Shown: in pieces, positions 1 through 64,000 of the stretch
How the letters are laid out: each line of letters begins with the position of its first letter
How positions within the stretch are numbered: position 1 is the first letter of the stretch
Assembly (NCBI RefSeq): GCF_029953265.1
Contig: NZ_JASBAO010000001.1
Coordinates: 2,051,501 to 2,115,500, forward strand
Direction: 5' to 3'
DNA length: 64,000 bases
DNA from: Commensalibacter oyaizuii
GTDB taxonomy: Bacteria; Pseudomonadota; Alphaproteobacteria; Acetobacterales; Acetobacteraceae
The notes under the pieces: generated by a model
What the model was told of the DNA's origin: nothing
Database searches by the model: none
The model's input: only the letters and a program-made list of their open reading frames with translations
Translations under genes and position numbers: made by a program

Positions 1-780
1 AGGATCGCTATATAGTTCATGGCCAAAGGGGCCAGCTTTTAGGTTATTCTCTCCTTCAATGTAATAAATTGAACCAAATGAATTCATACCTACCCGTAAT
101 CCATAAGTGGGTAAGGCCACATAAAAAGGGCGTTTACTTATGCGATTCATTTTATCAATATAACGTAAAGCATTCTGAATATTAATCAGGCCCATTGTTG
201 GGTTATCGACGGTATGAACCTGCAAAATTGCATGGTTAATTTGTTGCGTAAGCTGTGGAAAATATGGAGAGTTCAGCCAGTCTGGAATAACAGTAATCGT
301 TAGATATATGTTTTTAGGTAGTTGTTGTTTTATCGTTTTTAATAACGAGATGTAGTGTTGTAATTTTAAAGTTGGCCAATCCAGATCTAATTCAATACGA
401 TAAATATGATGTTGGTGATATGTGGGTGAATCTTTGACAAGTTTCAAAATCTCGCCTGCGGTGGGCAAGGGGCGAATGCGATCAAAGCGGTATACAGCTG
501 TTAAAGGCAGTTGTGTTTGATTTAATGTGGTAAAGTCTATGGATGGATAGATGGTTGTTTCATCAGGTTCATATTCGCCTGCTAAAAATCGCCATCCAGT
601 AAGGTAAGGAGTGCTTTGCTGGATGGAGGGTATTAAGGTTGATAACCATCTTTTTTGCCAGATATAGGCTTGTTGAGGTAATACTCTGTGGGTGTGGGTT
701 GATTGAGACAAACATAATAGGCAAACAAAGCAAGTAATTTTTAAAATGTTGTGAATTAAAGTTATTGTATAGTTACGCAA
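1..780 (-). CDS. DUF3142-family secreted protein, 3' end cut by window edge
   Basis: An open frame of 260 codons runs off the left edge, so the C-terminus is missing. The best start is a TTG at 780, with AAGG a few bases upstream; no ATG lies in the leader. The first 25 or so residues form a hydrophobic export signal (ITCFVCLLCL), after which the mature part begins. Later segments read GWRFLAGEYEPD, YRIELDLDWPTLKL and FYVALPTYGLRVG, which match my memory of DUF3142 proteins, a family of exported proteins without an established reaction. The start overlaps the 3' end of the upstream lipoprotein gene by 19 bases, suggesting co-transcription. Frame and export signal are seen directly; the family name is from recall. 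Confidence 0.65.
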   Translation of the reverse strand, partial: MRNYTITLIHNILKITCFVCLLCLSQSTHTHRVLPQQAYIWQKRWLSTLIPSIQQSTPYLTGWRFLAGEYEPDETTIYPSIDFTTLNQTQLPLTAVYRFDRIRPLPTAGEILKLVKDSPTYHQHHIYRIELDLDWPTLKLQHYISLLKTIKQQLPKNIYLTITVIPDWLNSPYFPQLTQQINHAILQVHTVDNPTMGLINIQNALRYIDKMNRISKRPFYVALPTYGLRVGMNSFGSIYYIEGENNLKAGPFGHELYSDP

Positions 781-1886
781 TTCATACCTTTTTGTTTTAA
801 TTTTGAACAAGCTTCAGAAGCAGTTATATAATTTATTCCTGTTAAACGAGCCCGATATAATTTATTTCCATTTTTGTTGACCATCTCGACAGAGCTATTA
901 GCTATAGATAACGTACCCGCAGCGTTTCTTTTTGCCCGAAAGGTTGCTTGTTGTGCAAGACTGGGTGAAGAAAAAGCCCCAACTTGAATACCCCAATTTC
1001 CTTTACTTGACGACGGCGGGGCATAAGCAACCTGTACGATATTAGCGTCAGAGTGTTTGGATACCTCGTAGGTTGGTGTAACCACAGAGGAAGCGACCAA
1101 GATATCTTTTTTAGAGGTTGATTTGCTTTTAGAACGTTTATTCTTTGGCAAAGAAACAGGATTGCTTTGGGCGACCATTGTTGTTGGGTAATATGGTTTG
1201 GGGGTATAATAAGCCTCTAAAGATAAGGGTTTTGCTGTGTTTTTTCGCCGATAGGGGCCTGCGTAACTTGCAAACGGTCCGCTCATGGGCACATCATTTC
1301 CCAATTTCGGGGCAACAGCAGCCAAGTATTTTTTCGTCTCGGAGGGTAAAGATTTGCCACGTGTTAGATGTGCATTTAGCGTGCCAGGTCCCCCGTGATA
1401 AGCAGCAACAAAGCCAGGAGCCCCAAATTTATTATAAAGAATACGAATATAAGCAGTACCTGCCATGATGTTATCACGTGGATCGTAAGGGTCTTTCCCT
1501 AAATTGTAGCGTTTAGCCATATCATTGTAAGTGGGCGTTTTTAGTTGCATTAATCCTTTAGCCCCATGGGGTGAAGTAATAGGGCGTTTATTATAATATT
1601 GATATCCCCGTGACTCTTGCATCATAACAGCGCGTATCCATTGATCAGGAACATTAAATCGTTGAGATGATTGATTAATATAAGGTCCCCATGGGTCTTG
1701 TTCTGGTCCTGGTGGGCGCCATTTTGGATGAGAAGACATATAATTACTGTATCGTGAAGAAACAACACCACCTTTTTGTTTGTTGCCACCATCGCACGCA
1801 GTTAGGAATAAAAGAATGAGTAAAGAAAAGAAATGGAAATAATTTAACGGTTTATTTGTCATTTTATAATTATTTATTATTTTCAT
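762..1886 (-). CDS. Lytic transglycosylase (SLT) lipoprotein with C-terminal SPOR domain
   Basis: A probable cell-wall remodelling lipoprotein of 374 residues. I chose the ATG at 1886, which has AGG about 8 bases upstream; a longer frame exists but its N-terminus does not look like a signal. The leader ends in a lipobox (FLTAC, Cys31). Residues about 70-190 form an SLT lytic transglycosylase domain with the catalytic glutamate in QESRG (about E91), followed by GAKGLMQL and AAYHGGPG. A Lys/Ser-rich linker leads to a SPOR domain (about 296-372, starting GIQVGAFSS), which in this family binds denuded glycan at the septum. The next gene upstream is a second SPOR lipoprotein, so the two probably act together during division. 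Confidence 0.85.
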   Translation of the reverse strand: MKIINNYKMTNKPLNYFHFFSLLILLFLTACDGGNKQKGGVVSSRYSNYMSSHPKWRPPGPEQDPWGPYINQSSQRFNVPDQWIRAVMMQESRGYQYYNKRPITSPHGAKGLMQLKTPTYNDMAKRYNLGKDPYDPRDNIMAGTAYIRILYNKFGAPGFVAAYHGGPGTLNAHLTRGKSLPSETKKYLAAVAPKLGNDVPMSGPFASYAGPYRRKNTAKPLSLEAYYTPKPYYPTTMVAQSNPVSLPKNKRSKSKSTSKKDILVASSVVTPTYEVSKHSDANIVQVAYAPPSSSKGNWGIQVGAFSSPSLAQQATFRAKRNAAGTLSIANSSVEMVNKNGNKLYRARLTGINYITASEACSKLKQKGMNCVTIQ

Positions 1887-2044
1887 TTCTAAACCTATAT
1901 TTAAAAACAAAGAATATTTATTATATTTGTTTTTGGAAAACAAGAGGCAAGCACTTTGCTTTTGTTGTATTAGTAATGAGGTATAAAGATTTGATCTTTG
2001 GATCAGTATTAATAATCTCTTATCGTAAATATTCAAAAGTTATT

Positions 2045-2566
2045 TTACAAAGGTGTGCATGGTATACCAGCTTGTTTTAATTGCGTGCAAGTTTGGATCA
2101 CGTGATTGAAATCGATACCAGTGAATTGTGCACGATATAAGGTTTGTCCCTTTTTATTTAATGGTTTGATTAGCGTCCTAGCATTGGCTAGTTGTGACGA
2201 CACCTTTTGTGCTTGTGATAGTGCATGTTGTGCCGATGTCTGAGAAGAAAAAGCACCGATTTGTATACCTGCATTTTCCCCTATTGAAATAGGCGTTGGT
2301 GCGGCTGTATTACGGGTTCGTTTAGGACTACGAGATAATTTGCGTTGTTGTGCCTCAATAACATTCTTGTTAGAAGAGGAGACAATTAGAATTGGTGGCT
2401 CGCCCGTATTTTGAGAGGGAATAATTTGTTCATTGTTTTGAACAGTGACGGGTTTTGGTTTATCCCCACCGCACGCGCTAAGAAGAAGCAAAAAAAATAG
2501 TGGAAAAAAATGAAATAATAAAGAAAATCCACAATCATAATATTGATTTTTCTTTGTCAAAAGCAT
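2045..2566 (-). CDS. SPOR-domain lipoprotein
   Basis: A 173-residue lipoprotein lacking an enzymatic domain. The start at 2566 is well supported by GGAGGG upstream. The hydrophobic leader ends LLLLSAC, a clear lipobox. After a low-complexity linker the C-terminal 75 or so residues form a SPOR domain (GIQIGAFSSQTSAQHAL to the end), a peptidoglycan-binding fold that targets division sites. It strongly resembles the SPOR domain of the adjacent downstream transglycosylase: both read GIQ-V/I-GAFSS, LYRA-R/Q-x-TGI and end in a Cys-containing turn. The pair therefore looks like a duplication in which only one copy carries the catalytic domain. Confidence 0.8.
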   Translation of the reverse strand: MLLTKKNQYYDCGFSLLFHFFPLFFLLLLSACGGDKPKPVTVQNNEQIIPSQNTGEPPILIVSSSNKNVIEAQQRKLSRSPKRTRNTAAPTPISIGENAGIQIGAFSSQTSAQHALSQAQKVSSQLANARTLIKPLNKKGQTLYRAQFTGIDFNHVIQTCTQLKQAGIPCTPL

Positions 2567-2648
2567 TTTTGCCCTCCACGATTTTGATATTAAATCATTT
2601 TATATCAGAGTATTCGTACATTGTTAAAGAACTATTTACGCAAACAAA

Positions 2649-3077
2649 TTAATAATCAATAAGACCCAACTCTTTTAGGTCTTGTTTCATTTTCAAAGGT
2701 AGGTTTGTCCTAGATATAATATTATTTCTAGACAAATCAGCTGGGGCAGTTTCAGGTTTTAAATAACGCCATCCTTGGAAAGGTTTTATCGGAATAGAAT
2801 GTGTACGGATAATCTCTGGTTCTAATAGAATCTTTATGCAAGGTGATCCATTTTCACGAGTGCTGGGAATAAAGTCTTTAATGATTTGACGGCAACACAT
2901 AATTCCTTTGATGACGCGATATAATGAACCTTGGTCTAAGATATCAGCAATTTGTTTGGGTGGAAAACGGGTCAGAGTATAAGGATATCCACCATTCTCC
3001 TTGGCAAGAGAGCGGTTAATTTCAAGTAGATGTTCAATATCTTGTACGCCAACAGCTACCTTCATAATGTGCAGCAT
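2649..3077 (-). CDS. DUF1489 family protein
   Basis: A 142-residue cytosolic protein matching the DUF1489 family of alphaproteobacteria, whose function is unknown. Recognisable segments are KVAVGVQDIEHL near the N-terminus, VIKGIMCCRQII in the middle, and PFQGWRYL with APADLSRN near the C-terminus. The start at 3077 has an excellent ribosome site (AAGGAGG). It lies immediately downstream of hemW, separated by 22 bases, so it is probably the last gene of a kup-hemW-DUF1489 transcription unit. No catalytic residues can be assigned. Confidence 0.85.
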   Translation of the reverse strand: MLHIMKVAVGVQDIEHLLEINRSLAKENGGYPYTLTRFPPKQIADILDQGSLYRVIKGIMCCRQIIKDFIPSTRENGSPCIKILLEPEIIRTHSIPIKPFQGWRYLKPETAPADLSRNNIISRTNLPLKMKQDLKELGLIDY

Positions 3078-3099
3078 ATTTCCTCCTTTGCGATAGCAA

Positions 3100-4272
3100 T
3101 TACTTTAATAATGCCTCTAAAATCGCATTAAGTCTAATTTTCCCTTTGGCCGTTGTTTTTAGGTATGTTTGATCCCAAAGCAGATAATCTTCTTCGATTA
3201 ATGCTGTTAACATCGATACGTTAATTGCATCTAAAATAGGAATGCCGCAGCGTTCTTCAAACAGGGACGCTTTGACCCCTTCTGTTAATCTTAATCCCAT
3301 TAAAAGCATTTCGTATGCTTTATCCATACATGACAGTAACTCTTGGTGACAAAGGGCATGACCGTTTTCTTGTACGGATATTAACCATTTTTGTGGGTTT
3401 TTATAGCGCTCTGTTGCGTATAAATTATGATCGATTGTTACACGTCCATGTGCGCCTGGGCCAATGCCAATATAGTCTTGATACCGCCAATAGGCTAGAT
3501 TATGTTTACTTTCAGAGCCAGGCTTTGCGTAATTAGAAATTTCATAAGCTGCCAACCCATGCCGATTTGTGACAGAATCGGTCATTTGTAATAATTCTGA
3601 ACTTGTTATTTCATCGGGTAAATGCAGTTTACCTTGCTGATATTGTTTGGCAAATAGCGTACCAGATTCTATTGTCAGTTGATAAAGCGAAAGGTGATCA
3701 TTAGCTAGTGCTAATGCTTCGTCTAACTCAGTTTCCCATTGGGATAAAGTTTGTCCTTCACGTGCATAAATTAGATCGAATGATACCCGGTGAAATAATT
3801 TTTTGGCCAAGGATAAGGCTTCGATGGCTTGTCCAACTGTATGTTCACGTCCCAACGCTTTTAAGGCAACAGGGTTAAGACTTTGTATACCTAGGGAGAT
3901 ACGGTTTACACCTGCTTGTTGAAAATCTTTCAATTTTTGATTTTCAACACTGGTTGGATTTGCTTCTAATGTTATTTCAAGTTGATCTGCAACGGGTAGG
4001 TTTTTGGTTGCACATTCAATAAGTTGTTGAACTGTCGTTGGAGCCATCAGAGATGGTGTTCCCCCACCAAAAAAAATAGACGTAAGGATGCGATTATGCG
4101 TAAGCGCTAATGCAGTTTTTAGTTCTTGCAATAATGCTTTGGCATAATCGTCTTGGGGAATAGTTTTTGTAACATGACTGTTAAAATCACAATAAGGGCA
4201 TTTTGCTAAACAAAACGGCCAATGGATATAAAGTGCTATTCCCTGATTGGACTGTAATGATGGGTGTATCAC
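3100..4272 (-). CDS. hemW: Radical SAM heme chaperone HemW
   Basis: A 390-residue member of the HemW branch of coproporphyrinogen III oxidase-like radical SAM proteins, thought to hand heme to respiratory proteins. The cluster-binding cysteines are C21, C25 and C28 (PFCLAKCPYCDF), followed by the GGGTPS SAM-binding turn and the HNLAYWRYQDYIGIGPGAH stretch typical of the family. HemW lacks the fourth N-terminal cysteine of true HemN, and that is the case here. The start is GTG at 4272, 2 bases after the kup stop, so translation is probably coupled to kup. Length is normal for the family. Confidence 0.92.
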   Translation of the reverse strand: MIHPSLQSNQGIALYIHWPFCLAKCPYCDFNSHVTKTIPQDDYAKALLQELKTALALTHNRILTSIFFGGGTPSLMAPTTVQQLIECATKNLPVADQLEITLEANPTSVENQKLKDFQQAGVNRISLGIQSLNPVALKALGREHTVGQAIEALSLAKKLFHRVSFDLIYAREGQTLSQWETELDEALALANDHLSLYQLTIESGTLFAKQYQQGKLHLPDEITSSELLQMTDSVTNRHGLAAYEISNYAKPGSESKHNLAYWRYQDYIGIGPGAHGRVTIDHNLYATERYKNPQKWLISVQENGHALCHQELLSCMDKAYEMLLMGLRLTEGVKASLFEERCGIPILDAINVSMLTALIEEDYLLWDQTYLKTTAKGKIRLNAILEALLK

Positions 4273-4274
4273 GA

Positions 4275-6329
4275 TTAAATAGATACGCGAACCGATAATT
4301 CAACCACACGATCTGCCGGAATTCGTAAGAAATCTGTTACGGGGCTTGCGTTACGGTTCATGAACATAAATATTGCCATTCTCCACTTACTCATTTTGGG
4401 GATCGGTGCTTGTACAATTTGTTCTCTGGTAGTGAAATAAGAAGCTTGTAAAGGATCAAAGAAACTCATTTGTGGTTGCGTTTTCAATAATTCAAGGACT
4501 TTTGGCAAGTTCGGCATTTCCATGAAACCATATCGAACAATTATTTGATAAATATTAGGGGCCAATTGACGCATGGCAATTCGATGTCCCCGTTCTGCCT
4601 CGGGTTGTTTAAGGTTTTCGATGGTTACAAATAGAACATGGTCGTGCAATACTTTGTTGTGACGCAAGTTATGCAACAAAGAATTAGGAACAGATACAGG
4701 ATCTGGTGTCATAAAAATTGCAGTTCCAGACACCCTGGTAATTTTAGATTGAGGTAGGCGAGTTAGGAAAGAAGCAATGGGTAAAGCACCCTGATCTCGC
4801 TTTTTAATAATAATGCCTCGTCCTTTGTTCCATGAAGTCATCATAATGGTTAAACAAATACCAAGTAACAAAGGAACCCATCCACCTTGAGGGATTTTTA
4901 ATGCATTTGCGGTAAAAAATGGAATATCAATCAGGAAAAAAAGACCGAAAATAGGGATAACTTTGTAGATGGGCCATTTATATAATTTGTAAAAAACAAC
5001 ATAAGACAAGGTTGATGTACAAAGAAAGGTTCCCGTTACCGCAATACCATAAGCTGCTGCTAATGCTTCAGAGGATCTAAAGCTTAAGATAAGTAATAGA
5101 GACCCTAGCATCAAAGCATGGTTAACGTCAGGGATATAAATCTGACCTTCTTCATGGGCGTTCGTATGTAATATGCGTAATCTTGGAAAATATCCCAGTT
5201 GCGTTAATTGTCTAGCCAAAGAGAATCCACCTGAAATTCCTGCCTGACTGGCGATAACGGTGGCAAATGTGGATAAAATAACCAGTGGTATATTAAACCA
5301 ATGCGGTGCTAGATAGAAAAAGGGATTACTTAAGGTTTGTGGGTTGGTTAGTACCAAAGCACCTTGGCCTAAATAATTTAAAGTTAATGAAGGTAAAACA
5401 AAAAAGACCCAAGCATATCGAATGGGACTTCTGCCAAAATGTCCCATATCTGCGTATAAAGCTTCGGCACCTGTAACGGCCAATACTACGGAACCTAAGG
5501 CTAAAAAAGCCATCCATTGATGATGAACAATAAAGGAGATAGCGTAATGGGGTGAAAGTGCCCATAGGATAAAAGGCTGCTTTAAGACCTCTAGTAACCC
5601 TAGTATGCCAATTGTACTAAACCATATAAACATCACAGGGCCAAAGATTTTACCAATGCGCTCCGTTCCTTTGCTTTGCATACTAAAAAGGCCTAAGAGA
5701 ATGATCAAGGCCATCGGTATGATAAATTCTTGGGTTTGTGGAATGGAAACTTCCAGCCCTTCTATTGCAGATAAAACGGAAATAGCGGGGGTGATCATGC
5801 CATCCCCGAAAAAAAGACAGGTGCCAGCAATGCCAACAATGCCTAATAAAATCTTCCCACTGGTTTTCTTCGCAACGCGCTGCGCTAAAGACATCAGGGC
5901 GAGAATTCCCCCTTCGCCATTATGATCAGCACGCATGACCAACATGACATATTTTATGGTCACAACTAAAATTAATGCCCAAAAAATTAAACTGACAATT
6001 CCAAAGACTTCCCAGCGCTGAAGATCGGTATGGTGATTAGAAACCACAAGGATTGTAGAACGCAATGCGTAAATCGGACTGGTTCCGATATCACCGTAAA
6101 CAACCCCTAAAACCGTCATCAGAACAGCAGCACTCAAAGGTTTTAATTTCCGTTCAGGCTGATCAGTCCCAAATTCTGTGATGGGACTTTGGGCATCCAA
6201 AGCAGGTAAGACGGTAATCGTATCGTCATGTCTTGACGCTGGATATACAGTGTGCTCTAGGGCTTCGTTAGATGGTTCAGATGTTTTTTTTTCATCTGTG
6301 TTTATATTTTCCTCGTCAGAAGAGGTCAT
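4275..6329 (-). CDS. kup: KUP-family potassium transporter
   Basis: An inner-membrane K+ uptake protein of the KUP/HAK/KT family. After an acidic cytosolic N-terminal tail of about 70 residues the signature GVVYGDIGTSPIYALR appears, followed by about twelve hydrophobic segments and a cytosolic C-terminal domain of about 170 residues. NGEGGILALMSL and FFGDGMITPAISVLSA are further family hallmarks. I prefer the ATG at 6329 because GGAG lies about 10 bases upstream; an ATG six codons earlier has no ribosome site. It heads the run leading into hemW. The long N-terminal tail is longer than in E. coli Kup. Confidence 0.92.
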   Translation of the reverse strand: MTSSDEENINTDEKKTSEPSNEALEHTVYPASRHDDTITVLPALDAQSPITEFGTDQPERKLKPLSAAVLMTVLGVVYGDIGTSPIYALRSTILVVSNHHTDLQRWEVFGIVSLIFWALILVVTIKYVMLVMRADHNGEGGILALMSLAQRVAKKTSGKILLGIVGIAGTCLFFGDGMITPAISVLSAIEGLEVSIPQTQEFIIPMALIILLGLFSMQSKGTERIGKIFGPVMFIWFSTIGILGLLEVLKQPFILWALSPHYAISFIVHHQWMAFLALGSVVLAVTGAEALYADMGHFGRSPIRYAWVFFVLPSLTLNYLGQGALVLTNPQTLSNPFFYLAPHWFNIPLVILSTFATVIASQAGISGGFSLARQLTQLGYFPRLRILHTNAHEEGQIYIPDVNHALMLGSLLLILSFRSSEALAAAYGIAVTGTFLCTSTLSYVVFYKLYKWPIYKVIPIFGLFFLIDIPFFTANALKIPQGGWVPLLLGICLTIMMTSWNKGRGIIIKKRDQGALPIASFLTRLPQSKITRVSGTAIFMTPDPVSVPNSLLHNLRHNKVLHDHVLFVTIENLKQPEAERGHRIAMRQLAPNIYQIIVRYGFMEMPNLPKVLELLKTQPQMSFFDPLQASYFTTREQIVQAPIPKMSKWRMAIFMFMNRNASPVTDFLRIPADRVVELSVRVSI

Positions 6330-6522
6330 ATTAGAATAACTCCGCATTGTTTTACAATCTGTTCAGATTACGAGAACAGCTTTAATGCAAAATATAAAAT
6401 AAATATAGTGGGTGATAAAATTATTCAGCCAAATGATAAACAGATGTTAAATTTAAGAAAATAAGAAGTTAATGTTATAAAAAAGCATTTTAAATGTATA
6501 GATATATTTTAAAAATCTTTAT

Positions 6523-7206
6523 TTATAACTGCCTGACTGGCCGTTCACCAAAGATAGCTGACCCAACACGGACAATTGTTGCACCACATGCAATTGCAGT
6601 CTCAAAGTCTGCTGACATGCCCATTGATATTTCAGGTAAATGGTACTTTCGTGCAAAAGTTGCTAGTTTTTGAAAATAAGGGGTGGGATCTTGATGATAG
6701 GGTGGAATGCCCATAACCCCTTGGATTTGATTTCCAAAGCGTTTTAAACATAATGTTATGAATTCGTCTGCATCATGTGGCAAAACCCCTGATTTCTGAG
6801 GTTCCTGGCCGATATTGATTTGAATGAATAATTTAGGAGCCAAGCCAGTTTTGTCCATGGCTTTTTCCAATGGTAATAAAAGAGCTGGGCGGTCAATTGT
6901 TTCAATAACAGACGCTATTTTAACAGCATCTATGATTTTATTGGTTTGAATTGGGCCTATGATATGTAAATGAAGGTCAGATACATCCTGACGTAGCAAA
7001 GTAAATTTTGTTTTTGCCTCTTGAATACGATTTTCGCCAAAGATTACATGACCTTGATTGATAACAGTTTGAATTGCTTCGATGGGATGGAATTTTGATA
7101 CTGCAACCAGTTTAATATCATTTGGGTTTCGTCTTGCTAATTTAGCGGCATGCGAGATTCGTTCATGAATTTTGTTTAAGTTTTGTTGGATTATAAACGG
7201 ATTCAT
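6523..7206 (-). CDS. yggS: YggS/PROSC-family PLP-binding protein
   Basis: A 227-residue alanine-racemase-fold protein that binds pyridoxal phosphate and is known for B6 homeostasis rather than catalysis. The PLP lysine is K38 in KLVAVSKFH; FGENRIQEAKTK, HIIGPIQTNK and EISMGMSADFETAI are the expected family blocks, the last contacting phosphate. IGPIQTNK here replaces the common IGxLQxNK, a conservative change. It sits alone between kup and a glycosyltransferase, with non-coding gaps of 193 bases on the kup side and 83 on the other. No ribosome site stands out. Confidence 0.9.
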   Translation of the reverse strand: MNPFIIQQNLNKIHERISHAAKLARRNPNDIKLVAVSKFHPIEAIQTVINQGHVIFGENRIQEAKTKFTLLRQDVSDLHLHIIGPIQTNKIIDAVKIASVIETIDRPALLLPLEKAMDKTGLAPKLFIQINIGQEPQKSGVLPHDADEFITLCLKRFGNQIQGVMGIPPYHQDPTPYFQKLATFARKYHLPEISMGMSADFETAIACGATIVRVGSAIFGERPVRQL

Positions 7207-7289
7207 TGATTGGTCATCACATAGTAAAAGAAAGAAGGAATAAAACTAAAATATAAATAGCATATACCTTTTTAAATGATACCGGAACT

Positions 7290-8084
7290 CTATTTTTTTT
7301 CCTTTGTTTCCCAAGCATGTTCTCGTAGCTGAGTAATAGAAGCTTTTCGTTTTTTAAATCGTTTACTCAAAAAAGAATAAAAAAACCAGTCTTTCAGAAA
7401 AAAAGGTGTGAACTCATATAATAATTTTTCGAATTTTGTCCATTGCACTTTAGTGCGATCAGTACGACGTTCAGAAGGCATACACCAATGTTTAGAAGAA
7501 TAGAAAGTCTTACCAATTTTTAACAATCGATGTACTATTTCATGATCCATTAAAACGTAAGGCCATATATTTTGATCAAATCCTTTGATTTGCCTTAAGC
7601 TTTCTGTACGGAACGTTTGGGCATATCCGCCCGCGTGGCACTGTTTACTAAAAATTTTGGATTTAAGAAAAATTTTTCTGCACCGCTTTTGACTTTTATA
7701 GTCTTCGTAGGGGGCATAAATATCACATGCCATCACAGCTAGATATTCAGGATGGTGTTCAAAAATATAATTACAAAAACCAATATAATTGGGTGGATAA
7801 TAGGTATCAGCATCAAAAGTTGCCACGTATGGGGTTGTAACAGCTTTTAGTCCTGCTTGCAGCGCATTTGTTTTACCAGACTTTGCTTCGTATAAGTATC
7901 GGACATCAATTTCGGGGTGTCGAGATAATATATCTTTTGCCAAAATTTCTGATCGGTCAGTGGAGGCATTATTGACTAAAATCAAAGTAAAATTCTTATA
8001 ATTTTGAGCGATGATTGATTCCAACGTCCCAGGTAGGAATTTTTCCTCGTTATAATAGGGGAGAATGATAGACCAGTTTTTCAT
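7290..8084 (-). CDS. Family 2 glycosyltransferase
   Basis: A GT-A fold glycosyltransferase, about 264 residues, with no membrane segments apart from a possible short amphipathic region near the C-terminus. The N-terminus (WSIILPYYNEEKFLPGTLESII) and VNNASTDRSEILA are the nucleotide-sugar-binding part of family 2; TFDADTYYPP holds the DxD-like metal motif. The C-terminal half is rich in Lys, Phe and Trp, consistent with membrane association. I used the ATG at 8084; a TTG five codons upstream is possible. Acceptor and sugar cannot be predicted. It is transcribed away from rsmB. Confidence 0.8.
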   Translation of the reverse strand: MKNWSIILPYYNEEKFLPGTLESIIAQNYKNFTLILVNNASTDRSEILAKDILSRHPEIDVRYLYEAKSGKTNALQAGLKAVTTPYVATFDADTYYPPNYIGFCNYIFEHHPEYLAVMACDIYAPYEDYKSQKRCRKIFLKSKIFSKQCHAGGYAQTFRTESLRQIKGFDQNIWPYVLMDHEIVHRLLKIGKTFYSSKHWCMPSERRTDRTKVQWTKFEKLLYEFTPFFLKDWFFYSFLSKRFKKRKASITQLREHAWETKEKK

Positions 8085-8232
8085 TGTTAATTTTGCCAAA
8101 GTAAGGAAATATCGCTTTAAAACTTATAATAATGGATAAAATATGGCATATCATAAGAATATGGTGTTGAGAATCTGAATATTAAGAGTAAAACAACAAA
8201 AATCCTTAGAAAAATAAGATTAAGTCGGACAT

Positions 8233-9498
8233 ATGAATAAAGAAAAAGACGATACACGTCAAATAGCTTTTGAGGCAGTTTGTCAAGTTTTGGAACGTAA
8301 CCGTTCATTAGATGTGGTTTTAGATAGTTTAATGACCCGTCATGCGGACGAGCGCGACAAAGCAGCCGCATATCGACTTATTATTTGTGTTTTAAGGCAA
8401 AAAGGAACATTAGAAGCTATTATTGAACCCTTGTTACGCCGCGCACCACCACAGCGAGTTTTATGGATTTTATTGTTAGGTGTTGCTCAGATTATTTTTT
8501 TGGATACTCCTAAACACGCTGCTTTGAATACAACAGTTAATTTAACCCGTAAAAATGGGTTGGCGGGATTTACCGGATTAGTCAATGCAGTGTTGCGTAA
8601 AGTAGTTGATAAAGGTCAGACCTGTTTAGAGGAATTAGACCAAGATCGTTTAAACCTACCTTCATGGTTATGGCAGGAATGGAAACAAGCTGGTTTTGAC
8701 CCCAGAAAACTGGCACAATGTCTGGCTTATGAAGTGCCATTGGATTTGTCTATAAAATTGGGTGTGTCTCCTCCTGTCGGGGGTGAAAGGCTGTTAGAAG
8801 GAAGTTATCGTTATCCTGTTGGCACCAAAGTCAGCAGTTTATCAGGATTTGAAGAAGGGAATTTTTGGGTACAAGACGTTGCTGCATCTCTACCAGCCTT
8901 GTTATTAAATGTACAAAAAGGTGAAAAAATTGCAGATTTGTGCGCTGCCCCTGGCGGAAAAACGGCTCAATTAATTGTGGCTGGTGGACAGGTTACAGCT
9001 GTCGAAAAAGACCCCAAGCGTATTTTACGGTTACAAGAAAACCTAAAACGTTTACAATTGAACGCTGAAATTATTCAAAAGGATGCGTCAAAATTAGCGT
9101 ATGAAGAGATATTTGATGCTATTTTACTGGATGCTCCATGTTCTGCTACGGGTATCTTTCGTCGGCACCCAGATGTGTTGCATATTAAAAAATCAAAAGA
9201 CATTAATGCTTTAGTTTCTATTCAACGCCAGTTAATACAAGCAGCTTTGACTTATTTAAAAGTAGGGGGACGCTTAATTTATAGCGTTTGTTCTTTGCAG
9301 ATACGAGAAGCAGAGGAGCAAGCGAAATACATTGCTAGTTTGCCAGGGGTTAAATCTTTACCTTTTACAACAGAAGATGTGTCTTTTTTGCCAGAAAGTC
9401 TGACAAAAGAGGGGTGGGTAAGAACATTACCCTATATGTTACAAGATAAGGGGGGATTAGACGGTTTTTTTATAGCAAGATTTCAAAAAACTGCGTAA
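8233..9498 (+). CDS. rsmB: 16S rRNA (cytosine-967-C5)-methyltransferase RsmB
   Basis: A 421-residue rRNA m5C methyltransferase. The N-terminal 130 or so residues are a NusB-like RNA-binding domain (RQIAFEAVCQVLER, AAYRLIICVLRQ). The Rossmann-fold half holds the SAM site CAAPGGKT (237-244) and two cysteines used by this family: C303 in DAPCSATG and C353 in YSVCSLQ. The C-terminus ends GGLDGFFIARF, as usual for the Nol1/Nop2/Sun family. rpe follows after 92 bases in the same direction. Length and motifs are intact. Confidence 0.93.
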   Translation: MNKEKDDTRQIAFEAVCQVLERNRSLDVVLDSLMTRHADERDKAAAYRLIICVLRQKGTLEAIIEPLLRRAPPQRVLWILLLGVAQIIFLDTPKHAALNTTVNLTRKNGLAGFTGLVNAVLRKVVDKGQTCLEELDQDRLNLPSWLWQEWKQAGFDPRKLAQCLAYEVPLDLSIKLGVSPPVGGERLLEGSYRYPVGTKVSSLSGFEEGNFWVQDVAASLPALLLNVQKGEKIADLCAAPGGKTAQLIVAGGQVTAVEKDPKRILRLQENLKRLQLNAEIIQKDASKLAYEEIFDAILLDAPCSATGIFRRHPDVLHIKKSKDINALVSIQRQLIQAALTYLKVGGRLIYSVCSLQIREAEEQAKYIASLPGVKSLPFTTEDVSFLPESLTKEGWVRTLPYMLQDKGGLDGFFIARFQKTA

Positions 9499-9590
9499 GT
9501 ATAACTAAAAACTATTTTATAAATTTCTTTAATTTGACATCATATTTTCATATTAGCTGTGACAGAAGTTAATTTATAGACGGAGGAATC

Positions 9591-10262
9591 ATGCCAGCTT
9601 TAACTGTCCCATTAATTGCCCCAAGTATCCTTTCTGCTGATTGCGCTCGTTTTGGAGAGGAAATTAAAGCTGTAGATGAGCAAGGTGCGGATTGGATTCA
9701 TTTGGATGTGATGGATGGTCATTTTGTTCCTAATATGACGTTTGGCCCCGTTATTGTAAAAGCATTACGCCCATATTCTCGTTTATTTTTTGATGTGCAT
9801 TTGATGATTGAACCTGTTGATTTGTTTATTGAGCCATTTGCCAAAGCAGGGGCCGATCAGATCCTTTTTCATATTGAGGCGGGCCCTCATGCACATCGAA
9901 CCTTACAAACAATTAAATCATTTGGGATCAAGGCTGGTATTGTTCTTTGTCCATCAACCCCAGCACAGGCAATTTCTGAAATTTTAGATTTGGTGGACAC
10001 AATATTGGTCATGACGGTTAATCCTGGGTTCGGGGGGCAGCAATTTTTAGAAAGCCAACTTTCTAAAATTAATCAGATTCGGAATATGGTGGATGCAACA
10101 GGTCGTGATATTCGAATTAGTGTCGATGGGGGCATTACTGCGAAAACAGCACCGTTGGTTATTAATGCCGGTGCAGATGTATTGGTTGCTGGTACGTCTA
10201 TATATGGACAAAAAGATTATCGTCAAGCTATGAATGCATTACGCGGGCAAGATGTAAAGTAA
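9591..10262 (+). CDS. rpe: Ribulose-phosphate 3-epimerase
   Basis: A 223-residue TIM-barrel enzyme interconverting ribulose 5-phosphate and xylulose 5-phosphate in the pentose phosphate pathway, the main sugar route in acetic acid bacteria. Diagnostic blocks are APSILSADCARFG, IHLDVMDGHFVPNMTFG (metal-binding His and Asp), FFDVHLMIEP, MTVNPGFGGQ and ISVDGGI, with the phosphate site in ADVLVAGTSIYG. The start has an ideal GGAGG ribosome site. It lies between rsmB and the heparinase-like gene. Confidence 0.95.
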   Translation: MPALTVPLIAPSILSADCARFGEEIKAVDEQGADWIHLDVMDGHFVPNMTFGPVIVKALRPYSRLFFDVHLMIEPVDLFIEPFAKAGADQILFHIEAGPHAHRTLQTIKSFGIKAGIVLCPSTPAQAISEILDLVDTILVMTVNPGFGGQQFLESQLSKINQIRNMVDATGRDIRISVDGGITAKTAPLVINAGADVLVAGTSIYGQKDYRQAMNALRGQDVK

Positions 10263-10307
10263 AGTCTTACTGATTTATTGCAACATAAAAGGGGGAGGGA
10301 TGTCAGG

Positions 10308-12224
10308 ATGGCTTTGCGGCGCATATTAAGATCAATGCGACTTTCTATGGCACGTTTGCCACCTATTGGATATGGGAAACTTCCTGATGCTCCTGCTTTT
10401 ATTTTGCGAGATTTATGGCAAGGCAATTCTATTCACGGGATGCATTTAACGAAAGGCGAGCTGATCTATAAAGACCAGATCATTCCATTGCAACCTGGGT
10501 TATGGGGACGGCGTAACACTTCGTTAGAAGGGTTATGTAAAATCTATGATTTTTCTTGGTTACGAGATATGCGCGAATTGGGGACTGATAATGCTCGTCT
10601 TAGTGCGCGCGCTTTAATTGCGGACTGGATGGGACGTCCGCCGACCGCTCAGCATCAAGTTGCGTATTATTCCGATATTTTGGGTATGCGCTTAACAAAT
10701 TGGTTAGGACATTTCGACTTTTTTGCAGCTTCTGCCGATGATGCGTTTCGTAAGCAATTTATGGATCGCTTATTGATAGAAGGGCGTTATGTTGCTGCGA
10801 TGCTGCCACCTATATCAGGAAATTATAAGGCATTTTCTTTGTTTAAAGGGGTGATGGTTATGACCCTATGTATGCCAGAGCAATTTGACCTATTGTCCCG
10901 TATCGTCCGTTATTTAAAAGAAGAGCTAGTCTGTCAGATTTTAGAGGATGGGGTGCACATTGAACGTAACCCTGAAATAATGTTAGTAGTTTTAAGGGAT
11001 TTGGTTGAAATAAGGTTGATGTTTCAATTAATTAATCGACGTCCACCCAATGAACTAATTACGGCATTAGATTTAATCAGTAAGGCTTTGCGTGCTTTAC
11101 GCCATGGTGATGGTGGGTTAGCTCTATTTAACGGTTCCAGTGAAAATAACCCACAGTTTATAGACCGTGTTTTGTCTCATGCCACACAAAAACGTGTGGC
11201 TATGACGAATATGAAGCAAGGCGGATATGTCCGATGTTATGCCAATCGTGCGACTTTGATCGTCGACAGTGGACGTCCTGCAATGACTGGCAGTCGTCAC
11301 AAGCATGCAGGGTGTTTATCTCTTGAATTCTCAGCGGGAAGGCAACGTATTTTTGTTAATTGTGGTGCTGGTGATACAAGTTCTTGGCGATCTATTTTAG
11401 GGTGCACAGCAGCACATTCTGTCTTGGGTTTGGAAAATTCGGATTGTGTTGTCGTTGAAAATAGCAAATCAGTCATGGAATTTGAAGTTGTTGCAAAACA
11501 TCATGTTGAAGAAGGTGCCCATTTATTAGAGATGGGGCATAATGGATGGTTGCCACGATGGGGGGCGATTTATCAACGAATTTTGTACCTTTCTTCAAGT
11601 GGCGAAATATTGAAAGGAGAGGAACGTATTGATGCTAATGAAGATCTCTCTTTTAAAATAAGATTCCATTTACATCCGTCAATGGTGGTTGAGGAAGATG
11701 TGGTAGAATTTACGAAGGGAAAACCTGAAAGAATTTACGTTTTATTGGCTAATAATAAACATGAGGGGCGTCAGATTTGGTGGTTTCGCTTTTCTGGGGC
11801 AGAGGCTACGGTTGAAGAAAGTATTTATTTTGGAGAAGGAAGCCGAACAGCGTCTCAGCAAATTGTTTTAACAGTGACAGCTGATAAACCTGTTAAGTCT
11901 GAGATAGAGATATCACAAACATCTTCCTTGCAACCAAAGGAAGCGTCTTTAATTAATGAAGAAATACAAGAGGGATCAGATTATGTGGCTATTTTTCATC
12001 ATCAAAACGTTAATCAAAGAGTTGGGCAAGAAAGTGATCACGCTTTACATTCTCAAACAATGTCTCAACACTTTGTTTCACAAGAGAAGATAGAGGAAGA
12101 GGCATCAGGTCATAATCCTGTTAATGAACAAGAAGAGAATTCCTTTCAGCAAGAGACCTCTGATTATCAGTCAAAGGAAAAATCGCCCCAGATTGTGCGG
12201 TGGGCATTACTGCGTAAATTGTAA
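10308..12224 (+). CDS. Heparinase II/III family protein
   Basis: About 638 residues. The N-terminal half (to about 300) is an alpha-helical toroid with LWGRRNTSLEGLCKIYDFSWLRDMRELG, and the second half resembles the beta-sandwich of heparinase II/III and alginate lyases (RIFVNCGAGDTSSWRSILGCTAAHSVLGL). The last 90 residues are polar, Gln/Glu-rich and probably disordered, which is unusual for the fold. ATG at 10308 is preceded by GGGGGAGG. No signal peptide is visible, so the substrate may be reached intracellularly or export may be unconventional. rpe ends 45 bases upstream and a GT4 gene starts 12 bases downstream, implying a role in polysaccharide metabolism. Confidence 0.8.
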   Translation: MALRRILRSMRLSMARLPPIGYGKLPDAPAFILRDLWQGNSIHGMHLTKGELIYKDQIIPLQPGLWGRRNTSLEGLCKIYDFSWLRDMRELGTDNARLSARALIADWMGRPPTAQHQVAYYSDILGMRLTNWLGHFDFFAASADDAFRKQFMDRLLIEGRYVAAMLPPISGNYKAFSLFKGVMVMTLCMPEQFDLLSRIVRYLKEELVCQILEDGVHIERNPEIMLVVLRDLVEIRLMFQLINRRPPNELITALDLISKALRALRHGDGGLALFNGSSENNPQFIDRVLSHATQKRVAMTNMKQGGYVRCYANRATLIVDSGRPAMTGSRHKHAGCLSLEFSAGRQRIFVNCGAGDTSSWRSILGCTAAHSVLGLENSDCVVVENSKSVMEFEVVAKHHVEEGAHLLEMGHNGWLPRWGAIYQRILYLSSSGEILKGEERIDANEDLSFKIRFHLHPSMVVEEDVVEFTKGKPERIYVLLANNKHEGRQIWWFRFSGAEATVEESIYFGEGSRTASQQIVLTVTADKPVKSEIEISQTSSLQPKEASLINEEIQEGSDYVAIFHHQNVNQRVGQESDHALHSQTMSQHFVSQEKIEEEASGHNPVNEQEENSFQQETSDYQSKEKSPQIVRWALLRKL

Positions 12225-12236
12225 GTATAAAATCTG

Positions 12237-13394
12237 ATGAAAATTCTTGAAGTCGCAAATGTAGATTTTTCGCTTTATCAATTTGTTTTACCTTTGATGC
12301 GTGTTTTGCAAACACAGGGACATGAAGTTATCGGGGTTTGTGCGGAAGGCGAATTATTAAAAGATATTCGTAAAGAGGGAATACCCGTTATTGCCGTTCC
12401 CTTTATACGCTCTTATGCTGTTTGGGGACAATTAAAAGCCTTTTGGGCAATTTATCAGGTGATAAAACGAGAGCAGCCAGATATTGTACACGCCCATATG
12501 CCGATTAGTGGTTTTTTAACACGGATGGCTGCTTTTTTATGTCGAACTCCAATTATTGCTTATACTTGCCATGGATATTTATTTAATCAGTCAGGACGTG
12601 GAATTAAATCATGGTTTAGGCGATCTCTATCGTTTGTAATGGAGTGGTTGGCTGGGAAAGTTACGCATATTTATATGACGGTTTCTAAGGAAGAAGCAAA
12701 AGACGCTAGAAGATTTTGGATTCATCGTCGTGCAGTAAGTATTGGAAATGGTAGAGATCCAAAACGGTTTTACCCCGATCGATTACAAAAAGAAAAAATA
12801 CGTCGAGATCTGAATATCGATTCAGAAGTGACGGTTTTTCTAATTGTTTCACGTTTGGTACCCCACAAAGGATATCCAGAATTGTTAAAAGCTTTTATGA
12901 ATGTAGTAAAGCATAAGCCCAAAGTTGAATTATGGGTTGTTGGCGAGCGTTTAACCTCTGATCATGGCGATTCTTTAGACGCTTTGTTTCAACAAGCCCA
13001 ACAATCTTTGGGTAAGCAGCTCAAATTATGGGGGTATCGGCGGAATATTAATGAATTAATGCGTGCAGCAGATGTATTTGTCCTGCCCAGTCATTTTGAG
13101 GGATTACCTATGTCGATTGTTGAAGCAATGCTTTCAGCGTTGCCAGTAGTTAGTACTTCAATTCGAGGACCAAGGGAACAAGTAGAGCATAATATAACTG
13201 GGTTATTGATTAAACCAGGATCAGTATCCGCCTTAACACAGGCACTGATATGGATGACAGAGCATCATGAAGAGAGGCAAGCTATGGGATGTGCTGGATA
13301 CCGAAAAGCATTAGATGAGTTTACTGAAGATAAAAATATTCAAGCTATTTTATCAACATTTGAAACGATCATGAACAAAAAGCATGTTTGTTAG
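12237..13394 (+). CDS. Family 4 glycosyltransferase
   Basis: A GT-B fold enzyme of 385 residues. The N-terminal half reads MKILEVANVDFSLYQFVLPL and PDIVHAHMPISGFLTRMAA, and the C-terminal donor-binding half has FLIVSRLVPHKGYPELLKAF and the EX7E-type motif around FEGLPMSIVEAMLSALPVV. The style resembles the WcaL/capsular-type GT4 enzymes acting on lipid-linked glycans. It follows the heparinase-like gene by 12 bases and meets the DUF4186 gene tail to tail with a 4-base overlap. Donor sugar not predictable. Confidence 0.85.
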   Translation: MKILEVANVDFSLYQFVLPLMRVLQTQGHEVIGVCAEGELLKDIRKEGIPVIAVPFIRSYAVWGQLKAFWAIYQVIKREQPDIVHAHMPISGFLTRMAAFLCRTPIIAYTCHGYLFNQSGRGIKSWFRRSLSFVMEWLAGKVTHIYMTVSKEEAKDARRFWIHRRAVSIGNGRDPKRFYPDRLQKEKIRRDLNIDSEVTVFLIVSRLVPHKGYPELLKAFMNVVKHKPKVELWVVGERLTSDHGDSLDALFQQAQQSLGKQLKLWGYRRNINELMRAADVFVLPSHFEGLPMSIVEAMLSALPVVSTSIRGPREQVEHNITGLLIKPGSVSALTQALIWMTEHHEERQAMGCAGYRKALDEFTEDKNIQAILSTFETIMNKKHVC

Positions 13395-13783
13395 TGATTA
13401 GGGTTGGATCGATGTTTTTTTAAATCTTGTTTTATCCATTCGTGGATAATAGTTAAGATGTAAAGTTGTTGCTTAGTATCTAAAGGTTGTTTTTGAATAA
13501 TTTTATGCCATTTTTCTAAGCAACCTCGACAACAAGTCGCGGTGGCATGTTGCGCAATGAAGACTGGGTGCCCTTTCCAAGGGGTTTGTTTTCCATCATT
13601 TTTCGGAAGAGCAGGGGCTAATCGTTGTGCAATAAAGTCTTTGGCATGGGACATAATTTTATCCATGCCTTGTTGATTTAAGTACGCAATTTCTTTCTCA
13701 CGCAATGTAAATTTTGATCGAAATGCTGATTGTTTCAATCGGGAAAGAATAATATTTGTGTCTAGGTTTGCCATTAATATCAT
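13391..13783 (-). CDS. DUF4186 family protein
   Basis: A 130-residue cytosolic protein recognised by the DUF4186 core: FRSKFTLREKEIAYL, DFIAQRLAPALPKNDGKQTPWKGHPVF and AQHATATCCRGCLEKWHKI. The CCRGC cluster with nearby histidines looks like a metal or cluster site, but the family has no established function. The start may be 13783 or the ATG four codons later at 13774; neither has a strong ribosome site. It overlaps the upstream GT4 gene by 4 bases on the opposite strand. Confidence 0.85.
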   Translation of the reverse strand: MILMANLDTNIILSRLKQSAFRSKFTLREKEIAYLNQQGMDKIMSHAKDFIAQRLAPALPKNDGKQTPWKGHPVFIAQHATATCCRGCLEKWHKIIQKQPLDTKQQLYILTIIHEWIKQDLKKHRSNPNH

Positions 13784-13910
13784 TAAATATTCAACCGTTT
13801 AAAAACGAAATATGCTTGGTATGTGTATAACAATTTGATCGGCCAAATAATTTCGTATTTATTAAAGCATATTACCGATAATAGACGGGATCAACATTTA
13901 AGTTATATTT

Positions 13911-14408
13911 CTAATGTTTACAATTTGATATAGTGCCATCGTAAACTGATTTTAATCCTTGTTTCAAATAGGGCAATATCTCTTCTTCTTGCGAACTTCT
14001 GAAACGTGGAAGGAAAGATAACATATAGCTGCGTTTTAAAATAGAAGCTAAGTTTAAATAAGATTGCTCTCCTTCAACAAGAATATTTTTATCAAGCAAA
14101 ATATCTGAGGGTTTTTTATCCAGTATTTTAGGATCTGCCTGATGAGTTTTTAACAAAATGCGGCCAATTGTCATATCACCTAAAATGCATTGATCCATTG
14201 CGGGGCTGGTATCGTTTGTATTTTGATAGCAGGTATCTACAGCTTTTGCTAGACCTTTGATACCATCGTTACAATAGGCTGGGTTGAAACGGCTTATTGC
14301 TGCATAGATAGTGGCGTCGGGCATGCTGGGGGGGCGAATATCTTGTGCATACAGAGAAAAAGGGCAATATAAAGCTAGCGCTATTATAATAAAAGTAATC
14401 TTTTGCAT
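13911..14408 (-). CDS. Small secreted cysteine-containing protein of unknown function
   Basis: About 165 residues with a clear signal peptide (KITFIIIALALYCPFSLYAQ, cut after YA). I used the ATG at 14408 rather than a TTG three codons upstream. The mature part has four cysteines: AYCNDGIKGLAKAVDTCY, DQCILGD and a C-terminal NCKH. I do not recognise a named family. The cysteine spacing and the GxxGLAxxVxxCY and CxLxD blocks recur in the second half of a prophage-encoded secreted protein at 42240-42989 (GFDGFAQNVLNCF, KCMLED), so the two appear homologous. Probably periplasmic with two disulfides. Confidence 0.6.
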   Translation of the reverse strand: MQKITFIIIALALYCPFSLYAQDIRPPSMPDATIYAAISRFNPAYCNDGIKGLAKAVDTCYQNTNDTSPAMDQCILGDMTIGRILLKTHQADPKILDKKPSDILLDKNILVEGEQSYLNLASILKRSYMLSFLPRFRSSQEEEILPYLKQGLKSVYDGTISNCKH

Positions 14409-14760
14409 GGGATACAACTAATTTTATTCATATAATCGATATTATATTCTGTTTTAAAAGAAATTATAGGGTTTTGTTACTACAGGCAGTTTAAAAGCGG
14501 ATGAAACACTCAGAATTGTGAGAACTTCAAACGTCTATTATACTAAAAATGGTGGTAATTTCATGGTTAAAGCAACTTTGACTCATCAAGAAAAGAACAG
14601 TATACAATTGTATAATGTCGGTATTTTTACTTTTCAATATTTATTTTGGTTTGTTAACTTTATATTAAGCAGAGCTTACTATTATACCACATCAAGTGTA
14701 GTAATTTGCTAGACTAGCGTAGATAATTAAAGCGAATGATGTTTATTTTATTTCACCTAA
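14409..14760. other. Intergenic stretch, no convincing gene
   Basis: An AT-rich gap between two leftward genes. A 64-codon rightward frame starting with GTG at 14518 has no homology I can recall and only a poor ribosome site at its internal ATG (14563), so I leave it out. No tRNA or terminator with a T-run is evident. Confidence 0.4.
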
Positions 14761-16275
14761 TTATGATGGATTGTTAATATCTTTTCCAAGTAGAGAATGC
14801 TTCCTACCATAACAATAATATCCTAAAAACCCAACAACACTGTAAGAAATTAATAAAATTATTGGTACAGGATTATGGTTGAATATTGAATAAATCATAT
14901 CGATTAACAATGGAATAATCATTGCAGAGCAACAAATAATACCTAACAATGGGACATATCCAATCCAGATGTTTTTTAGTGTAAATCCTCCAAATGGAAC
15001 TTTGAAAGGGCGATGAATATCAGGATGTGCATTTCGTTGCCAAATTACGGTAAAACAGACAATAGCAAAAGCCAACGCAGTTCCTAAACTAACCAAATCG
15101 CTGACGATATCAATAGGTAAAAAAGCCGTAGCGATGGCAACACATATACCTAAAATCAGCGTTCCCAGCCAAGGGGTTTTATATTTTGGATGTAGTTTGC
15201 AAAAAGCTGGCGGTAATAAACCATCTTTGGCCATAATGAAAAAAATGCGCGTTTGCCCATAAAGTAAAACTAACATTACAGAGCATAACCCTACAACTGC
15301 GCTAATTTTTAAAATCCATGCCAATGATGGTATGTGGATAAAGTCAATAGCAATAGCCAAGGGGTCAGAAACGTTTAGCTTTTGATAAGGTACAATCCCA
15401 ACGAGAACAAAAGCCACACCAATATAGATGAGAGTAGAAATGACCAAAGAGGCAATAATGCCAAATGGGATATCTCGTTGGGGGTTTTTTGCCTCTGATG
15501 CAGCGGTAGAAACGGCTTCAAAACCAATATATGCGAAAAAGATTGTTGAGGCTGCACGAAAAACACCAGCAAGTCCAAAATTCATTGGACCCGTTGAGGG
15601 CGGGATAAAAGGGGTTAAGTTTGCAGGTTGAATATAGAAAATGCAAATTGCAACAAAAAGAATCAATACTCCAATCTTTACGGTCACGATAACTGCGTTA
15701 ACGGTTGCAGATTCTGATACGCCAAACAACAGCGCAGTTGAAGCAATCAATACTGAGACTGCACCGATTAAATCAATAGAATGCGCAATGATAATACCCT
15801 TGCCATATCCCCCTAGGGAGGGTTGGAAAGTAGGGTTGTGTAAATAAGATGGAATATCGATGTGAAAATTCTGAAGCAGTGACACACCATAACTGGAAAA
15901 GCCTGATGCGACAGAAACTGCAGAGATACCATACTCTAACAACAATAGCCATCCTACTGCCCAAGCAAATTTTTCGCCTAATGATGTATAAGCATAGCTA
16001 TAAGCAGAACCAGCAACAGGAATTGTCGATGAAAGTTCCCCGTAAGAGAGTGCGGTAAAAAGGCAAGCAATCGCAGCAATAATAAAAGATAATACAACCG
16101 CCGGGCCTGCGAAATTGGCCGCTGCTGTACCCGTCATAACAAAAATACCAGCCCCAACGGTTGAACCAACCCCAATCATAGTTAACCGCCAAGGTCCCAA
16201 ACATCTTTTTAACCCATGATTTTTGGCATCAAAGGTGATCTGTTCAAGAGATTTACGTTTGGAAAAAAGGGTCAT
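14761..16275 (-). CDS. APC-superfamily amino-acid permease
   Basis: A 504-residue inner-membrane transporter with about 12-13 hydrophobic segments. The N-terminal RCLGPWRLTMIGVGSTVGAG corresponds to the helix 1 substrate-binding break (GVGSTVGAGIFV), and YGELSSTIPVAGSAYSYAY is typical of the cationic amino-acid transporter/YfnA-like branch. FFAYIGFEAVSTAASEAKNPQRDIP is the conserved helix 6-loop signature. Amino acid specificity is inferred only from overall resemblance to CAT-type proteins. It is a single-gene unit. Confidence 0.85.
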   Translation of the reverse strand: MTLFSKRKSLEQITFDAKNHGLKRCLGPWRLTMIGVGSTVGAGIFVMTGTAAANFAGPAVVLSFIIAAIACLFTALSYGELSSTIPVAGSAYSYAYTSLGEKFAWAVGWLLLLEYGISAVSVASGFSSYGVSLLQNFHIDIPSYLHNPTFQPSLGGYGKGIIIAHSIDLIGAVSVLIASTALLFGVSESATVNAVIVTVKIGVLILFVAICIFYIQPANLTPFIPPSTGPMNFGLAGVFRAASTIFFAYIGFEAVSTAASEAKNPQRDIPFGIIASLVISTLIYIGVAFVLVGIVPYQKLNVSDPLAIAIDFIHIPSLAWILKISAVVGLCSVMLVLLYGQTRIFFIMAKDGLLPPAFCKLHPKYKTPWLGTLILGICVAIATAFLPIDIVSDLVSLGTALAFAIVCFTVIWQRNAHPDIHRPFKVPFGGFTLKNIWIGYVPLLGIICCSAMIIPLLIDMIYSIFNHNPVPIILLISYSVVGFLGYYCYGRKHSLLGKDINNPS

Positions 16276-16382
16276 ATTAATATTGAGGTTAAGAGATTAA
16301 TAAGGAAATAGGGGGAGATATAAGGGCTGGTTAGAATAGGTCAAAAATTATAAAAGACCATATCTAACCATTACATAAAAAC

Positions 16383-17048
16383 TTAATCAGTTAAGGGAGT
16401 GTTTTTGCGTTGCTCTACAATGTTGTGAACATATTTCTCAATAGCTTGTGCAATTTTATCTGCATCGTTAGCAAAAATATGGTTTGCCTTTGGCAATACA
16501 TGATAGTCAACTGAAATGCCCTTTTGAGCATTTAATTTTTCAACTAATTTGTCGATTTCACCAACGGGGACAACGGTATCAGCTTCTCCAGCGATCATTA
16601 GTCCTCCACATGGGCAAGGTGCCAGAAAGTTAAAATCATAATGATTAGCAAGTGGAGCCACGCTGATCCATCCCTGAATTTCTGGTCGACGCATTAACAG
16701 TTGCATTCCAACAAAGGCACCAAAGGAATAGCCACTAATCCATAGTTCTCTTGAGTTCGTGTTGGCCATTTGTAACCAATCTAATGCAGCTGCTGCGTCA
16801 GAGATTTCCCCAATGCCCCCATCATATTGTCCTTGGGAACGTCCCACACCACGTGAATTATACCGTAATACAGAAAATCCCAATCTTTGGAATGTTTGAT
16901 ACATCGTATAGGTAATTCGATTATTCATTGTCCCCCCTTGCAGGGGATGAGGGTGCAGAATTAGGGCTAGGGGAGCATTAGGTTCATTAGAGTGATGATA
17001 ACGTCCTTCAAGACGACCTGCAGGACCTGCAAACATTACCTCTGGCAT
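16383..17048 (-). CDS. Alpha/beta hydrolase
   Basis: A 221-residue cytosolic alpha/beta hydrolase. The oxyanion region LHPHPLQGGTMNN and YNSRGVGRSQG lead to the nucleophile elbow GYSFGAF with S108. The acid is probably the Asp in GEADTVVP and the base the His in KANHIF. This arrangement matches the COG2945-like hydrolase family, for which no natural substrate is settled. It is 107 bases from the permease gene and in the same direction, but no shared signals are seen. Confidence 0.82.
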   Translation of the reverse strand: MPEVMFAGPAGRLEGRYHHSNEPNAPLALILHPHPLQGGTMNNRITYTMYQTFQRLGFSVLRYNSRGVGRSQGQYDGGIGEISDAAAALDWLQMANTNSRELWISGYSFGAFVGMQLLMRRPEIQGWISVAPLANHYDFNFLAPCPCGGLMIAGEADTVVPVGEIDKLVEKLNAQKGISVDYHVLPKANHIFANDADKIAQAIEKYVHNIVEQRKNTPLTD

Positions 17049-17348
17049 ATAGTTATCCGCTTGTTGTTAAACTGGCACAGTTTGTTTGACTAAAATTGAT
17101 GAAATCGGTTATTAAAATAATTATATAGGATCTCTCTATAAAACGATTTTATACAAAGGGAAAGGTTTTTTGAAGCATTTAATGTTATCTTTTTGATAAA
17201 TTTGTTTAAATTGAGTAATTCGGATCTAAATTAATATCTTGAATGTGCTACCTCTCTTAAAAATGGTTCAAATACGAAGGTTTTTAAGCTCACTTTCGTT
17301 AGGCTAATAACGGATAAATTTTATTAAACTCTATAATTACGTGATAAC
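17049..17348. promoter_or_regulatory. Divergent intergenic region upstream of the sulfur-transfer cluster
   Basis: A 300-base AT-rich gap separating the leftward hydrolase gene from the rightward cysteine desulfurase cluster, so both promoters must lie here. I cannot assign -35/-10 boxes with confidence and do not see a clear IscR- or RirA-type box by eye. No coding or RNA gene is evident. Confidence 0.4.
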
Positions 17349-18452
17349 ATGAATACGATCCCTGTCTATCTTGATGCAAATGCTAGTGAACCTGTTCGAC
17401 AAAGTGTAATGAAGGCAATGATACAGACATTGCAGGTCACGGGAAATCCTTCGTCTGTTCATACAATGGGGCGGCAATGTTATCATTTGATTGAAGATGC
17501 ACGTGAAATTCTTGTTGCGTGTTTTGGCGGAGATGTTCAAAACTGTATTTTTACTTCTGGTGGAACAGAGGCCGATATTTTGGCTGTTCATGGGCAAAAA
17601 CAAGATCGTCCCTTGTGGGTCGGAGCAACTGAACATCCGGCAATTATGCAATTGGATATTCCCAAAACAATATTGCCAGTTGATAACCAGGGTATTATAG
17701 CGTTGGATTTTCTTGAGGATGCATTAAAGCAAACCGCAAAACCACCGTTAGTTTGTATAATGCTTGCAAATAATGAAACTGGGGTAATTAATCCAATTCA
17801 GCAAGTTGCTGAGCTTTGCCATCAATATGGGGCGTTATTGCACGTTGATGCTGTACAAGGGGCTGGTCGCTTTCCTATTCGTTTAGAGCGTTTGGGGGCG
17901 GATAGTATGGCGGTCTCTGCACATAAAATGGGTGGCCCTAAGGGAGTAGGGGCTTTGTTATTAGCAGCCTCTGGTGGTCGAGGTGGTAAACGGATAGAGC
18001 CTTTGTTTATCGGGGGTGGTCAAGAACAGGGCCGACGGGGGGGAACTCCAGGGTTGTCTGCAATTGTTGGAATGGCAGAAGCTGCCAAAGAGGCGTGTGC
18101 ACAAGATCGTACTCAGATTTTAACATTACGAAACAAGCTTGAAATTGAGATTAAAAAAATTGGGGCAATTATTTGTGGTGATGGTGCAGAAAGAGTGGAT
18201 AATACATCTTATATAGCTTTTTCAGGAATATCGGCTCAACGACAATTAATGGCTTTGGATCTAGCTGGCTTTTGTGTTTCAACGGGATCGGCGTGTTCTT
18301 CGGGTAAGGTAGCCAGTTCCTATGTTTTGTCAGCGATGGGGATGAAGGATTTGGCGGGCAATGCCATCCGCGTTTCCTTGCCGTGGAACGTTCAGGAACA
18401 GGATATTAATTCATTTATAGAAGCATACCGCAAGCACATCGGTAAAATTTAG
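17349..18452 (+). CDS. Cysteine desulfurase (first of two)
   Basis: A 367-residue PLP enzyme of the NifS/IscS class that takes sulfur from cysteine as a protein persulfide. It has the PLP lysine K193 in SAHKMGGPKG, HVDAVQGAG and the active-site cysteine C316 in STGSACSSG. It is shorter and more divergent than its neighbour: GDGAERVDNTSYIAFSGI and the missing IscU-contact C-terminal tail suggest a role other than housekeeping Fe-S assembly. The second desulfurase starts 22 bases downstream, so the two are co-transcribed with ferredoxin and mnmA. Confidence 0.88.
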   Translation: MNTIPVYLDANASEPVRQSVMKAMIQTLQVTGNPSSVHTMGRQCYHLIEDAREILVACFGGDVQNCIFTSGGTEADILAVHGQKQDRPLWVGATEHPAIMQLDIPKTILPVDNQGIIALDFLEDALKQTAKPPLVCIMLANNETGVINPIQQVAELCHQYGALLHVDAVQGAGRFPIRLERLGADSMAVSAHKMGGPKGVGALLLAASGGRGGKRIEPLFIGGGQEQGRRGGTPGLSAIVGMAEAAKEACAQDRTQILTLRNKLEIEIKKIGAIICGDGAERVDNTSYIAFSGISAQRQLMALDLAGFCVSTGSACSSGKVASSYVLSAMGMKDLAGNAIRVSLPWNVQEQDINSFIEAYRKHIGKI

Positions 18453-18474
18453 TTTTGCTGTGTGAGGGGCGAGG

Positions 18475-19638
18475 GTGAAAAAACTTATCTATTTAGATTA
18501 CCAAGCAACGACACCGTGTGATAAACGAGTCGTAGAAGCAATGCTACCTTATTTTTCAGAGTACTTTGGAAATGCACATTCTGATCATGTAATGGGTAAA
18601 GTTGCTAATGATGGGGTTGAAATTGCTCGTCAACAGGTTGCAGATTTAATCGGTGCTATGCGCTCGGAAATTATTTTTACTTCTGGTGCGACAGAGGCAA
18701 ATAACCTAGCAATTATTGGGGCTGTGCGTTACTTATTGAAACAAGGTCACACAGCCCGCAGGGTTATTACCGTTTGTACAGAACATAAATGTGTCTTGGA
18801 AACAATAGCTTCATTAACTGTGATGGGGATAGAACCTGTCATCCTGCCCGTAGATCACCAAGGACAAATTGATCCTCAGCGTTTAAAAGCCGCATTACAA
18901 ATACCAACTTTGTTGGTTAGTGTGATGGCGGCTAATAATGAGACTGGAGTTATTCATCCTATTGCTAAATTGGCTGCCTTAGCACACGAGTATGGGGCAT
19001 TATTTCATTGTGATATGGCTCAAATCGTGGGGAAAACAGAAACCTTATTTCGTGTCAATGATATGGGTGTTGATTTGGCATCAATGTCAGGTCATAAGAT
19101 TTATGGTCCAAAAGGAGTGGGCGCTTTGTATGTGCGAAGACGCCCGAGGGTACGTTTAATGCCAATCATCCATGGTGGTGGTCAGGAACGTGGGAATCGC
19201 TCTGGAACATTACCCGTTCCTTTGATTGTTGGACTGGGGAAGGCATGTGTTCTGATGCAAGAAGAAGCGAAGGTCGAGGTTGAACGTTTTGCAAGATACA
19301 AAAGGCAGATGGTAGAGGCTTTACAACAAGTCGTGCCTGGTTTAAAAATTAATGGATCTCTCTTTGATAGCCTGCCGGCTAGTTTAAATTTGTGTTTTCC
19401 TAGCGTTAAAGCTCTTGATCTTTTGGCAAGAATTCCTCATTTATGTGTATCGACAGGTTCTGCTTGTACAAAATCTTCTGTCAGCCCTTCTTATGTACTG
19501 TTAGAAATGGGTTTGTCAGAGGATGAAGCTTTCCGTAGTTTTCGTTTGTCTTTTGGTCGCATGACAACGCAAAAAGAAGTGCAACAGGCAATTCATGCTT
19601 TATCTTGTGCATGGCATAATGCTATGACAACAAGATAA
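18475..19638 (+). CDS. iscS: Cysteine desulfurase (IscS-like, second of two)
   Basis: A 387-residue cysteine desulfurase closer to canonical IscS. Start is GTG with GAGGGGCGAGG upstream. Key features: [10 protein letters not shown] at the N-terminus, [20 protein letters not shown], the PLP lysine K208 in [10 protein letters not shown], and catalytic C331 in [22 protein letters not shown]. mnmA lies two genes downstream, so this enzyme is a good candidate for supplying sulfur to tRNA 2-thiouridine as well as Fe-S clusters. No iscU is found in this operon. Confidence 0.88.
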
Positions 19639-19664
19639 TATTTTTATTTAGGAAGAAGAGTAAA

Positions 19665-19979
19665 ATGCCTCGTATGGTTTTTATTGAACGTGACGGGACA
19701 CGACGTGAGGTCGACGCCCCTGTTGGATTATCTGTTTTAGAAATTGCCCATAAAAATAATATTGATTTGGAAGGTGCTTGCGAAGGTTCGTTGGCTTGTG
19801 CAACCTGTCATGTTATTGTCGACGATGCTTGGTGGAACAACCTTAAACCTGCTGCTGAGGAGGAAGAAGATATGTTGGATATGGCGTTTGGGCTTGAAAA
19901 GACATCTCGTCTTGGTTGTCAGATTATTATGTCTGAAGAATTAGATGGGTTAGTTGTACGTTTGCCAAGATTGTCTTAA
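19665..19979 (+). CDS. fdx: 2Fe-2S ferredoxin (adrenodoxin type)
   Basis: A 104-residue electron carrier. The cluster ligands are C39, C45 and C48 ([12 protein letters not shown]) plus C85 (RLGCQI), the spacing of vertebrate-type/Isc ferredoxins rather than plant type. An acidic stretch [14 protein letters not shown] matches the partner-docking helix. It sits between iscS-like and mnmA and ends 3 bases before mnmA, consistent with supplying electrons for cluster assembly. The start has AGGAAGAAG upstream. Confidence 0.93.
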
Positions 19980-19982
19980 TTA

Positions 19983-21050
19983 ATGCGTATTATGGTTGCC
20001 ATGTCTGGTGGCGTTGATAGTTCTGTCACTGCCGCCCTATTAAAAGAACAAGGACATGATGTGTTTGGTGCGACACTACAGCTATATGACGCGCGTGGTG
20101 TCGTAAAGAAGGGATCGTGTTGTGCAGGTCAAGATATCCGTGATGCTCGTAGGGTCTCTGATCAATTGAAAATCCCTCATTACGTTATTGATGCTGAGGA
20201 TCGTTTTCATCAAACTGTTATTGATCGTTTTGCACAATCATACACAATGGGCGAAACCCCAGTGCCTTGTATTGCCTGTAACCAAGGGGTGAAATTTACA
20301 GACTTGTTAAACATGGCGCGGGACTTAGGGGCGCAGGCAATGGCAACAGGTCATTACGTTCGTAGGATAGAAGGCCCAGAGGGAGCCGAGTTACACCGTC
20401 CCGTTGACATGAGCCGCGATCAATCTTGGTTCTTATTTGCAACAACTAAAGAGCAACTTGAGTTTTTAAGGTTCCCTTTAGGGGAGATGCCTAATAAAGA
20501 GACCGTCAGAGAGGAAGCTGAGCGATTTGGACTAACCGTTGCCCAAAAATCAGACAGCCAAGATATTTGTTTTGTAACCGACAAGTCTTATATTCAAATT
20601 GTTGAAAAGCTCTCGCCTCAAGGTGTTGAAGAAGGCGATATCGTCGATGAAAAAGGAATGGTTTTAGGGCAACATGAAGGCATAGCCCATTACACAGTGG
20701 GACAAACAAAGCGTTTGGGAAATCTTGCTATGCGCGATGGGCAAAAGCAAATGGTTTTGCGCATCGATCCTCAGACTAGACGAATTATTATTGGACCAAA
20801 ACAAGATAGAGGGCGTAAGGTCTTTTATTTGCGTGATTTGAACTGGTTAATTAATGCACCACAAACAGAATTGCGGTGTAACGTTCAAATCAGAGCCCGA
20901 GAGCAAGAACGCTCTGCTACAATTAGAATTCTATCTGATCAAAGAGTAGAGGTCGAATTGGACGATTTTGCTAATCCAGCACCTGGTCAAGCATGTGTTT
21001 TTTATAAAGGAACGCGCGTCTTAGGCGGTGGCTTTATTACGTTAGGATAA
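19983..21050 (+). CDS. mnmA: tRNA-specific 2-thiouridylase MnmA
   Basis: A 355-residue enzyme that adenylates and thiolates wobble U34 of Lys, Glu and Gln tRNAs. The ATP PP-loop is AMSGGVDSS at residues 6-14; the catalytic cysteine pair is expected in VPCIACNQ (C96/C99) and SQDICFV. ATGHYVRR and FITLG-type C-terminal barrel are as in the family. Placed after two cysteine desulfurases and ferredoxin, it receives the sulfur they mobilise. Intact length. Confidence 0.94.
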   Translation: MRIMVAMSGGVDSSVTAALLKEQGHDVFGATLQLYDARGVVKKGSCCAGQDIRDARRVSDQLKIPHYVIDAEDRFHQTVIDRFAQSYTMGETPVPCIACNQGVKFTDLLNMARDLGAQAMATGHYVRRIEGPEGAELHRPVDMSRDQSWFLFATTKEQLEFLRFPLGEMPNKETVREEAERFGLTVAQKSDSQDICFVTDKSYIQIVEKLSPQGVEEGDIVDEKGMVLGQHEGIAHYTVGQTKRLGNLAMRDGQKQMVLRIDPQTRRIIIGPKQDRGRKVFYLRDLNWLINAPQTELRCNVQIRAREQERSATIRILSDQRVEVELDDFANPAPGQACVFYKGTRVLGGGFITLG

Positions 21051-21159
21051 GAGAATATTATAAAAATGTTTTAGACTTTTCTTATTACGTAAGCTGTTGT
21101 ATTAAAAAATACCTTTGTGATGAAGGTGTAATAACTATTTGATCTTTATTGAATTAGGG

Positions 21160-22188
21160 ATGACTTCATTGTTTTTGAAATTCTCTGTGGCACAAGTAAA
21201 ACGTCATGGCTTATACTATTTAGTCTTGTTTTTATTGCTATTGGCAAGTTTTGTGTCATGTGATGCAAAGGCAGCTGTACGTATCGCTTGGCAAAAGCAA
21301 GCAGATTTGGCAAAAATTGCTCAGGTTAATGGAACCTACCGTAAGGCATTGGGAGAAAACGTTACTTGGATAGAATACAAAGATGATTTTCAAGAGCTTT
21401 ACGATCTTGCTGCAAATAAATTAGATATTGCACCTGTTGGGATCATTGCCTTAACGTCAGCCGTGACATCAGGAGTACAAGTTCGCGTTATTGCAATTAA
21501 TTTTCAATATGGAACAGGTAGCGGTCTAGTTGTCCGTAATCAAAGTCACGTTATGAACCCAGATGATATAACTAATAAAAAAATTGCTGTTCCATTTTTA
21601 ACTAGCGAACATTACAGTTTGTTGAAAGCACTGGATTATTGGAAAATTCCTTTAGATCGTGTGAAGTTAATTAATATGCCAATTGATCAAATTGTTGCCG
21701 CTTGGGATAAAGGGGAAATAGATGGTGCTTATGTTGAAGGTAAAACCTTTTTAGATCTAAAAAAGACTGGTTATGTGTTGGTAACGTCAAAGCAATTAGC
21801 GGATTGGGGTAGTCCAACTTATACATTTTGGGTGACAATGGATAACATTGTTGCATCTCGGCCAGACTTATGTCAGAATTTTGTAGATGCTACACTCAAA
21901 TTAATCAAAGACTATAATCAAAAAGCATTTGTTTTAACATCTCAATCCAAAGACTTGATAGCATCTGCTGATCTGTTAAAGCTTTCCCCCCAAGAAATGA
22001 TAGTTTTGATACAAGGTCAGGAATACCTGGAAAAAAGGGAACAATCTTTGCTTTTCACACGGCGTTTGCCGGCATATTTCAATGAAATAGGATTGTTTTT
22101 ACGCAGTTCGAACGTGATAAGTAATGTTTTGTCAGATTATTTGCTTTATGTTTATCCAACCTTCGTTAATGATGCTAAGGTGAAATGA
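21160..22188 (+). CDS. ABC-transporter periplasmic binding protein (nitrate/sulfonate/taurine type)
   Basis: A type II periplasmic binding protein of about 342 residues with an export signal (YYLVLFLLLLASFVSCDAKA). Blocks such as VRIAWQKQADLAKIA, LDIAPVGIIALTSAVTSGVQVRVIA and KKIAVPFLTSEHYSLLKALDYWKIPLD are those of the TauA/SsuA group. The start is uncertain: TTG at 21139 has GAAGG 12 bases upstream, ATG at 21160 has no good site. No permease or ATPase gene is adjacent, so it is an orphan binding component here. Ligand not predictable. Confidence 0.8.
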   Translation: MTSLFLKFSVAQVKRHGLYYLVLFLLLLASFVSCDAKAAVRIAWQKQADLAKIAQVNGTYRKALGENVTWIEYKDDFQELYDLAANKLDIAPVGIIALTSAVTSGVQVRVIAINFQYGTGSGLVVRNQSHVMNPDDITNKKIAVPFLTSEHYSLLKALDYWKIPLDRVKLINMPIDQIVAAWDKGEIDGAYVEGKTFLDLKKTGYVLVTSKQLADWGSPTYTFWVTMDNIVASRPDLCQNFVDATLKLIKDYNQKAFVLTSQSKDLIASADLLKLSPQEMIVLIQGQEYLEKREQSLLFTRRLPAYFNEIGLFLRSSNVISNVLSDYLLYVYPTFVNDAKVK

Positions 22189-22218
22189 TCTATCCATTAG
22201 TAAAAAGTTATTTGTATT

Positions 22219-23343
22219 ATGACAAAGCCGTCATCAAATATTATGACGGTTCTTCCTCCTAAGGAAGGATTCTCACAAGATTGTGCCGGAGCAATTGGAC
22301 TATTAGTTCGCAGACTTGCAAAGCCTAACGATTTGATCGTTGGACAATCTACGGCTTCTCCTCCTTTTAAAGGACTACGCTATTTAGAAATTTCTTTGGG
22401 ATGGCGTAGGTTTTTGGGAAAGAACAGAGCTTATCTTTATGGGATTATACGATATATAAAACAGTATCAGCCCGTAATGGTAGAAATACATAACCGTCCA
22501 GAGATAGCTTTATCTATAGCAAAGAAGTTTCCAGATATTGTTGTTAGTTTGACCTTACATAATGATCCTGTAGGTATGCGTAGGGCTAAAATTGCAGCAG
22601 AACGACAATTGTTATTGCAAAAGTTACATGTAGTTACAGTTTCTGAATTTTTAAAGCAGCGCTTTTTGTCCGATAATGTCAGAGGTGAGGTAACAGTTTT
22701 ATCGAATTCAATTGATTTGAGGGCGGTTCCCAGTTACATCCCGATTGATCATCGTGAAAAAACTATTTTATTTGTAGGACGTATGGTCGCAGATAAAGGT
22801 GCTGATTTATTCATTCAGATCTGCCAACGGATTTTGTTGATTGATCCGTCATGGAAAATCGAGATGATCGGGGCTGATCGTTTTTTTAAAAATAGTCAAG
22901 AAACTTCTTTTATTAAGCAGTTGCGTCATCAAATCAAAAATGATCAGGTTGTTATGCGCGGATATTTGCCCCACGATGAAGTTTTAAAACGTATGGCAAC
23001 AGTCAAGGTGATTATTATTCCCAGTCGTTGGCCAGAACCTTTTGGAATGACAGCACTTGAAGCGATGGCTTGTGGTACACCATTATTAGTTTCTTCGCGA
23101 GGGGCATTGCCACAAATTGTTGGTAATGCAGCATTAATTATTGATCCAGAGCAAATAGAAGATTGCGTTCAACAGCTATTACGGTTAATACAAGATAAAG
23201 TTTTACAAGAGTATTTGTCTCAGCAAGCTTTAATGCAAGTACAGAGATACAACGTGTCCGATGCTTTAGCAGTATTGACATCTTTTCGTAAACAAATTTG
23301 CCCTTTGTTAAAAGCAGGTATTCAAATTCAAGAGGATCATTAA
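22219..23343 (+). CDS. Family 4 glycosyltransferase
   Basis: A 374-residue GT-B glycosyltransferase. The C-terminal donor domain is clear: TILFVGRMVADKGADLFIQI, then PEPFGMTALEAMACGTPLLVSSRGALPQIV with the EX7E-type glutamates. The acceptor half is less conserved but has VEIHNRPEIA and VSLTLHNDP. Its stop overlaps the start of the O-antigen-ligase-like gene by one base (TAATG), so the two are translationally coupled and probably act on the same surface glycan. Confidence 0.85.
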   Translation: MTKPSSNIMTVLPPKEGFSQDCAGAIGLLVRRLAKPNDLIVGQSTASPPFKGLRYLEISLGWRRFLGKNRAYLYGIIRYIKQYQPVMVEIHNRPEIALSIAKKFPDIVVSLTLHNDPVGMRRAKIAAERQLLLQKLHVVTVSEFLKQRFLSDNVRGEVTVLSNSIDLRAVPSYIPIDHREKTILFVGRMVADKGADLFIQICQRILLIDPSWKIEMIGADRFFKNSQETSFIKQLRHQIKNDQVVMRGYLPHDEVLKRMATVKVIIIPSRWPEPFGMTALEAMACGTPLLVSSRGALPQIVGNAALIIDPEQIEDCVQQLLRLIQDKVLQEYLSQQALMQVQRYNVSDALAVLTSFRKQICPLLKAGIQIQEDH

Positions 23344-24657
23344 TGGATTCTATTTATAAGTTTTTACATCATACATCCCTTGGATCTGCACTTATTTTAC
23401 CTTTATTCTTAACGCATTTTCGTGGGATTGCAGATGGTTTAATGAGTTATATTGCCATTTGCTTCTTACTGCATTCCATTTTGCAAAAAGATTGGGATTG
23501 GGCAAGACAGTCATGGATAATCATAGCCTTTATATGGTGGGGATGGCTGTTGATTTGTAGTATTCCTTTTGGTTCATTTTTGCGTTATGGTGGGCAGGGA
23601 AATATTTTAGAGGCGTTTGTTGTTGTAAGGTTTCTTATATTTGTTGTTGCAATGCAGCGGTGGGTATTGGTGGACGAACGTCATCGGCGATGGATCGGGT
23701 ATGTTATTGCTGGCTGTTGTCTATATATTGTTGCACAAATGTTGTGTCAGTTTGTTGTTGGGTATAATTTTTTCGGTTCCCCCAGATATATTGACGGTAC
23801 ATTAACGGGGCCTTATCCACATCCGAGAGCTGCAGCGCCACTATCACGCATATTATTGCCTACATCTTTGGTAAGCGTTGTGTTTGTAATTTACACTGTC
23901 AAAGGATGGAAAGGACAGTTAGGAGCCTTGCTAATATTGCTGTTTGCTTTGGCCGTATTGGCATTAGCTGGGCAAAGAATGCCATTTATTTTATTTGTGA
24001 TGGGCTTAATTATTGCAGTTATTTGGCTGCGTCCTTTACGTAATTTGGCGTTGATGACTATTGGTATATTGCCTGTGGTTATTTTGATAACAGCTTTTGT
24101 ATCTCCCCGCAGTTTCCATCATTTGGTCATTCGTTTTATTGAACAAATGTCCCATTTTTCTTCCAGTCCCTATGGGTTGGTTTATAATAGGGCATTCGTA
24201 ATGGGGTTAAATAATCCCCTAGCCGGTCTAGGATATGATGCGTTTAAACATGCTTGTGCAGATCCATTATATTTTCGTGGATGGCCTTTTTGGGATGTTA
24301 ATTCGGGAAATGGAGGCGGAGCAATTATTTGCTTAAGTCATCCACATAATCATTATCTGCAAGCATTAATTGATAGTGGTTTTCCAGGGTTATTGTGTTT
24401 TATTGCGTTGGTGATGGTTTGGCTATGGGAATTATCCAAAGGTCTAAGTGCAAAAATATTTAATAAATCGATGGCAATGAAACAAGCGTGGCGGGTTGGT
24501 TTATTTGCCGCTGTTTTTATTCATGAGTGGCCTTTTGCTTCAACAAGTAATTTTGTTAATATGCCACTGGGGGGATGGTTTTTCTTGCTTCTTGGTTTAG
24601 GGCTTGCTTATAGTTGGGATTACCAGAAAAATTATGTAAACGTGGAAGGAATGAAAA

Positions 24658-24665
<8 letters not shown>
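23343..24665 (+). CDS. O-antigen ligase/polymerase-like membrane protein
   Basis: About 440 residues with ten or more hydrophobic segments and one large hydrophilic loop holding LNNPLAGLGYDAFKHAC and CLSHPHNHYLQALIDSGFPGLLCF. The last block is the Wzy_C signature (HPHNxYLQ with an essential His) of WaaL/Wzy-type enzymes that transfer lipid-linked glycans. Start ATG at 23343 has GAGG upstream and overlaps the preceding GT4 stop. The end overlaps the CobW-family gene by 8 bases, so three genes appear to form one unit. Confidence 0.83.
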
Positions 24666-25704
<1,039 letters not shown>

Positions 25705-25743
25705 GTCTCTAAATAGACAGCTGTTATTACTAAATCGAATGAG

Positions 25744-25776
25744 AAATACGTATATTTATATATATACGTATTTTTT
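25744..25776 (+). terminator. Rho-independent terminator of the CobW-family gene
   Basis: A perfect 12-bp stem (arms 25744-25755 and 25762-25773, AAATACGTATAT and its complement) with a 6-base loop runs into a T-run to 25776. It lies 40 bases after the CobW stop. The stem is AT-rich, so strength is uncertain. In the other direction no T-run follows. Confidence 0.6.
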
Positions 25777-25779
25777 GTT

Positions 25780-26022
25780 TTAAAAAGGCGATTGGCTAAC
25801 TGATCCTGTATCTGTATCATAGTATACTGTCATGGGACAAAAGCTGGATTTTATAATAATTGAAAAACGAAAATCGCTATATGTTTCATAGTAGCAAACA
25901 CTGCTGGTAAAACTGGGCCCTGGACTATGTCCAATATTATTTGCAGTTACTATCTCAGCAACAGCATTTATAGGTAAGCATAAAGCAGAGAAAATAAGTA
26001 AAAAATAGATTTTTTGTTTCAT
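25780..26022 (-). CDS. Small secreted protein of unknown function
   Basis: An 80-residue product with a signal peptide (KIYFLLIFSALCLPINAVAE, probable cut after VA or VAE). The mature 57 residues contain two cysteines (SSVCYYETYSDF and SSFCPMTVYYD), likely one disulfide. No family recognised. It lies 26 bases downstream of a small membrane protein gene in the same direction; the two may form a unit controlled by the divergent XRE regulator. Upstream AAGGA is 12 bases from the ATG, slightly far. Confidence 0.5.
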   Translation of the reverse strand: MKQKIYFLLIFSALCLPINAVAEIVTANNIGHSPGPSFTSSVCYYETYSDFRFSIIIKSSFCPMTVYYDTDTGSVSQSPF

Positions 26023-26048
26023 AATTTTACGATTCCTTATTGCGGTTA

Positions 26049-26246
26049 CTAAAAATTTAAAAGTAGATAAATACCCCGGCCTATCCCATAAGGGGGCATA
26101 ATGATATCAAGAATTGCAGATATAATATAATTGTGCTGCGCATCGTATATGGCTGCATAAATAGGGGCTCCGGTCACTATTCCACTAATAACAAGTGCCA
26201 AAGTTATTCCTATAAATCCAAAAAAAGATTCATAGATACGATTCAT
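26049..26246 (-). CDS. Small membrane protein of unknown function
   Basis: A 65-residue hydrophobic protein with two predicted membrane segments (FFGFIGITLALVISGIVTG and IISAILDIIMPPYGIGRGIY). The start at 26246 has AGAGGA upstream. The second half, with IMPPYGIGRGIYLL, resembles the generic small-membrane DUF type seen beside toxin or stress genes, but I cannot name it. Its promoter region is shared with the divergent XRE regulator and holds two CTACGA palindromes. Confidence 0.55.
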   Translation of the reverse strand: MNRIYESFFGFIGITLALVISGIVTGAPIYAAIYDAQHNYIISAILDIIMPPYGIGRGIYLLLNF

Positions 26247-26262
26247 GTCTAATTCCTCTTAA

Positions 26263-26281
26263 TACTACGAATAACGTAGTA
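26263..26281. promoter_or_regulatory. Palindromic operator candidate 1 (TACTACG-N5-CGTAGTA)
   Basis: A perfect 7-bp inverted repeat with a 5-base spacer, 17 bases upstream of the small membrane protein start. It shares the CTACG half-site with the second palindrome at 26299-26313. Likely bound by the divergent XRE protein. Confidence 0.55.
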
Positions 26282-26298
26282 TACACTTTATTCATAAA

Positions 26299-26313
26299 CT
26301 ACGAATATCGTAG
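26299..26313. promoter_or_regulatory. Palindromic operator candidate 2 (CTACGA-N3-TCGTAG)
   Basis: A perfect 6-bp inverted repeat with a 3-base spacer, 25 bases upstream of the XRE regulator start. Its centre lies 34 bases from that of the first palindrome, roughly three helical turns, which suits cooperative binding on one face. Confidence 0.55.
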
Positions 26314-26337
26314 CTCTTATTTTTTAAAAGAGTTACA

Positions 26338-26658
26338 ATGGTACAACAATCGTATCGACAAGTTTTTTGTTATCGTTTAAAGCAGGCCAGAAAATTAAAG
26401 GGATTATCACAAAAAAAACTAGGTATTTTGGCGGGGATTGATGAGTTTGTTGCCAGTACGAGAATTAATCGATATGAAAAAGGCGTGCATGAAGTGGATA
26501 TTGAAACAGCACAAAAATTAGCTGTTGTTTTAGAGGTACCACTAGCTTTTTTATATACAGAGGATAATTTACTAGCAGAATTGATTATGAATTATCATAA
26601 ATTACCGGATGAGGCTAAGTTGATGATACACAACACATTAAACCAACATACCGTTTGA
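26338..26658 (+). CDS. XRE-family transcriptional regulator
   Basis: A 106-residue DNA-binding protein. Residues about 10-66 form a Cro/CI-type helix-turn-helix: FCYRLKQARKLKGLSQKKLG, then AGIDEFVASTRINRYEKGVH and IETAQKLAVVLEVPLAFLYTED. The insertion FVASTRINRYEKG is typical of a subgroup carried on chromosomes rather than phages. The C-terminal 35 residues probably mediate dimerisation. The gene is divergent from a small membrane protein, and two CTACGA-type palindromes in the 91-base gap are probable operators, giving autoregulation. Confidence 0.85.
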   Translation: MVQQSYRQVFCYRLKQARKLKGLSQKKLGILAGIDEFVASTRINRYEKGVHEVDIETAQKLAVVLEVPLAFLYTEDNLLAELIMNYHKLPDEAKLMIHNTLNQHTV

Positions 26659-26686
26659 ATTATATGACACAAAAAGAAAGTAAACG

Positions 26687-27757
26687 ATGATGAATACACC
26701 GTTGCAGTTAATAGATAGTCGAGGAAAATATAGACAAGTTGAGGGAAATATTATTAGCTGTGTGGTTTCTCAAGATGGTCAATATATTGCTTTTGCAACG
26801 GCGGATGGTGATTTATGGTTAGTGCCTCGTAATGAATTAGAGGATCCTCAACAATGGCAGATGATTCAACCCCATGATGGGGGAATTTTATGTTTGGCTC
26901 GTGACAGTACACCTTCAGGATTTCTGACATCTGGGGATGATAATCAGATATTTCGAATTATTCCTGGACAAGACCCACAGTTATTAGTGAAAACCAAGCG
27001 TTGGGTTGAGCACATTGCTTTGTGGATTGATCCTAAAGGTAAAGGGACAAAAATCGCGGTAACAGTGGGCAAAGAGGTTCACATCTACCATCATGATTTT
27101 GACCAACCTATTACCATATTACCTCATGAGTCGACAGTCAGTGATTTAACTTTTAATCAGGAAGGAACCAGACTGGCCACGGCATATTATAGCGGTGTAA
27201 CATTGTGGGACGTGAAGCAGCCTGTCGCAAAGAAAATCAAAGATTTTATTTGGAAAGGCAGTCATTTGGTAATAGCCTTGCATCCCAGAGAAGAAGCTGT
27301 AGTTACTTCTATGCAAGATCATGATCTGCATGGATGGCGAATTTCTGATGGTCACAATATGCGGATGAGTGGTTATCCAACCAAAGTCCAATCTTTACAA
27401 TTCTCAAATGATGGTAAGTGGTTAGCAACCAGCGGTGCTGAATCTATTGTTATGTGGCCATTTTTTGATGGTGGACCAATGGGGAAACCCCCTGTTGAAT
27501 TACCAGGAATTCCTGGAGGATGCTGCACAATTGTCCAGTTTCACCCAACATATGGTGACTTATTAGCTGCGGGTTTTCTTGATGGCAGTGTATTATTTAT
27601 CAGTCCGGATGGTGAAAAAGTACTGCCCATTAGTTTAGGACAGGAAAAAGATTTTGGTGAAGTAACAGCTATTTCCTTTGATTTGTCAGGAAGCTTATTT
27701 TGTTTTGGAACAGAAAAGGGTATCATTGCAGTTATTGATTTGACTGCGCAAGCGTAA
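26687..27757 (+). CDS. WD40 repeat protein
   Basis: A 356-residue beta-propeller built from about seven WD40-like blades; readable examples are GNIISCVVSQDGQYIAFATADGDLWL, LTFNQEGTRLATAYYSGVTLWD, LQFSNDGKWLATSGAESIVMW and ISFDLSGSLFCFGTEKGIIAV. No enzymatic motif or signal peptide, so a cytosolic scaffold is likely; alphaproteobacterial single-domain WD40 proteins have no common assigned role. It begins 28 bases after the XRE gene, and could be read through from it. Confidence 0.85.
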   Translation: MMNTPLQLIDSRGKYRQVEGNIISCVVSQDGQYIAFATADGDLWLVPRNELEDPQQWQMIQPHDGGILCLARDSTPSGFLTSGDDNQIFRIIPGQDPQLLVKTKRWVEHIALWIDPKGKGTKIAVTVGKEVHIYHHDFDQPITILPHESTVSDLTFNQEGTRLATAYYSGVTLWDVKQPVAKKIKDFIWKGSHLVIALHPREEAVVTSMQDHDLHGWRISDGHNMRMSGYPTKVQSLQFSNDGKWLATSGAESIVMWPFFDGGPMGKPPVELPGIPGGCCTIVQFHPTYGDLLAAGFLDGSVLFISPDGEKVLPISLGQEKDFGEVTAISFDLSGSLFCFGTEKGIIAVIDLTAQA

Positions 27758-27848
27758 GACGTTTAGCACATTTAACATAAGCTGGTATCGGGTTAATATT
27801 AGAATCGACTGTATTTTATTTGCTACCAGCTAAAGAGTTTTTAACGAA

Positions 27849-28424
27849 TTATGCGGAATGTTTTTGAATTTTATTAACAATTTTAGAAAACTCGTGACGT
27901 TCGTCACAAATTTGAAACAGTTCACGATTTGGAGATGCTTTCCCTCGCAAAGAGCCATGCCATAACGTAACTAAAATCCCTGCTTGCTTTAACGCATTAA
28001 TAGCGGGAACCAAATCGCCATCTCCTGTTGTGATGATGATATGATCAACTTGTTTTGTTAAAGCAAGATGCATCATGTCAACCACCATTAAAATATCCAC
28101 TCGTTTTTGATGAAAACTTAAGGATGTTGTATCAGCATCTTCATAACGCGACAATGCCCCTAGACGGACTTCAAAGCGGGGAAGAAATTTTAAAGCTTCA
28201 AAAAAGTTCATTTTCCCTTCATAGAGATTTTTTTCATCCTCGGAGGATGAGAAGTCAAGATAGGGTAAACAATTATAATAAAATGTTCTGAATACGGTAT
28301 TATTTTGTGAAATTTCTTTCACCAACTTAGTATAATTAATTTGGATATTAGAGAATTCCTGTCTGGTAATATATTCGATATATCCAGCATCCAAGAAAAT
28401 AGCACAACGAGAAGTAATTTGCAT
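27849..28424 (-). CDS. NYN-domain protein (LabA/DUF88 type)
   Basis: A 191-residue PIN-like nuclease-fold protein. Conserved acidic positions appear in AIFLDAGYIEYI near the N-terminus, RVDILMVVDMMHLAL in the middle and TTGDGDLVPAINALKQAG, the classical NYN catalytic layout expected to coordinate a metal. RNA is the probable substrate by analogy; no target is known. Stands alone and convergent to the WD40 gene. The start lacks a strong ribosome site. Confidence 0.85.
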   Translation of the reverse strand: MQITSRCAIFLDAGYIEYITRQEFSNIQINYTKLVKEISQNNTVFRTFYYNCLPYLDFSSSEDEKNLYEGKMNFFEALKFLPRFEVRLGALSRYEDADTTSLSFHQKRVDILMVVDMMHLALTKQVDHIIITTGDGDLVPAINALKQAGILVTLWHGSLRGKASPNRELFQICDERHEFSKIVNKIQKHSA

Positions 28425-28594
28425 TGAATAACCATATTATTATAATTCATTCGTCTGACATATATGGTGTTTCTTTTGAAAAAAACATCTTTTAAAACGT
28501 TGTTATCGTAATATTTTTTGTAAATAAACATTACGTTGTTTTAACGATGTTTGTTTTCTAAGTGATACAGCTATGTTCCAAATATTAACAAATA

Positions 28595-29482
28595 TTAACT
28601 TTTTTTTTCTTCCTCTGGCTCAACATGGATATTTATCGAAACAGATCCGAGTGATTGTTTTAAAGCATATTCGATTCGATCGCATATTTGATGCGCGCAA
28701 TACACATTCATGTTGCCAGGTAAGACCAGATGAAAATCGATAAAAAGAACAGCACCAACCTTACGAAAACGCATCATATGAAATTCCAAAGCTTCAGGTG
28801 CGTTTTGTTCAACTATTTTATGAATATGTTCTATTGTACTCGGAGGAGGGGCTTTGTCCATTAATCCATCGATGGCCTCTTTAATAACGTGAAATCCCAT
28901 TCTTAAGATATTTAAAGCGATTAGAAACCCCAAAATTGCGTCCAGATACAGTAAATCCAACAGTGGAATAAGTATAAATCCACCGATCAACCCGATTGTC
29001 GTCCAAACGTCCGATAAGACATGTTGTCCACCTGCAATTAATGCAGGAGAACATAGTTTTTTTCCTGCATTAATTAATATTAGGGACCAAATTAGATTAA
29101 TAATTCCAGCCGATCCATTCCAAATAATGCCAATAAAAGGGGCATTTGGCATTCGGGGATGTTGCCATGATTGCCAAGATTCGTAAAAAATCAAGATGGC
29201 TGTGATTAAAACCAATAATCCCTCTGCTGCTGCTGATAAGTATTCAGCTTTGTGATGGCCATAAGGGTGATCCGCATCTGCAGGTCTTGCAGCAATAAGT
29301 AGAGCGATGAATCCAAATATTGCTGCGGCAACGTTAATTAACGTTTCTAGCATATCAGAGTAAAAAGCAATGCTGTTTGTTGTATACCAAGCAAGATACT
29401 TTAGGTATAAAACGACAATGCTGATGATAATACTTCCAATACTAAAAAGTATTTTTTTGTCTTGAATAACGTTTAAAATCAT
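28595..29482 (-). CDS. Cation diffusion facilitator transporter
   Basis: About 295 residues with six membrane segments and a cytosolic C-terminal dimer domain. FYSDMLETLINV and HVLSDVWTT carry the paired Asp/His zinc-site residues of transmembrane helices 2 and 5, with HPYGHHKAEYLSA between. The C-terminal part has HMMRFRKVGAVLFIDFHLVLP, matching FieF/YiiP-like metal export proteins. Substrate among Zn, Fe, Mn and Co is not resolved. GTG at 29488 is an alternative start; I used the ATG at 29482. Confidence 0.87.
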   Translation of the reverse strand: MILNVIQDKKILFSIGSIIISIVVLYLKYLAWYTTNSIAFYSDMLETLINVAAAIFGFIALLIAARPADADHPYGHHKAEYLSAAAEGLLVLITAILIFYESWQSWQHPRMPNAPFIGIIWNGSAGIINLIWSLILINAGKKLCSPALIAGGQHVLSDVWTTIGLIGGFILIPLLDLLYLDAILGFLIALNILRMGFHVIKEAIDGLMDKAPPPSTIEHIHKIVEQNAPEALEFHMMRFRKVGAVLFIDFHLVLPGNMNVYCAHQICDRIEYALKQSLGSVSINIHVEPEEEKKS

Positions 29483-29853
29483 TATCACTTATGCATCTGT
29501 TAAGGTCATTATATCTGATTAGTTGTGTATTATTTCGCTTAATAATTGCTGAAGAATTAAAGAATATAGTATAGGCTGTTTCAATGATTATATAAACATT
29601 AATCATATGGGTTGTGTTAAAACGTGTTGGTTATAAAAGGGAACATCTTTGGCGAGTGGATAAATATTTAGATATGGCAGTAAAATTGTTGCGTTTTTTA
29701 ATTGGGAGATCGGTTTGTAGGTAATATTATTATATCGATTGATAATTTATATAAGCCTTATATTGTATTTAAAAATAGTTTTCTGTTGATATAAGCGGTA
29801 TATATTTTGCCAGATTTAATTTCATTTCATTAATTTTTGTTGATAGATATATA
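29483..29853. other. Intergenic stretch, no firm feature
   Basis: A 370-base AT-rich gap between divergent genes, so it must hold promoters for the CDF transporter and the FAD protein. A 36-codon frame from a GTG at 29614 to 29724 is present but has no ribosome site and no recognised homology, so it is not called. Confidence 0.4.
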
Positions 29854-31479
29854 ATGATTCGTATAACCGAGCTAAAACTCCCTCTTGACCATAGTGATAC
29901 AGAATTGGAAGATGCCCTAAAGCAGCGTTTATCAACCGATATTATAGAATACCATATTATTCGTCGGGGATATGATGCGCGAAAACGAGGACATATCCAA
30001 CTTGTGTATACTGTCGATTGTAAGGTTGTGGACGACATTCATTGTTTGCAACAGCATAGTCATGACAGACATATCCAAAAAGCCCCCGAAATCGGATATC
30101 GTTTTGTTGTGGATCAGGGGTTAGGTGAAAAACTAGCGAGTCAATCAACATATCAACGTCCTGTTGTTATTGGTGCGGGACCTTGTGGATTCATGGCAGG
30201 GCTTTTATTGGCACAAATGGGATTACGGCCCTTGATTTTAGAACGCGGTAAAGCCGTTCGTGAGCGTACGGTCGATACGTTTGCATTTTGGCGAAAATCT
30301 CAATTTAATGCAGAAAGTAACGTGCAGTACGGTGAGGGTGGGGCAGGAACGTTTTCCGATGGAAAATTATATACTCAGATCAGTGATCCCCATCATTACA
30401 GTCGCAAAGTTTTAACAGAATTTGTCAAGGCTGGTGCGCCAGAAGAAATTTTATATTTATCGAAACCACACATTGGAACATTTCGATTGGTTAGTATGGT
30501 GGAACATATTCGTGCGGAAATTGAATCTTATGGTGGTAGTTATCGCTTTAATGCACATGTCGATTCAATTGTGATGGACAAAAATCGCCAGGTTATGGGG
30601 GTTAGATTAAGTGACGGTGAAGAGATTGCCAGCCGTCATGTTATATTGGCAACGGGTCACAGTGCGCGGGATATGATGGTGTCGTTATATAATGACGGGG
30701 TGGAAATACATGCCAAACCATTTTCTGTTGGGGTCAGGATTGAGCATCCGCAATCAATGATTGATCAGGCCCAGTTTGGGGTTCAAGCAGGGCATAAAAA
30801 ACTAGGTGCTGCAGATTATAAATTGGTTCATCATACAGGATATGACCGTGGGGTTTATTCTTTTTGTATGTGCCCAGGGGGTACAGTGATCGCTGCTGCT
30901 TCAGAGGCGGGTGGGGTTGTGACCAATGGAATGAGCCAATATTCACGTGCCGAACGTAATGCGAATGCTGCATTGGTTGTCAGTGTTGATCCTCAAAAAG
31001 ATTATCCCACGCATCCCTTGGCTGGAATTGATTTTCAAAGAGATTTAGAACAAAAAGCATTTGTTTTGGGTGGTTCTGATTATAAAGCACCTGCACAACG
31101 TGTTGAAGATTTTTTAGCGGGTCGTTCGACAAAAGCAATAGGGGATGTGGTTCCTTCTTATAAGCCAGGGGTAACGCCCAGCAATCTTCAAGATATTCTG
31201 CCAACGTTTGTTGTGGATGCAATTAAAGAAGCATTACCCGCATTTAATCGTAAATTGGCTGGATTTTCCTTTGCTGATGCAGTCATGACGGGGGTTGAAA
31301 CCCGTACCTCGTCACCTATTCGTATCCCTCGTGGGGAAAATGGTCAAAGTGTTAATACATCAGGCCTGTATCCTGCTGGTGAGGGGGCTGGATATGCAGG
31401 GGGTATTATGTCAGCAGCCATTGACGGGATAAAAATGGCTGAAGCTGTAGCCAAAGATATATTACAATCGATGCGTTAA
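29854..31479 (+). CDS. FAD-dependent dehydrogenase, COG2509 type
   Basis: A 541-residue flavoprotein. An N-terminal 100-residue domain (MIRITELKLPLDHSD, YHIIRRGYDARKR) precedes the FAD-binding motif VIGAGPCGFMAGLLLAQMG. NVQYGEGGAGTFSDGKLYTQ and TRTSSPIRIPRG with GLYPAGEGAGYAGGIMSAA are hallmarks of this uncharacterised group, distantly related to HI0933-type proteins. The reaction is unknown. Single-gene unit. Confidence 0.87.
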   Translation: MIRITELKLPLDHSDTELEDALKQRLSTDIIEYHIIRRGYDARKRGHIQLVYTVDCKVVDDIHCLQQHSHDRHIQKAPEIGYRFVVDQGLGEKLASQSTYQRPVVIGAGPCGFMAGLLLAQMGLRPLILERGKAVRERTVDTFAFWRKSQFNAESNVQYGEGGAGTFSDGKLYTQISDPHHYSRKVLTEFVKAGAPEEILYLSKPHIGTFRLVSMVEHIRAEIESYGGSYRFNAHVDSIVMDKNRQVMGVRLSDGEEIASRHVILATGHSARDMMVSLYNDGVEIHAKPFSVGVRIEHPQSMIDQAQFGVQAGHKKLGAADYKLVHHTGYDRGVYSFCMCPGGTVIAAASEAGGVVTNGMSQYSRAERNANAALVVSVDPQKDYPTHPLAGIDFQRDLEQKAFVLGGSDYKAPAQRVEDFLAGRSTKAIGDVVPSYKPGVTPSNLQDILPTFVVDAIKEALPAFNRKLAGFSFADAVMTGVETRTSSPIRIPRGENGQSVNTSGLYPAGEGAGYAGGIMSAAIDGIKMAEAVAKDILQSMR

Positions 31480-31565
31480 GATTTAAATTGAGATAAAAAA
31501 AATAATATTTTAAAATACATAAATAAAATATTGGTTAACAGTCTAATATAAAATTGTTTTAAGAG

Positions 31566-31889
31566 CTATGAACGAGGGGCAAGTAAAATAATACTAGCCC
31601 CAAATAAACAGATAACGGCACCCACGATATCGCACTTGTCAGGTCTTGTATCTTCAACGACCCACAGCCAAAGTAAAGAACAAACGATATAAATCCCACC
31701 ATAAATTGCATAGGCACGACCAGCAATATCTATATCTACTTTCGTTAATATCCATGCAAAAAAAACCAAAGAAATCGTGCCAGGAATTGTCCATAACATT
31801 GATTTCCCCAGCCGTGTCCAAGCCCAAAAAGAAAAGCAGCCTGCAATTTCAGCAAATGCTGCTAAAATATAGAATAGAAAAGAGGTCAT
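31566..31889 (-). CDS. ynfA: YnfA/UPF0060 family small membrane protein
   Basis: A 107-residue protein with four hydrophobic helices: [59 protein letters not shown] and [18 protein letters not shown]. These match YnfA, related to the small multidrug resistance fold. The ATG at 31889 gives the family's usual N-terminus; a GTG three codons upstream is possible. Substrate unproven; efflux is inferred from the fold. Confidence 0.87.
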
Positions 31890-31970
31890 GTGTTTCACGT
31901 ATTTGTCGAATAAAAAGCTTAGTATACTTTAGAAAATAAGCATAACCCGAACACTCAACACTAATATTTA

Positions 31971-32486
31971 TCAAATGTGGGGGGAATGGGCAGGCAAGCG
32001 ACATTCCATATAAACTGCATTATCTCCGTAGGATTCTAATTTGGATTGTAGATACGTGTCTGGTTCGACAACGGCAAAACCATATTGCTGCCAAAAAGAA
32101 ACCGAATTTTGAATTGAAATTAAGCAAGCATGATGCAAGCGTTTTTGATGTGCAGTGTTTATAAATTTTTGAAATAAAAGCTTACTTATTCCCAATCCTC
32201 TGGCACTTGGATCAATAGCCATGTCGTGTAAATAAAGACAATTTGGGTTTGTCTCTAACTCTTGAGTTTCCATGTGTAATTGTGGTGGTTTTCCCAAAAT
32301 AGATGGCAGGGCTAATAAATACCCTTTGATACTATGCTGATCTTTAGCGATAAAGCATGTATCAGGACTGGTTATAATTTTAGAGGCCATCGCTTCTTTA
32401 GATTCAGGCTCGATTTCGAAATAACAGCTATCCTGTATTTGCAATATAGCCTCTAAATCATTTAAAGTCGCTGGAAGAATATGCAT
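31971..32486 (-). CDS. GNAT-family N-acetyltransferase
   Basis: A 171-residue acyl-CoA-dependent acetyltransferase. It opens MHILPATLNDLEAILQIQDSCYF, has the beta-4 strand LYLHDMAIDPSARGLGISKLLFQKF carrying the acetyl-CoA pyrophosphate loop (R-G-L-G-I-S), and a later NSVSFWQQYGFAV motif. Substrate unknown. It lies 82 bases upstream of ynfA in the same direction. Confidence 0.85.
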   Translation of the reverse strand: MHILPATLNDLEAILQIQDSCYFEIEPESKEAMASKIITSPDTCFIAKDQHSIKGYLLALPSILGKPPQLHMETQELETNPNCLYLHDMAIDPSARGLGISKLLFQKFINTAHQKRLHHACLISIQNSVSFWQQYGFAVVEPDTYLQSKLESYGDNAVYMECRLPAHSPHI

Positions 32487-32850
32487 AATGAAACTATCAA
32501 ATGTATGGGTAATGATGGTATAAAAGTATTTTAGGATAAAGAAAGGTTTATCAATTATACATTATTTGTAGAATTAACTATAGAAAAAGTTAATTTTTCA
32601 GAAATGTATAATTAGATGTTCATTGGATTATATTATTTTAACAAAGACTTTGTACATCATAAATAATTATTGTATCAAAGACCATCTTGATTCGTGTTGC
32701 AAAGCCAAATTCTAAAAAAAGACTTTAGTATTTTGACATTAAAAATACGTTCTTTATAAAGTATCAGTTAACTTAAGACGCTTAAAATTTTTAATCTTAT
32801 GGTATACGTAGTTTAAAATTAATAATTTTGATAAAGAAGTAATCTATTTT
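32487..32850. promoter_or_regulatory. Divergent intergenic region upstream of gatCAB
   Basis: A 364-base, very AT-rich gap between the leftward acetyltransferase gene and rightward gatCAB; it must hold both promoters. I do not see a tRNA, T-box or clear repeat in it. Confidence 0.4.
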
Positions 32851-33171
32851 ATGGGGGCTGAATTGACCAATAAAAAGCAGGCCAATGTATTGGATACAAA
32901 GATTGTCCAACGAGTTGCTAAATTATCTTCGTTAGCAGTGAAGGAGGATGAGTTGGCAACTTATGCGTCAGATCTGGGTGGAATTATTCATTGGATGGAA
33001 CAGTTAAACGAGGTTGATATTACAAATATTCAACCAATGGTTGGCACAGAAATTGCCCAGTTACGCTTACGCGAAGATGTCGTAACGGACGGTGATTGTA
33101 AAGAGGATGTTCTTTCCAATGCCCCAGAACGGATTGCTGATTTTTATGCTGTGCCAAAGGTAGTTGAATAA
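32851..33171 (+). CDS. gatC: Asp-tRNA(Asn)/Glu-tRNA(Gln) amidotransferase subunit C
   Basis: A 106-residue subunit that clasps GatA and GatB in the amidotransferase used for indirect Asn-tRNA or Gln-tRNA synthesis. [28 protein letters not shown] and IQPM with LREDVV are conserved GatC segments. An extra 15 or so residues precede the usual start. It overlaps gatA by one base (TAATG), supporting coupled translation. Confidence 0.92.
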
Positions 33172-34652
33172 TGTTAACTGGAATGAAAATTACAGAGGCA
33201 GTTGATGGACTGCGTCAAAAGAAATTTAGTGCCGAGGAATTAACCAAAGCACATATCAAGGTGATAGATCAATTAAATGATCGTATTAATGCCTATATTA
33301 CGGTGACTGCGGATGCTGCGATTGAACAAGCCAAAGCAGCAGATCAAAAATTGGCTGCTGGGGATGCGCCTGCATTAACAGGGATTCCATTGGCAATCAA
33401 AGATTTGTTTTGTACCAAAGGCGTTAAAACCACCGCAGCCAGCCGTATTTTAGAAAATTTTGTACCTCCTTATGAAAGCACTGTAACGGCTAATCTGCTG
33501 CGCGATGGTGCGGTATTCTTGGGCAAAGTCAATCTTGATGAATTTGCAATGGGTTCTGGCAATCTGAATTCTGCGTTTGGTGCCGTGGAAAATCCTTGGA
33601 AACGTCAAGGCGAAGATACATTCCTTGTTCCTGGTGGGTCTTCTGGTGGTTCTGCTGCTGCGGTTGCTGCTGAAATGGCAATGGGGGCAACGGGAACCGA
33701 TACGGGCGGGTCTATCCGTCAACCCGCGGCTTATTGTGGGATTACAGGGATCAAACCAACTTATGGTCGTTGCAGCCGTTGGGGGATTATTGCCTATGCC
33801 AGCTCTTTAGATCAAGCTGGTCCAATGGGGAAATCGGTTGAAGATTGTGCTATTATGTTGCAATCTATGGCTGGATTTGATCCAAAAGACAGCACCTCTG
33901 TTGACAAAGAAGTTCCCGATTACCGTGCTGCTTGTAACCGTTCTTTGAAAGGGATGAAGGTCGGTATTCCGATGGAATATCGTGCACCTGGTCTATCTCC
34001 TGAAATCGAAGCCGTTTGGCAGCAAGGGATTAATTGGCTGAAAGAAGCAGGTTGCGAGATCGTTGACGTATCCTTACCGCATACAAAATATGGGTTGGCA
34101 ACGTACTATATTATTGCGCCTGCTGAAGCCTCTTCTAACCTTGCTCGATATGATGGCGTTCGTTATGGTCGTCGCGTTGCTGGTGCAAGCCTTGATGAAC
34201 TTTATGCGAATACGCGTGGTGAAGGGTTCGGAGATGAAGTTAAACGCCGTATTTTGATGGGAACTTATGTGCTTTCTGCGGGATATTATGATGCGTATTA
34301 TTTGCGTGCTCAAAAAGTGCGTAAATTGATTTATCAAGATTTCATGAATGTGTTTGATAAAGTCGACGTGTTATTAACGCCAACCGCACCAACCGCAGCT
34401 TTTGCTAAAGGTGAAAATCAAGAAGATCCCGTGCAAATGTATTTAAATGATATCTTCACGGTTCCTGCCAGCATGGCTGGGGTTCCTGGTCTTGCGTTAC
34501 CAGCTGGATTAAGCGGTCAAGGATTGCCTTTGGGATTACAAGTATTAGGTCGTCCTTTTGATGAGGAAACCTTATTTGCCGTTGGTTCCGCAATGGAAAA
34601 AGCAGCAAACTTTACCCATAAACCAATACTACGTGCAGGAGTTTCATTATGA
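33171..34652 (+). CDS. gatA: Asp-tRNA(Asn)/Glu-tRNA(Gln) amidotransferase subunit A
   Basis: A 493-residue amidase-signature enzyme that generates ammonia from glutamine. The catalytic triad is visible as K77 (IPLAIKDLF), cis-Ser S157 ([10 protein letters not shown]) and nucleophile S181 ([12 protein letters not shown]). [12 protein letters not shown] and [14 protein letters not shown] are C-terminal family blocks. The 3' end overlaps gatB by four bases (ATGA). Confidence 0.96.
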
Positions 34653-36100
34653 GTTATATGATTGAAGGTTCTACTGGTTCTTGGGAGGTGGTAATTGGAT
34701 TGGAAGTCCACGCCCAAGTGATCAGCAAAGCCAAGTTGTTTTCAGGGGCTTCTGCGCATTTTGGTGCTGATCCCAATACTCATGTCAGCCTTGTGGATGC
34801 AGCTTTTCCAGGAATGTTGCCAGTATTAAACCGTGAATGTGTGGATCAAGCCATTCGTACAGGTCTTGGTTTAAATGCTAAAATTAACTTGATGAGCCGC
34901 TTTGATCGTAAGAATTATTTCTATGCGGATTTGCCTCAAGGTTATCAAATCTCGCAATTTGAATTCCCGATTGTGGGAGAAGGCAGCATTGAGATTGAAT
35001 TAGAAGACGGTTCTGTTAAAAATATCGGTATTACGCGCTTACATTTGGAGCAAGATGCAGGCAAATCTATTCATGATTTGGCACCTAAAGGTACTTGTAT
35101 TGATTTAAATCGTTCAGGCGTTGCATTGATGGAAATTGTCAGTGAACCAGATATGCGTTCCCCAGAAGAGGCAGGCGCTTATCTTCGTAAAATACGTGCG
35201 ATTGTACGTTACCTTGGCACTTGCGATGGAAATATGGAAGAGGGTTCTATGCGTGCAGATGTGAATGTGTCCGTACGTAAACCTGGTGAAGATTATCGCA
35301 CGCGTTGCGAATTGAAAAATATTAACTCTATTCGTTATGTGATGCAAGCAATCGAGATCGAAGCAAAACGTCATATTGAGATTTATGAAAATGGCGGTGA
35401 AGTCGATCAAGAAACGCGCTTATTTGACGTTGCACGTGGGGAAACCCGCACGATGCGCAGCAAAGAAAACGCCCATGACTATCGGTATTTCCCTGATCCC
35501 GATTTGTTACCTTTGATTATAGAGCAGTCCCATGTTGATCATTTAAAATCAACATTGGCAGAATTACCAGATGATAAACGTAATCGTTTTCAATCTGAAT
35601 ATGGATTGCCACGTTATGATGCAAACGTGTTGGTAGCTGAACAAGATATTGCGAACTTCTTTGAAAAAGTCGCTAAAGGTCGTGACGGTCGCATGGCTTC
35701 TAATTGGGTAACGGGTGAATTATTTGCTGTTTTAAATAAACAAGGCCTATCCATTCACGAAAGTCCTGTCAGTGCAGAGGCTTTGGGTGCGTTATTGGAT
35801 TTGATTGCGGATAATACCATCAATGGTAAAATCGCCAAGGAAGTCTTTGAAGATATGGTTGAAACAGGCGATATGCCTGGGGATATTGTTGAACGCAAAG
35901 GCTTGAAGCAAGTGACCGATACAGGTGCAATTGAAAAAGTGATTGCTGAAATTTTGGCTGCAAATCCAGATAAAGTTGAACAATATAAATCTGGGAAAGA
36001 TAAATTATTTGGTTTCTTTGTTGGGCAAGTCATGAAAGAAATGCAAGGCAAAGCCAACCCTGCGATCGTCAATGAATTGCTTAAAAAACAATTATCTTAA
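34649..36100 (+). CDS. gatB: Asp-tRNA(Asn)/Glu-tRNA(Gln) amidotransferase subunit B
   Basis: A 483-residue subunit that activates the misacylated tRNA carboxylate with [49 protein letters not shown] and [13 protein letters not shown] are the conserved cradle blocks, and the C-terminal YqeY-like tail ends with [13 protein letters not shown]. It completes the gatCAB operon with overlapping junctions. Confidence 0.96.
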
Positions 36101-36120
36101 CAATTTTAGAAAGAAAAACT

Positions 36121-36219
36121 TTTCAATAAAAGATTAGAATTATATTGAAGCAAACGCCGCACTATTAAACAATTCCTTTTGAAGAGGAATGACCAGAGGT
36201 CAAAAGCGGCGATTTGCAA
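36121..36219 (+). pseudogene. Decayed copy of the tRNA-Ser promoter and 5' half
   Basis: This stretch aligns by eye with about 38167-38275, which is the region just upstream of tRNA-Ser(GCT) and its first half. Shared anchors are GCAAACG, TATTAA-A/G-CAA, GAGG and GCGGCG-A/G-TTTGC. The tRNA-like part begins near 36181 with GAAGAGGAATGACC against GGAGGGGTGGCC. The acceptor stem mate, anticodon loop and T arm are missing, so no functional tRNA can form. It lies 2 kb before the intact tRNA, with the MscS gene between. Confidence 0.55.
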
Positions 36220-36618
36220 TTTTTTTAAGGTAATTATCATAATATTGATTTGATTTTCATTTTTGCCGTCATATATGGAAATAGTTCCCAATATTACAGA
36301 GAAGGAAAATAGCTATTTGAATCGTTTTAGTGTGTGTAATTCACCATGTTGAAATACATTTAATACAATTAATTCAATGATATTGATAGTGAACATTCAA
36401 AAATAAGGTTCAGTATTCTCCAACCACGGTTTTACCTTATATTAACCAATTGTCCTTTTGCTTTGTTTATTGATGATTATGGGCAATATTTGAAGTTCAT
36501 TTATTTGCATCATTATTAGACAAGTTACGCCCCTTGAATTCGAGATGGTAAACTGTCTTCATCTTTTTTTGTAGTTGAGATGATTTATTTTTGATTTTAC
36601 CTATATTAGGATACAATA
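36220..36618. other. Intergenic stretch, no further feature
   Basis: An AT-rich gap of about 400 bases between the tRNA-Ser remnant and the MscS-type channel gene. No open frame or RNA gene is convincing, and only the channel promoter is expected here. Confidence 0.4.
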
Positions 36619-37848
36619 ATGCAGAGTTTAACATCCATGTTAGATTGGATTTATTCCAATAAAATAGTATTTTCCTTATTATCAATCTTGTTAATGCTAT
36701 TATCTGGATTTATTGCATCTATTATCTGCAAATATTTCCTATTAGGTATCGTTCGCCAATTCATTTTACATAGAAACAACAATACGGATGCACAAAAAAA
36801 AGATATTCGTATAACAGAACGTCTATCACATATTGCCCCCGTTATTACTGTCTACTTTATGTCTTTGTGGATCCAAGGTTTACCAATCGGTCTGGTAGAG
36901 GCAGTTCATACAATTTGTGGCGTTGTATTAATTATCAATATCATGATACTCATCAATGAAATACTTGATATTACCAAAGACGCATATACAAAAAAACATG
37001 GCGCCAAATCTGGATCTATCAAAGGATATATCCAAATAGGTAAAATTATTGTATCTTCGATCGCGGTTATTTTGATTGTTGCAACTTTATCCAATAAATC
37101 GCCAATCATTATTATCTCTAGTTTAGGTGCAATTGCAGCAGTACTGATGTTGGTTTTTCAACATACTTTAATTTCACTAGTTGCAAATATTCAGGTTTCG
37201 TCTTCTAATGTAATACGATTAGGGGATTGGATCGAAATGCCAGTCGTTAATATTAGTGGTGAAGTAACTGATATTGCATTGCATACCATTACTGTAAGGA
37301 ATTGGGATAATACAATTTCTCAAGTTCCAACTAAAAATTTCATTACTGAAACCTATACAAATTGGCAGCCTATGTTTGAATCTGGTGGACGTAGAATTAA
37401 ACGAAGCTTCTTTGTTGACCAATCTAGCATTGTATTTTTTTCAAACGATTTGTTGAATACCCTACAACCTCATGAAGGCACTATTGTAAATAATATTAAG
37501 CAACATATTATCGATAAAGTAGCATTACCCCAATATAAGAATATCACCAATTTGGGTTTATATCGTAGCTTTGTTCTTGATTATTTAAAAAATCGTGAAG
37601 ACATTTGTAAAGACATGTATATCGTCGTTCGACAATTAAGCCCTACGTCAGAAGGCCTTCCCATTGAAATTTATTGTTTTACGTCCAATGTTTTTTGGAA
37701 TGAATACGAAGAGACACAGTCAGAAATTTTTGAATTTATGTATGCAACTGCAGCTTTCTTTAATTTAGGGATATACCAAAAACCATCAGGTAAGGATATT
37801 AAACCAACATCTCCAATAGAAGCAAAAATATCTTCCCATTTAAATTGA
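36619..37848 (+). CDS. MscS-family mechanosensitive channel
   Basis: A 409-residue inner-membrane protein resembling YbdG/miniconductance channels. Five hydrophobic segments lie in residues 15-195; the pore-lining helix is around SSLGAIAAVLMLVFQHTLIS, followed by the beta domain VIRLGDWIEMPVVNISGEVTDIALHTITVRNWDNTISQVPTKNFI, the MscS signature. The long C-terminal domain has RRIKRSFFVDQSS and REDICKDMYIVVRQLSP, as in YbdG. Stands alone between a decayed and an intact tRNA-Ser. Confidence 0.85.
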   Translation: MQSLTSMLDWIYSNKIVFSLLSILLMLLSGFIASIICKYFLLGIVRQFILHRNNNTDAQKKDIRITERLSHIAPVITVYFMSLWIQGLPIGLVEAVHTICGVVLIINIMILINEILDITKDAYTKKHGAKSGSIKGYIQIGKIIVSSIAVILIVATLSNKSPIIIISSLGAIAAVLMLVFQHTLISLVANIQVSSSNVIRLGDWIEMPVVNISGEVTDIALHTITVRNWDNTISQVPTKNFITETYTNWQPMFESGGRRIKRSFFVDQSSIVFFSNDLLNTLQPHEGTIVNNIKQHIIDKVALPQYKNITNLGLYRSFVLDYLKNREDICKDMYIVVRQLSPTSEGLPIEIYCFTSNVFWNEYEETQSEIFEFMYATAAFFNLGIYQKPSGKDIKPTSPIEAKISSHLN

Positions 37849-38231
37849 ATTTTAATTGCGTATATAGATTGATTTTTTAAAGAATTTTTTACTATTAAAA
37901 GCGTTATTGAGGTACGAATAGGCACTAATAGTCTTGAATCTCATGATTCGTAAGAATTACTTATGTAGATGTATTCGATCAGTATAATATTTGATAGTTG
38001 TTCAAAGATACACAGGAGTTTTTAAGCTGGATTGTATTTAAAATACTCTAGGAAAGAATATATTTTCTACTTTATCTTGTAATTTTTGATAGTAGATAAC
38101 GTTGTTTATAGTTCATTGTTAATGAATTATTAAAAAAATAATTATTTTGAACAAAGTAAATTGACAGTCCTTTAATAAACGATTAAAACCATATCAGAGC
38201 AAACGTCGTGTTATTAAGCAACTCTTCTTGC
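37849..38231. promoter_or_regulatory. Intergenic region with probable tRNA-Ser promoter
   Basis: An AT-rich gap with no open frame of note. TTGACA at 38160-38165 is followed after 17 bases by TAAAAC, a plausible promoter for tRNA-Ser. About 65 bases of leader separate it from the mature tRNA. The last 65 bases resemble the segment beginning at 36121. Confidence 0.45.
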
Positions 38232-38323
38232 GGAGGGGTGGCCGAGAGGCTGAAGGCGGCGGTTTGCTAAACCGTTGTACGATGAAAGTCGTACCGTGGG
38301 TTCGAATCCCATCCCCTCCGCCA
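38232..38323 (+). tRNA. tRNA-Ser(GCT)
   Basis: A 92-base type II tRNA. The acceptor stem pairs GGAGGGG (38232-38238) with CCCCTCC; the D arm reads TGGCCGAGAGGCTGAAGGC, the anticodon loop TTTGCTAAA gives GCT, the long variable arm pairs TACGA with its complement, and the T arm has GTTCGAATCC. CCA is encoded. It is the integration site of the prophage that follows. Confidence 0.95.
38296..38323 (+). other. Putative prophage attachment core (attL) in tRNA-Ser 3' end
   Basis: The tyrosine integrase gene starts 155 bases after the tRNA, the usual layout when a phage integrates into the 3' half of a tRNA gene. The core is expected within the T arm and acceptor end. The matching attR would lie beyond the right edge, so the core length cannot be measured here. 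Confidence 0.5.
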
Positions 38324-38478
38324 TATTATATAGTCAGATGTTGCCAATTCCTGACATAACCCTAATTTTTCAGCGAAAAACCACAAATACGTTTACCCAA
38401 TCTTGCCAGTTGATGACAAATTATGCCATAAAAAACGGGTAAGAAAACGGGCACAATTTTAAAAAGACGGGCATAAGT

Positions 38479-39699
38479 ATGTTAAAGGATTCTCAGGTTC
38501 GTTCTGCCAAGAAGAAAAAAGACCCTTATCGATTAACAGATAGCAAGGGTCTATTTCTTCACGTAGCAACCTCTGGTACAAAAACATGGCGCGTTCGTTA
38601 TGTTTTTAATGGCAAAGAGTCACAAATTGTAATTGGCCATTATCCAGATATGTCCTTAGCAGATGCACGAACCGCACTATTAGATGTTAAAAAATCTATT
38701 CGGGAAGGTCGAAACCCTGCTGCAGAGAAATTACTCAAAAAACAATTATTAACGTCACACTACGAGAATACTTTTGAGATTATAGCACGTAAATGGCATG
38801 AAATCAAAAAGCCTTTTTGGACAGCTAAACATGCATTAAATGTTATTCGTAGCCTAGAAAATGATGTTTTTTCTTTTTTGGGTGGGATACCTATTTCAGA
38901 ATTAACGCCTCAAATCGTTTTATCTACTTTGCAGAAAGTAGAAAAAAGAGGTGCAATAGAGACAGCACACCGAATTCGTCAACGCATGAGTGATATATTT
39001 GTTTACGCTATTGCGAGTGGTTTATGTAAGGACAACCCGGCAGCGATCATTGCCCCCGCTTTGTTGCCTGTATCAAAGGGACGGCAACCTGCCATTATTA
39101 AGTTAGATGATGCCATCGATATGTTACAACATGTTGAAGATGTGCCTGCTTTTCCTGTGACCAAGCTTGCAATGCGTTTTTTATTGTTAACAGCTGTACG
39201 TCCTGGTGAATTACGATTTGCACGGTGGGAAGAATTCGAAGGTTTGGAAACAGATAGTCCAATATGGGTTATTCCAGCCTCTCGTATGAAGATGAAGAAA
39301 GAGCATATCGTGCCCTTATGCCCGATGGCGGTTGAGATTATCGAGATTATCAAACAGTTTAGTTGCCATTTAGAATATGTATTTCCAAGTCGACGTCACC
39401 CTACAAAGCCTATGAGCGAGAATGCATTGGGGTATTTGATTAACCGTGCTGGATATTATCAAAGACACGTCCCTCATGGTTTTAGGGCCATGTTTTCAAC
39501 GATTATGAATGAGCATTTCCCACAAGATCGGTTTGTTATTGATTTGGTTTTAGCTCATGCCCCTAAAGATCAGGTAGAGGGGGCATATAATCGCACAACT
39601 CATTTTAATCGACGTAAGGAATTAATGATAGAATGGGAAAAGATCATCACTAAAGATTTGAAACCCGTTCAAGATTTGGCAAAGGTTTTAAAGGATTGA
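38479..39699 (+). CDS. Tyrosine-type prophage integrase (P4 subfamily, DUF4102)
   Basis: A 406-residue site-specific recombinase. The N-terminal arm-binding domain (DUF4102: YRLTDSKGLFLHVATSGTKT, IVIGHYPDMSLADAR) is followed by a core-binding SAM-like domain and a catalytic domain with R241 (TAVRPGELRFARW), H333 and R336 (PHGFR), H360 and the nucleophile Y370 (GAYNR). It sits directly after tRNA-Ser, and its 3' end overlaps a leftward excisionase-like gene by about 50 bases. Confidence 0.93.
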   Translation: MLKDSQVRSAKKKKDPYRLTDSKGLFLHVATSGTKTWRVRYVFNGKESQIVIGHYPDMSLADARTALLDVKKSIREGRNPAAEKLLKKQLLTSHYENTFEIIARKWHEIKKPFWTAKHALNVIRSLENDVFSFLGGIPISELTPQIVLSTLQKVEKRGAIETAHRIRQRMSDIFVYAIASGLCKDNPAAIIAPALLPVSKGRQPAIIKLDDAIDMLQHVEDVPAFPVTKLAMRFLLLTAVRPGELRFARWEEFEGLETDSPIWVIPASRMKMKKEHIVPLCPMAVEIIEIIKQFSCHLEYVFPSRRHPTKPMSENALGYLINRAGYYQRHVPHGFRAMFSTIMNEHFPQDRFVIDLVLAHAPKDQVEGAYNRTTHFNRRKELMIEWEKIITKDLKPVQDLAKVLKD

Positions 39700-39979
39700 A
39701 CTTAGATGCAGTCTTTCTACGACTTTCAATCCATTGTTGCACCTCGCTAAGCTTACATCCCTTCTTTTTATAGGAAAACTCATAGATTGCTGGGAAATTT
39801 TTATCTTCTTTGATGAATCTGTTTATTTGCCTTTCACTAAAACCCGATAGAAATGCAATCAAATCAATACCAACAATTGGATCAAGGATCCCGATATTGT
39901 ATTTTTTCAGTAATCTTTCGTATTCTTTTTGAAATTCAACAATCGATTTTTCTTTGTCAGTGGCTGTGCTTTTTGCCAT
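39650..39979 (-). CDS. Putative excisionase/AlpA-like DNA-binding protein
   Basis: A 109-residue protein whose middle reads DLIAFLSGFSERQINRFIKE and FSYKKKGCKLSEVQQWIESRR, a winged-helix MerR/AlpA-like arrangement. Small basic proteins of this kind beside an integrase usually steer recombination direction; that role is inferred from position. AGGA precedes the ATG at 39979. The overlap with the integrase 3' end on the opposite strand could allow mutual interference. Confidence 0.6.
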   Translation of the reverse strand: MAKSTATDKEKSIVEFQKEYERLLKKYNIGILDPIVGIDLIAFLSGFSERQINRFIKEDKNFPAIYEFSYKKKGCKLSEVQQWIESRRKTASKFNPLKPLPNLERVSNL

Positions 39980-40132
39980 TATCTATATCCTGTGGTCTTT
40001 ATGTGGTTTTGGTTATGAAAGTAAATGATTGGTTATACATAGCTTTTTACCACCATCTTCATTATTTTTATGTATGCGTATAATTAGTCTTTTCATTGTT
40101 TTATGCCTTGTTTATTCAGTAATATTGATTAA

Positions 40133-40231
40133 TTAATTTTTTGGCCATCCCCTACGTCCTTTTATAAGATCATTAATTACGTAACCCAGCCATATTGATG
40201 ATGCGATGAGTAGGCAGATGATTAGCGTCAT
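40133..40231 (-). CDS. Tiny single-span membrane protein (32 residues)
   Basis: A 32-codon frame with ATG at 40231 and GGAAAG about 9 bases upstream. The product starts MTLIICLLIASSIWLGYVI, one membrane helix, followed by a basic tail (KGRRGWPKN). It sits 28 bases downstream of the coiled-coil gene in the same direction. Single-span basic-tail peptides in prophages can be superinfection or toxin-like, but nothing here proves it. Confidence 0.4.
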   Translation of the reverse strand: MTLIICLLIASSIWLGYVINDLIKGRRGWPKN

Positions 40232-40258
40232 CAGTTTGTTCTTTCCAAGCGTTGGGGT

Positions 40259-40516
40259 TTAGCTATGAAACACCTGCATTGGGATATCTAAAGAGTTATC
40301 TCGTTGCAGGGTTAGGCTTTCCAACTGTTTTTCAAGTTCGTTGATGCTGTTTTGGGTGCGCTTTACCCCTTCAAATAACCCTGCTGTTTTTAGCTGGATC
40401 ATAACGTTTGTAAGTCGTTTGATTTTACGATTGGTATCTTCAATTAAATTATTAAGCGTATTATTTTCTTGACTCCATGAAGGAGGATTGAATATCGTCT
40501 GTCCATATTTCTGCAT
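40259..40516 (-). CDS. Small coiled-coil phage protein of unknown function
   Basis: An 85-residue hydrophilic protein with heptad-like leucines and isoleucines over residues 20-75 (LNNLIEDTNRKIKRLTNVM, INELEKQLESLTLQRD), predicting a helical hairpin. AAAGGA lies before the ATG. Its promoter (TTGACA-17-CAATAT) carries a TAAGTATA box in the spacer, so the neighbouring XRE protein probably represses it. No family recognised. Confidence 0.55.
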   Translation of the reverse strand: MQKYGQTIFNPPSWSQENNTLNNLIEDTNRKIKRLTNVMIQLKTAGLFEGVKRTQNSINELEKQLESLTLQRDNSLDIPMQVFHS

Positions 40517-40590
40517 GAAATATTCCTTTCTTAAGTGAGAGGGGGAAAGGGGATGGAGGTGCGAACTCTGTCCCTTTTTTAGTATGATTA

Positions 40591-40619
40591 ATATTGTCTA
40601 ATAAGTATAATGATGTCAA
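40591..40619 (-). promoter_or_regulatory. Leftward promoter with TAAGTATA box in spacer
   Basis: On the minus strand TTGACA (40619-40614) is followed by a 17-base spacer and CAATAT (40596-40591). The plus-strand box TAAGTATA (40602-40609) sits inside the spacer. Two more copies occur at 40635-40642 and 41073-41080 around the XRE gene. Confidence 0.55.
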
Positions 40620-40644
40620 CAAAATATTTCTTATTAAGTATAGA

Positions 40645-40983
40645 TTATTTTTTATCTTTCATAATATTACCTATATTTATCCAGCCATCATAGGTTTCTT
40701 TACTCATTCCTTGAATAGTTTGTAAGGCTTCATGGTATTGTATAACGCTGTCTGGGTCGGATAATAGTTCAATAACTGTGATCTCTAAAACGTTAGCTAT
40801 TTGCTGTAGCCTTGTTAGGTTTACATTGTTTACTCCTGATATTATTCTAGATAAACTTGGGGGCTCTATCCCAATCTGTGCGCTAACATAAGTCTGAGTT
40901 AAATTCTTTCTTTCAAGCCATTTGTCAATATTATCAAGCATCTTCTTTACGTTTTTATCTGTAGATTTTGCATTGTTACTCAT
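40645..40983 (-). CDS. XRE-family phage regulator
   Basis: A 112-residue repressor-like protein. ATG at 40983 has GGAGG upstream; a longer frame begins 34 codons earlier but lacks this support. Residues about 15-75 form an XRE domain: NIDKWLERKNLTQTYVSAQIGIEPPSLSRIISGVNNVNLTRLQQIANVLEI. The C-terminal tail has no peptidase. It is flanked on both sides by promoters containing TAAGTATA boxes, the likely binding sites. Confidence 0.82.
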   Translation of the reverse strand: MSNNAKSTDKNVKKMLDNIDKWLERKNLTQTYVSAQIGIEPPSLSRIISGVNNVNLTRLQQIANVLEITVIELLSDPDSVIQYHEALQTIQGMSKETYDGWINIGNIMKDKK

Positions 40984-41052
40984 CAAGATTCCTCCTGATG
41001 TATTCTCAAACATTTTATAGAATTGTAACATGCTTTCACCAGTATTTATTTC

Positions 41053-41082
41053 TTGACAAGTATAATACTTATTAAGTATAGT
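41053..41082 (+). promoter_or_regulatory. Rightward promoter divergent from the XRE gene
   Basis: TTGACA (41053-41058), an 18-base spacer and TATAGT (41077-41082). The spacer and -10 contain ACTTATTAAGT and TAAGTATA, matching the box at the other XRE-flanking promoter. It would transcribe the double-hairpin region and the split small frame to the right. Confidence 0.55.
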
Positions 41083-41163
41083 CAAATCAACAACTGCTCT
41101 TTGACCTTGTAAATATCTTTAATATCGTGGCTGTAAAAGGTCATGGTCTTGCCTGTTAGATAT

Positions 41164-41227
41164 GGATGGCAGATTGAACAAACCTGCCATCCGTTCTAAT
41201 ATTGGATTTATTCGGAGTCCAATATTA
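41164..41227 (+). ncRNA. Two consecutive perfect hairpins, candidate structured leader or small RNA
   Basis: Hairpin 1 pairs GGATGGCAG (41164-41172) with its exact complement at 41184-41192. Hairpin 2 pairs TAATATTGGA (41197-41206) with 41218-41227. Both have 11-base loops and are 4 bases apart. They start about 75 bases after the expected start site of the rightward promoter at 41053. Neither is followed by a T-run, so they are not simple terminators. Confidence 0.5.
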
Positions 41228-41242
41228 AAATGGTTAAATTTT

Positions 41243-41447
41243 ATGAGTGATGATTCAAATAAAGACGATAAAGAAACTGAAAAAAAAGAGCTGCGATCGA
41301 TTTGGTATTGCAAATGTCAAAAAACCACCGATTGTTTTAAGGGGTACGAATCGTACTGCAATCAATGAAACGTTTGAAAATGCTCGTGATCCTGATTTGA
41401 ATAAAATATTGAAAAAGATCAATCTTACAAAGAAGAAAGATAAATAA
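41243..41447 (+). pseudogene. Small basic protein gene split across an A8 run
   Basis: A frame from ATG 41243 (MSDDSNKDDKETEKK) shifts out of register at eight consecutive A (41280-41287). The +1 frame continues with a charged, plausible protein (SCDRFGIANVKKPPIVLRG) to a stop at 41447. Either the run has mutated or slippage joins the two parts. The second frame alone could start at GTG 41247. No ribosome site is strong. No family recognised. Confidence 0.35.
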
Positions 41448-41925
41448 TCCCGCTTGTTATTAGCAGAACTGGTGTGGAGATAAATAGTATCCATGCCAAT
41501 CTGATAAATCGTCTTGTTCGTTTGTAATATTCTGTATTCTTTTTGATTGCACAATTTTGCGCTACAAGCTCGGTTTTTAAAGTTTCTATTTTTGAACCTT
41601 TGTCGAAATCCTTTATATCTTCTGTTGTATATTCCAGATATTTCCATTTTTTGGTGTAAAGAACGATGACACAACAGATTGCAGTGAGGGTTAGTAAAAT
41701 GGAAACTAAACCTGCTATGATGGCTAATGGTAGGATGTTTTTCGCTATTCCCGTGCCGCATGCGGTTAAGCTGGCAATGGAAAGGGTAACTGTCCATCCA
41801 AAGAGGGCTGTTGCTCGGTTTTGTAGCTTTTCTAGCCCACTTTCCAAACCGTCCATGTGTTCTTTGGTTTTTTGAACAAAGAACTCGATAAGCCAAAGGT
41901 CGTAATCGTCTTGTTGCTCTGTCAT
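41425..41925 (-). CDS. Small membrane protein with three predicted spans
   Basis: A 166-residue product. ATG at 41925 has GAGAG upstream; a start four codons earlier is less likely. The N-terminal 35 residues are helical and charged (FFVQKTKEHMDGLESGLEKL). Two spans follow (WTVTLSIASLTACGTGIAKN and LAIIAGLVSILLTLTAICCV), then a charged cytosolic stretch and a final span (FIRLAWILFISTPVLLITSG). Repressor-like AGGTATTAATACCT boxes lie 180-220 bases upstream, suggesting lysogenic control. Function unknown; superinfection exclusion is a reasonable guess only. Confidence 0.6.
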   Translation of the reverse strand: MTEQQDDYDLWLIEFFVQKTKEHMDGLESGLEKLQNRATALFGWTVTLSIASLTACGTGIAKNILPLAIIAGLVSILLTLTAICCVIVLYTKKWKYLEYTTEDIKDFDKGSKIETLKTELVAQNCAIKKNTEYYKRTRRFIRLAWILFISTPVLLITSGIIYLSSL

Positions 41926-42102
41926 GATCGCTCTCAATGTTTAACATCTTTACGTCCTTATTCTATCTTATCAAGGGGGCAGTGGAAAAAAATTAAAAAC
42001 CACTTTTTTTGATGATATTGATTTGGAGTGACCTGCTAAACGCAACTGAATCATTCAACACCAAAAGCTCCCATGACGTGTTGTCATGAGATTGGTTATA
42101 TT

Positions 42103-42116
42103 AGGTATTAATACCT
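42103..42116. promoter_or_regulatory. Perfect palindrome AGGTATTAATACCT, operator candidate
   Basis: A 14-base perfect palindrome upstream of the leftward membrane protein gene. Related sites lie at 42133-42146 and at 44086-44099 next to the LexA-like repressor gene, so this is probably a repressor operator. Confidence 0.55.
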
Positions 42117-42132
42117 ATGTCAATATAATTTT

Positions 42133-42146
42133 AGGTAATAAATACC
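42133..42146. promoter_or_regulatory. Imperfect operator copy (AGGTAATAAATACC)
   Basis: GGTA and TACC half-sites separated by five bases, 30 bases from the perfect palindrome at 42103, about three helical turns. Spacer is one base longer than in the perfect copy. Confidence 0.4.
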
Positions 42147-42174
42147 GTAAATTTTATAAAATAAAATTGATGTT

Positions 42175-42201
42175 ATAAAAAAAGACCTCTTGATGAGGTC
42201 T
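42175..42201 (-). terminator. Rho-independent terminator of the secreted protein gene
   Basis: On the minus strand AGACCTC, a five-base loop and GAGGTCT are followed directly by a run of T. It lies 39 bases after the stop of the leftward gene at 42240. Confidence 0.8.
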
Positions 42202-42239
42202 GAGTTTTTGTAGATTATTTGTTCTGATTATATGAACAA

Positions 42240-42989
42240 TTAATGCTGGAGTTTTTTGGCGTCGTCCATAATTTTAAGGCTACATTTTGCTAATGCTTCC
42301 TCGGCTTTCTCAAGTCCTGGTTTAAAAAATATTGCTGCATTCTCTATAGATTTGAATATAGGAAGGTAATAGACTCTTTCTCTGTAAAGGATGTCGCTAC
42401 CAGAGTAAAATGGAATTTCTGCGTCCTTTGGCATATGACCATTTTTTGTTTTGTATGCTTGCAATAAGTCGTTATAAAAAGAAATAAAAGCTAAATCCTC
42501 AAGCATACATTTTTGTAAGAGAGGGCCAGATCGTGTTGAAAAACAATTTAAAACATTTTGTGCAAAGCCATCAAATCCATGCTCGTAACATGTGTTATCT
42601 ATGTCTTGTACAGCCTCATTAATTACAGCTTCTGAAACGGTAGTTGCTTCTGTAGTTGTTGCAGTATTTAGTGTTGTTGTTTTTTTTGAGCGTTGAGAAC
42701 ATTTTTTCCATTCTCTTTCTGCCATTGATTGCTCGTCATTGTCACCGAAACAATAACCTAACTGATTTAATTTTATATCGGCGGCATCTCTGTAATTACA
42801 CATGATTGTTGTTTCAGGATCATTTTCTTTGGTAGAGCTTTGACAAAATTCTTGTGCAGCATAATAGTTTTTAATAAGTTGCTGTGGGCTTTCATAATCA
42901 ACAGCTATTGTCGTGTTGGATTTTTGTTGGGCTTGGGCAGCGGTGGGAACAGATAAAGTAAATGCAGCAATCAATAGCAATTTTTTCAT
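42240..42989 (-). CDS. Prophage-encoded secreted cysteine-rich protein
   Basis: A 249-residue exported protein with a strong signal peptide (LLLIAAFTLSVPTAAQAQ, cut after AQA) and AAGGAG before the ATG. The mature part has eight cysteines in two groups of four separated by a Thr-rich linker (TTTLNTATTTEATT). The first group includes MCNYRDAADIKLNQLGYCF and WKKCSQ. The second (CYEHGFDGFAQNVLNCF, QKCMLED, LAKC) resembles the chromosomal secreted protein at 13911. An accessory gene expressed from the lysogen is likely, as it lies among repressor-side genes and has its own terminator. Confidence 0.6.
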   Translation of the reverse strand: MKKLLLIAAFTLSVPTAAQAQQKSNTTIAVDYESPQQLIKNYYAAQEFCQSSTKENDPETTIMCNYRDAADIKLNQLGYCFGDNDEQSMAEREWKKCSQRSKKTTTLNTATTTEATTVSEAVINEAVQDIDNTCYEHGFDGFAQNVLNCFSTRSGPLLQKCMLEDLAFISFYNDLLQAYKTKNGHMPKDAEIPFYSGSDILYRERVYYLPIFKSIENAAIFFKPGLEKAEEALAKCSLKIMDDAKKLQH

Positions 42990-43050
42990 TATATATTTCT
43001 CCTTATATCGAAACGATACGAGAAAAAAATAATAATTTCAATAAGTTGAA

Positions 43051-44052
43051 TTATATTAATATTTTTTGTACGCTACTTAGCGACCAAATGATCAAGCTCT
43101 GAATATGGATATCAGGGGGTGGTGAAGTATCGCCATTTACTTTGCCTCCTTGATAATTAGTGGTTAGTTCGGGCAGTTGAATAGGTCTAGTAAAGTCCGG
43201 ATTGTTACTACGCGGCCACAATAATACTGAACCATCATCACGTATCTGAACAATTTTCAAGGTCGATTCATAACAGTCAGTTAATGGATCACGGCGAACA
43301 GTAAGAACACAGTCCCCGTTTTCAGGGGTGCGCCCCAGATCACAAAAATTTACGGCAATGACAATAGAGCCGTCTGGATAAACCAAGTTCATAGAATCGC
43401 CCTTGACCTTTAAAGCGAATAGAGGATGGTCTTTGTATGGTGTGTCATTGGGAAAGAGGAAGGGTAACCAGTCCTCCCGTGGCCATTGCAAGTTCTCGGC
43501 CCACCGACCAGCTTCAACTTGTCCAACAATATTAATGGTAGTAAAGGGCAGATTGGGTTCAGCAAATGTATTTAAGGGAATTTTTTCATTCAGTGCATGA
43601 AGGAAAACATTCACATCGACATTTAGGGATTGAGCCAGTTTTAAAATTTTGTCCGTTTTGGGTGCGTTTCCTTTCCTTCTCATATCTCTAATAAAATCAG
43701 TGCTTATTCCCGCATCGATACAGGCTTTTCTCTCACTAATTCCCTTAATTTGTAATATTTCATCTATTTTTGAAACTAGAGCAGAAACGTTTAAAGGGGA
43801 GATTTTTTCATCTAAGGTTTGAAGGAAAATATTGACATTAACACCTAAATAATTGGCTAATTTTTGCAAATTATCAAGCTTCGGACGGAAAGGTTTTCTT
43901 TTTAAATTACGAATAAAATCAACACTTAATCCAGACTCAACGCTTGCACGAGAGGCGCTGATCCCTTTATTTTTCAAAATAGTATTAATTTCATTGAATA
44001 GATCTATATTTCCCATGATTTTATACATTACTTTTATAATTTTTTTTGTCAT
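43051..44052 (-). CDS. LexA/CI-like phage repressor with duplicated helix-turn-helix and S24 peptidase
   Basis: A 333-residue repressor. Two consecutive XRE-like domains, about residues 18-82 and 95-158, are near copies (VDFIRNLKRK versus TDFIRDMRRK; VNVNIFLQTLDEKI versus VDVNVFLHALNEKI). The C-terminal S24 domain has a probable self-cleavage site A181-G182 (VEAGRW), S220 (KGDSM) and K266, so RecA-triggered inactivation is expected. The start could also be the ATG at 44016 (MGNIDLF). AGGTAT operator sites lie just upstream and near 42.1 kb. Confidence 0.85.
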   Translation of the reverse strand: MTKKIIKVMYKIMGNIDLFNEINTILKNKGISASRASVESGLSVDFIRNLKRKPFRPKLDNLQKLANYLGVNVNIFLQTLDEKISPLNVSALVSKIDEILQIKGISERKACIDAGISTDFIRDMRRKGNAPKTDKILKLAQSLNVDVNVFLHALNEKIPLNTFAEPNLPFTTINIVGQVEAGRWAENLQWPREDWLPFLFPNDTPYKDHPLFALKVKGDSMNLVYPDGSIVIAVNFCDLGRTPENGDCVLTVRRDPLTDCYESTLKIVQIRDDGSVLLWPRSNNPDFTRPIQLPELTTNYQGGKVNGDTSPPPDIHIQSLIIWSLSSVQKILI

Positions 44053-44076
44053 TAGGATTTAATTTGTATTTTTATC

Positions 44077-44104
44077 TTGATAAATAGGTATTTATTCCTA
44101 TAAT
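44077..44104 (+). promoter_or_regulatory. Rightward early promoter with embedded operator
   Basis: TTGATA (44077-44082), a 16-base spacer and a perfect TATAAT (44099-44104). AGGTATTTATTCCT (44086-44099) fills the spacer, so repressor binding would block RNA polymerase. The next start codon is at 44113, about at the expected start site. Confidence 0.65.
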
Positions 44105-44112
44105 TATCTTTT

Positions 44113-44358
44113 ATGAAAATGATCGATAAGTTATTAACCCTTTGTTTTAAATATTGTGAGTTTAGAAAAATTACAATCGTCACTCTATCTATCTATATTT
44201 TTAACTATAGTCGCACTCTTAATAATTTAAAGAACGGTGGCACCATCACCGTGCGAAATTACGAACGTGCGGTGGAATGGCTTTCCGATCATTGGCCAGA
44301 AAATTACCCCTGGCCAGATTTTATCCAACGACCTGTAAAAGAAAGGGTAGAGGGATGA
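44113..44358 (+). CDS. Small DNA-binding-like early protein in cro position
   Basis: An 81-residue product. The middle (SIYIFNYSRTLNNLKNGGTITVRNYERAVEWLSDHWPE) resembles small alphaproteobacterial regulators in which a helix-turn-helix precedes a conserved SDHWP segment. ATG lies only 8 bases after a TATAAT box, so the mRNA may be leaderless; ATG at 44119 is an alternative. It is the first gene under the rightward promoter and its stop overlaps the next start (ATGA). Confidence 0.55.
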   Translation: MKMIDKLLTLCFKYCEFRKITIVTLSIYIFNYSRTLNNLKNGGTITVRNYERAVEWLSDHWPENYPWPDFIQRPVKERVEG

Positions 44359-44633
44359 GGCCTGAGATATTTGTTGATAAAGTTTTTATCAACTCTATTG
44401 ACGACAACCTATCTAAGTTAATGGTCAAGATTGATTGTACACCCGATGAAGTTTACTATCATTACCCAGAATATATTTGGTGCCCTTTATTTTTAGGGAA
44501 ATTATTTTGGGTTCGTTTTCAGAGGAAGGCATTTTTGGACTATCAAATGATTTACGAGGCCACTGATTTTTCTGAGAAAGAACCCGACGAGAATGATATC
44601 TGTTTTCAAAATACTCGTCCTAGGAGAGATTAA
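44355..44633 (+). CDS. Early phage protein of unknown function
   Basis: A 92-residue protein with ATG at 44355 overlapping the previous stop and GAGGG upstream. It contains aromatic-rich segments YYHYPEYIWCPLFLGKLFWVRF and acidic FSEKEPDENDIC. No membrane span long enough, no family recognised. Its 3' end overlaps by 4 bases with a leftward gene. Confidence 0.55.
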   Translation: MRPEIFVDKVFINSIDDNLSKLMVKIDCTPDEVYYHYPEYIWCPLFLGKLFWVRFQRKAFLDYQMIYEATDFSEKEPDENDICFQNTRPRRD

Positions 44634-44914
44634 TTTAAACTATGATTTTTTTTAATCCAAGTTTCCATATCCATTCCATCAGTTAGGAGATTGATTGCTT
44701 TATTAGTAACTGTGCGTCGTAAGGATTTGTCACATTTAATAACAAGGCCCTCTTGTATTAAATATTCTACATACGCCTTTTGTTTTTTTAAAGCATTTGG
44801 GTTTGTTGGTGATCCAAAGGCCTCAGATTGTTTTAAACTTGTATTAACGCCTTCAGGATATTCGTTAGCAATGTCTTTTAAAAGTTCAAAGGCTAGCTTT
44901 TTATTAAAATTCAT
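44630..44914 (-). CDS. Small winged-helix-like phage protein
   Basis: A 94-residue protein reminiscent of DUF2513: a leading helix (KLAFELLKDIANEYPEG), then KQKAYVEYLIQEGLVIKCD, a typical recognition-helix/wing arrangement. This is a fold guess. It is the only leftward gene in the early region and lies opposite the rightward transcript. Confidence 0.5.
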   Translation of the reverse strand: MNFNKKLAFELLKDIANEYPEGVNTSLKQSEAFGSPTNPNALKKQKAYVEYLIQEGLVIKCDKSLRRTVTNKAINLLTDGMDMETWIKKNHSLN

Positions 44915-44966
44915 ACCAGTTTCCTCATGATTGTGATTATGTCGTAACGTTCATCATGGGGCATAT

Positions 44967-45042
44967 GGGAAAGGGAGTCAAATTCCTTTCCCTCATACTT
45001 TGCCCTTTCTTTTCAGTGTGTTGAGAGGAAAGGGGAAAGTAT
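44967..45042 (+). promoter_or_regulatory. Competing inverted repeats upstream of a 25-residue frame
   Basis: GGGAAAGG (44967-44974) pairs with CCTTTCCC (44985-44992). A second, longer repeat pairs ATACTTTGCCCTTTC (44995-45009) with GGAAAGGGGAAAGTAT (45027-45042). CCTTTCCC can also pair with the latter purine arm, so alternative structures are possible. The purine arm contains the ribosome site of a small frame. Confidence 0.45.
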
Positions 45043-45118
45043 GAACCTAAATGGAACCTTTGGTCTGTATTGGCATTCAGATCCATCGGTTTCATGCTTT
45101 CCGTCTCCTCCGTATTAG
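45041..45118 (+). CDS. Possible 25-residue peptide or leader
   Basis: ATG at 45041 preceded by GGAAAGGGG at near-ideal spacing, 25 codons ending TAG at 45116. The peptide (MNLNGTFGLYWHSDPS...) is aromatic and has no known homology. The ribosome site can be sequestered in the hairpin with ATACTTT. It may be a leader for the gene at 45154. Confidence 0.3.
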   Translation: MNLNGTFGLYWHSDPSVSCFPSPPY

Positions 45119-45153
45119 CAACGCCTTGTTAATTGTTAATATGGAGGAATTAA

Positions 45154-45483
45154 ATGAAAAAGTTAAGTTTTAATCTTTGTCAATTTAGACAAAAAAATGA
45201 GCGAAATAGACAAAAAATGGAGATCATTCATCAAAATATAAAAGAAGATATTTGTGAAATCGTTTGTGGACCATTTAAGCCTTTAAAAAATGGCGCAAAA
45301 ATACTGGCTTCAAAGCTGGGTATGTCACATCATTCCGTAAATAATTGGTTTTATAAAAAATGCGCTCCAGATTCAGAAAAGTTAATAGAGTTAATGATTG
45401 AGAATGATGAAATTGCAAGCAAGATATTAAGCCTTGTCGAAGAACGTAAACAAAAAAGGCAACGAGAAAATGCCGTGGATTAG
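45154..45483 (+). CDS. Helix-turn-helix phage protein
   Basis: A 109-residue protein with a basic N-terminus (FRQKNERNRQK) and a helix-turn-helix-like segment KNGAKILASKLGMSHHSVNNWFYKKCAPDSEKLIEL, followed by a helical Glu/Lys/Arg tail. AGGAGG-like GGAGG lies before the ATG. Probably an early regulator such as a CII-like activator; position after the cro-like gene fits but is not proof. It overlaps the next gene by 14 bases. Confidence 0.6.
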   Translation: MKKLSFNLCQFRQKNERNRQKMEIIHQNIKEDICEIVCGPFKPLKNGAKILASKLGMSHHSVNNWFYKKCAPDSEKLIELMIENDEIASKILSLVEERKQKRQRENAVD

Positions 45484-45649
45484 AATAACTATAGGCCGAT
45501 TTGGTTTTGGAATTTTTAAAGGGTTTCCACCAGCTTTGATGATTGGGTGGCTTTATATCCAATGGCTTGGTTTTGGGTATTTCCAAAAACAAAATAAAGC
45601 TCTGGAAATGGCAGAACAAGAATTAAAACATTTTTATGGGGATGATTAG
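45470..45649 (+). CDS. Small phage protein with a hydrophobic core
   Basis: A 59-residue product starting MPWIRITIGRFGFGIFKGF, followed by a short hydrophobic stretch (PPALMIGWLYIQWLGFGYF) and a helical acidic tail. ATG at 45470 with GAGAA upstream. It overlaps the preceding gene, and the next gene begins on the base after its stop. Function unknown. Confidence 0.5.
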   Translation: MPWIRITIGRFGFGIFKGFPPALMIGWLYIQWLGFGYFQKQNKALEMAEQELKHFYGDD

Positions 45650-45901
45650 ATGAACGATGAACCAGAAGTAGGCGGGATTGCAGCAGATCGATTACGCAGC
45701 ATCATCGAACGTATTGAACGGTTAGAAGAAGAACGCAAAGGCTTGGCCAATGATATCAAAGATATCTATGCCGAGGCTAAATCAGCAGGGTTCGATGTGC
45801 CTGTTATGCGTCGCATTATCAGTGCACGCAAAAAAGAGCCATCCGAAATAGAAGAGCAAGAAACCCTATTTGACGTATATCGTCATGCCTTGGGGATGTG
45901 A
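45650..45901 (+). CDS. DUF2312/GapR-family protein
   Basis: An 83-residue protein. AADRLRSIIERIERLEEERKGLANDIKDIYAEAKSAGFDVPVMRRII is the complete DUF2312 core, related to the AT-rich DNA-binding nucleoid protein GapR of Caulobacter. Phage copies are common in alphaproteobacterial prophages and may redirect DNA topology or replication; that role is inferred. It starts directly after the previous stop and overlaps a small downstream frame by one base. Confidence 0.85.
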   Translation: MNDEPEVGGIAADRLRSIIERIERLEEERKGLANDIKDIYAEAKSAGFDVPVMRRIISARKKEPSEIEEQETLFDVYRHALGM

Positions 45902-46014
45902 TGAATACTCAAAACAATCAATTTAATCATTGTGAGGATGCAAAGTTTGGCGACGGCGCTCCTCACAATGGCCCAAATACCAAAGGAATGAGCAATGACA
46001 AAGATAGAGAATGA
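45901..46014 (+). CDS. Possible 37-residue phage peptide
   Basis: ATG at 45901 overlaps the GapR-like stop (TGATG), and the frame runs 37 codons, overlapping the next gene by 20 bases. The peptide is polar (MNTQNNQFNHCEDAKFGDG). Within it lies an 11-bp perfect inverted repeat (45928-45938 with 45960-45970), so the stretch may matter as RNA rather than protein. Confidence 0.35.
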   Translation: MNTQNNQFNHCEDAKFGDGAPHNGPNTKGMSNDKDRE

Positions 46015-46348
46015 TGGCCAAGTTGTAAATAAAGAAGTTTTTAAACTAACTTTGAAAAATCCTAAAACGATTAATACAAGTGGCTTGTCACATGCAGCAA
46101 CAATTTTGATAAAGGAGCTGGGTTTTATAGTTTCCATAGGATTGGTGGGTAAAGATAGAGGTGAGGATGTAAAAGACATTAATCTTATAGAGTTTGCATA
46201 CTTCTTACGTCCCCATATAGCAAGAGCGACAGAATATGTATTTACGATTAACTCCCTTAGAAATGCAGCCCAAGAGCTAGTAGAAAATGGCTATTTATTC
46301 TGTGATAAAGACGGCACCCTTACATTTGTAAATAGGGGAGCTGCGTAA
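45995..46348 (+). CDS. Early phage protein with winged-helix-like C-terminus
   Basis: A 117-residue protein. AGGA precedes the ATG. The C-terminal half (FTINSLRNAAQELVENGYLFCDKDGTLTFVNRG) looks like a winged helix with a beta-hairpin wing. The N-terminal half is not recognised. It overlaps the next gene by one base (TAATG), forming a run 45650-47570 of coupled genes. Confidence 0.5.
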   Translation: MTKIENDGQVVNKEVFKLTLKNPKTINTSGLSHAATILIKELGFIVSIGLVGKDRGEDVKDINLIEFAYFLRPHIARATEYVFTINSLRNAAQELVENGYLFCDKDGTLTFVNRGAA

Positions 46349-46662
46349 TGCACTATATTACCAACCAGCCTCACAGTATTAAAATACATCCTGCCTTAGT
46401 TATGGGATTTGACGGTGGCAAGTCACAGCCCTTAAGCACAACAACCCAAAGCGTATACACTTATCTGTTGGACAATGCGATCTTTAATGATCAGGGCAAA
46501 AAGACCTCTTCCATCTTCATCACTCATCAACAGCTTGCAGAAAAGCTGCGCTTTCATTTGCTGGTCATTAAGCAGTCTATCGATGAACTGACCCAAGCAG
46601 GCCTCATTCAACACCATCAAGACGGCTATCTAGTTCTTATCAGAAAAGGGGACGTATCATGA
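46348..46662 (+). CDS. Winged-helix replication-associated protein
   Basis: A 104-residue protein: SVYTYLLDNAIFNDQGKKTSSIFITHQQLAEKLRFHLLVIKQSIDELTQAGLIQHHQDGYLVL is a winged helix as found in the N-terminus of phage replication proteins (SIF-xTHQQLA). Its stop overlaps the ATG of the larger replication-like protein by four bases, and the two may function as a split initiator. Inferred from order. Confidence 0.55.
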   Translation: MHYITNQPHSIKIHPALVMGFDGGKSQPLSTTTQSVYTYLLDNAIFNDQGKKTSSIFITHQQLAEKLRFHLLVIKQSIDELTQAGLIQHHQDGYLVLIRKGDVS

Positions 46663-47570
46663 CTCGTATTCCTTCAAATCATCATTGGGTAAAATTTGAA
46701 TTTAAAGACTGGTTAATTGATGGGGCGATACGTTCTTGCGATGCTGCCACGCGAGGTATTTATATGGATTTATTTTGCCTTGCAATGACATCTAAAAAAA
46801 CTGGGGTTCTCGCCCTTAATGATAAGCAAATATGTAAACAACTGGCAATCAAACCTTTACAGTTTGAGCGCGTTATTAAGAATTTAATTGCTGTTAAATT
46901 ATGTAGTCGTGGCAGAGGTAACGAGCTTATTTTAACCCAATTTGTGGACGATATTGATCTAAAAGATGCCGAAATAGTTCCAAATAGAACCGATATGGAA
47001 CCCAATAGGTGCCGAACCGGTAAAGAGAATGTTGAAAATCCGCCAAAAATTGATCCCCCTATAAAAGAAAAGAACAGAAATAGAATAGATCCCCCTTACC
47101 CCCAAACGAAGGACAAAGTTGTTCCCATTCATTCACACCATGAATCGTTTAATCAAATTTTATTGTTGTTGATGGATAGAACCTCCCATTCTGAGCCAGA
47201 GTGCAGGGGGCAAATCGAACAATGGGTACAACAAATCGGCGATCTGCAAACTGTCATCGGTATCGTCAGGGCAGCCAGCAATAAAAATGATCCATTCTCG
47301 TATATTTCCAAATGTGTTGGAAACCATAGGAAAAAGAACGCTTCTCAGCCCACCAAGCAGGACAAAATTACCCCATCATGGGCGTTGTCTAGGGGCAAGC
47401 ATGCTGACGATCCTGAGTTTCAAAGGTTATCGGCAGATAATCAATCCATCGCTTTGCAATTAATCGACGGTAAAACGCCCAAGTGGTTAGTGCGATTCCA
47501 CGAAAATCATAATCCAGCTGCGTATAAATTTTACGAAAAGCACCGTCAAAACCAAGAAAAAGCCGCCTAG
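46659..47570 (+). CDS. Phage replication protein, O/DnaT-like
   Basis: A 303-residue protein. The N-terminal 110 residues (WVKFEFKDWLIDGAIRSCDAATRGIYMDLFCLAM, GVLALNDKQICKQLAI) match phage replication proteins of the DUF1376/YdaU type. A Pro/Lys-rich linker follows, and the C-terminal region has an alpha-helical segment (QILLLLMDRTSHSEPECRGQIEQWV) and a late LSRGKHADDPEF. Replisome loading is inferred from the family and from ssb immediately downstream. Confidence 0.65.
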   Translation: MTRIPSNHHWVKFEFKDWLIDGAIRSCDAATRGIYMDLFCLAMTSKKTGVLALNDKQICKQLAIKPLQFERVIKNLIAVKLCSRGRGNELILTQFVDDIDLKDAEIVPNRTDMEPNRCRTGKENVENPPKIDPPIKEKNRNRIDPPYPQTKDKVVPIHSHHESFNQILLLLMDRTSHSEPECRGQIEQWVQQIGDLQTVIGIVRAASNKNDPFSYISKCVGNHRKKNASQPTKQDKITPSWALSRGKHADDPEFQRLSADNQSIALQLIDGKTPKWLVRFHENHNPAAYKFYEKHRQNQEKAA

Positions 47571-47604
47571 ATAACAGTATTTAAAAAAAAAGTAAGGGGA
47601 TCCA

Positions 47605-47661
47605 ATGTTAAATACCCAAAACAAAAATACCAAACGTGCCTCGTTGGTAAGGAACAGCTAA
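47605..47661 (+). CDS. Possible 18-residue leader peptide before ssb
   Basis: ATG at 47605 preceded by AAGGGG, 18 codons, with its stop overlapping the ssb start (TAATGG). The peptide (MLNTQNKNTKRASLV) is basic and may only couple translation into ssb. Confidence 0.3.
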   Translation: MLNTQNKNTKRASLVRNS

Positions 47662-48110
47662 TGGCAGGCAGTGTAAATAAAGTCATCCTTGTTGGCAATT
47701 TGGGATATAACCCAGAGATCAGAACCCAGCAATCAGGAAGTAAAATTGCCAGTTTGACAATTGCAACCAGTGAACATTGGAAAGATCGTCAAACAGATGA
47801 GTGGCGCGAAAATACCCAATGGCATCGTGTTGTGATCTTTAATGAACGTTTGGTTAATCTGGCCGAGAAACACCTGACCAAAGGCCGTAAAGTCTTCATC
47901 GAAGGGCAACTTAAAACTCGAAAATGGATAGATAGGGAGGGCGTAGAGCGTTACACAACCGAGATTGTTTTAACTGCATTTCGTGGCGAATTGGTGTTGT
48001 TAGACAGTAAGGATCAAAAACAGTCATCAAGAAAAAACCAACAGCAAAGTAATCAAGATGGTTGGGATAGTTCAATGCCAAACGATCTAAATGATGAAAT
48101 ACCATTCTAG
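47661..48110 (+). CDS. ssb: Single-stranded DNA-binding protein
   Basis: A 149-residue OB-fold SSB: MAGSVNKVILVGNLGYNPEIR, NTQWHRVVIFNERLVNLAEKHLTKG, and VFIEGQLKTRKW. The disordered tail ends in the DEIPF acidic tip that contacts replication partners. It belongs to the prophage replication module. The ribosome site and start (GGAACAGCTAATGGCAG) are identical to those of the next gene. Confidence 0.95.
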   Translation: MAGSVNKVILVGNLGYNPEIRTQQSGSKIASLTIATSEHWKDRQTDEWRENTQWHRVVIFNERLVNLAEKHLTKGRKVFIEGQLKTRKWIDREGVERYTTEIVLTAFRGELVLLDSKDQKQSSRKNQQQSNQDGWDSSMPNDLNDEIPF

Positions 48111-48120
48111 GGAACAGCTA

Positions 48121-48633
48121 ATGGCAGTAAAAAGAAAGAAAAAGACAAATCCCGCCGTGTCCAAGTGTGATATTCAACATTTTCGGCGTGAAGAATTTAA
48201 TATTGAAGTGGGTGTTGATCCTGAAAATCCAAAGCAGCACGTTAAACGTCTACGTCGTAAGTGCGTGTATGATGAAATGCTGGCTCGAGGCTCTATCACC
48301 CAAGATCAACGTGACATGGCAGAACGCTATGCAATTATTTGTGAGAAATCATTTGGCGGTAGTGGGGATCTGTATTCAAAAGCTAATTTATTAAGCGATG
48401 GTATCCGTGGATGTTATAATGGTCCAACCTTGGGGCAAAGCATTGCTTATAGTAAACTTTTTAAAATCTGGACGGTGATGGGAAAATACCATCGCACGAT
48501 TTTAAACATGATCGTGTTGGGAAATATGGGCACCAAGGAAATATCAAAAAAATTGCAATTAAACCTGCATTACACAATGGGGCAGGTGCTTTCCACCTTC
48601 ATTTTACTAGAAGAAGCAATGCAGGATCTGTGA
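48121..48633 (+). CDS. Phage protein of unknown function, possible late regulator
   Basis: A 170-residue basic protein. ATG at 48121 follows the same GGAACAGCTA sequence as ssb; an earlier in-frame ATG overlaps ssb. Its C-terminal part (ILNMIVLGNMGTKEISKKLQLNLHYTMGQVLSTFILLEEAM) looks like a sigma-4-type helix-turn-helix, and RRKCVYDEMLARGSITQDQRDMAERY precedes it. As the last gene of the early module it could act in late transcription; inferred. Confidence 0.5.
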   Translation: MAVKRKKKTNPAVSKCDIQHFRREEFNIEVGVDPENPKQHVKRLRRKCVYDEMLARGSITQDQRDMAERYAIICEKSFGGSGDLYSKANLLSDGIRGCYNGPTLGQSIAYSKLFKIWTVMGKYHRTILNMIVLGNMGTKEISKKLQLNLHYTMGQVLSTFILLEEAMQDL

Positions 48634-48926
48634 AATAGGGGCTTGTACTTTTGTCTAAAATGTTTTAATATATGACAAAATGGGTGTTTTATTTTTTTTA
48701 GATAAATTCACTTACGTATATTACCATAATTTTGTTGTATTTTTAATACAATGGAAATAATTAGTAATGATTGCGATTATTACTCTAAATAAATTATTAC
48801 ATTACTACAGCTGGTTAGGTTCTTTTTTGTATTATTAGCATTGGTTACAGTTTTTTTTATCTTGTTCTGAATCTTTTTCATAAATAAGAATTGTATCTAA
48901 ATAGATATTATTAAAAAGGTTAAATT
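48634..48926. promoter_or_regulatory. AT-rich boundary between replication module and repeat gene
   Basis: A 293-base gap, extremely AT-rich, with no open frame. It separates the early operon from the tandem-repeat gene and should carry the latter's promoter; I cannot choose among many TATAAT-like sequences. Confidence 0.4.
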
Positions 48927-50738
48927 ATGTCAGATACAGTTTTATTTGCGCCTAATCAAAATATACACGATCAAGCCGATAAATTGGTTACTGCTCCTGA
49001 AGTCAAAACAAATCAAGATGATCAGCTTCTCAGTGTTTCTCAACAAATTGCAAATGTCAAAACTATAAAAGAATTAACATCCGCAGATGACTGGTATCAA
49101 AAAGATTTGTCTCATATGACAACAAGTCTTATGCAGGCAGAAGTTACACAAGAAAATAAACCCGATATAATGACGTTGCCTGATATTCAAATGGTACAAG
49201 ATAACGGTTTTGTTGGATCTGTTGTGATGCAGGTCCGGGCTCAGCAAGATTTTATATTGTCTCAAAATGGTGTGACCTACATGACAAATATAATGAGTTC
49301 AGTTTTGGGTTATCCCCCAAGTAAACAAATGATTATAGATGAACAAAATAATCTCTATAATAATGGTTGGAGACATATGGGGTTATATAGTGATATCGGG
49401 GCAACAATAAGAGGTGACACTGCGTACTCTCAAGCAGGATACAACGCGATTGATCAACTGACCTCTTCTATGTATGGACGGCCTGTTAATAAAGAGACTA
49501 TTCAGTTCTATCAGGTTAATCTTGCGAATGGATGGTTTCAGAGTCTAGCTGATGTTCGTAATAGTTTTGCATATTCTCAAGCTACATACGATGCGATTCA
49601 CGAGAATATTAGTCGTATTAGAGGTTATGATTTTAACAATGCAGATCGTATTCGTCACGAACAAGATCGTTTAGCTGGTGGTGAAGCGTTTCATGACTTA
49701 ATGGCCAATTATGCGTATGACCAGGAGAGCCATAATCGTATTCGCGAGAGTGTTAGTCGTATCAGGGGATATGACTGGAACGATGAAGGCATGATTAAAC
49801 ACGAACAAGATCGTTTAGCTGGTGGTGAAGCGTTTCATGACTTAATGGCCAATTATGCGTATGACCAGGAGAGCCATAATCGTATTCGCGAGAGTGTTAG
49901 TCGTATCAGGGGATATGACTGGAACGATGAAGGTATGATTAAACACGAACAAGATCGTTTAGCTGGTGGTGAAGCGTTTCATGACTTAATGGCCAATTAT
50001 GCGTATGACCAGGAGAGCCATAATCGTATTCGCGAGAGTGTTAGTCGTATCAGGGGATATGACTGGAACGATGAAGGCATGATTAAACACGAACAAGATC
50101 GTTTAGCTGGTGGTGAAGCGTTTCATGACTTAATGGCCAATTATGCGTATGACCAGGAGAGCCATAATCGTATTCGCGAGAGTGTTAGTCGTATCAGGGG
50201 ATATGACTGGAACGATGAAGGTATGATTAAACACGAACAAGATCGTTTAGCTGGTGGTGAAGCGTTTCATGACTTAATGGCCAATTATGCGTATGACCAG
50301 GAGAGCCATAATCGTATTCGCGAGAGTGTTAGTCGTATCAGGGGATATGACTGGAACGATGAAGGTATGATTAAACACGAACAAGATCGTTTAGCTGGTG
50401 GTGAAGCGTTTCATGACTTAATGGCCAATTATGCGTATGACCAGGAGAGCCATAATCGTATTCGCGAGGGTGTTAGTCGTATCAGGGGATATGACTGGAA
50501 CGATGAAGGCATGATTAAACACGAACAAGATCGTTTAGCTGGTGGTGAAGCGTTTCATGACTTAATGGCCAATTATGCGTATGACCAGGAGAGCTATGAT
50601 CGTATTCGCTCCATGAGCAATGAAATATTAGGGTATACTCTAGATGATGCAACAATTAGTCGTCAACAGGATGCTTTGGCTCAGGGATATTCGATGCAAC
50701 AAGTTAGAGAAAGATTGGTGCAGTCAAATCCATTTTAA
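48927..50738 (+). CDS. Tandem-repeat protein with 48-residue units, DUF4214-like layout
   Basis: A 603-residue protein without signal peptide or membrane span. Residues 1-110 are unique and polar. From about 112 onward, units of 45-50 residues recur; the first three are divergent (TSSMYGRPVNKETIQFYQ, ISRIRGYDFNNADRIRHEQ), then six are almost identical (SRIRGYDWNDEGMIKHEQDR, LAGGEAFHDLMANYAYDQES), and a divergent cap ends the protein. The pattern of a short GR/GY motif, LxxG and A-Y/S-Q/S repeats resembles DUF4214 units, but the assignment is tentative. It stands alone between replication and packaging genes, the usual place for accessory cargo. Confidence 0.75.
   Translation: MSDTVLFAPNQNIHDQADKLVTAPEVKTNQDDQLLSVSQQIANVKTIKELTSADDWYQKDLSHMTTSLMQAEVTQENKPDIMTLPDIQMVQDNGFVGSVVMQVRAQQDFILSQNGVTYMTNIMSSVLGYPPSKQMIIDEQNNLYNNGWRHMGLYSDIGATIRGDTAYSQAGYNAIDQLTSSMYGRPVNKETIQFYQVNLANGWFQSLADVRNSFAYSQATYDAIHENISRIRGYDFNNADRIRHEQDRLAGGEAFHDLMANYAYDQESHNRIRESVSRIRGYDWNDEGMIKHEQDRLAGGEAFHDLMANYAYDQESHNRIRESVSRIRGYDWNDEGMIKHEQDRLAGGEAFHDLMANYAYDQESHNRIRESVSRIRGYDWNDEGMIKHEQDRLAGGEAFHDLMANYAYDQESHNRIRESVSRIRGYDWNDEGMIKHEQDRLAGGEAFHDLMANYAYDQESHNRIRESVSRIRGYDWNDEGMIKHEQDRLAGGEAFHDLMANYAYDQESHNRIREGVSRIRGYDWNDEGMIKHEQDRLAGGEAFHDLMANYAYDQESYDRIRSMSNEILGYTLDDATISRQQDALAQGYSMQQVRERLVQSNPF
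49730..50593 (+). repeat. Six near-identical 144-bp tandem repeats
   Basis: Six in-frame units at a period of exactly 144 bases, starting around 49730, 49874, 50018, 50162, 50306 and 50450. Differences are minimal: a glycine codon after GATGAA alternates GGC, GGT, GGC, GGT, GGT, GGC, and the last unit has GAGGGT for GAGAGT. Divergent versions flank the block. Confidence 0.93.
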
Positions 50739-50787
50739 TAAGTAATTCCCTTGGGTCCTTCCTAGCCCCTTTGCAGCGCGGGTAATT

Positions 50788-51023
50788 CGCGATCGCGTTT
50801 TATGTCTAGCCAAAGGGTTTTGTAGAGGTTGCAGTTGCACCTAGTAAAATTGCTGTAGCCCTAGAGTTTCTTCGACTAAATAGGGTGCAACCTAGGTTGC
50901 AGTTTACTTTTATATAAATACTTTTAAAAACAGCAGAATATAGCCATTAATTGAATATATGGAGGGTGCAACCAAGCTGCAACTGGTTGCACCTTTATTA
51001 TTGGAGGTTGCAGTTAGGTTGCA
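50788..51023 (+). other. Candidate packaging site (cos/pac) with multiple GGTTGCA boxes
   Basis: A non-coding stretch directly before terS. It has a perfect palindrome CGCGATCGCG (50788-50797) and at least seven GGTTGCA or GGTGCAACC boxes at 50827, 50884, 50895, 50965, 50985, 51006 and 51017. Two of them form a 10-bp inverted repeat (50965-50974 and 50984-50993), and the last two are direct repeats 11 bp apart. This is the arrangement expected for terminase binding sites next to a cut site. Confidence 0.6.
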
Positions 51024-51028
51024 GAATC

Positions 51029-51586
51029 ATGAAAACGATTAGTCAAAGTGAGGCTGCACGTCGTGCAGGGATCAGTCGCGCGGCTATTCAAAAACATTTA
51101 AAAGTAGGACGGATTCAATCTGTAGGTAAAAATAAAGTTGATCTTGCATCTTTTGATGCTTGGCTTGCGAGTAAACGAGACTTTGATCAAACTGTTGCGT
51201 TACCACAAACAGAGATAATTCCATATGATCCATCTTTACCCGTTTTTAAGAACCTTCAAGATGCAGAACTTTATAAAACCAGTTACGAAGCTCGTCTCAA
51301 ACAATTAGACTATGATTTAAAATCGGGTGCTGTAGTCAGGATTGAAGATGTAGTTGATGCCCTATCTTCACAACTTAGTGCGATCAGAACGCGTTTATTG
51401 GCAATGCCTGCGGAAATGGCACCTCAGATATTTAACTGTAAAACGGTTGCAGAAACTCAAGGTAAAATGCATCAATTGATGGTCAGAGCATTAGAAGAAT
51501 TATCCGAGGATGAACGATGGATCCAACACTTACAAGAAAGGGAAAATAGCCTTTTTGAAGACATTACAGAAAGCACAACGGCTTAA
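51029..51586 (+). CDS. Terminase small subunit, Nu1-like
   Basis: A 185-residue DNA-packaging protein. I use ATG at 51029; a longer frame would run through the GGTTGCA boxes. The N-terminus is a winged helix like that of lambda gpNu1 (MKTISQSEAARRAGISRAAI, QKHLKVGRI), and the remainder has helical dimer and TerL-contact segments (VEDVVDALSSQLSAIRTRLL). It should recognise the boxes immediately upstream. It overlaps terL by about 77 bases. Confidence 0.83.
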   Translation: MKTISQSEAARRAGISRAAIQKHLKVGRIQSVGKNKVDLASFDAWLASKRDFDQTVALPQTEIIPYDPSLPVFKNLQDAELYKTSYEARLKQLDYDLKSGAVVRIEDVVDALSSQLSAIRTRLLAMPAEMAPQIFNCKTVAETQGKMHQLMVRALEELSEDERWIQHLQERENSLFEDITESTTA

Positions 51587-53483
51587 TCTTTCCCCGCCTC
51601 CTGTATTAAGTCTTAGTCAATGGGCGGAACGTTATGCGTATTTGTCCAAAGAAACCAGCGCGCAAACAGGACGGTTTGAGGCCTATGCCTATCAAGTTGG
51701 CATGATGGATGCGATCACTGATCCCAAGGTAGAAAAAGTATCGGTGATGAAGTCAGCCCGCGTGGGGTATACCAAAATCCTTGACCATATTGTTGGCTAT
51801 TATATGCACCAAGATCCAAGTCCAATTTTAGTGGTGCAACCACGCGTAGAAGATGCCGAGGATTATTCAAAATCTGAGATTGCTCCGATGCTGAGAGATA
51901 CGACGGTATTAGCTGAAATTGCGCCCGATCCCAAAACACGATCAGGGGAAAATACATTACTGAAAAAGACCATGAAGAATGGCGCATCCATTGCCTTGGT
52001 GGGGGCAAACTCTCCTGGGGGATTTCGTCGTATTACCGTGCGCATCGTTCTTTTTGATGAAGTTGATGGATATCCTGTGGGCGGTGCTGGTTCAGAAGGG
52101 GATCAAATTGCTCTTGGCACCAAACGCTCTGAAACTTTTTGGAACCGCAAGATTGTGGCTGGATCAACGCCAACAATCAAAGGCTTGTCTCGTATTGAAA
52201 AGCTTTATCAAGAGGGGGATCAACGCAAATTTTACGTGCCATGCCCCCATTGTGGGGAATTTCAAATCCTTGAATGGGGTGGCAAAGACGTAACCCACGG
52301 GATTAAGTGGGATAAGGACGAACGAGGTAATGCCTTGCCTGATACAGCTCATTATGTATGTCAGCATAATGGGTGTGTCATAGAAGAAAAAGATAAACCA
52401 GACTTGATCAAAGAGGGTGAATGGCGTGCTAATGCTCCGTTTAAAGGGCATGCGTCCTTTCATATTAATTCGCTTTATTCATTAATGCCCAATGCCAGAT
52501 GGTCTTTGTTGGTTGCAGAATTTTTGCGCGTAAAGTCTGACCCGATTGAATTGCAAACATTTGTGAATACAATGCTTGGGGAAACATTTGAAGATCGAGG
52601 CGAGGGTGCATTATCCGAACTGACTCTCGCAAGACGTGCCGAAGTTTGGGCGGGCGAGGTTCCCGATGGCGTGGTTTTATTAACTGCCGCAGGGGATACT
52701 CAAGACGATCGGGTTGAACTGGAAATCGTGGGTTGGGGAAGAAACGAAGAACGCTGGTCCATTGCCCATATTGTTATTGATGGGGATCCAGACGGCCCTG
52801 CCTTGTGGCAAGAGGTTGATACTATTTTAAAACGTCAGTGGTATCGCGCAGATGGTCATGCGTTCTCTGTCATGGCGACATGTATTGATTCAGGCGGACA
52901 CCACACTCAGAAAGTTTATGAATTTTGCAAAGCAAGACTAGGACGCAGGATTTGGGCAATTAAAGGTGAATCTGCACGAGGTGGACAACGTTCACCCGTC
53001 TGGCCTGCCAAACGACCAACCCGCAAATCAAAAGGGTTCAGACCTTATATTATTGGGGTCAACACTGCCAAAGACACCATCCGTGCACGCTTGGCCCTAG
53101 AACAGCCACCCCCTAATACTGCGTGCCCTGGGTATATGCATTACCCACAAGACCGCGATGTCAATTTCTTTGCCCAATTGGTTTCTGAACGTTCGGTCAG
53201 AACCTATATTGGCGGTCGATATGTCCGTATTTGGGAACAAACTCCAGGACGTGCAAACGAGGCTTTAGATTTGGCGGTCTACTCTTACGCAGCCCTTTGT
53301 GGCTTAATGCAACAAGGTGTAAAATTAAACGCTCTGGCCGATCGCATGGAACAAAATCATGAGCCACTAAAAATGGTGGAACAAAAGGTAGAAGTTTCAG
53401 GTTTACCTAAAGAAGATAGAGAACAGGTGGATACTACGGATCCTGAAAAAAAACGACGAGCGTTTAAAAAACTGTTTTTATAA
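51510..53483 (+). CDS. Terminase large subunit, lambda GpA family
   Basis: A 657-residue packaging motor. ATPase features are the Walker A-like loop SARVGYTK (82-89) and Walker B with catalytic Glu FDEVDGYP (DEVD 183-186). Cys-rich YVPCPHCGEFQ and CQHNGC form a zinc-finger-like pair as in GpA proteins. The nuclease half has TAAGDTQDDRVELEIVGWG and MATCIDSGGHHT. The start is uncertain, since the overlap with terS is long; TTG near 51558 is an alternative. Confidence 0.92.
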   Translation: MNDGSNTYKKGKIAFLKTLQKAQRLNLSPPPVLSLSQWAERYAYLSKETSAQTGRFEAYAYQVGMMDAITDPKVEKVSVMKSARVGYTKILDHIVGYYMHQDPSPILVVQPRVEDAEDYSKSEIAPMLRDTTVLAEIAPDPKTRSGENTLLKKTMKNGASIALVGANSPGGFRRITVRIVLFDEVDGYPVGGAGSEGDQIALGTKRSETFWNRKIVAGSTPTIKGLSRIEKLYQEGDQRKFYVPCPHCGEFQILEWGGKDVTHGIKWDKDERGNALPDTAHYVCQHNGCVIEEKDKPDLIKEGEWRANAPFKGHASFHINSLYSLMPNARWSLLVAEFLRVKSDPIELQTFVNTMLGETFEDRGEGALSELTLARRAEVWAGEVPDGVVLLTAAGDTQDDRVELEIVGWGRNEERWSIAHIVIDGDPDGPALWQEVDTILKRQWYRADGHAFSVMATCIDSGGHHTQKVYEFCKARLGRRIWAIKGESARGGQRSPVWPAKRPTRKSKGFRPYIIGVNTAKDTIRARLALEQPPPNTACPGYMHYPQDRDVNFFAQLVSERSVRTYIGGRYVRIWEQTPGRANEALDLAVYSYAALCGLMQQGVKLNALADRMEQNHEPLKMVEQKVEVSGLPKEDREQVDTTDPEKKRRAFKKLFL

Positions 53484-53545
53484 TTGTGACGCAGATTCAG
53501 ATTTTTAAGCAATTCAATAAGATCTTTTACAATTTATTTTCTTGC

Positions 53546-53791
53546 TTAAGTTTTAGGATCTTTAGGCAAAGCATTAAGATCTTTTAACTGATACAACATA
53601 TTGATAACGACAGGAATATAAGGATTGATGGGTAATTTATTCGCAATCATTTTTTGAAGTAGACTAAGGCTTCCCCTTTGTGTCCTTGGGTCTCCATAGC
53701 TTTTCAAGATGCGAATAAAGGAGCTTTGAGTATATCCCAAATCACATATTGCTTGTTTAAGATCGTCACCTGTTTCAATCTTGCATTCCAT
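53546..53791 (-). CDS. Small helix-turn-helix protein, reverse-strand moron
   Basis: An 81-residue protein on the strand opposite to the structural genes. DDLKQAICDLGYTQSSFIRILKSYGDPRTQRGSLSLLQKMIANKLPI resembles a Cro-like DNA-binding domain. Its own regulation and reversed orientation mark it as a moron inserted between terL and the head genes. A multi-hairpin non-coding stretch adjoins its start. Confidence 0.6.
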   Translation of the reverse strand: MECKIETGDDLKQAICDLGYTQSSFIRILKSYGDPRTQRGSLSLLQKMIANKLPINPYIPVVINMLYQLKDLNALPKDPKT

Positions 53792-53822
53792 AATAAAAAC
53801 CTCTATATTATAAGGAGAGAGC

Positions 53823-54087
53823 GGGAGAGGTTTTATCCCCTCCCTTTCTTACTACCTTCGGCTTAATTCAATTTGAATATTCATCTTGAATTTTCCGCAA
53901 ACAACTGAAAGGATCGGTTTCAGTTGTTTGATTGTAAGTAGAAAGAAATAAATGGAATAGACATCCATTTGTTCTCTCCTTAGTTTGTTGAAGTATGATT
54001 GCTTCAACACATATATCTATACATCATCATGATGTAATTTTCAAGATATCAAGTGCAATTTTCGTAATGAAATTTGCACTTTTTTTA
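53823..54087 (+). ncRNA. Candidate structured RNA with serial hairpins and terminator
   Basis: Non-coding stretch with successive inverted repeats: 53823-53844 (8 bp, one mismatch), 53865-53892 (7 bp), 53898-53930 (13 bp perfect, CAAACAACTGAAA), 53950-53970 (7 bp), 53987-54008 (7 bp, GTTGAAG), and finally 54051-54081 (AAGTGCAA) followed by seven T, a proper terminator. Such density of perfect stems suggests a small RNA. No promoter was identified, so it could also derive from terL read-through. Confidence 0.5.
54051..54087 (+). terminator. Rho-independent terminator ahead of the head gene
   Basis: AAGTGCAA (54051-54058) pairs with TTGCACTT (54074-54081) and is followed by T to 54087. It lies 15 bases before the next start codon. 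Confidence 0.65.
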
Positions 54088-54102
54088 TGTAATCGTTTCT
54101 TC

Positions 54103-54777
54103 ATGAAAACCACGCTAAAATTTAATTCCAAACAAGCCTCATTGGATCTGCAGCGTATTGCGTCCAAAGATATTCCTTATGCATCGGCACAAGGGTTAAA
54201 TGGGGTGGCAAAGGCTGCGCGCGATCGAATCAAGCAAGATATTCCTAATATTTTTCATCACACCAATGCTTTTACTCGTAACGCTGTATCTTTTGGTCCA
54301 GCAACGAAATATGACCAAACGGCCACTGTATTTATCAAAGACCAACAAGCCAAATATTTACAATTTGAAGAATATGGTGGCACGCGGACAACCAGCGATA
54401 ATATTGTGAACCCCAATGCCAAAGCTTTAGTGATTGCAGGGCCTAAGGCTAAAAAAAATGCATCAGGTGGACTTCCAAAGGGTTATGTAAAAAGCCTTGC
54501 TCAAAAAGCCCAGCAAGATTTACAACGCGCTAAGACAGCAGGACGCAGAGGCAAAGCCCAATCAATCCTTAAAATAACAGGAAAGAACGGCAAGCCTGGC
54601 GGGTTCTTTTTATATAATCGCCAACAACGCAGCCTGACCCGATTGGTCAGCTTTGTCAGCAAAGCCAGTTATAAACCTAAAATGGGTTTTCATCAAAAAG
54701 TTGAACAATTCATCAATAAGAACGCTAACCATTATTTAACTCAAGCTATTGATCGTATTTTAACCAAAGGAAAATAA
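54103..54777 (+). CDS. Phage structural protein, unassigned (between terL and gpW)
   Basis: A 224-residue basic protein. ATG at 54103 avoids the preceding terminator. It contains NGVAKAARDRIKQDIPNIFHHTNAFTRNAVSFGPA and QFEEYGGTRTT, which recall HK97 gp10-like or minor tail proteins that bind at connector interfaces, then a Lys/Arg-rich C-terminal half. The location just before gpW is unusual for gp10-like proteins. No ribosome site is strong. Confidence 0.55.
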   Translation: MKTTLKFNSKQASLDLQRIASKDIPYASAQGLNGVAKAARDRIKQDIPNIFHHTNAFTRNAVSFGPATKYDQTATVFIKDQQAKYLQFEEYGGTRTTSDNIVNPNAKALVIAGPKAKKNASGGLPKGYVKSLAQKAQQDLQRAKTAGRRGKAQSILKITGKNGKPGGFFLYNRQQRSLTRLVSFVSKASYKPKMGFHQKVEQFINKNANHYLTQAIDRILTKGK

Positions 54778-54781
54778 GACC

Positions 54782-55042
54782 ATGCTTTATCTAGCACCGA
54801 AAACCATGTGGTCTAATTTATCACGCGAAACCTTGCAATCGTATCTCAGTCAAGCGCAACAAGCTTATAATAATTTAATGCTTGGAAATAAACCAATTTC
54901 AGTCTCTTATTCCCAAGAAACAGGGGCAAAGTCAGTCACCTACACTCAAGCCAATATGCAGCTATTACAAGGCTATATTCTCGATTTACAACGAGCATTA
55001 GGGATTAACCGCAGACGTGCCATTGGGGTAAGATTCAGATGA
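54782..55042 (+). CDS. Head-tail joining protein, gpW-like
   Basis: An 86-residue protein with the gpW shape: two helices (LQSYLSQAQQAYNNLMLGNKP and MQLLQGYILDLQRALGI) around a beta-hairpin (SVSYSQETGAKSVTYT), ending in a basic tail (NRRRAIGVRFR). In lambda gpW plugs the portal after packaging. It lies directly before the portal gene and overlaps it by four bases (ATGA). Confidence 0.85.
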   Translation: MLYLAPKTMWSNLSRETLQSYLSQAQQAYNNLMLGNKPISVSYSQETGAKSVTYTQANMQLLQGYILDLQRALGINRRRAIGVRFR

Positions 55043-56706
55043 GCAAAGTTTCGTCAATCCTCGATCAATATGGACAGCCGATGGTTAAATCCGTGCCTAA
55101 AAAGCCTATGGCGTTAAATGGGGGATGGGGGCGTATACCTTATGATGCTGCGGATAATACGGGCGCACATACTGGCAACTGGTTTCCTTATTTAACCTCA
55201 CCTGATGTCGAACTGAACCCTTGGCGGGATTTGATTGTCAGTCGTGTTCGGGATTTGGTTCGCAATGATGGTTGGGCTGCGGGCATTATTACGCGCATTT
55301 TGGATAATGCCATCGGTAGTGTGTTTCGACCACTAACTAAACCAGATTATAGAACTTTGGCGGTAAAGACAGGATTTGCTTTTGATGCACAATGGGCTTC
55401 GGAATGGAGCAGCATTGTCGATAGCCATTGGCGATCTTGGGCAAACGATGATGGACGCTATTGCGATACAGGGCGCAGGCTGACATTTACGCAAATGATG
55501 TATGCAGGCATGTGTCACTCTTTGATTGATGGGGATGCTGTGGCAATGGTGAATTACATTCCAGAACGTTTGAACCAGCAGGCTTTATACGCCACATCGG
55601 TGCAATTAATTGATCCTGATCGGTTGTCCAATCCAAATCAAGGTATCGATGAGATGTATTGTCGAGGCGGTGTGAAAATTGATCGATATGGTGCGCCAGT
55701 TGGGTATTATTTCAGAGAGGCACATATCTCGGATTATTTTGCTTTGGATAAAACTGCTCAATGGGAATATATAGATAAAGAAACAGAGTGGGGCAGACCC
55801 AATATTGTGCATTATTTTGAATCTGATCGCGCTTCTGAACATCGAGGGGGTGCTGGGATTTTAACCCCAATCGTTCAGCGTTTAAAAATGATTACCAAAT
55901 ATGATCAGACTGAGATGGATGCTGCGATTTTAAATGCATTCTTGGCAGCCTATTTGGAAAGCCCTTTTGATCCTGTTTCAGCTGCAGATGCCTTGGGTGT
56001 CGAAGATGATATGAAGCAATATCAAGCCAATCGTTCCGAGTATCATCAAGGGAAAAGTTTAACCATTGGGGATATGCGTATTCATTCTCTATTTCCAGGG
56101 GAAAAGATTAATACCATCAGTGCCACGCATCCACATTCACAATATAAAGAATTTCTTAATACAGCGCTTCGTAATATTGCCGCTGGCACAGGGGTTACTG
56201 CTCAACAAGTCAGTAATGATTGGTCAGATGTGAATTACTCTTCTGCCAGAGCTGCAGCATTAGAGGGATGGAAAACATTAACGCGCAGGCGAGACGGCTT
56301 TGCAAGAGGCTTTGCATCCCCCATTCGTTCTGCATGGCTAGAGGAATGCTGCATGGTTAATGATCTTCCTTGGCCAAAAGGTGTGAATGATGAATGGTTA
56401 ATTAACAATATTGCTGTTTTGAAAACGCCTATTTCAAATTGTCAGTGGCTTGGGCCGGGGCGTGGTTGGATTGATCCTGTTGCAGAAAAACAGGGTTCTG
56501 TTTTAGGTATGGAAGCAGGATTATCAACATTACAAAGTGAAACTGCTGAGAATGCTGGCGGTGATTGGGAAGAAATGCTGGATCAACGTGCCATTGAAAT
56601 TAAACGTTGCAAAGAATTAGGTATCCCATTACCCGCATGGACAGGACCACAACAAGATGGTCAAGCGACTTCAGCAGCGCAACCCCCACAAAAACCAACT
56701 CCATAA
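55039..56706 (+). CDS. Phage portal protein, lambda family
   Basis: A 555-residue portal. RDLIVSRVRDLVRNDGWAAGIITRILDNAIGS and DPDRLSNPNQGIDEMYCRGGVKIDRYGAPVGYYFREA match the lambda gpB-type family, and FPGEKINTISATHPHSQYKEFLNTALRNIAAGTGVTAQQVSNDWSDVNYSSARAA is the conserved wing-stem region. Gln/Pro-rich C-terminus. The protease gene begins 9 bases downstream. Confidence 0.93.
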   Translation: MSKVSSILDQYGQPMVKSVPKKPMALNGGWGRIPYDAADNTGAHTGNWFPYLTSPDVELNPWRDLIVSRVRDLVRNDGWAAGIITRILDNAIGSVFRPLTKPDYRTLAVKTGFAFDAQWASEWSSIVDSHWRSWANDDGRYCDTGRRLTFTQMMYAGMCHSLIDGDAVAMVNYIPERLNQQALYATSVQLIDPDRLSNPNQGIDEMYCRGGVKIDRYGAPVGYYFREAHISDYFALDKTAQWEYIDKETEWGRPNIVHYFESDRASEHRGGAGILTPIVQRLKMITKYDQTEMDAAILNAFLAAYLESPFDPVSAADALGVEDDMKQYQANRSEYHQGKSLTIGDMRIHSLFPGEKINTISATHPHSQYKEFLNTALRNIAAGTGVTAQQVSNDWSDVNYSSARAAALEGWKTLTRRRDGFARGFASPIRSAWLEECCMVNDLPWPKGVNDEWLINNIAVLKTPISNCQWLGPGRGWIDPVAEKQGSVLGMEAGLSTLQSETAENAGGDWEEMLDQRAIEIKRCKELGIPLPAWTGPQQDGQATSAAQPPQKPTP

Positions 56707-56715
56707 AGAAAAATC

Positions 56716-57513
56716 ATGAATATTACAGAATTTTTGAACCGACCTTTGGCGTTGGAATGCGGACGTGCGTCCTTGTTAGCCGAGGAAATAAGAGCGGGCA
56801 ATCGACGCATGTTGTCTGATATGGGGGCACGTGCTTCTCCTGACGGTGAAATCTATGACGATATTGCGGTCATTCCGATTAAAGGTATCTTGGTGCCTGG
56901 TAACTTTTGTTATGAGGGATTTGCTTGTGGATATGATTATATTCGTCAGGAATTAGCCAAAGCAGTCAATGATCCACAAGTCACCAAGATTGTGTTGTTG
57001 ATCGATAGCCCAGGTGGGGTTGCATCAGGTTGTTTTGATCTTTCTGATGTGATTTACAAAATTCGTAAAGTTAAACCCGTTATTGCCATTTGTGATGACA
57101 GTGCCTATTCGGCAGCATATGCGATTGCCAGTGCTGCAAATGTAATAATTCTCCCAAAATATGGTGGTGTAGGCAGTATTGGCGTGATTACGATGCATAC
57201 TGATATGACCAAGGCACTGGATCAAGCAGGGATTAAAATCACTACGATTACTTTTGGTGCTTTTAAAGGCGAGACCGCACCTACGACCTCATTAACCGAA
57301 GGTGCATTAGGTCGTATTCAAGCCGAGGTCGATTATTTGGGTGAACTATTTGTCGAGCAAGTTGCCCGTAATCGTGATCTGCCCCCTCAAAAGATACGAG
57401 ACATGGAGGCAGGAACCTTTCTTGGTCCTTATGGTGTTCAGGCAGGGTTGGCTGATTTTGTCATGTCGGCTGATGAAGCATTTTTATTCGTACAACAATA
57501 TAAAGGAAAATAG
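56716..57513 (+). CDS. Prohead protease, S49 peptidase family (gpC-like)
   Basis: A 265-residue serine protease of the SppA/lambda gpC type. Strands DIAVIPIKGIL and KIVLLIDSPGGVASGCFDL lead to the catalytic Ser about S132 (SAYSAAYAIASAA) and the Lys base about K183 (FGAFKGETAP). In lambdoid phages it matures the capsid. The acidic scaffold-like gene starts four bases after its stop. Confidence 0.92.
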   Translation: MNITEFLNRPLALECGRASLLAEEIRAGNRRMLSDMGARASPDGEIYDDIAVIPIKGILVPGNFCYEGFACGYDYIRQELAKAVNDPQVTKIVLLIDSPGGVASGCFDLSDVIYKIRKVKPVIAICDDSAYSAAYAIASAANVIILPKYGGVGSIGVITMHTDMTKALDQAGIKITTITFGAFKGETAPTTSLTEGALGRIQAEVDYLGELFVEQVARNRDLPPQKIRDMEAGTFLGPYGVQAGLADFVMSADEAFLFVQQYKGK

Positions 57514-57516
57514 AGA

Positions 57517-58188
57517 ATGAGCAAAAAACTCAGTTCTAAGAAAAAAATATCCAATGATGATGCAACGCGTTTTGCTCATTTATTAAAGTCACGCGCAGAA
57601 GATTCAGACCAAGACGATATAGATGCAGAAGAAGACGAAGAAAATTCTGCTGAAGAGGATCAAGAGGCTGAAGATCCAGAAGATCAAAATGGTCGAGCCA
57701 AAGGCAAGAAGGCTAAAGCTAAAAAAGCAAAACGTGCCAAAGCCGAAGAAGAGGAAGAACCAGAGGCTGAGGAAGAGGATGACCCAGATGCTGAAGATGA
57801 AGGTGATGATGAAACTGATGCTGAGGATGAAGAAGACGATACCACAGCCCAAGCAAGGGCAAGAGAGCGTGGACGGTGTGCTGCGATTTTTGGATGTAAA
57901 GCAGCAGCGAATAATTTAGCACTTGCAGCAGAGTTGGCTTTTGGAACAAATATCCCACGCAGCCAGGCAATACGATTGTTAAATGCGGGGGGGATAGCAA
58001 AACCAGCTTCATCCAATAAACCCTCCAGAACAGCTTTATACAATCAACGAATGATGCAAGAACGTCGATCATTAAGCGTGGGCGCGCCACGACCAAGTCA
58101 GCCTTGCAATCAAAATAAAGCTGCTGCTTCTAGTATTTTGAAAGCAGGCATGGTTACAGGTGCAGTGAAGAAGGATATCAAATTATGA
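57517..58188 (+). CDS. Acidic capsid-assembly (scaffold-like) protein
   Basis: A 223-residue protein with a strongly acidic low-complexity region (residues 25-115, alternating Glu/Asp, Ala and short Lys blocks) and a more ordered C-terminus (CAAIFGCKAAANNLALAAELAFGTNIPRSQAI). Located between S49 protease and decoration protein, the place of the lambda scaffold gpNu3. The helix pattern RARERGRCAAIF is common at the C-terminus of S49-linked scaffold domains. It overlaps the next gene by four bases. Confidence 0.7.
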   Translation: MSKKLSSKKKISNDDATRFAHLLKSRAEDSDQDDIDAEEDEENSAEEDQEAEDPEDQNGRAKGKKAKAKKAKRAKAEEEEEPEAEEEDDPDAEDEGDDETDAEDEEDDTTAQARARERGRCAAIFGCKAAANNLALAAELAFGTNIPRSQAIRLLNAGGIAKPASSNKPSRTALYNQRMMQERRSLSVGAPRPSQPCNQNKAAASSILKAGMVTGAVKKDIKL

Positions 58189-58595
58189 CAACAATTTGGG
58201 GCGGAAGTGCCCAGATTTATGGAAACAAGGATGTAAGTTATCGTCAAGATAATCTAATTGCAGGCGAATTACAGCCTGTTACACAAAGTATCACGTTGAA
58301 AGGTAATCAGGGTATTCTAAGGCGTGGGACGATTATTGGTAAAGATAACACAGGGGTTTATGTAGTTTCTAAAGCAACTGCAACAGATGGTTCTGAAAAA
58401 GCATTGGCTGTTTTGGTAGATACATACGATACCAGTTCAGGTGATGTTTCTGGGGCTGGTGGATATTTTACGGGTGAGTTTAATGCCAGTCGAATTATTA
58501 TAGATGATTCTTGGACATTGGAAACATTACGGGATGCAGGACGACCTTTGGCACTCTTTTTTCAAGATGTTGTCAATGCTGATAATCCAACTTAA
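58185..58595 (+). CDS. Head decoration protein, gpD-like
   Basis: A 136-residue protein of the lambda gpD class: IAGELQPVTQSITLKGNQGILRRGTIIGKDNTG and ALAVLVDTYDTSSG with GYFTGEFNASRIIIDDSWTLETLRDAGRPLALF. It stabilises the expanded shell at three-fold axes. Position directly before the major capsid gene fits. Confidence 0.87.
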   Translation: MTTIWGGSAQIYGNKDVSYRQDNLIAGELQPVTQSITLKGNQGILRRGTIIGKDNTGVYVVSKATATDGSEKALAVLVDTYDTSSGDVSGAGGYFTGEFNASRIIIDDSWTLETLRDAGRPLALFFQDVVNADNPT

Positions 58596-58615
58596 ATTTT
58601 ACTAGAGTATAATAA

Positions 58616-59689
58616 ATGTCAGAAACAAACACTGAATTTCCGATTTTTTCAACTGTTCAGTTGATTGATGTGGTGCCTAATTTAAAAGCGGCACAGTCTT
58701 TTTTGCTGGATGGTTTTTTTAAACGAGAAATTTTATCCACAACACAAGATGTCGCTATTGATATTGATGTTGGTAAACGGCGTATGGCGCCTTTTTGTTC
58801 GCCTTTACAACAAGGAAAATTGGTTGAAACAAGACCGATTGAAACCAAAACCTTCAGACCACCTTATATCAAAGATAAACGTATTCCTGATTTAACAAAA
58901 CCTGTTATGCGTGCGATTGGAGAGCAGATCGGAGGCAATCATACCCCTACAGAAAAATATTTGGCGAATATTGCTTTTGAAATGAAAGATCAGCTTGATA
59001 TGTTGCAACGTCGTCAGGAATGGATGGCAGCACAATGTTTGGTCAATGGGTATTTGGTCATTAAAGGGAATGGGTTTCAAGAAACCTTTATGAATTTTGG
59101 TCGTTCACCTGAACTCAATATTGTCTTTTCTGGAACCGATATGTGGGATGATCCAAATTCAACGGCTAATCCAACTGAGGAAATTAGAAACTTAATCATA
59201 AAAGTGCTAAAAACATCAGGGGCACAAGTGACTGATTTACTTTTCACACACTCTGCTTATGATGCCTTTATTCAACATCTGAAAATGCAGCAGATATTTT
59301 TGAACTCGGGCATTCGTGGTAATAATGATGCCTATGTGGCTCTTGGTCCACAGGCTGCGCCAGGTGCAATGATGATGGGATATTGGGGAACCCATCGCAT
59401 CTGGTTATATAATGATTGGTACGTTGATGATGATAATGTCGAACGTCCCATGATTCCTGATGGTTTAGTAATTGGCATTTCCGAAGATGAACTTAGAGGT
59501 ATTCGGGCTTATGGGGTGATTATGGATGGAGCTTTTGGGTATCCATCCGTAGCATATGTTCCTAAAATGTGGGTTCCTGATGATCCACCACAAGTACATA
59601 TCATGTTGCAATCTGCTCCGTTAGTTTTCCCAGCACGAATTGATGCAAGTTTTGTTGCCCATGTTGCGAAAGGATATGACAATGGCTAA
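58616..59689 (+). CDS. Major capsid protein, gpE family
   Basis: A 357-residue capsid protein of the lambda gpE/HK97-fold family: FSTVQLIDVVPNLKAAQSFLLDGFF, DVGKRRMAPFCSPLQQGKLVE, NIAFEMKDQLDMLQRRQEWMAAQCLVNG, and FGYPSVAYVPKMWV at the C-terminus. The gene ends within the start of the next gene (ATGGCTAA overlap). Confidence 0.95.
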   Translation: MSETNTEFPIFSTVQLIDVVPNLKAAQSFLLDGFFKREILSTTQDVAIDIDVGKRRMAPFCSPLQQGKLVETRPIETKTFRPPYIKDKRIPDLTKPVMRAIGEQIGGNHTPTEKYLANIAFEMKDQLDMLQRRQEWMAAQCLVNGYLVIKGNGFQETFMNFGRSPELNIVFSGTDMWDDPNSTANPTEEIRNLIIKVLKTSGAQVTDLLFTHSAYDAFIQHLKMQQIFLNSGIRGNNDAYVALGPQAAPGAMMMGYWGTHRIWLYNDWYVDDDNVERPMIPDGLVIGISEDELRGIRAYGVIMDGAFGYPSVAYVPKMWVPDDPPQVHIMLQSAPLVFPARIDASFVAHVAKGYDNG

Positions 59690-60107
59690 AGATATAAAAG
59701 ATACCAAAGATCTAGAAAAAGAAAAAGATTCATCAGATCTTGAAAAAGAAAAAAATTCATCTGTTGACAGCAATGAATCAGAGGGGAATGGTGCGACACA
59801 AACTCCACCATCAGGCGATGATCCTTCAAAAGACCAATCGTTAGGGGATAAGACAAAAGAGCAGAATGGTAATCAACCTTCTGCTCTTTTTGTATCGACA
59901 GGAAAAACAACCATCACTGTTCTACAAAATCGGACTTTACGTCATAATGGGGTGAAATATAAAGGGGGAACAACCCTTGATTTGCCAACCAAAGATGCGG
60001 ATTTTTTAATCAAAAACCATTATGCCGTGGCAGGTAGTATTTTACCCGCAGGGGGTGTCGTTGTTCCTAAAACCCACACCCCAAAGGCGGGCAGTGATGC
60101 CAGTTGA
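59682..60107 (+). CDS. Head completion protein in FI position
   Basis: A 141-residue protein. ATG at 59682 overlaps the capsid stop and has AAAGG upstream. The N-terminal half is highly charged (KDIKDTKDLEKEKDSSDLEK), the C-terminal half is a small beta domain (ITVLQNRTLRHNGVKYKGGTTLDLPTKDADFLIKNHYAV), like head-tail completion proteins. FI equivalence is based on gene order. It overlaps the next gene by 11 bases. Confidence 0.6.
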   Translation: MAKDIKDTKDLEKEKDSSDLEKEKNSSVDSNESEGNGATQTPPSGDDPSKDQSLGDKTKEQNGNQPSALFVSTGKTTITVLQNRTLRHNGVKYKGGTTLDLPTKDADFLIKNHYAVAGSILPAGGVVVPKTHTPKAGSDAS

Positions 60108-60429
60108 CTTTAAGGATTTGGTCCTTACCCCCTGTATGGATACATTTGGTAAGATGGTAACCTATCATCATCAATCTGGGGAAAGTGTTAGTATAAAGGC
60201 TATTTTTGATGATGTGACGCGTTTTCATAATCCTATCACTGGTATGGATGCTGGGGGTAGTGGTGTTGTTGCCACGCGCGTGATGATGGGGGTGCGTTTG
60301 GATGATTTTCCCATCAAACCTGATATGGGTGATCGTGTGACATTGAATGGTCAAGATTATTACGTTTTAGAGGTTCAGGTTGATGGACAAGGTGGCGCAC
60401 ATCTAGCGTTAAATAATGCCGAGGTTTAA
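60097..60429 (+). CDS. Head-tail joining protein, FII-like
   Basis: A 110-residue protein. ATG at 60097 is preferred over an earlier frame in the previous gene. IKAIFDDVTRF, GVRLDDFPIKPDMGDRVTLNGQDYYVLEVQVDGQGGAHLAL recall lambda gpFII (GDRVTL-x-GxxYYV-x-x-VxxDGxG). In that phage it joins the head to the tail. It directly precedes the tail terminator gene. Confidence 0.75.
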   Translation: MPVDFKDLVLTPCMDTFGKMVTYHHQSGESVSIKAIFDDVTRFHNPITGMDAGGSGVVATRVMMGVRLDDFPIKPDMGDRVTLNGQDYYVLEVQVDGQGGAHLALNNAEV

Positions 60430-60915
60430 ATGCAAAAAAGCACAACAATATATAGGGCAATTTTACGCGATCAATTGGCTAATCTCTTAGATAAAACCAA
60501 GTTGGTAGAGGAGGGGCGGGTTTTTCGCAACTTTTCCATCAAAGTGCCTCAGGAAAAGCTGCCTTGTTTTTTTGTTTCTGCACCTCATGACCAGATGGAA
60601 CCTCTAACCACAGCAACTCCTGTTTTTATGCGAACGGCTACTTTGGTTATTCAGTATTTTTGTAATTTTGTTAATATTGATGATGCGACAAAACAATTGG
60701 ATCAAGTCTGTTATGCTGTTGAACAGATAATCATGTGTGATTACGATTTTCAATATGCTTTTGAACAAATGCCATCCTTTACTACGGAAACCGTTTTTAA
60801 TCCTGACACTGGGAAACAAATTGCTGAAATCCGTTTTGTTATAACCTGTAAGTATCGCGAAGACTTTTTTCCTGAGGGTCCCGTCGTGGATCGAATTACA
60901 GGTCAAATTACTTAA
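60430..60915 (+). CDS. Phage tail terminator-like protein
   Basis: A 161-residue protein starting immediately after the FII-like stop. RAILRDQLANLLDKTKLVEEGRVFRN and PVFMRTATLVIQYFCNFVNIDDATKQLDQVCYAVEQ are reminiscent of gpU/Mu gp37-type terminator or neck proteins. Placed just before DUF2635 and the tail sheath, as in Mu-like phages. Family assignment tentative. Confidence 0.6.
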   Translation: MQKSTTIYRAILRDQLANLLDKTKLVEEGRVFRNFSIKVPQEKLPCFFVSAPHDQMEPLTTATPVFMRTATLVIQYFCNFVNIDDATKQLDQVCYAVEQIIMCDYDFQYAFEQMPSFTTETVFNPDTGKQIAEIRFVITCKYREDFFPEGPVVDRITGQIT

Positions 60916-60935
60916 TTTATCAAGAAAGAAAAATC

Positions 60936-61139
60936 ATGTTTGTAAAACCAGCACCTGGACGAAAGGTGCGCTGGCCGGGGGCCATGCGCCTTTTGTCAGA
61001 GCAGGGCGAAGAAGTACCTCAAGACTTCTACTGGGCACGCCTATTAAATACAGGCGATATCGTCAAGGTTGAAGAGAACACCTTTGAATTAAAAAAATCA
61101 TTAACAACAGGAATAAAAAAGGAGAGCAAAGATGGTTGA
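60936..61139 (+). CDS. DUF2635 family protein
   Basis: A 67-residue protein: MFVKPAPGRKVRWPGAMRLL and WARLLNTGDIV are the DUF2635 signature, a small protein coded before the tail sheath in Mu-like phages (Mu gp38 position). The last 8 bases overlap the sheath gene. Role probably structural in the tail neck, unproven. Confidence 0.87.
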   Translation: MFVKPAPGRKVRWPGAMRLLSEQGEEVPQDFYWARLLNTGDIVKVEENTFELKKSLTTGIKKESKDG

Positions 61140-62613
61140 TACAATCTCCATTCCTGGATATTCCAGTGATAACCGTGTGCCTGGCTTTTATTTTGCTTTG
61201 GATGCATCAAAAGCAAATACAGCCAAAGTAAGGCGTAGAGTATTGTTAATTGGCCAGATGCTGGAAAGTGGGGCGGGGACCCCTGATGTTGCTGTGCAAT
61301 GTGGAGGGGTAACTTCTGCCCAAGGGTTGTATGGTACAGGTTCTCAAATTGCATTAATGGTCGAGGCTTATCGAAAAATTGATCGTACAGGCGAGTTATG
61401 GGTATTACCTTTATCGGAATCTGGTGTGGTCAGTAAGGCCAAGGGATCGATACAATTTTCAGGTACGGCCTCGCAAAACGGTAAAATTTCTCTTTATATC
61501 GGCGATCAATTGATTGAGTATTTTGTAACAAAAGGCGACAATGCTACCACTATTGCAAAAAACCTAGCCGATCGTGTTAACGCATTTGCTAATGTGCCTG
61601 TACAAGCAGATTCTAGCGAGGGCAAGGTTAACTTGACCGCTAAAAATGGTGGACAGTGCGGAAATGCGATTGCTTTAAACTTAAATCTTTTGGGTGAAAT
61701 CGCTGGGCAGGCTTTGCCTTTGGGGATTACTGCCACCCTTACCAAAATGCAAGGAGGTGTTGGCACCCCATCGTCATTGTCTAATTGTTTGGCAGGATTG
61801 GGCAGTCGTCAATTTGATTTGTTTATTCATCCCTTTACCGATTTACAGTCTTTGTCGATTTTTACGGATTTTTTAAACGACCAATCGGGTCGATGGCAAC
61901 TTACAGATCAACTGTATGGTCATACTATCACGGCTTTGTCTGGTACTTATGGCGAGGTTACAGCCTTAGGTGATCGATTGAATGATCAGCATATGACGAT
62001 CATGTCGACATCGGACAGTCCAACCCATCCTATGATATGGGCGGCACAAGTGGGTGCACAAGTTGCAGTCAGCATGCGTAATAATCCAGCTATTCCAATT
62101 ACGGGGCTGGTTTTATCCGTTATGCCTCCCAGTGACCAAGGGTTTTTTAATTTTCAACAACGCAACTCGTTACTATATGACGGGATCTCAACTTTTATCG
62201 TCAATGATAATAATCAGGTAATGATTGAGCGGTTGATCACAACCTATAAACGCAACAGTTACGGAAATGAAGATAACAGTTATCTAAATATTGAAACAAT
62301 GTTAACGGCCAGTATGGCCATACAGGATATGCGTCAATTTTTATCTGATCAGTTTCCTCGTTGTGTGCTGTTGCGTGACGGATCAAAAATTACAGCAGGC
62401 CAACAGGCAACGACAGCCGAATTAATTGGAAAAACTTGTATTGCCCGTTATCGTACCCAAGCCGAATATTTATGGGTGCAAGATACGGACGGATTTGCCA
62501 GTGAATTAAAGGCTGAAAACGCAGGAAATGGCACGGTAAAGCTGTTGATGCCGTATCGGTTTTCAGATCAATTATTTATTATTGCAGGTAACTGCCAGTT
62601 TACCAAGGGATAA
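61132..62613 (+). CDS. Contractile tail sheath protein
   Basis: A 493-residue sheath of the Mu gpL type. Features: VDTISIPGYSSDNRVPGFYFALDASKANT, QIALMVEAYRKIDRTGELWVLPLSE, and C-terminal LRDGSKITAGQQATTAELIGKTCIARYRTQAEYLWVQD, with LMPYRFSDQLFIIAGNCQF at the end. It forms the contracting outer tail. The tube gene follows after 11 bases. Confidence 0.92.
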   Translation: MVDTISIPGYSSDNRVPGFYFALDASKANTAKVRRRVLLIGQMLESGAGTPDVAVQCGGVTSAQGLYGTGSQIALMVEAYRKIDRTGELWVLPLSESGVVSKAKGSIQFSGTASQNGKISLYIGDQLIEYFVTKGDNATTIAKNLADRVNAFANVPVQADSSEGKVNLTAKNGGQCGNAIALNLNLLGEIAGQALPLGITATLTKMQGGVGTPSSLSNCLAGLGSRQFDLFIHPFTDLQSLSIFTDFLNDQSGRWQLTDQLYGHTITALSGTYGEVTALGDRLNDQHMTIMSTSDSPTHPMIWAAQVGAQVAVSMRNNPAIPITGLVLSVMPPSDQGFFNFQQRNSLLYDGISTFIVNDNNQVMIERLITTYKRNSYGNEDNSYLNIETMLTASMAIQDMRQFLSDQFPRCVLLRDGSKITAGQQATTAELIGKTCIARYRTQAEYLWVQDTDGFASELKAENAGNGTVKLLMPYRFSDQLFIIAGNCQFTKG

Positions 62614-62624
62614 GGAATCACATC

Positions 62625-62996
62625 ATGGCATCGACACAAGGTGCGATAGGCGGATACGCCACGCTTACCATTGACGGTGAAGTTTGGAACGCTGAAAATA
62701 TAAAATACAAGACGAGTGGATTTAAACGTGAAACCGTGGTGGCACAAACAGCGGTTGCTGGTTTTACCAAAATGCCCACACAAGGATCAATTTCTGCAAC
62801 CTTAATTGACCGCAAAGACAAGCCCATTGCAGAGATTATGGGCAAAGAAACAGCCACAGTGATTGTAAGGCTTGTTAATGGAAAAGTGATTACAGGCAAT
62901 CAAATGTGGCTTGTTGAACAACCCGAATTAAACACGCAAGAAGGCAAGTTCGAGGTTAATTTCGAAGGTGACGATGTATCAGAGGATATCGCATGA
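62625..62996 (+). CDS. Phage tail tube protein, Mu-like
   Basis: A 123-residue tube subunit: GAIGGYATLTIDGEVWNAENIKYKTSGFKRETVVAQTAVAGFTKMP and GKFEVNFEGDDV match Mu gpM-type tube proteins. It polymerises inside the sheath. Its stop overlaps the tail assembly gene by four bases. Confidence 0.88.
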   Translation: MASTQGAIGGYATLTIDGEVWNAENIKYKTSGFKRETVVAQTAVAGFTKMPTQGSISATLIDRKDKPIAEIMGKETATVIVRLVNGKVITGNQMWLVEQPELNTQEGKFEVNFEGDDVSEDIA

Positions 62997-63595
62997 CACA
63001 GCCAGTAATGAATACAAAAATTATTTCTTTAGATCGCCCTGTTCGTGTTGGTGATCGTGATTATACTGAATTAAAATTACGTGAACCTATCGTAAATGAA
63101 GTCATTCAGGCTTTCAAGACAATGGCTGGTAAACAATCCTCTGTTGCTGCTTATGATGCGCAGCTGATTTTGGTGGCAAGCGTTTCTGAAATGCCCATTC
63201 AAGGTATTGAAGAGTTGCCAGGTCGTATTTTGGATCAGGCTATCGATTTCGTTATGTCTTTTCAAGATATGACCCCTTGTAATGAGCCATATGATCAATG
63301 GGATATGGAGCTAATACCACCATTACAATTAAGTAACGGGGAAACCCTTAGCGAGATTGCTTTGCAAGAACCCACAGTAAAGCAACGTAAAATGGCGATG
63401 AAGCAATTTGATCACTATGGCCAAACGATTGTCGGGGGACTGGAATTCCAAGTATCTTTATTAACCCAGGTTTCAGGGCAAAAATTGGCAAGTATCTTAA
63501 AACTACCCATCAGTCAGTTTACGAAAGCATCCGGTTATCTTTTGCGTTTTTTTCCCAATGGCCAGAAAACTGGCGAGGCCTTAGCCAACAATTGA
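62993..63595 (+). CDS. Tail assembly chaperone (short form)
   Basis: A 200-residue protein. DRPVRVGDRDYTELKLREPIVNEVIQAF is typical of the P2 gpE / Mu gp41 family of tail assembly proteins. Near its end CGT TTT TTT CCC in the coding frame forms a slippery heptamer of seven T (63547-63553). Reading through in zero frame gives this form; a -1 slip yields a longer product ending at 63711. Confidence 0.87.
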   Translation: MTQPVMNTKIISLDRPVRVGDRDYTELKLREPIVNEVIQAFKTMAGKQSSVAAYDAQLILVASVSEMPIQGIEELPGRILDQAIDFVMSFQDMTPCNEPYDQWDMELIPPLQLSNGETLSEIALQEPTVKQRKMAMKQFDHYGQTIVGGLEFQVSLLTQVSGQKLASILKLPISQFTKASGYLLRFFPNGQKTGEALANN

Positions 63596-63711
63596 TCTAC
63601 TTTTACAAATGGCCCCCACAATGGATTGATGACATGACGGGTTCTCAGTTATCAGAAGTGGTTTTGGCAACGATCCACGGGCAAGAAGCCGAGCAAAAGC
63701 AACAAAGGTAA
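62993..63711 (+). CDS. Tail assembly chaperone, -1 frameshift long form
   Basis: The -1 frame after the T7 run continues FSQWPENWRGLSQQ, LIYFYKWPPQWIDDM and further to a stop at 63709-63711. The aromatic-rich WPPQWIDDMTGSQLSEVV segment resembles the frameshift-made extension (gpE') of P2-like and Mu-like phages. Without the shift no good ATG starts this segment, supporting frameshifting. The tape measure gene starts six bases later. Confidence 0.7.
63547..63553 (+). promoter_or_regulatory. Programmed -1 frameshift slippery site T-TTT-TTT
   Basis: Seven T aligned to the zero frame as T TTT TTT, a classical X-XXY-YYZ heptamer, placed 42 bases before the zero-frame stop. Confidence 0.75.
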
Positions 63712-63716
63712 AATCC

Positions 63717-64000
63717 ATGGTTAATCCCATTTCCGTATCAATAACAGCGGTTGATAATGTAACCAAAGTCATTCAACGAGTGAATGCCAATATGGAACGC
63801 ATGCAGGCCCCAATTAAAAATGTTCAGCGCACTTTTGAACGATTTTCTCAATTATCAGGGATGAATCGGTTAAACGAGGGATTTTCAAGGATCCGCGCTT
63901 CGGCGACATCTACTTTTCGGGTGATGGGGCAAATTGCCCCCGTGTTGGGCACCATTACCAGTGCGGTTACCATCGCGGGGATGACACGACTTGCCACGTC
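63717..64000 (+). CDS. Tail tape measure protein, N-terminal part (cut by window edge)
   Basis: ATG at 63717 with AAAGG upstream; open to the right edge. The product begins VNPISVSITAVDNVTKVIQRV, then a helical, glutamine-rich segment (NMERMQAPIKNVQRTFERF) and a hydrophobic helix start (IAPVLGTITSAVTIAGM), as at the N-terminus of tape measure proteins. Position after the tail chaperone pair is diagnostic. Length unknown. Confidence 0.8.
   Translation, partial: MVNPISVSITAVDNVTKVIQRVNANMERMQAPIKNVQRTFERFSQLSGMNRLNEGFSRIRASATSTFRVMGQIAPVLGTITSAVTIAGMTRLAT

What the first reader, a model, noticed from the sequence alone, without database searches (positions are those of the whole stretch)
48927..50738. 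Prophage accessory protein built of near-identical 48-residue tandem repeats
Six 144-bp units are nearly identical at DNA level, flanked by divergent units of the same shape, in a stand-alone gene between replication and packaging modules. Recent homogenisation, absence of export signal or membrane span, and a unique N-terminus of about 110 residues suggest a variable-length cargo protein, possibly a binding or scaffold protein of the lysogen. The DUF4214-like spacing is a weak family hint. The silent GGC/GGT alternation suggests that units 1-2 duplicated as a pair into 3-4.
Basis: partly seen in the sequence, partly recalled or inferred. Interest (0 to 1): 0.75.

Follow-up and report, generated by a model that had tools for sequence, protein, structure and literature searches.

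The report
Prophage cargo protein of helical repeats
A virus lying dormant in the genome of an insect-gut bacterium carries, in an optional slot beside its DNA-packaging region, a gene for a long protein built mostly from one helical block copied almost identically six times, a distant relative of repeats that cousins of this bacterium put in front of toxin domains; what this one does is not known.

Summary
In detail: window 48927-50738 (+) is one open frame of 603 codons; six full 144-bp units at 49656-50519 differ pairwise by 0-2 bases, with diverged units on both sides.

The host is a Commensalibacter. The gene lies between a phage ORF without Pfam match and a conserved, cos-like region plus terminase. 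In five related prophages this slot holds the repeat gene (2), a Sel1-repeat ORF (1) or no listed ORF of 70 aa (2): an optional cargo site.

The units are remote relatives of DUF4214. Pfam's model misses them, but a profile of units from relatives that pass its cut-off finds the protein at E 1.3e-29; the best of 50 shuffles gives 0.32. Fold matches are weak but point the same way.

In 3 of 7 scanned proteins of other Acetobacteraceae a known toxin domain is present, once with CdiI alongside. The window protein has no toxin domain, and its N-terminus is not shared with them. Most likely it is a toxin-less, length-variable helical rod carried as lysogen cargo. Function is not shown.

The parts
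48927..50738 (+). repeat gene, 603 aa
   Evidence: open frame
48927..49268 (+). N-terminal part, residues 1-114, no repeats; contains a DWYQKDLSH-type stretch
   Evidence: conserved with two C. papalotli genes; not with toxin-bearing relatives beyond shuffles
49269..49586 (+). irregular 57-residue unit and a 49-residue diverged unit
   Evidence: sequence; unit alignment for the second
49587..50594 (+). seven 48-residue units (residues 221-556)
49656..50594 (+). homogenised tract, six and a half 144-bp copies
   Evidence: TRF extends it to 50609
50595..50735 (+). last, diverged unit; the protein ends with it, no further domain
50753..51028 (+). cos-like region: GGGTCCTTCC...GGTAATTCGC core and GGTTGCA repeats
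   Evidence: core aligned in five prophages; 7 GGTTGCA words here; cos function is inferred
48091..48633 (+). 180-aa phage ORF on the upstream side of the slot
   Evidence: no Pfam match at E 0.01; similar ORF in the other four prophages
51029..51586 (+). small-terminase-like ORF with helix-turn-helix
   Evidence: HTH_17 E 0.0011, below its cut-off
51510..53483 (+). large terminase GpA
   Evidence: GpA_nuclease 3e-85, GpA_ATPase 1.7e-77

Best explanation
The gene is optional cargo (a moron) at the end of the phage genome next to the cos-like region of a sheath-bearing Commensalibacter prophage. It encodes a protein with a Commensalibacter-specific N-terminal part followed by about ten three-helix units remotely related to DUF4214 / phycobilisome linkers, six of them kept near-identical by recent unequal recombination or gene conversion. 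Shown: anatomy, slot variation, repeat homology. Inferred: the units stack into an acidic rod whose length follows the copy number; the rod is made by the lysogen and acts outside the cell or at its surface, as I suppose the repeat part of related toxin proteins does, but without a toxin tip, for instance as an adhesin, binder or blocker. Step estimates of mine: cargo slot 0.85; DUF4214-related fold 0.9; length-variable rod 0.6; exported or surface-acting 0.35.
For: Slot: repeat gene in 2, Sel1 ORF in 1, no listed ORF of 70 aa in 2 of 5 prophages that share the terminase. Cargo diverges faster than carrier: terminase 91% identical over the aligned 583 residues between window and C. papalotli, cargo 29% over residues 1-255. 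Repeat kin: profile of 10 units from three genomes, E 1.3e-29 against 0.32 for the best of 50 shuffles and 0.98 reversed; profile-profile probability 96.3 against at most 12.4 in 100 column shuffles. Fold: three helices a unit, pLDDT 86.5; 11 of 29 PDB rows are phycobilisome chains; best viral row is a phage DUF4214 protein. Relatives with toxin domains.
Against: Pfam's DUF4214 model does not match. No fold match reaches E 0.001, TM-scores to the PDB are about 0.3, and four of the five models of that run have pLDDT 42-53. No promoter-like site on the + strand between 48600 and the start codon, and counts of promoter- and terminator-like sites do not exceed shuffles. G+C of the gene (0.408) is close to the window (0.389). 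No export signal was seen, no secretion gene lies beside it, and no data on expression, location or copy-number variation exist here.
Confidence: 0.5

Rival explanations
1. It is what remains of a polymorphic toxin: the repeat carrier is kept, the toxin-immunity tip was lost or is exchanged through recombination at the array.
For: Related repeats precede a pesticin-type domain (L016), and CDI endonuclease-like domains (L023, followed by CdiI; L028). Both Commensalibacter genomes with the gene have a chromosomal homologue, one broken by stops and one in two frames.
Against: No toxin domain and no ORF of 60 aa lies wholly between 50739 and 51028; the frame itself is intact and freshly homogenised; the N-terminus is not shared with the toxin carriers; no toxin-bearing version was found in the 9 Commensalibacter genomes (listing).
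Confidence: 0.15
2. It is a virion protein (fibre, decoration or injected protein) of this phage.
For: Phage proteins named DUF4214 are among the fold matches (5 of 50 rows shown, one of them from a giant virus).
Against: It lies outside the head and tail gene block, is missing from two of five prophages and replaced in one, and has no match in 50,697 phage records.
Confidence: 0.12
3. It acts inside the lysogen, for example as a scaffold or phage-exclusion protein.
For: No export signal or membrane span was seen; the position fits a lysogen gene.
Against: No direct evidence either way; PADLOC was not searched.
Confidence: 0.2
4. The copy number, or the identity of the six units, is made by the assembler.
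For: A 954-bp tract of near-identical units is beyond short reads; C. papalotli contigs end in the homologous gene.
Against: The window lies in a 2.34-Mb contig, single-unit variants are placed in the array, and diverged units plus homologues in relatives show that an array of this kind is real.
Confidence: 0.1

Closest known systems
DUF4214 (Pfam PF13946), in fold near phycobilisome linker polypeptides
   Same: 48-residue units align over their length with units of proteins that pass Pfam's cut-off; helical units with weak fold matches to phycobilisome linkers
   Different: Pfam's model gives no match to the window protein; six near-identical units; prophage cargo
DUF4214-repeat toxin proteins of Acetobacteraceae, e.g. 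Neokomagataea tanensis plasmid NZ_CP032486.1 (L023)
   Same: the repeat kind
   Different: no C-terminal toxin domain, no immunity gene, another N-terminus
Morons of temperate phages, such as lambda bor near the right end (recalled, from no call)
   Same: stand-alone gene near the packaging end, present in some related prophages only
   Different: no sequence relation claimed; expression in the lysogen not shown

Membership tests
DUF4214 (PF13946) | score above Pfam's curated cut-off | tested here: not met
   no match of the protein or its pieces up to E 10; in the own genome one match, below cut-off, elsewhere
DUF4214 (PF13946) | homology of the units to units of proteins above the cut-off | tested here: met
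   E 1.3e-29 against 0.32 for the best of 50 shuffles; best single unit 1.3e-07 (database of 55 sequences); hhalign probability 96.3 against at most 12.4
DUF4214 (PF13946) | phycobilisome-linker-like helical fold | tested here: inconclusive
   no match at E 0.001; 11 of 29 PDB rows are phycobilisome chains, the first seven among them, TM about 0.3; one of five models confident
polymorphic / CDI toxin | C-terminal toxin domain | tested here: not met
   the protein ends with a repeat unit; no Pfam or NCBIfam toxin match with a stretch of its own
polymorphic / CDI toxin | immunity gene next to it | tested here: not met
   next ORF of 60 aa or more is the terminase-region ORF
polymorphic / CDI toxin | N-terminus shared with toxin-bearing relatives | tested here: not met
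   best relative E 0.34, best shuffle 0.22
prophage moron | extra gene absent from or replaced in related prophages | tested here: met
   2 with it, 1 with Sel1 ORF, 2 without a listed ORF of 70 aa, of 5
prophage moron | own promoter and terminator | tested here: inconclusive
   counts not above shuffles; no + strand promoter-like site upstream
prophage moron | base composition unlike its surroundings | tested here: not met
   G+C 0.408 against 0.389
prophage moron | expressed in the lysogen | not testable with these tools
   no transcript data at hand

The most novel reading that the evidence does not exclude
Commensalibacter phages pick up the repeat carriers of a DUF4214-type weapon family from host chromosomes and spread them as toxin-less, length-variable rods; the homogenised array serves as landing zone for exchange with chromosomal copies, and the naked rod binds or blocks the same surface target as the armed versions.
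Probability: 0.1. Interest if true: 0.65.

Novelty: new member of a known kind. Interest (0 to 1): 0.4.

Why it matters
It ties an unexplained repeat gene to a repeat kind that some Acetobacteraceae put in front of antibacterial-type toxin domains, and places it in a defined, exchangeable slot beside the packaging region of insect-symbiont phages. The slot gives a simple way to look for further cargo of these phages, and the array a simple length marker between strains. In the open-licence PMC library held, 4 papers mention DUF4214; none holds DUF4214 together with 'CDI toxin' and 'CdiI', and none holds 'polymorphic toxin' together with 'phycobilisome linker' or 'Acetobacteraceae'. Papers outside that library were not searched.

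Tried and rejected
Window protein against phage and plasmid records (tblastn) and 46659-55042 against phage records (megablast): no match. Scans of genome contigs and viral contigs with the full protein: pattern matches, no confirmed relative; with the N-terminal alignment two loci, both C. papalotli, and nothing viral. Library hits of the full protein taken as repeat artefacts: 18 PHROG families (best E 2.2e-11), Pfam DUF6708 and HTH_71 (both above their whole-protein cut-offs), NCBIfam cyan_ocin_like (E 2.5e-14, above cut-off); each shows 0 stretches that pass on their own, and on a two-unit piece DUF6708 and HTH_71 fall below their cut-offs. A T6SS route: the own genome has TssC, but of the 9 genomes with family members only it and G103 gave a match, so it was rejected as a general route. 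A shared N-terminal motif that I thought I saw by eye between the window protein and the G016 proteins (note) did not survive the shuffle control. The full-length structure model is too poor to use. Not done: PADLOC search, signal-peptide prediction, scan of L027 against Pfam, the partial terminase match of G004 on C15 (L037).

Full report
What is there. One frame, 48927-50738 on the + strand, 603 codons. One tandem array, period 144, 6.6 copies, 99% matches, 0% indels, at 49656-50609. The six full units differ pairwise by 0-2 of 144 bases: one silent C/T and one A/G. At the same offset the 144 bases before the array differ at 73 positions, those after it at 36. In protein terms: 114 residues without repeats, an irregular 57-residue unit, a 49-residue unit, then 48-residue units to the end. 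No membrane span, no cysteine, computed pI 4.9.

Where it is. The window lies in a 2.34-Mb contig of a 2.41-Mb genome. A genome of the same genus (G007) has contigs of the same lengths as two records of Commensalibacter papalotli MX01, so the host is a Commensalibacter, a genus of acetic acid bacteria in insect guts (PMC10149009: start of abstract in a listing, and passages). Around the gene is a prophage: integrase 38479-39699 starting 155 bp after a tRNA-Ser, single-strand binding protein, GpA terminase, lambda-family portal, S49 peptidase and tail sheath.

The slot. The window's terminase matches at E below 1e-50 in 5 of the 9 genomes of the genus, its own included; G004 has a second, partial match with a stop (L037), which I did not read. 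I looked at the region between the 180-aa-type ORF and the small-terminase-like ORF in all five. The window and C. papalotli have the repeat gene. G005 has a 398-aa ORF on the opposite strand with eight Sel1 stretches (E 9.9e-86), whose start looks by eye like a signal peptide. In G004 and G006 the script listed no ORF of 70 aa or more there. In C. papalotli the gene is split over two contig ends that share 83 identical bases; that they are one gene is inferred from the shared end and the neighbours. All five keep a GGGTCCTTCC word, followed by a GGTAATTCGC-like word (one base changed in G006), 211-309 bp before the small-terminase-like ORF as I delimited it. I read this as the cos region; that is inference. 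The cargo is far more diverged than its carrier: terminase 91% identical over 583 aligned residues between window and C. papalotli, cargo 29% over residues 1-255.

What the units are. Pfam's DUF4214 model gives no match to the window protein or its pieces and none over its cut-off in the own genome. tblastn finds relatives at E 1e-4 in 9 of 397 Acetobacteraceae genomes searched, own and C. papalotli included. Of the seven proteins from other genera that I scanned, five pass the DUF4214 cut-off: L015 (E 3.5e-10), L023 (2.8e-20), L024 (2.7e-12), L025 (4e-20), L026 (3.7e-21). L016 is below it (0.027) and L028 gave none. L027 was not scanned. A profile of 10 units from L023, L025 and L026 finds the window protein at E 1.3e-29 in a set of 55 sequences; the best of 50 shuffles gives 0.32, the reversed protein 0.98. 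The best single unit gives 1.3e-07, so much of the total is the sum over near-identical units. Profile against profile gives probability 96.3, at most 12.4 in 100 column shuffles. The 10 units are those that a simple end-of-unit pattern caught, without the three of L015; a second profile with these gives E 3.3e-34, reversed 0.2.

Fold. The full-length model is poor (mean pLDDT 44.9). A model of residues 165-316 reaches 86.5, pTM 0.76, with three helices a unit; the other four models of that run are at 42-53. Foldseek against the PDB gives nothing at E 0.001; of 29 rows 11 are phycobilisome chains, the first seven among them, with TM about 0.3. Against viral models nothing reaches 0.001; the best row is a DUF4214 protein of an uncultured tailed phage (E 0.012), and 5 of the 50 rows shown bear that name. 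This agrees with the sequence result and is weak alone.

What such repeats do in relatives. L023 matches a plasmid of Neokomagataea tanensis (NZ_CP032486.1) at 100%, annotated there as a DUF4214 protein next to a contact-dependent inhibition immunity protein. Its 1047-aa protein has a CDI endonuclease-like domain near the end (E 1.7e-10), and the next ORF matches CdiI (2.5e-11). L016 has a pesticin-type domain (7e-19), L028 a CDI endonuclease-like domain (2.6e-21). In L015, L024, L025 and L026 no toxin domain was recognised. So 3 of 7 scanned proteins have one. The window protein has none and no immunity ORF, and its N-terminal profile scores against these relatives no better than against shuffles (best relative 0.34, best shuffle 0.22). 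It is therefore not a polymorphic toxin; it shares the repeat module. In the papers held, DUF4214 appears as a likely surface-anchoring domain in segmented filamentous bacteria (PMC12780176, one passage) and in a protein cluster correlated with a T6SS in Serratia (PMC12165300, one passage). T6SS does not explain this family: among the nine genomes with members, TssC was found in the own genome and G103 only. [quoted passage not shown]

Origin. The own genome and C. papalotli also carry a chromosomal homologue between a TonB-receptor-like gene and an NAD-binding-type gene next to ribosomal protein genes (my reading of the ORF lists): in the own genome broken by stops, in C. papalotli in two frames that overlap just after a nine-C tract, which could be phase variation or a sequencing error. 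The C. papalotli prophage N-terminus is 57% identical to its chromosomal one over 81 residues, and the chromosomal one 38% to the window's over 73. The prophage copies may have been taken from, or converted by, host copies separately. The own chromosomal copy (36%, 54% and 41% in three tblastn pieces) is too degraded for a firm comparison.

Verdict. Beyond that I propose a toxin-less helical rod of variable length acting at or outside the lysogen's surface; that last step is inference at about 0.35. It is a new member of known kinds (phage moron, DUF4214-related repeat protein) in an unusual combination.

Noticed in passing
window 50753-51028 and 51029-51586; L014, L040, L041, L042: Repeated words in the cos-like region differ between prophages and go with the small-terminase HTH: GGTTGCA (7) in the window and GGGTGCA (6) in G004, both with IQK in the HTH; GGTTCCA in G005 (8), G006 (5) and G007 (5), all with [MIL]RK. 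Five prophages, relatedness not controlled; G007's large terminase is nearest the window's, so the pair may move as a unit.
   Followed up: partly
window 42240-42989 (-); L040 14624-15493, L041 16847-17629: ORF with a signal-peptide-like start beside the repressor-like ORF, no Pfam match for the window copy; similar ORFs at the same place in G004 and G005. Perhaps a second cargo gene.
   Followed up: no
L041 9088-10284 (+): A 398-aa Sel1-repeat ORF fills the same slot in the G005 prophage, on the opposite strand; another Sel1-like ORF lies near the degraded chromosomal copy of the own genome (L011 10611-11639, by eye).
   Followed up: partly
L013 7500-7508 (-); G007 C8:28054-28070: Nine-C tract where two frames of the C. 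papalotli chromosomal copy meet, and a 17-C tract on the prophage contig; tracts of at least nine C number 9 in G007 and 9 in G000 by my count. Possible phase-variable sites.
   Followed up: partly
G000:C2:28569-29471 (L038, L043): A T6SS sheath gene (TssC) on a 42-kb contig of the own genome; among other genomes of the genus searched, only G002 has one.
   Followed up: no
L025 6360-6737 (-), L026 5893-6270 (-): A similar 125-aa ORF follows the DUF4214 protein in two genomes of one genus; no Pfam match for the L026 copy. Candidate immunity protein for an unrecognised C-terminal domain.
   Followed up: no
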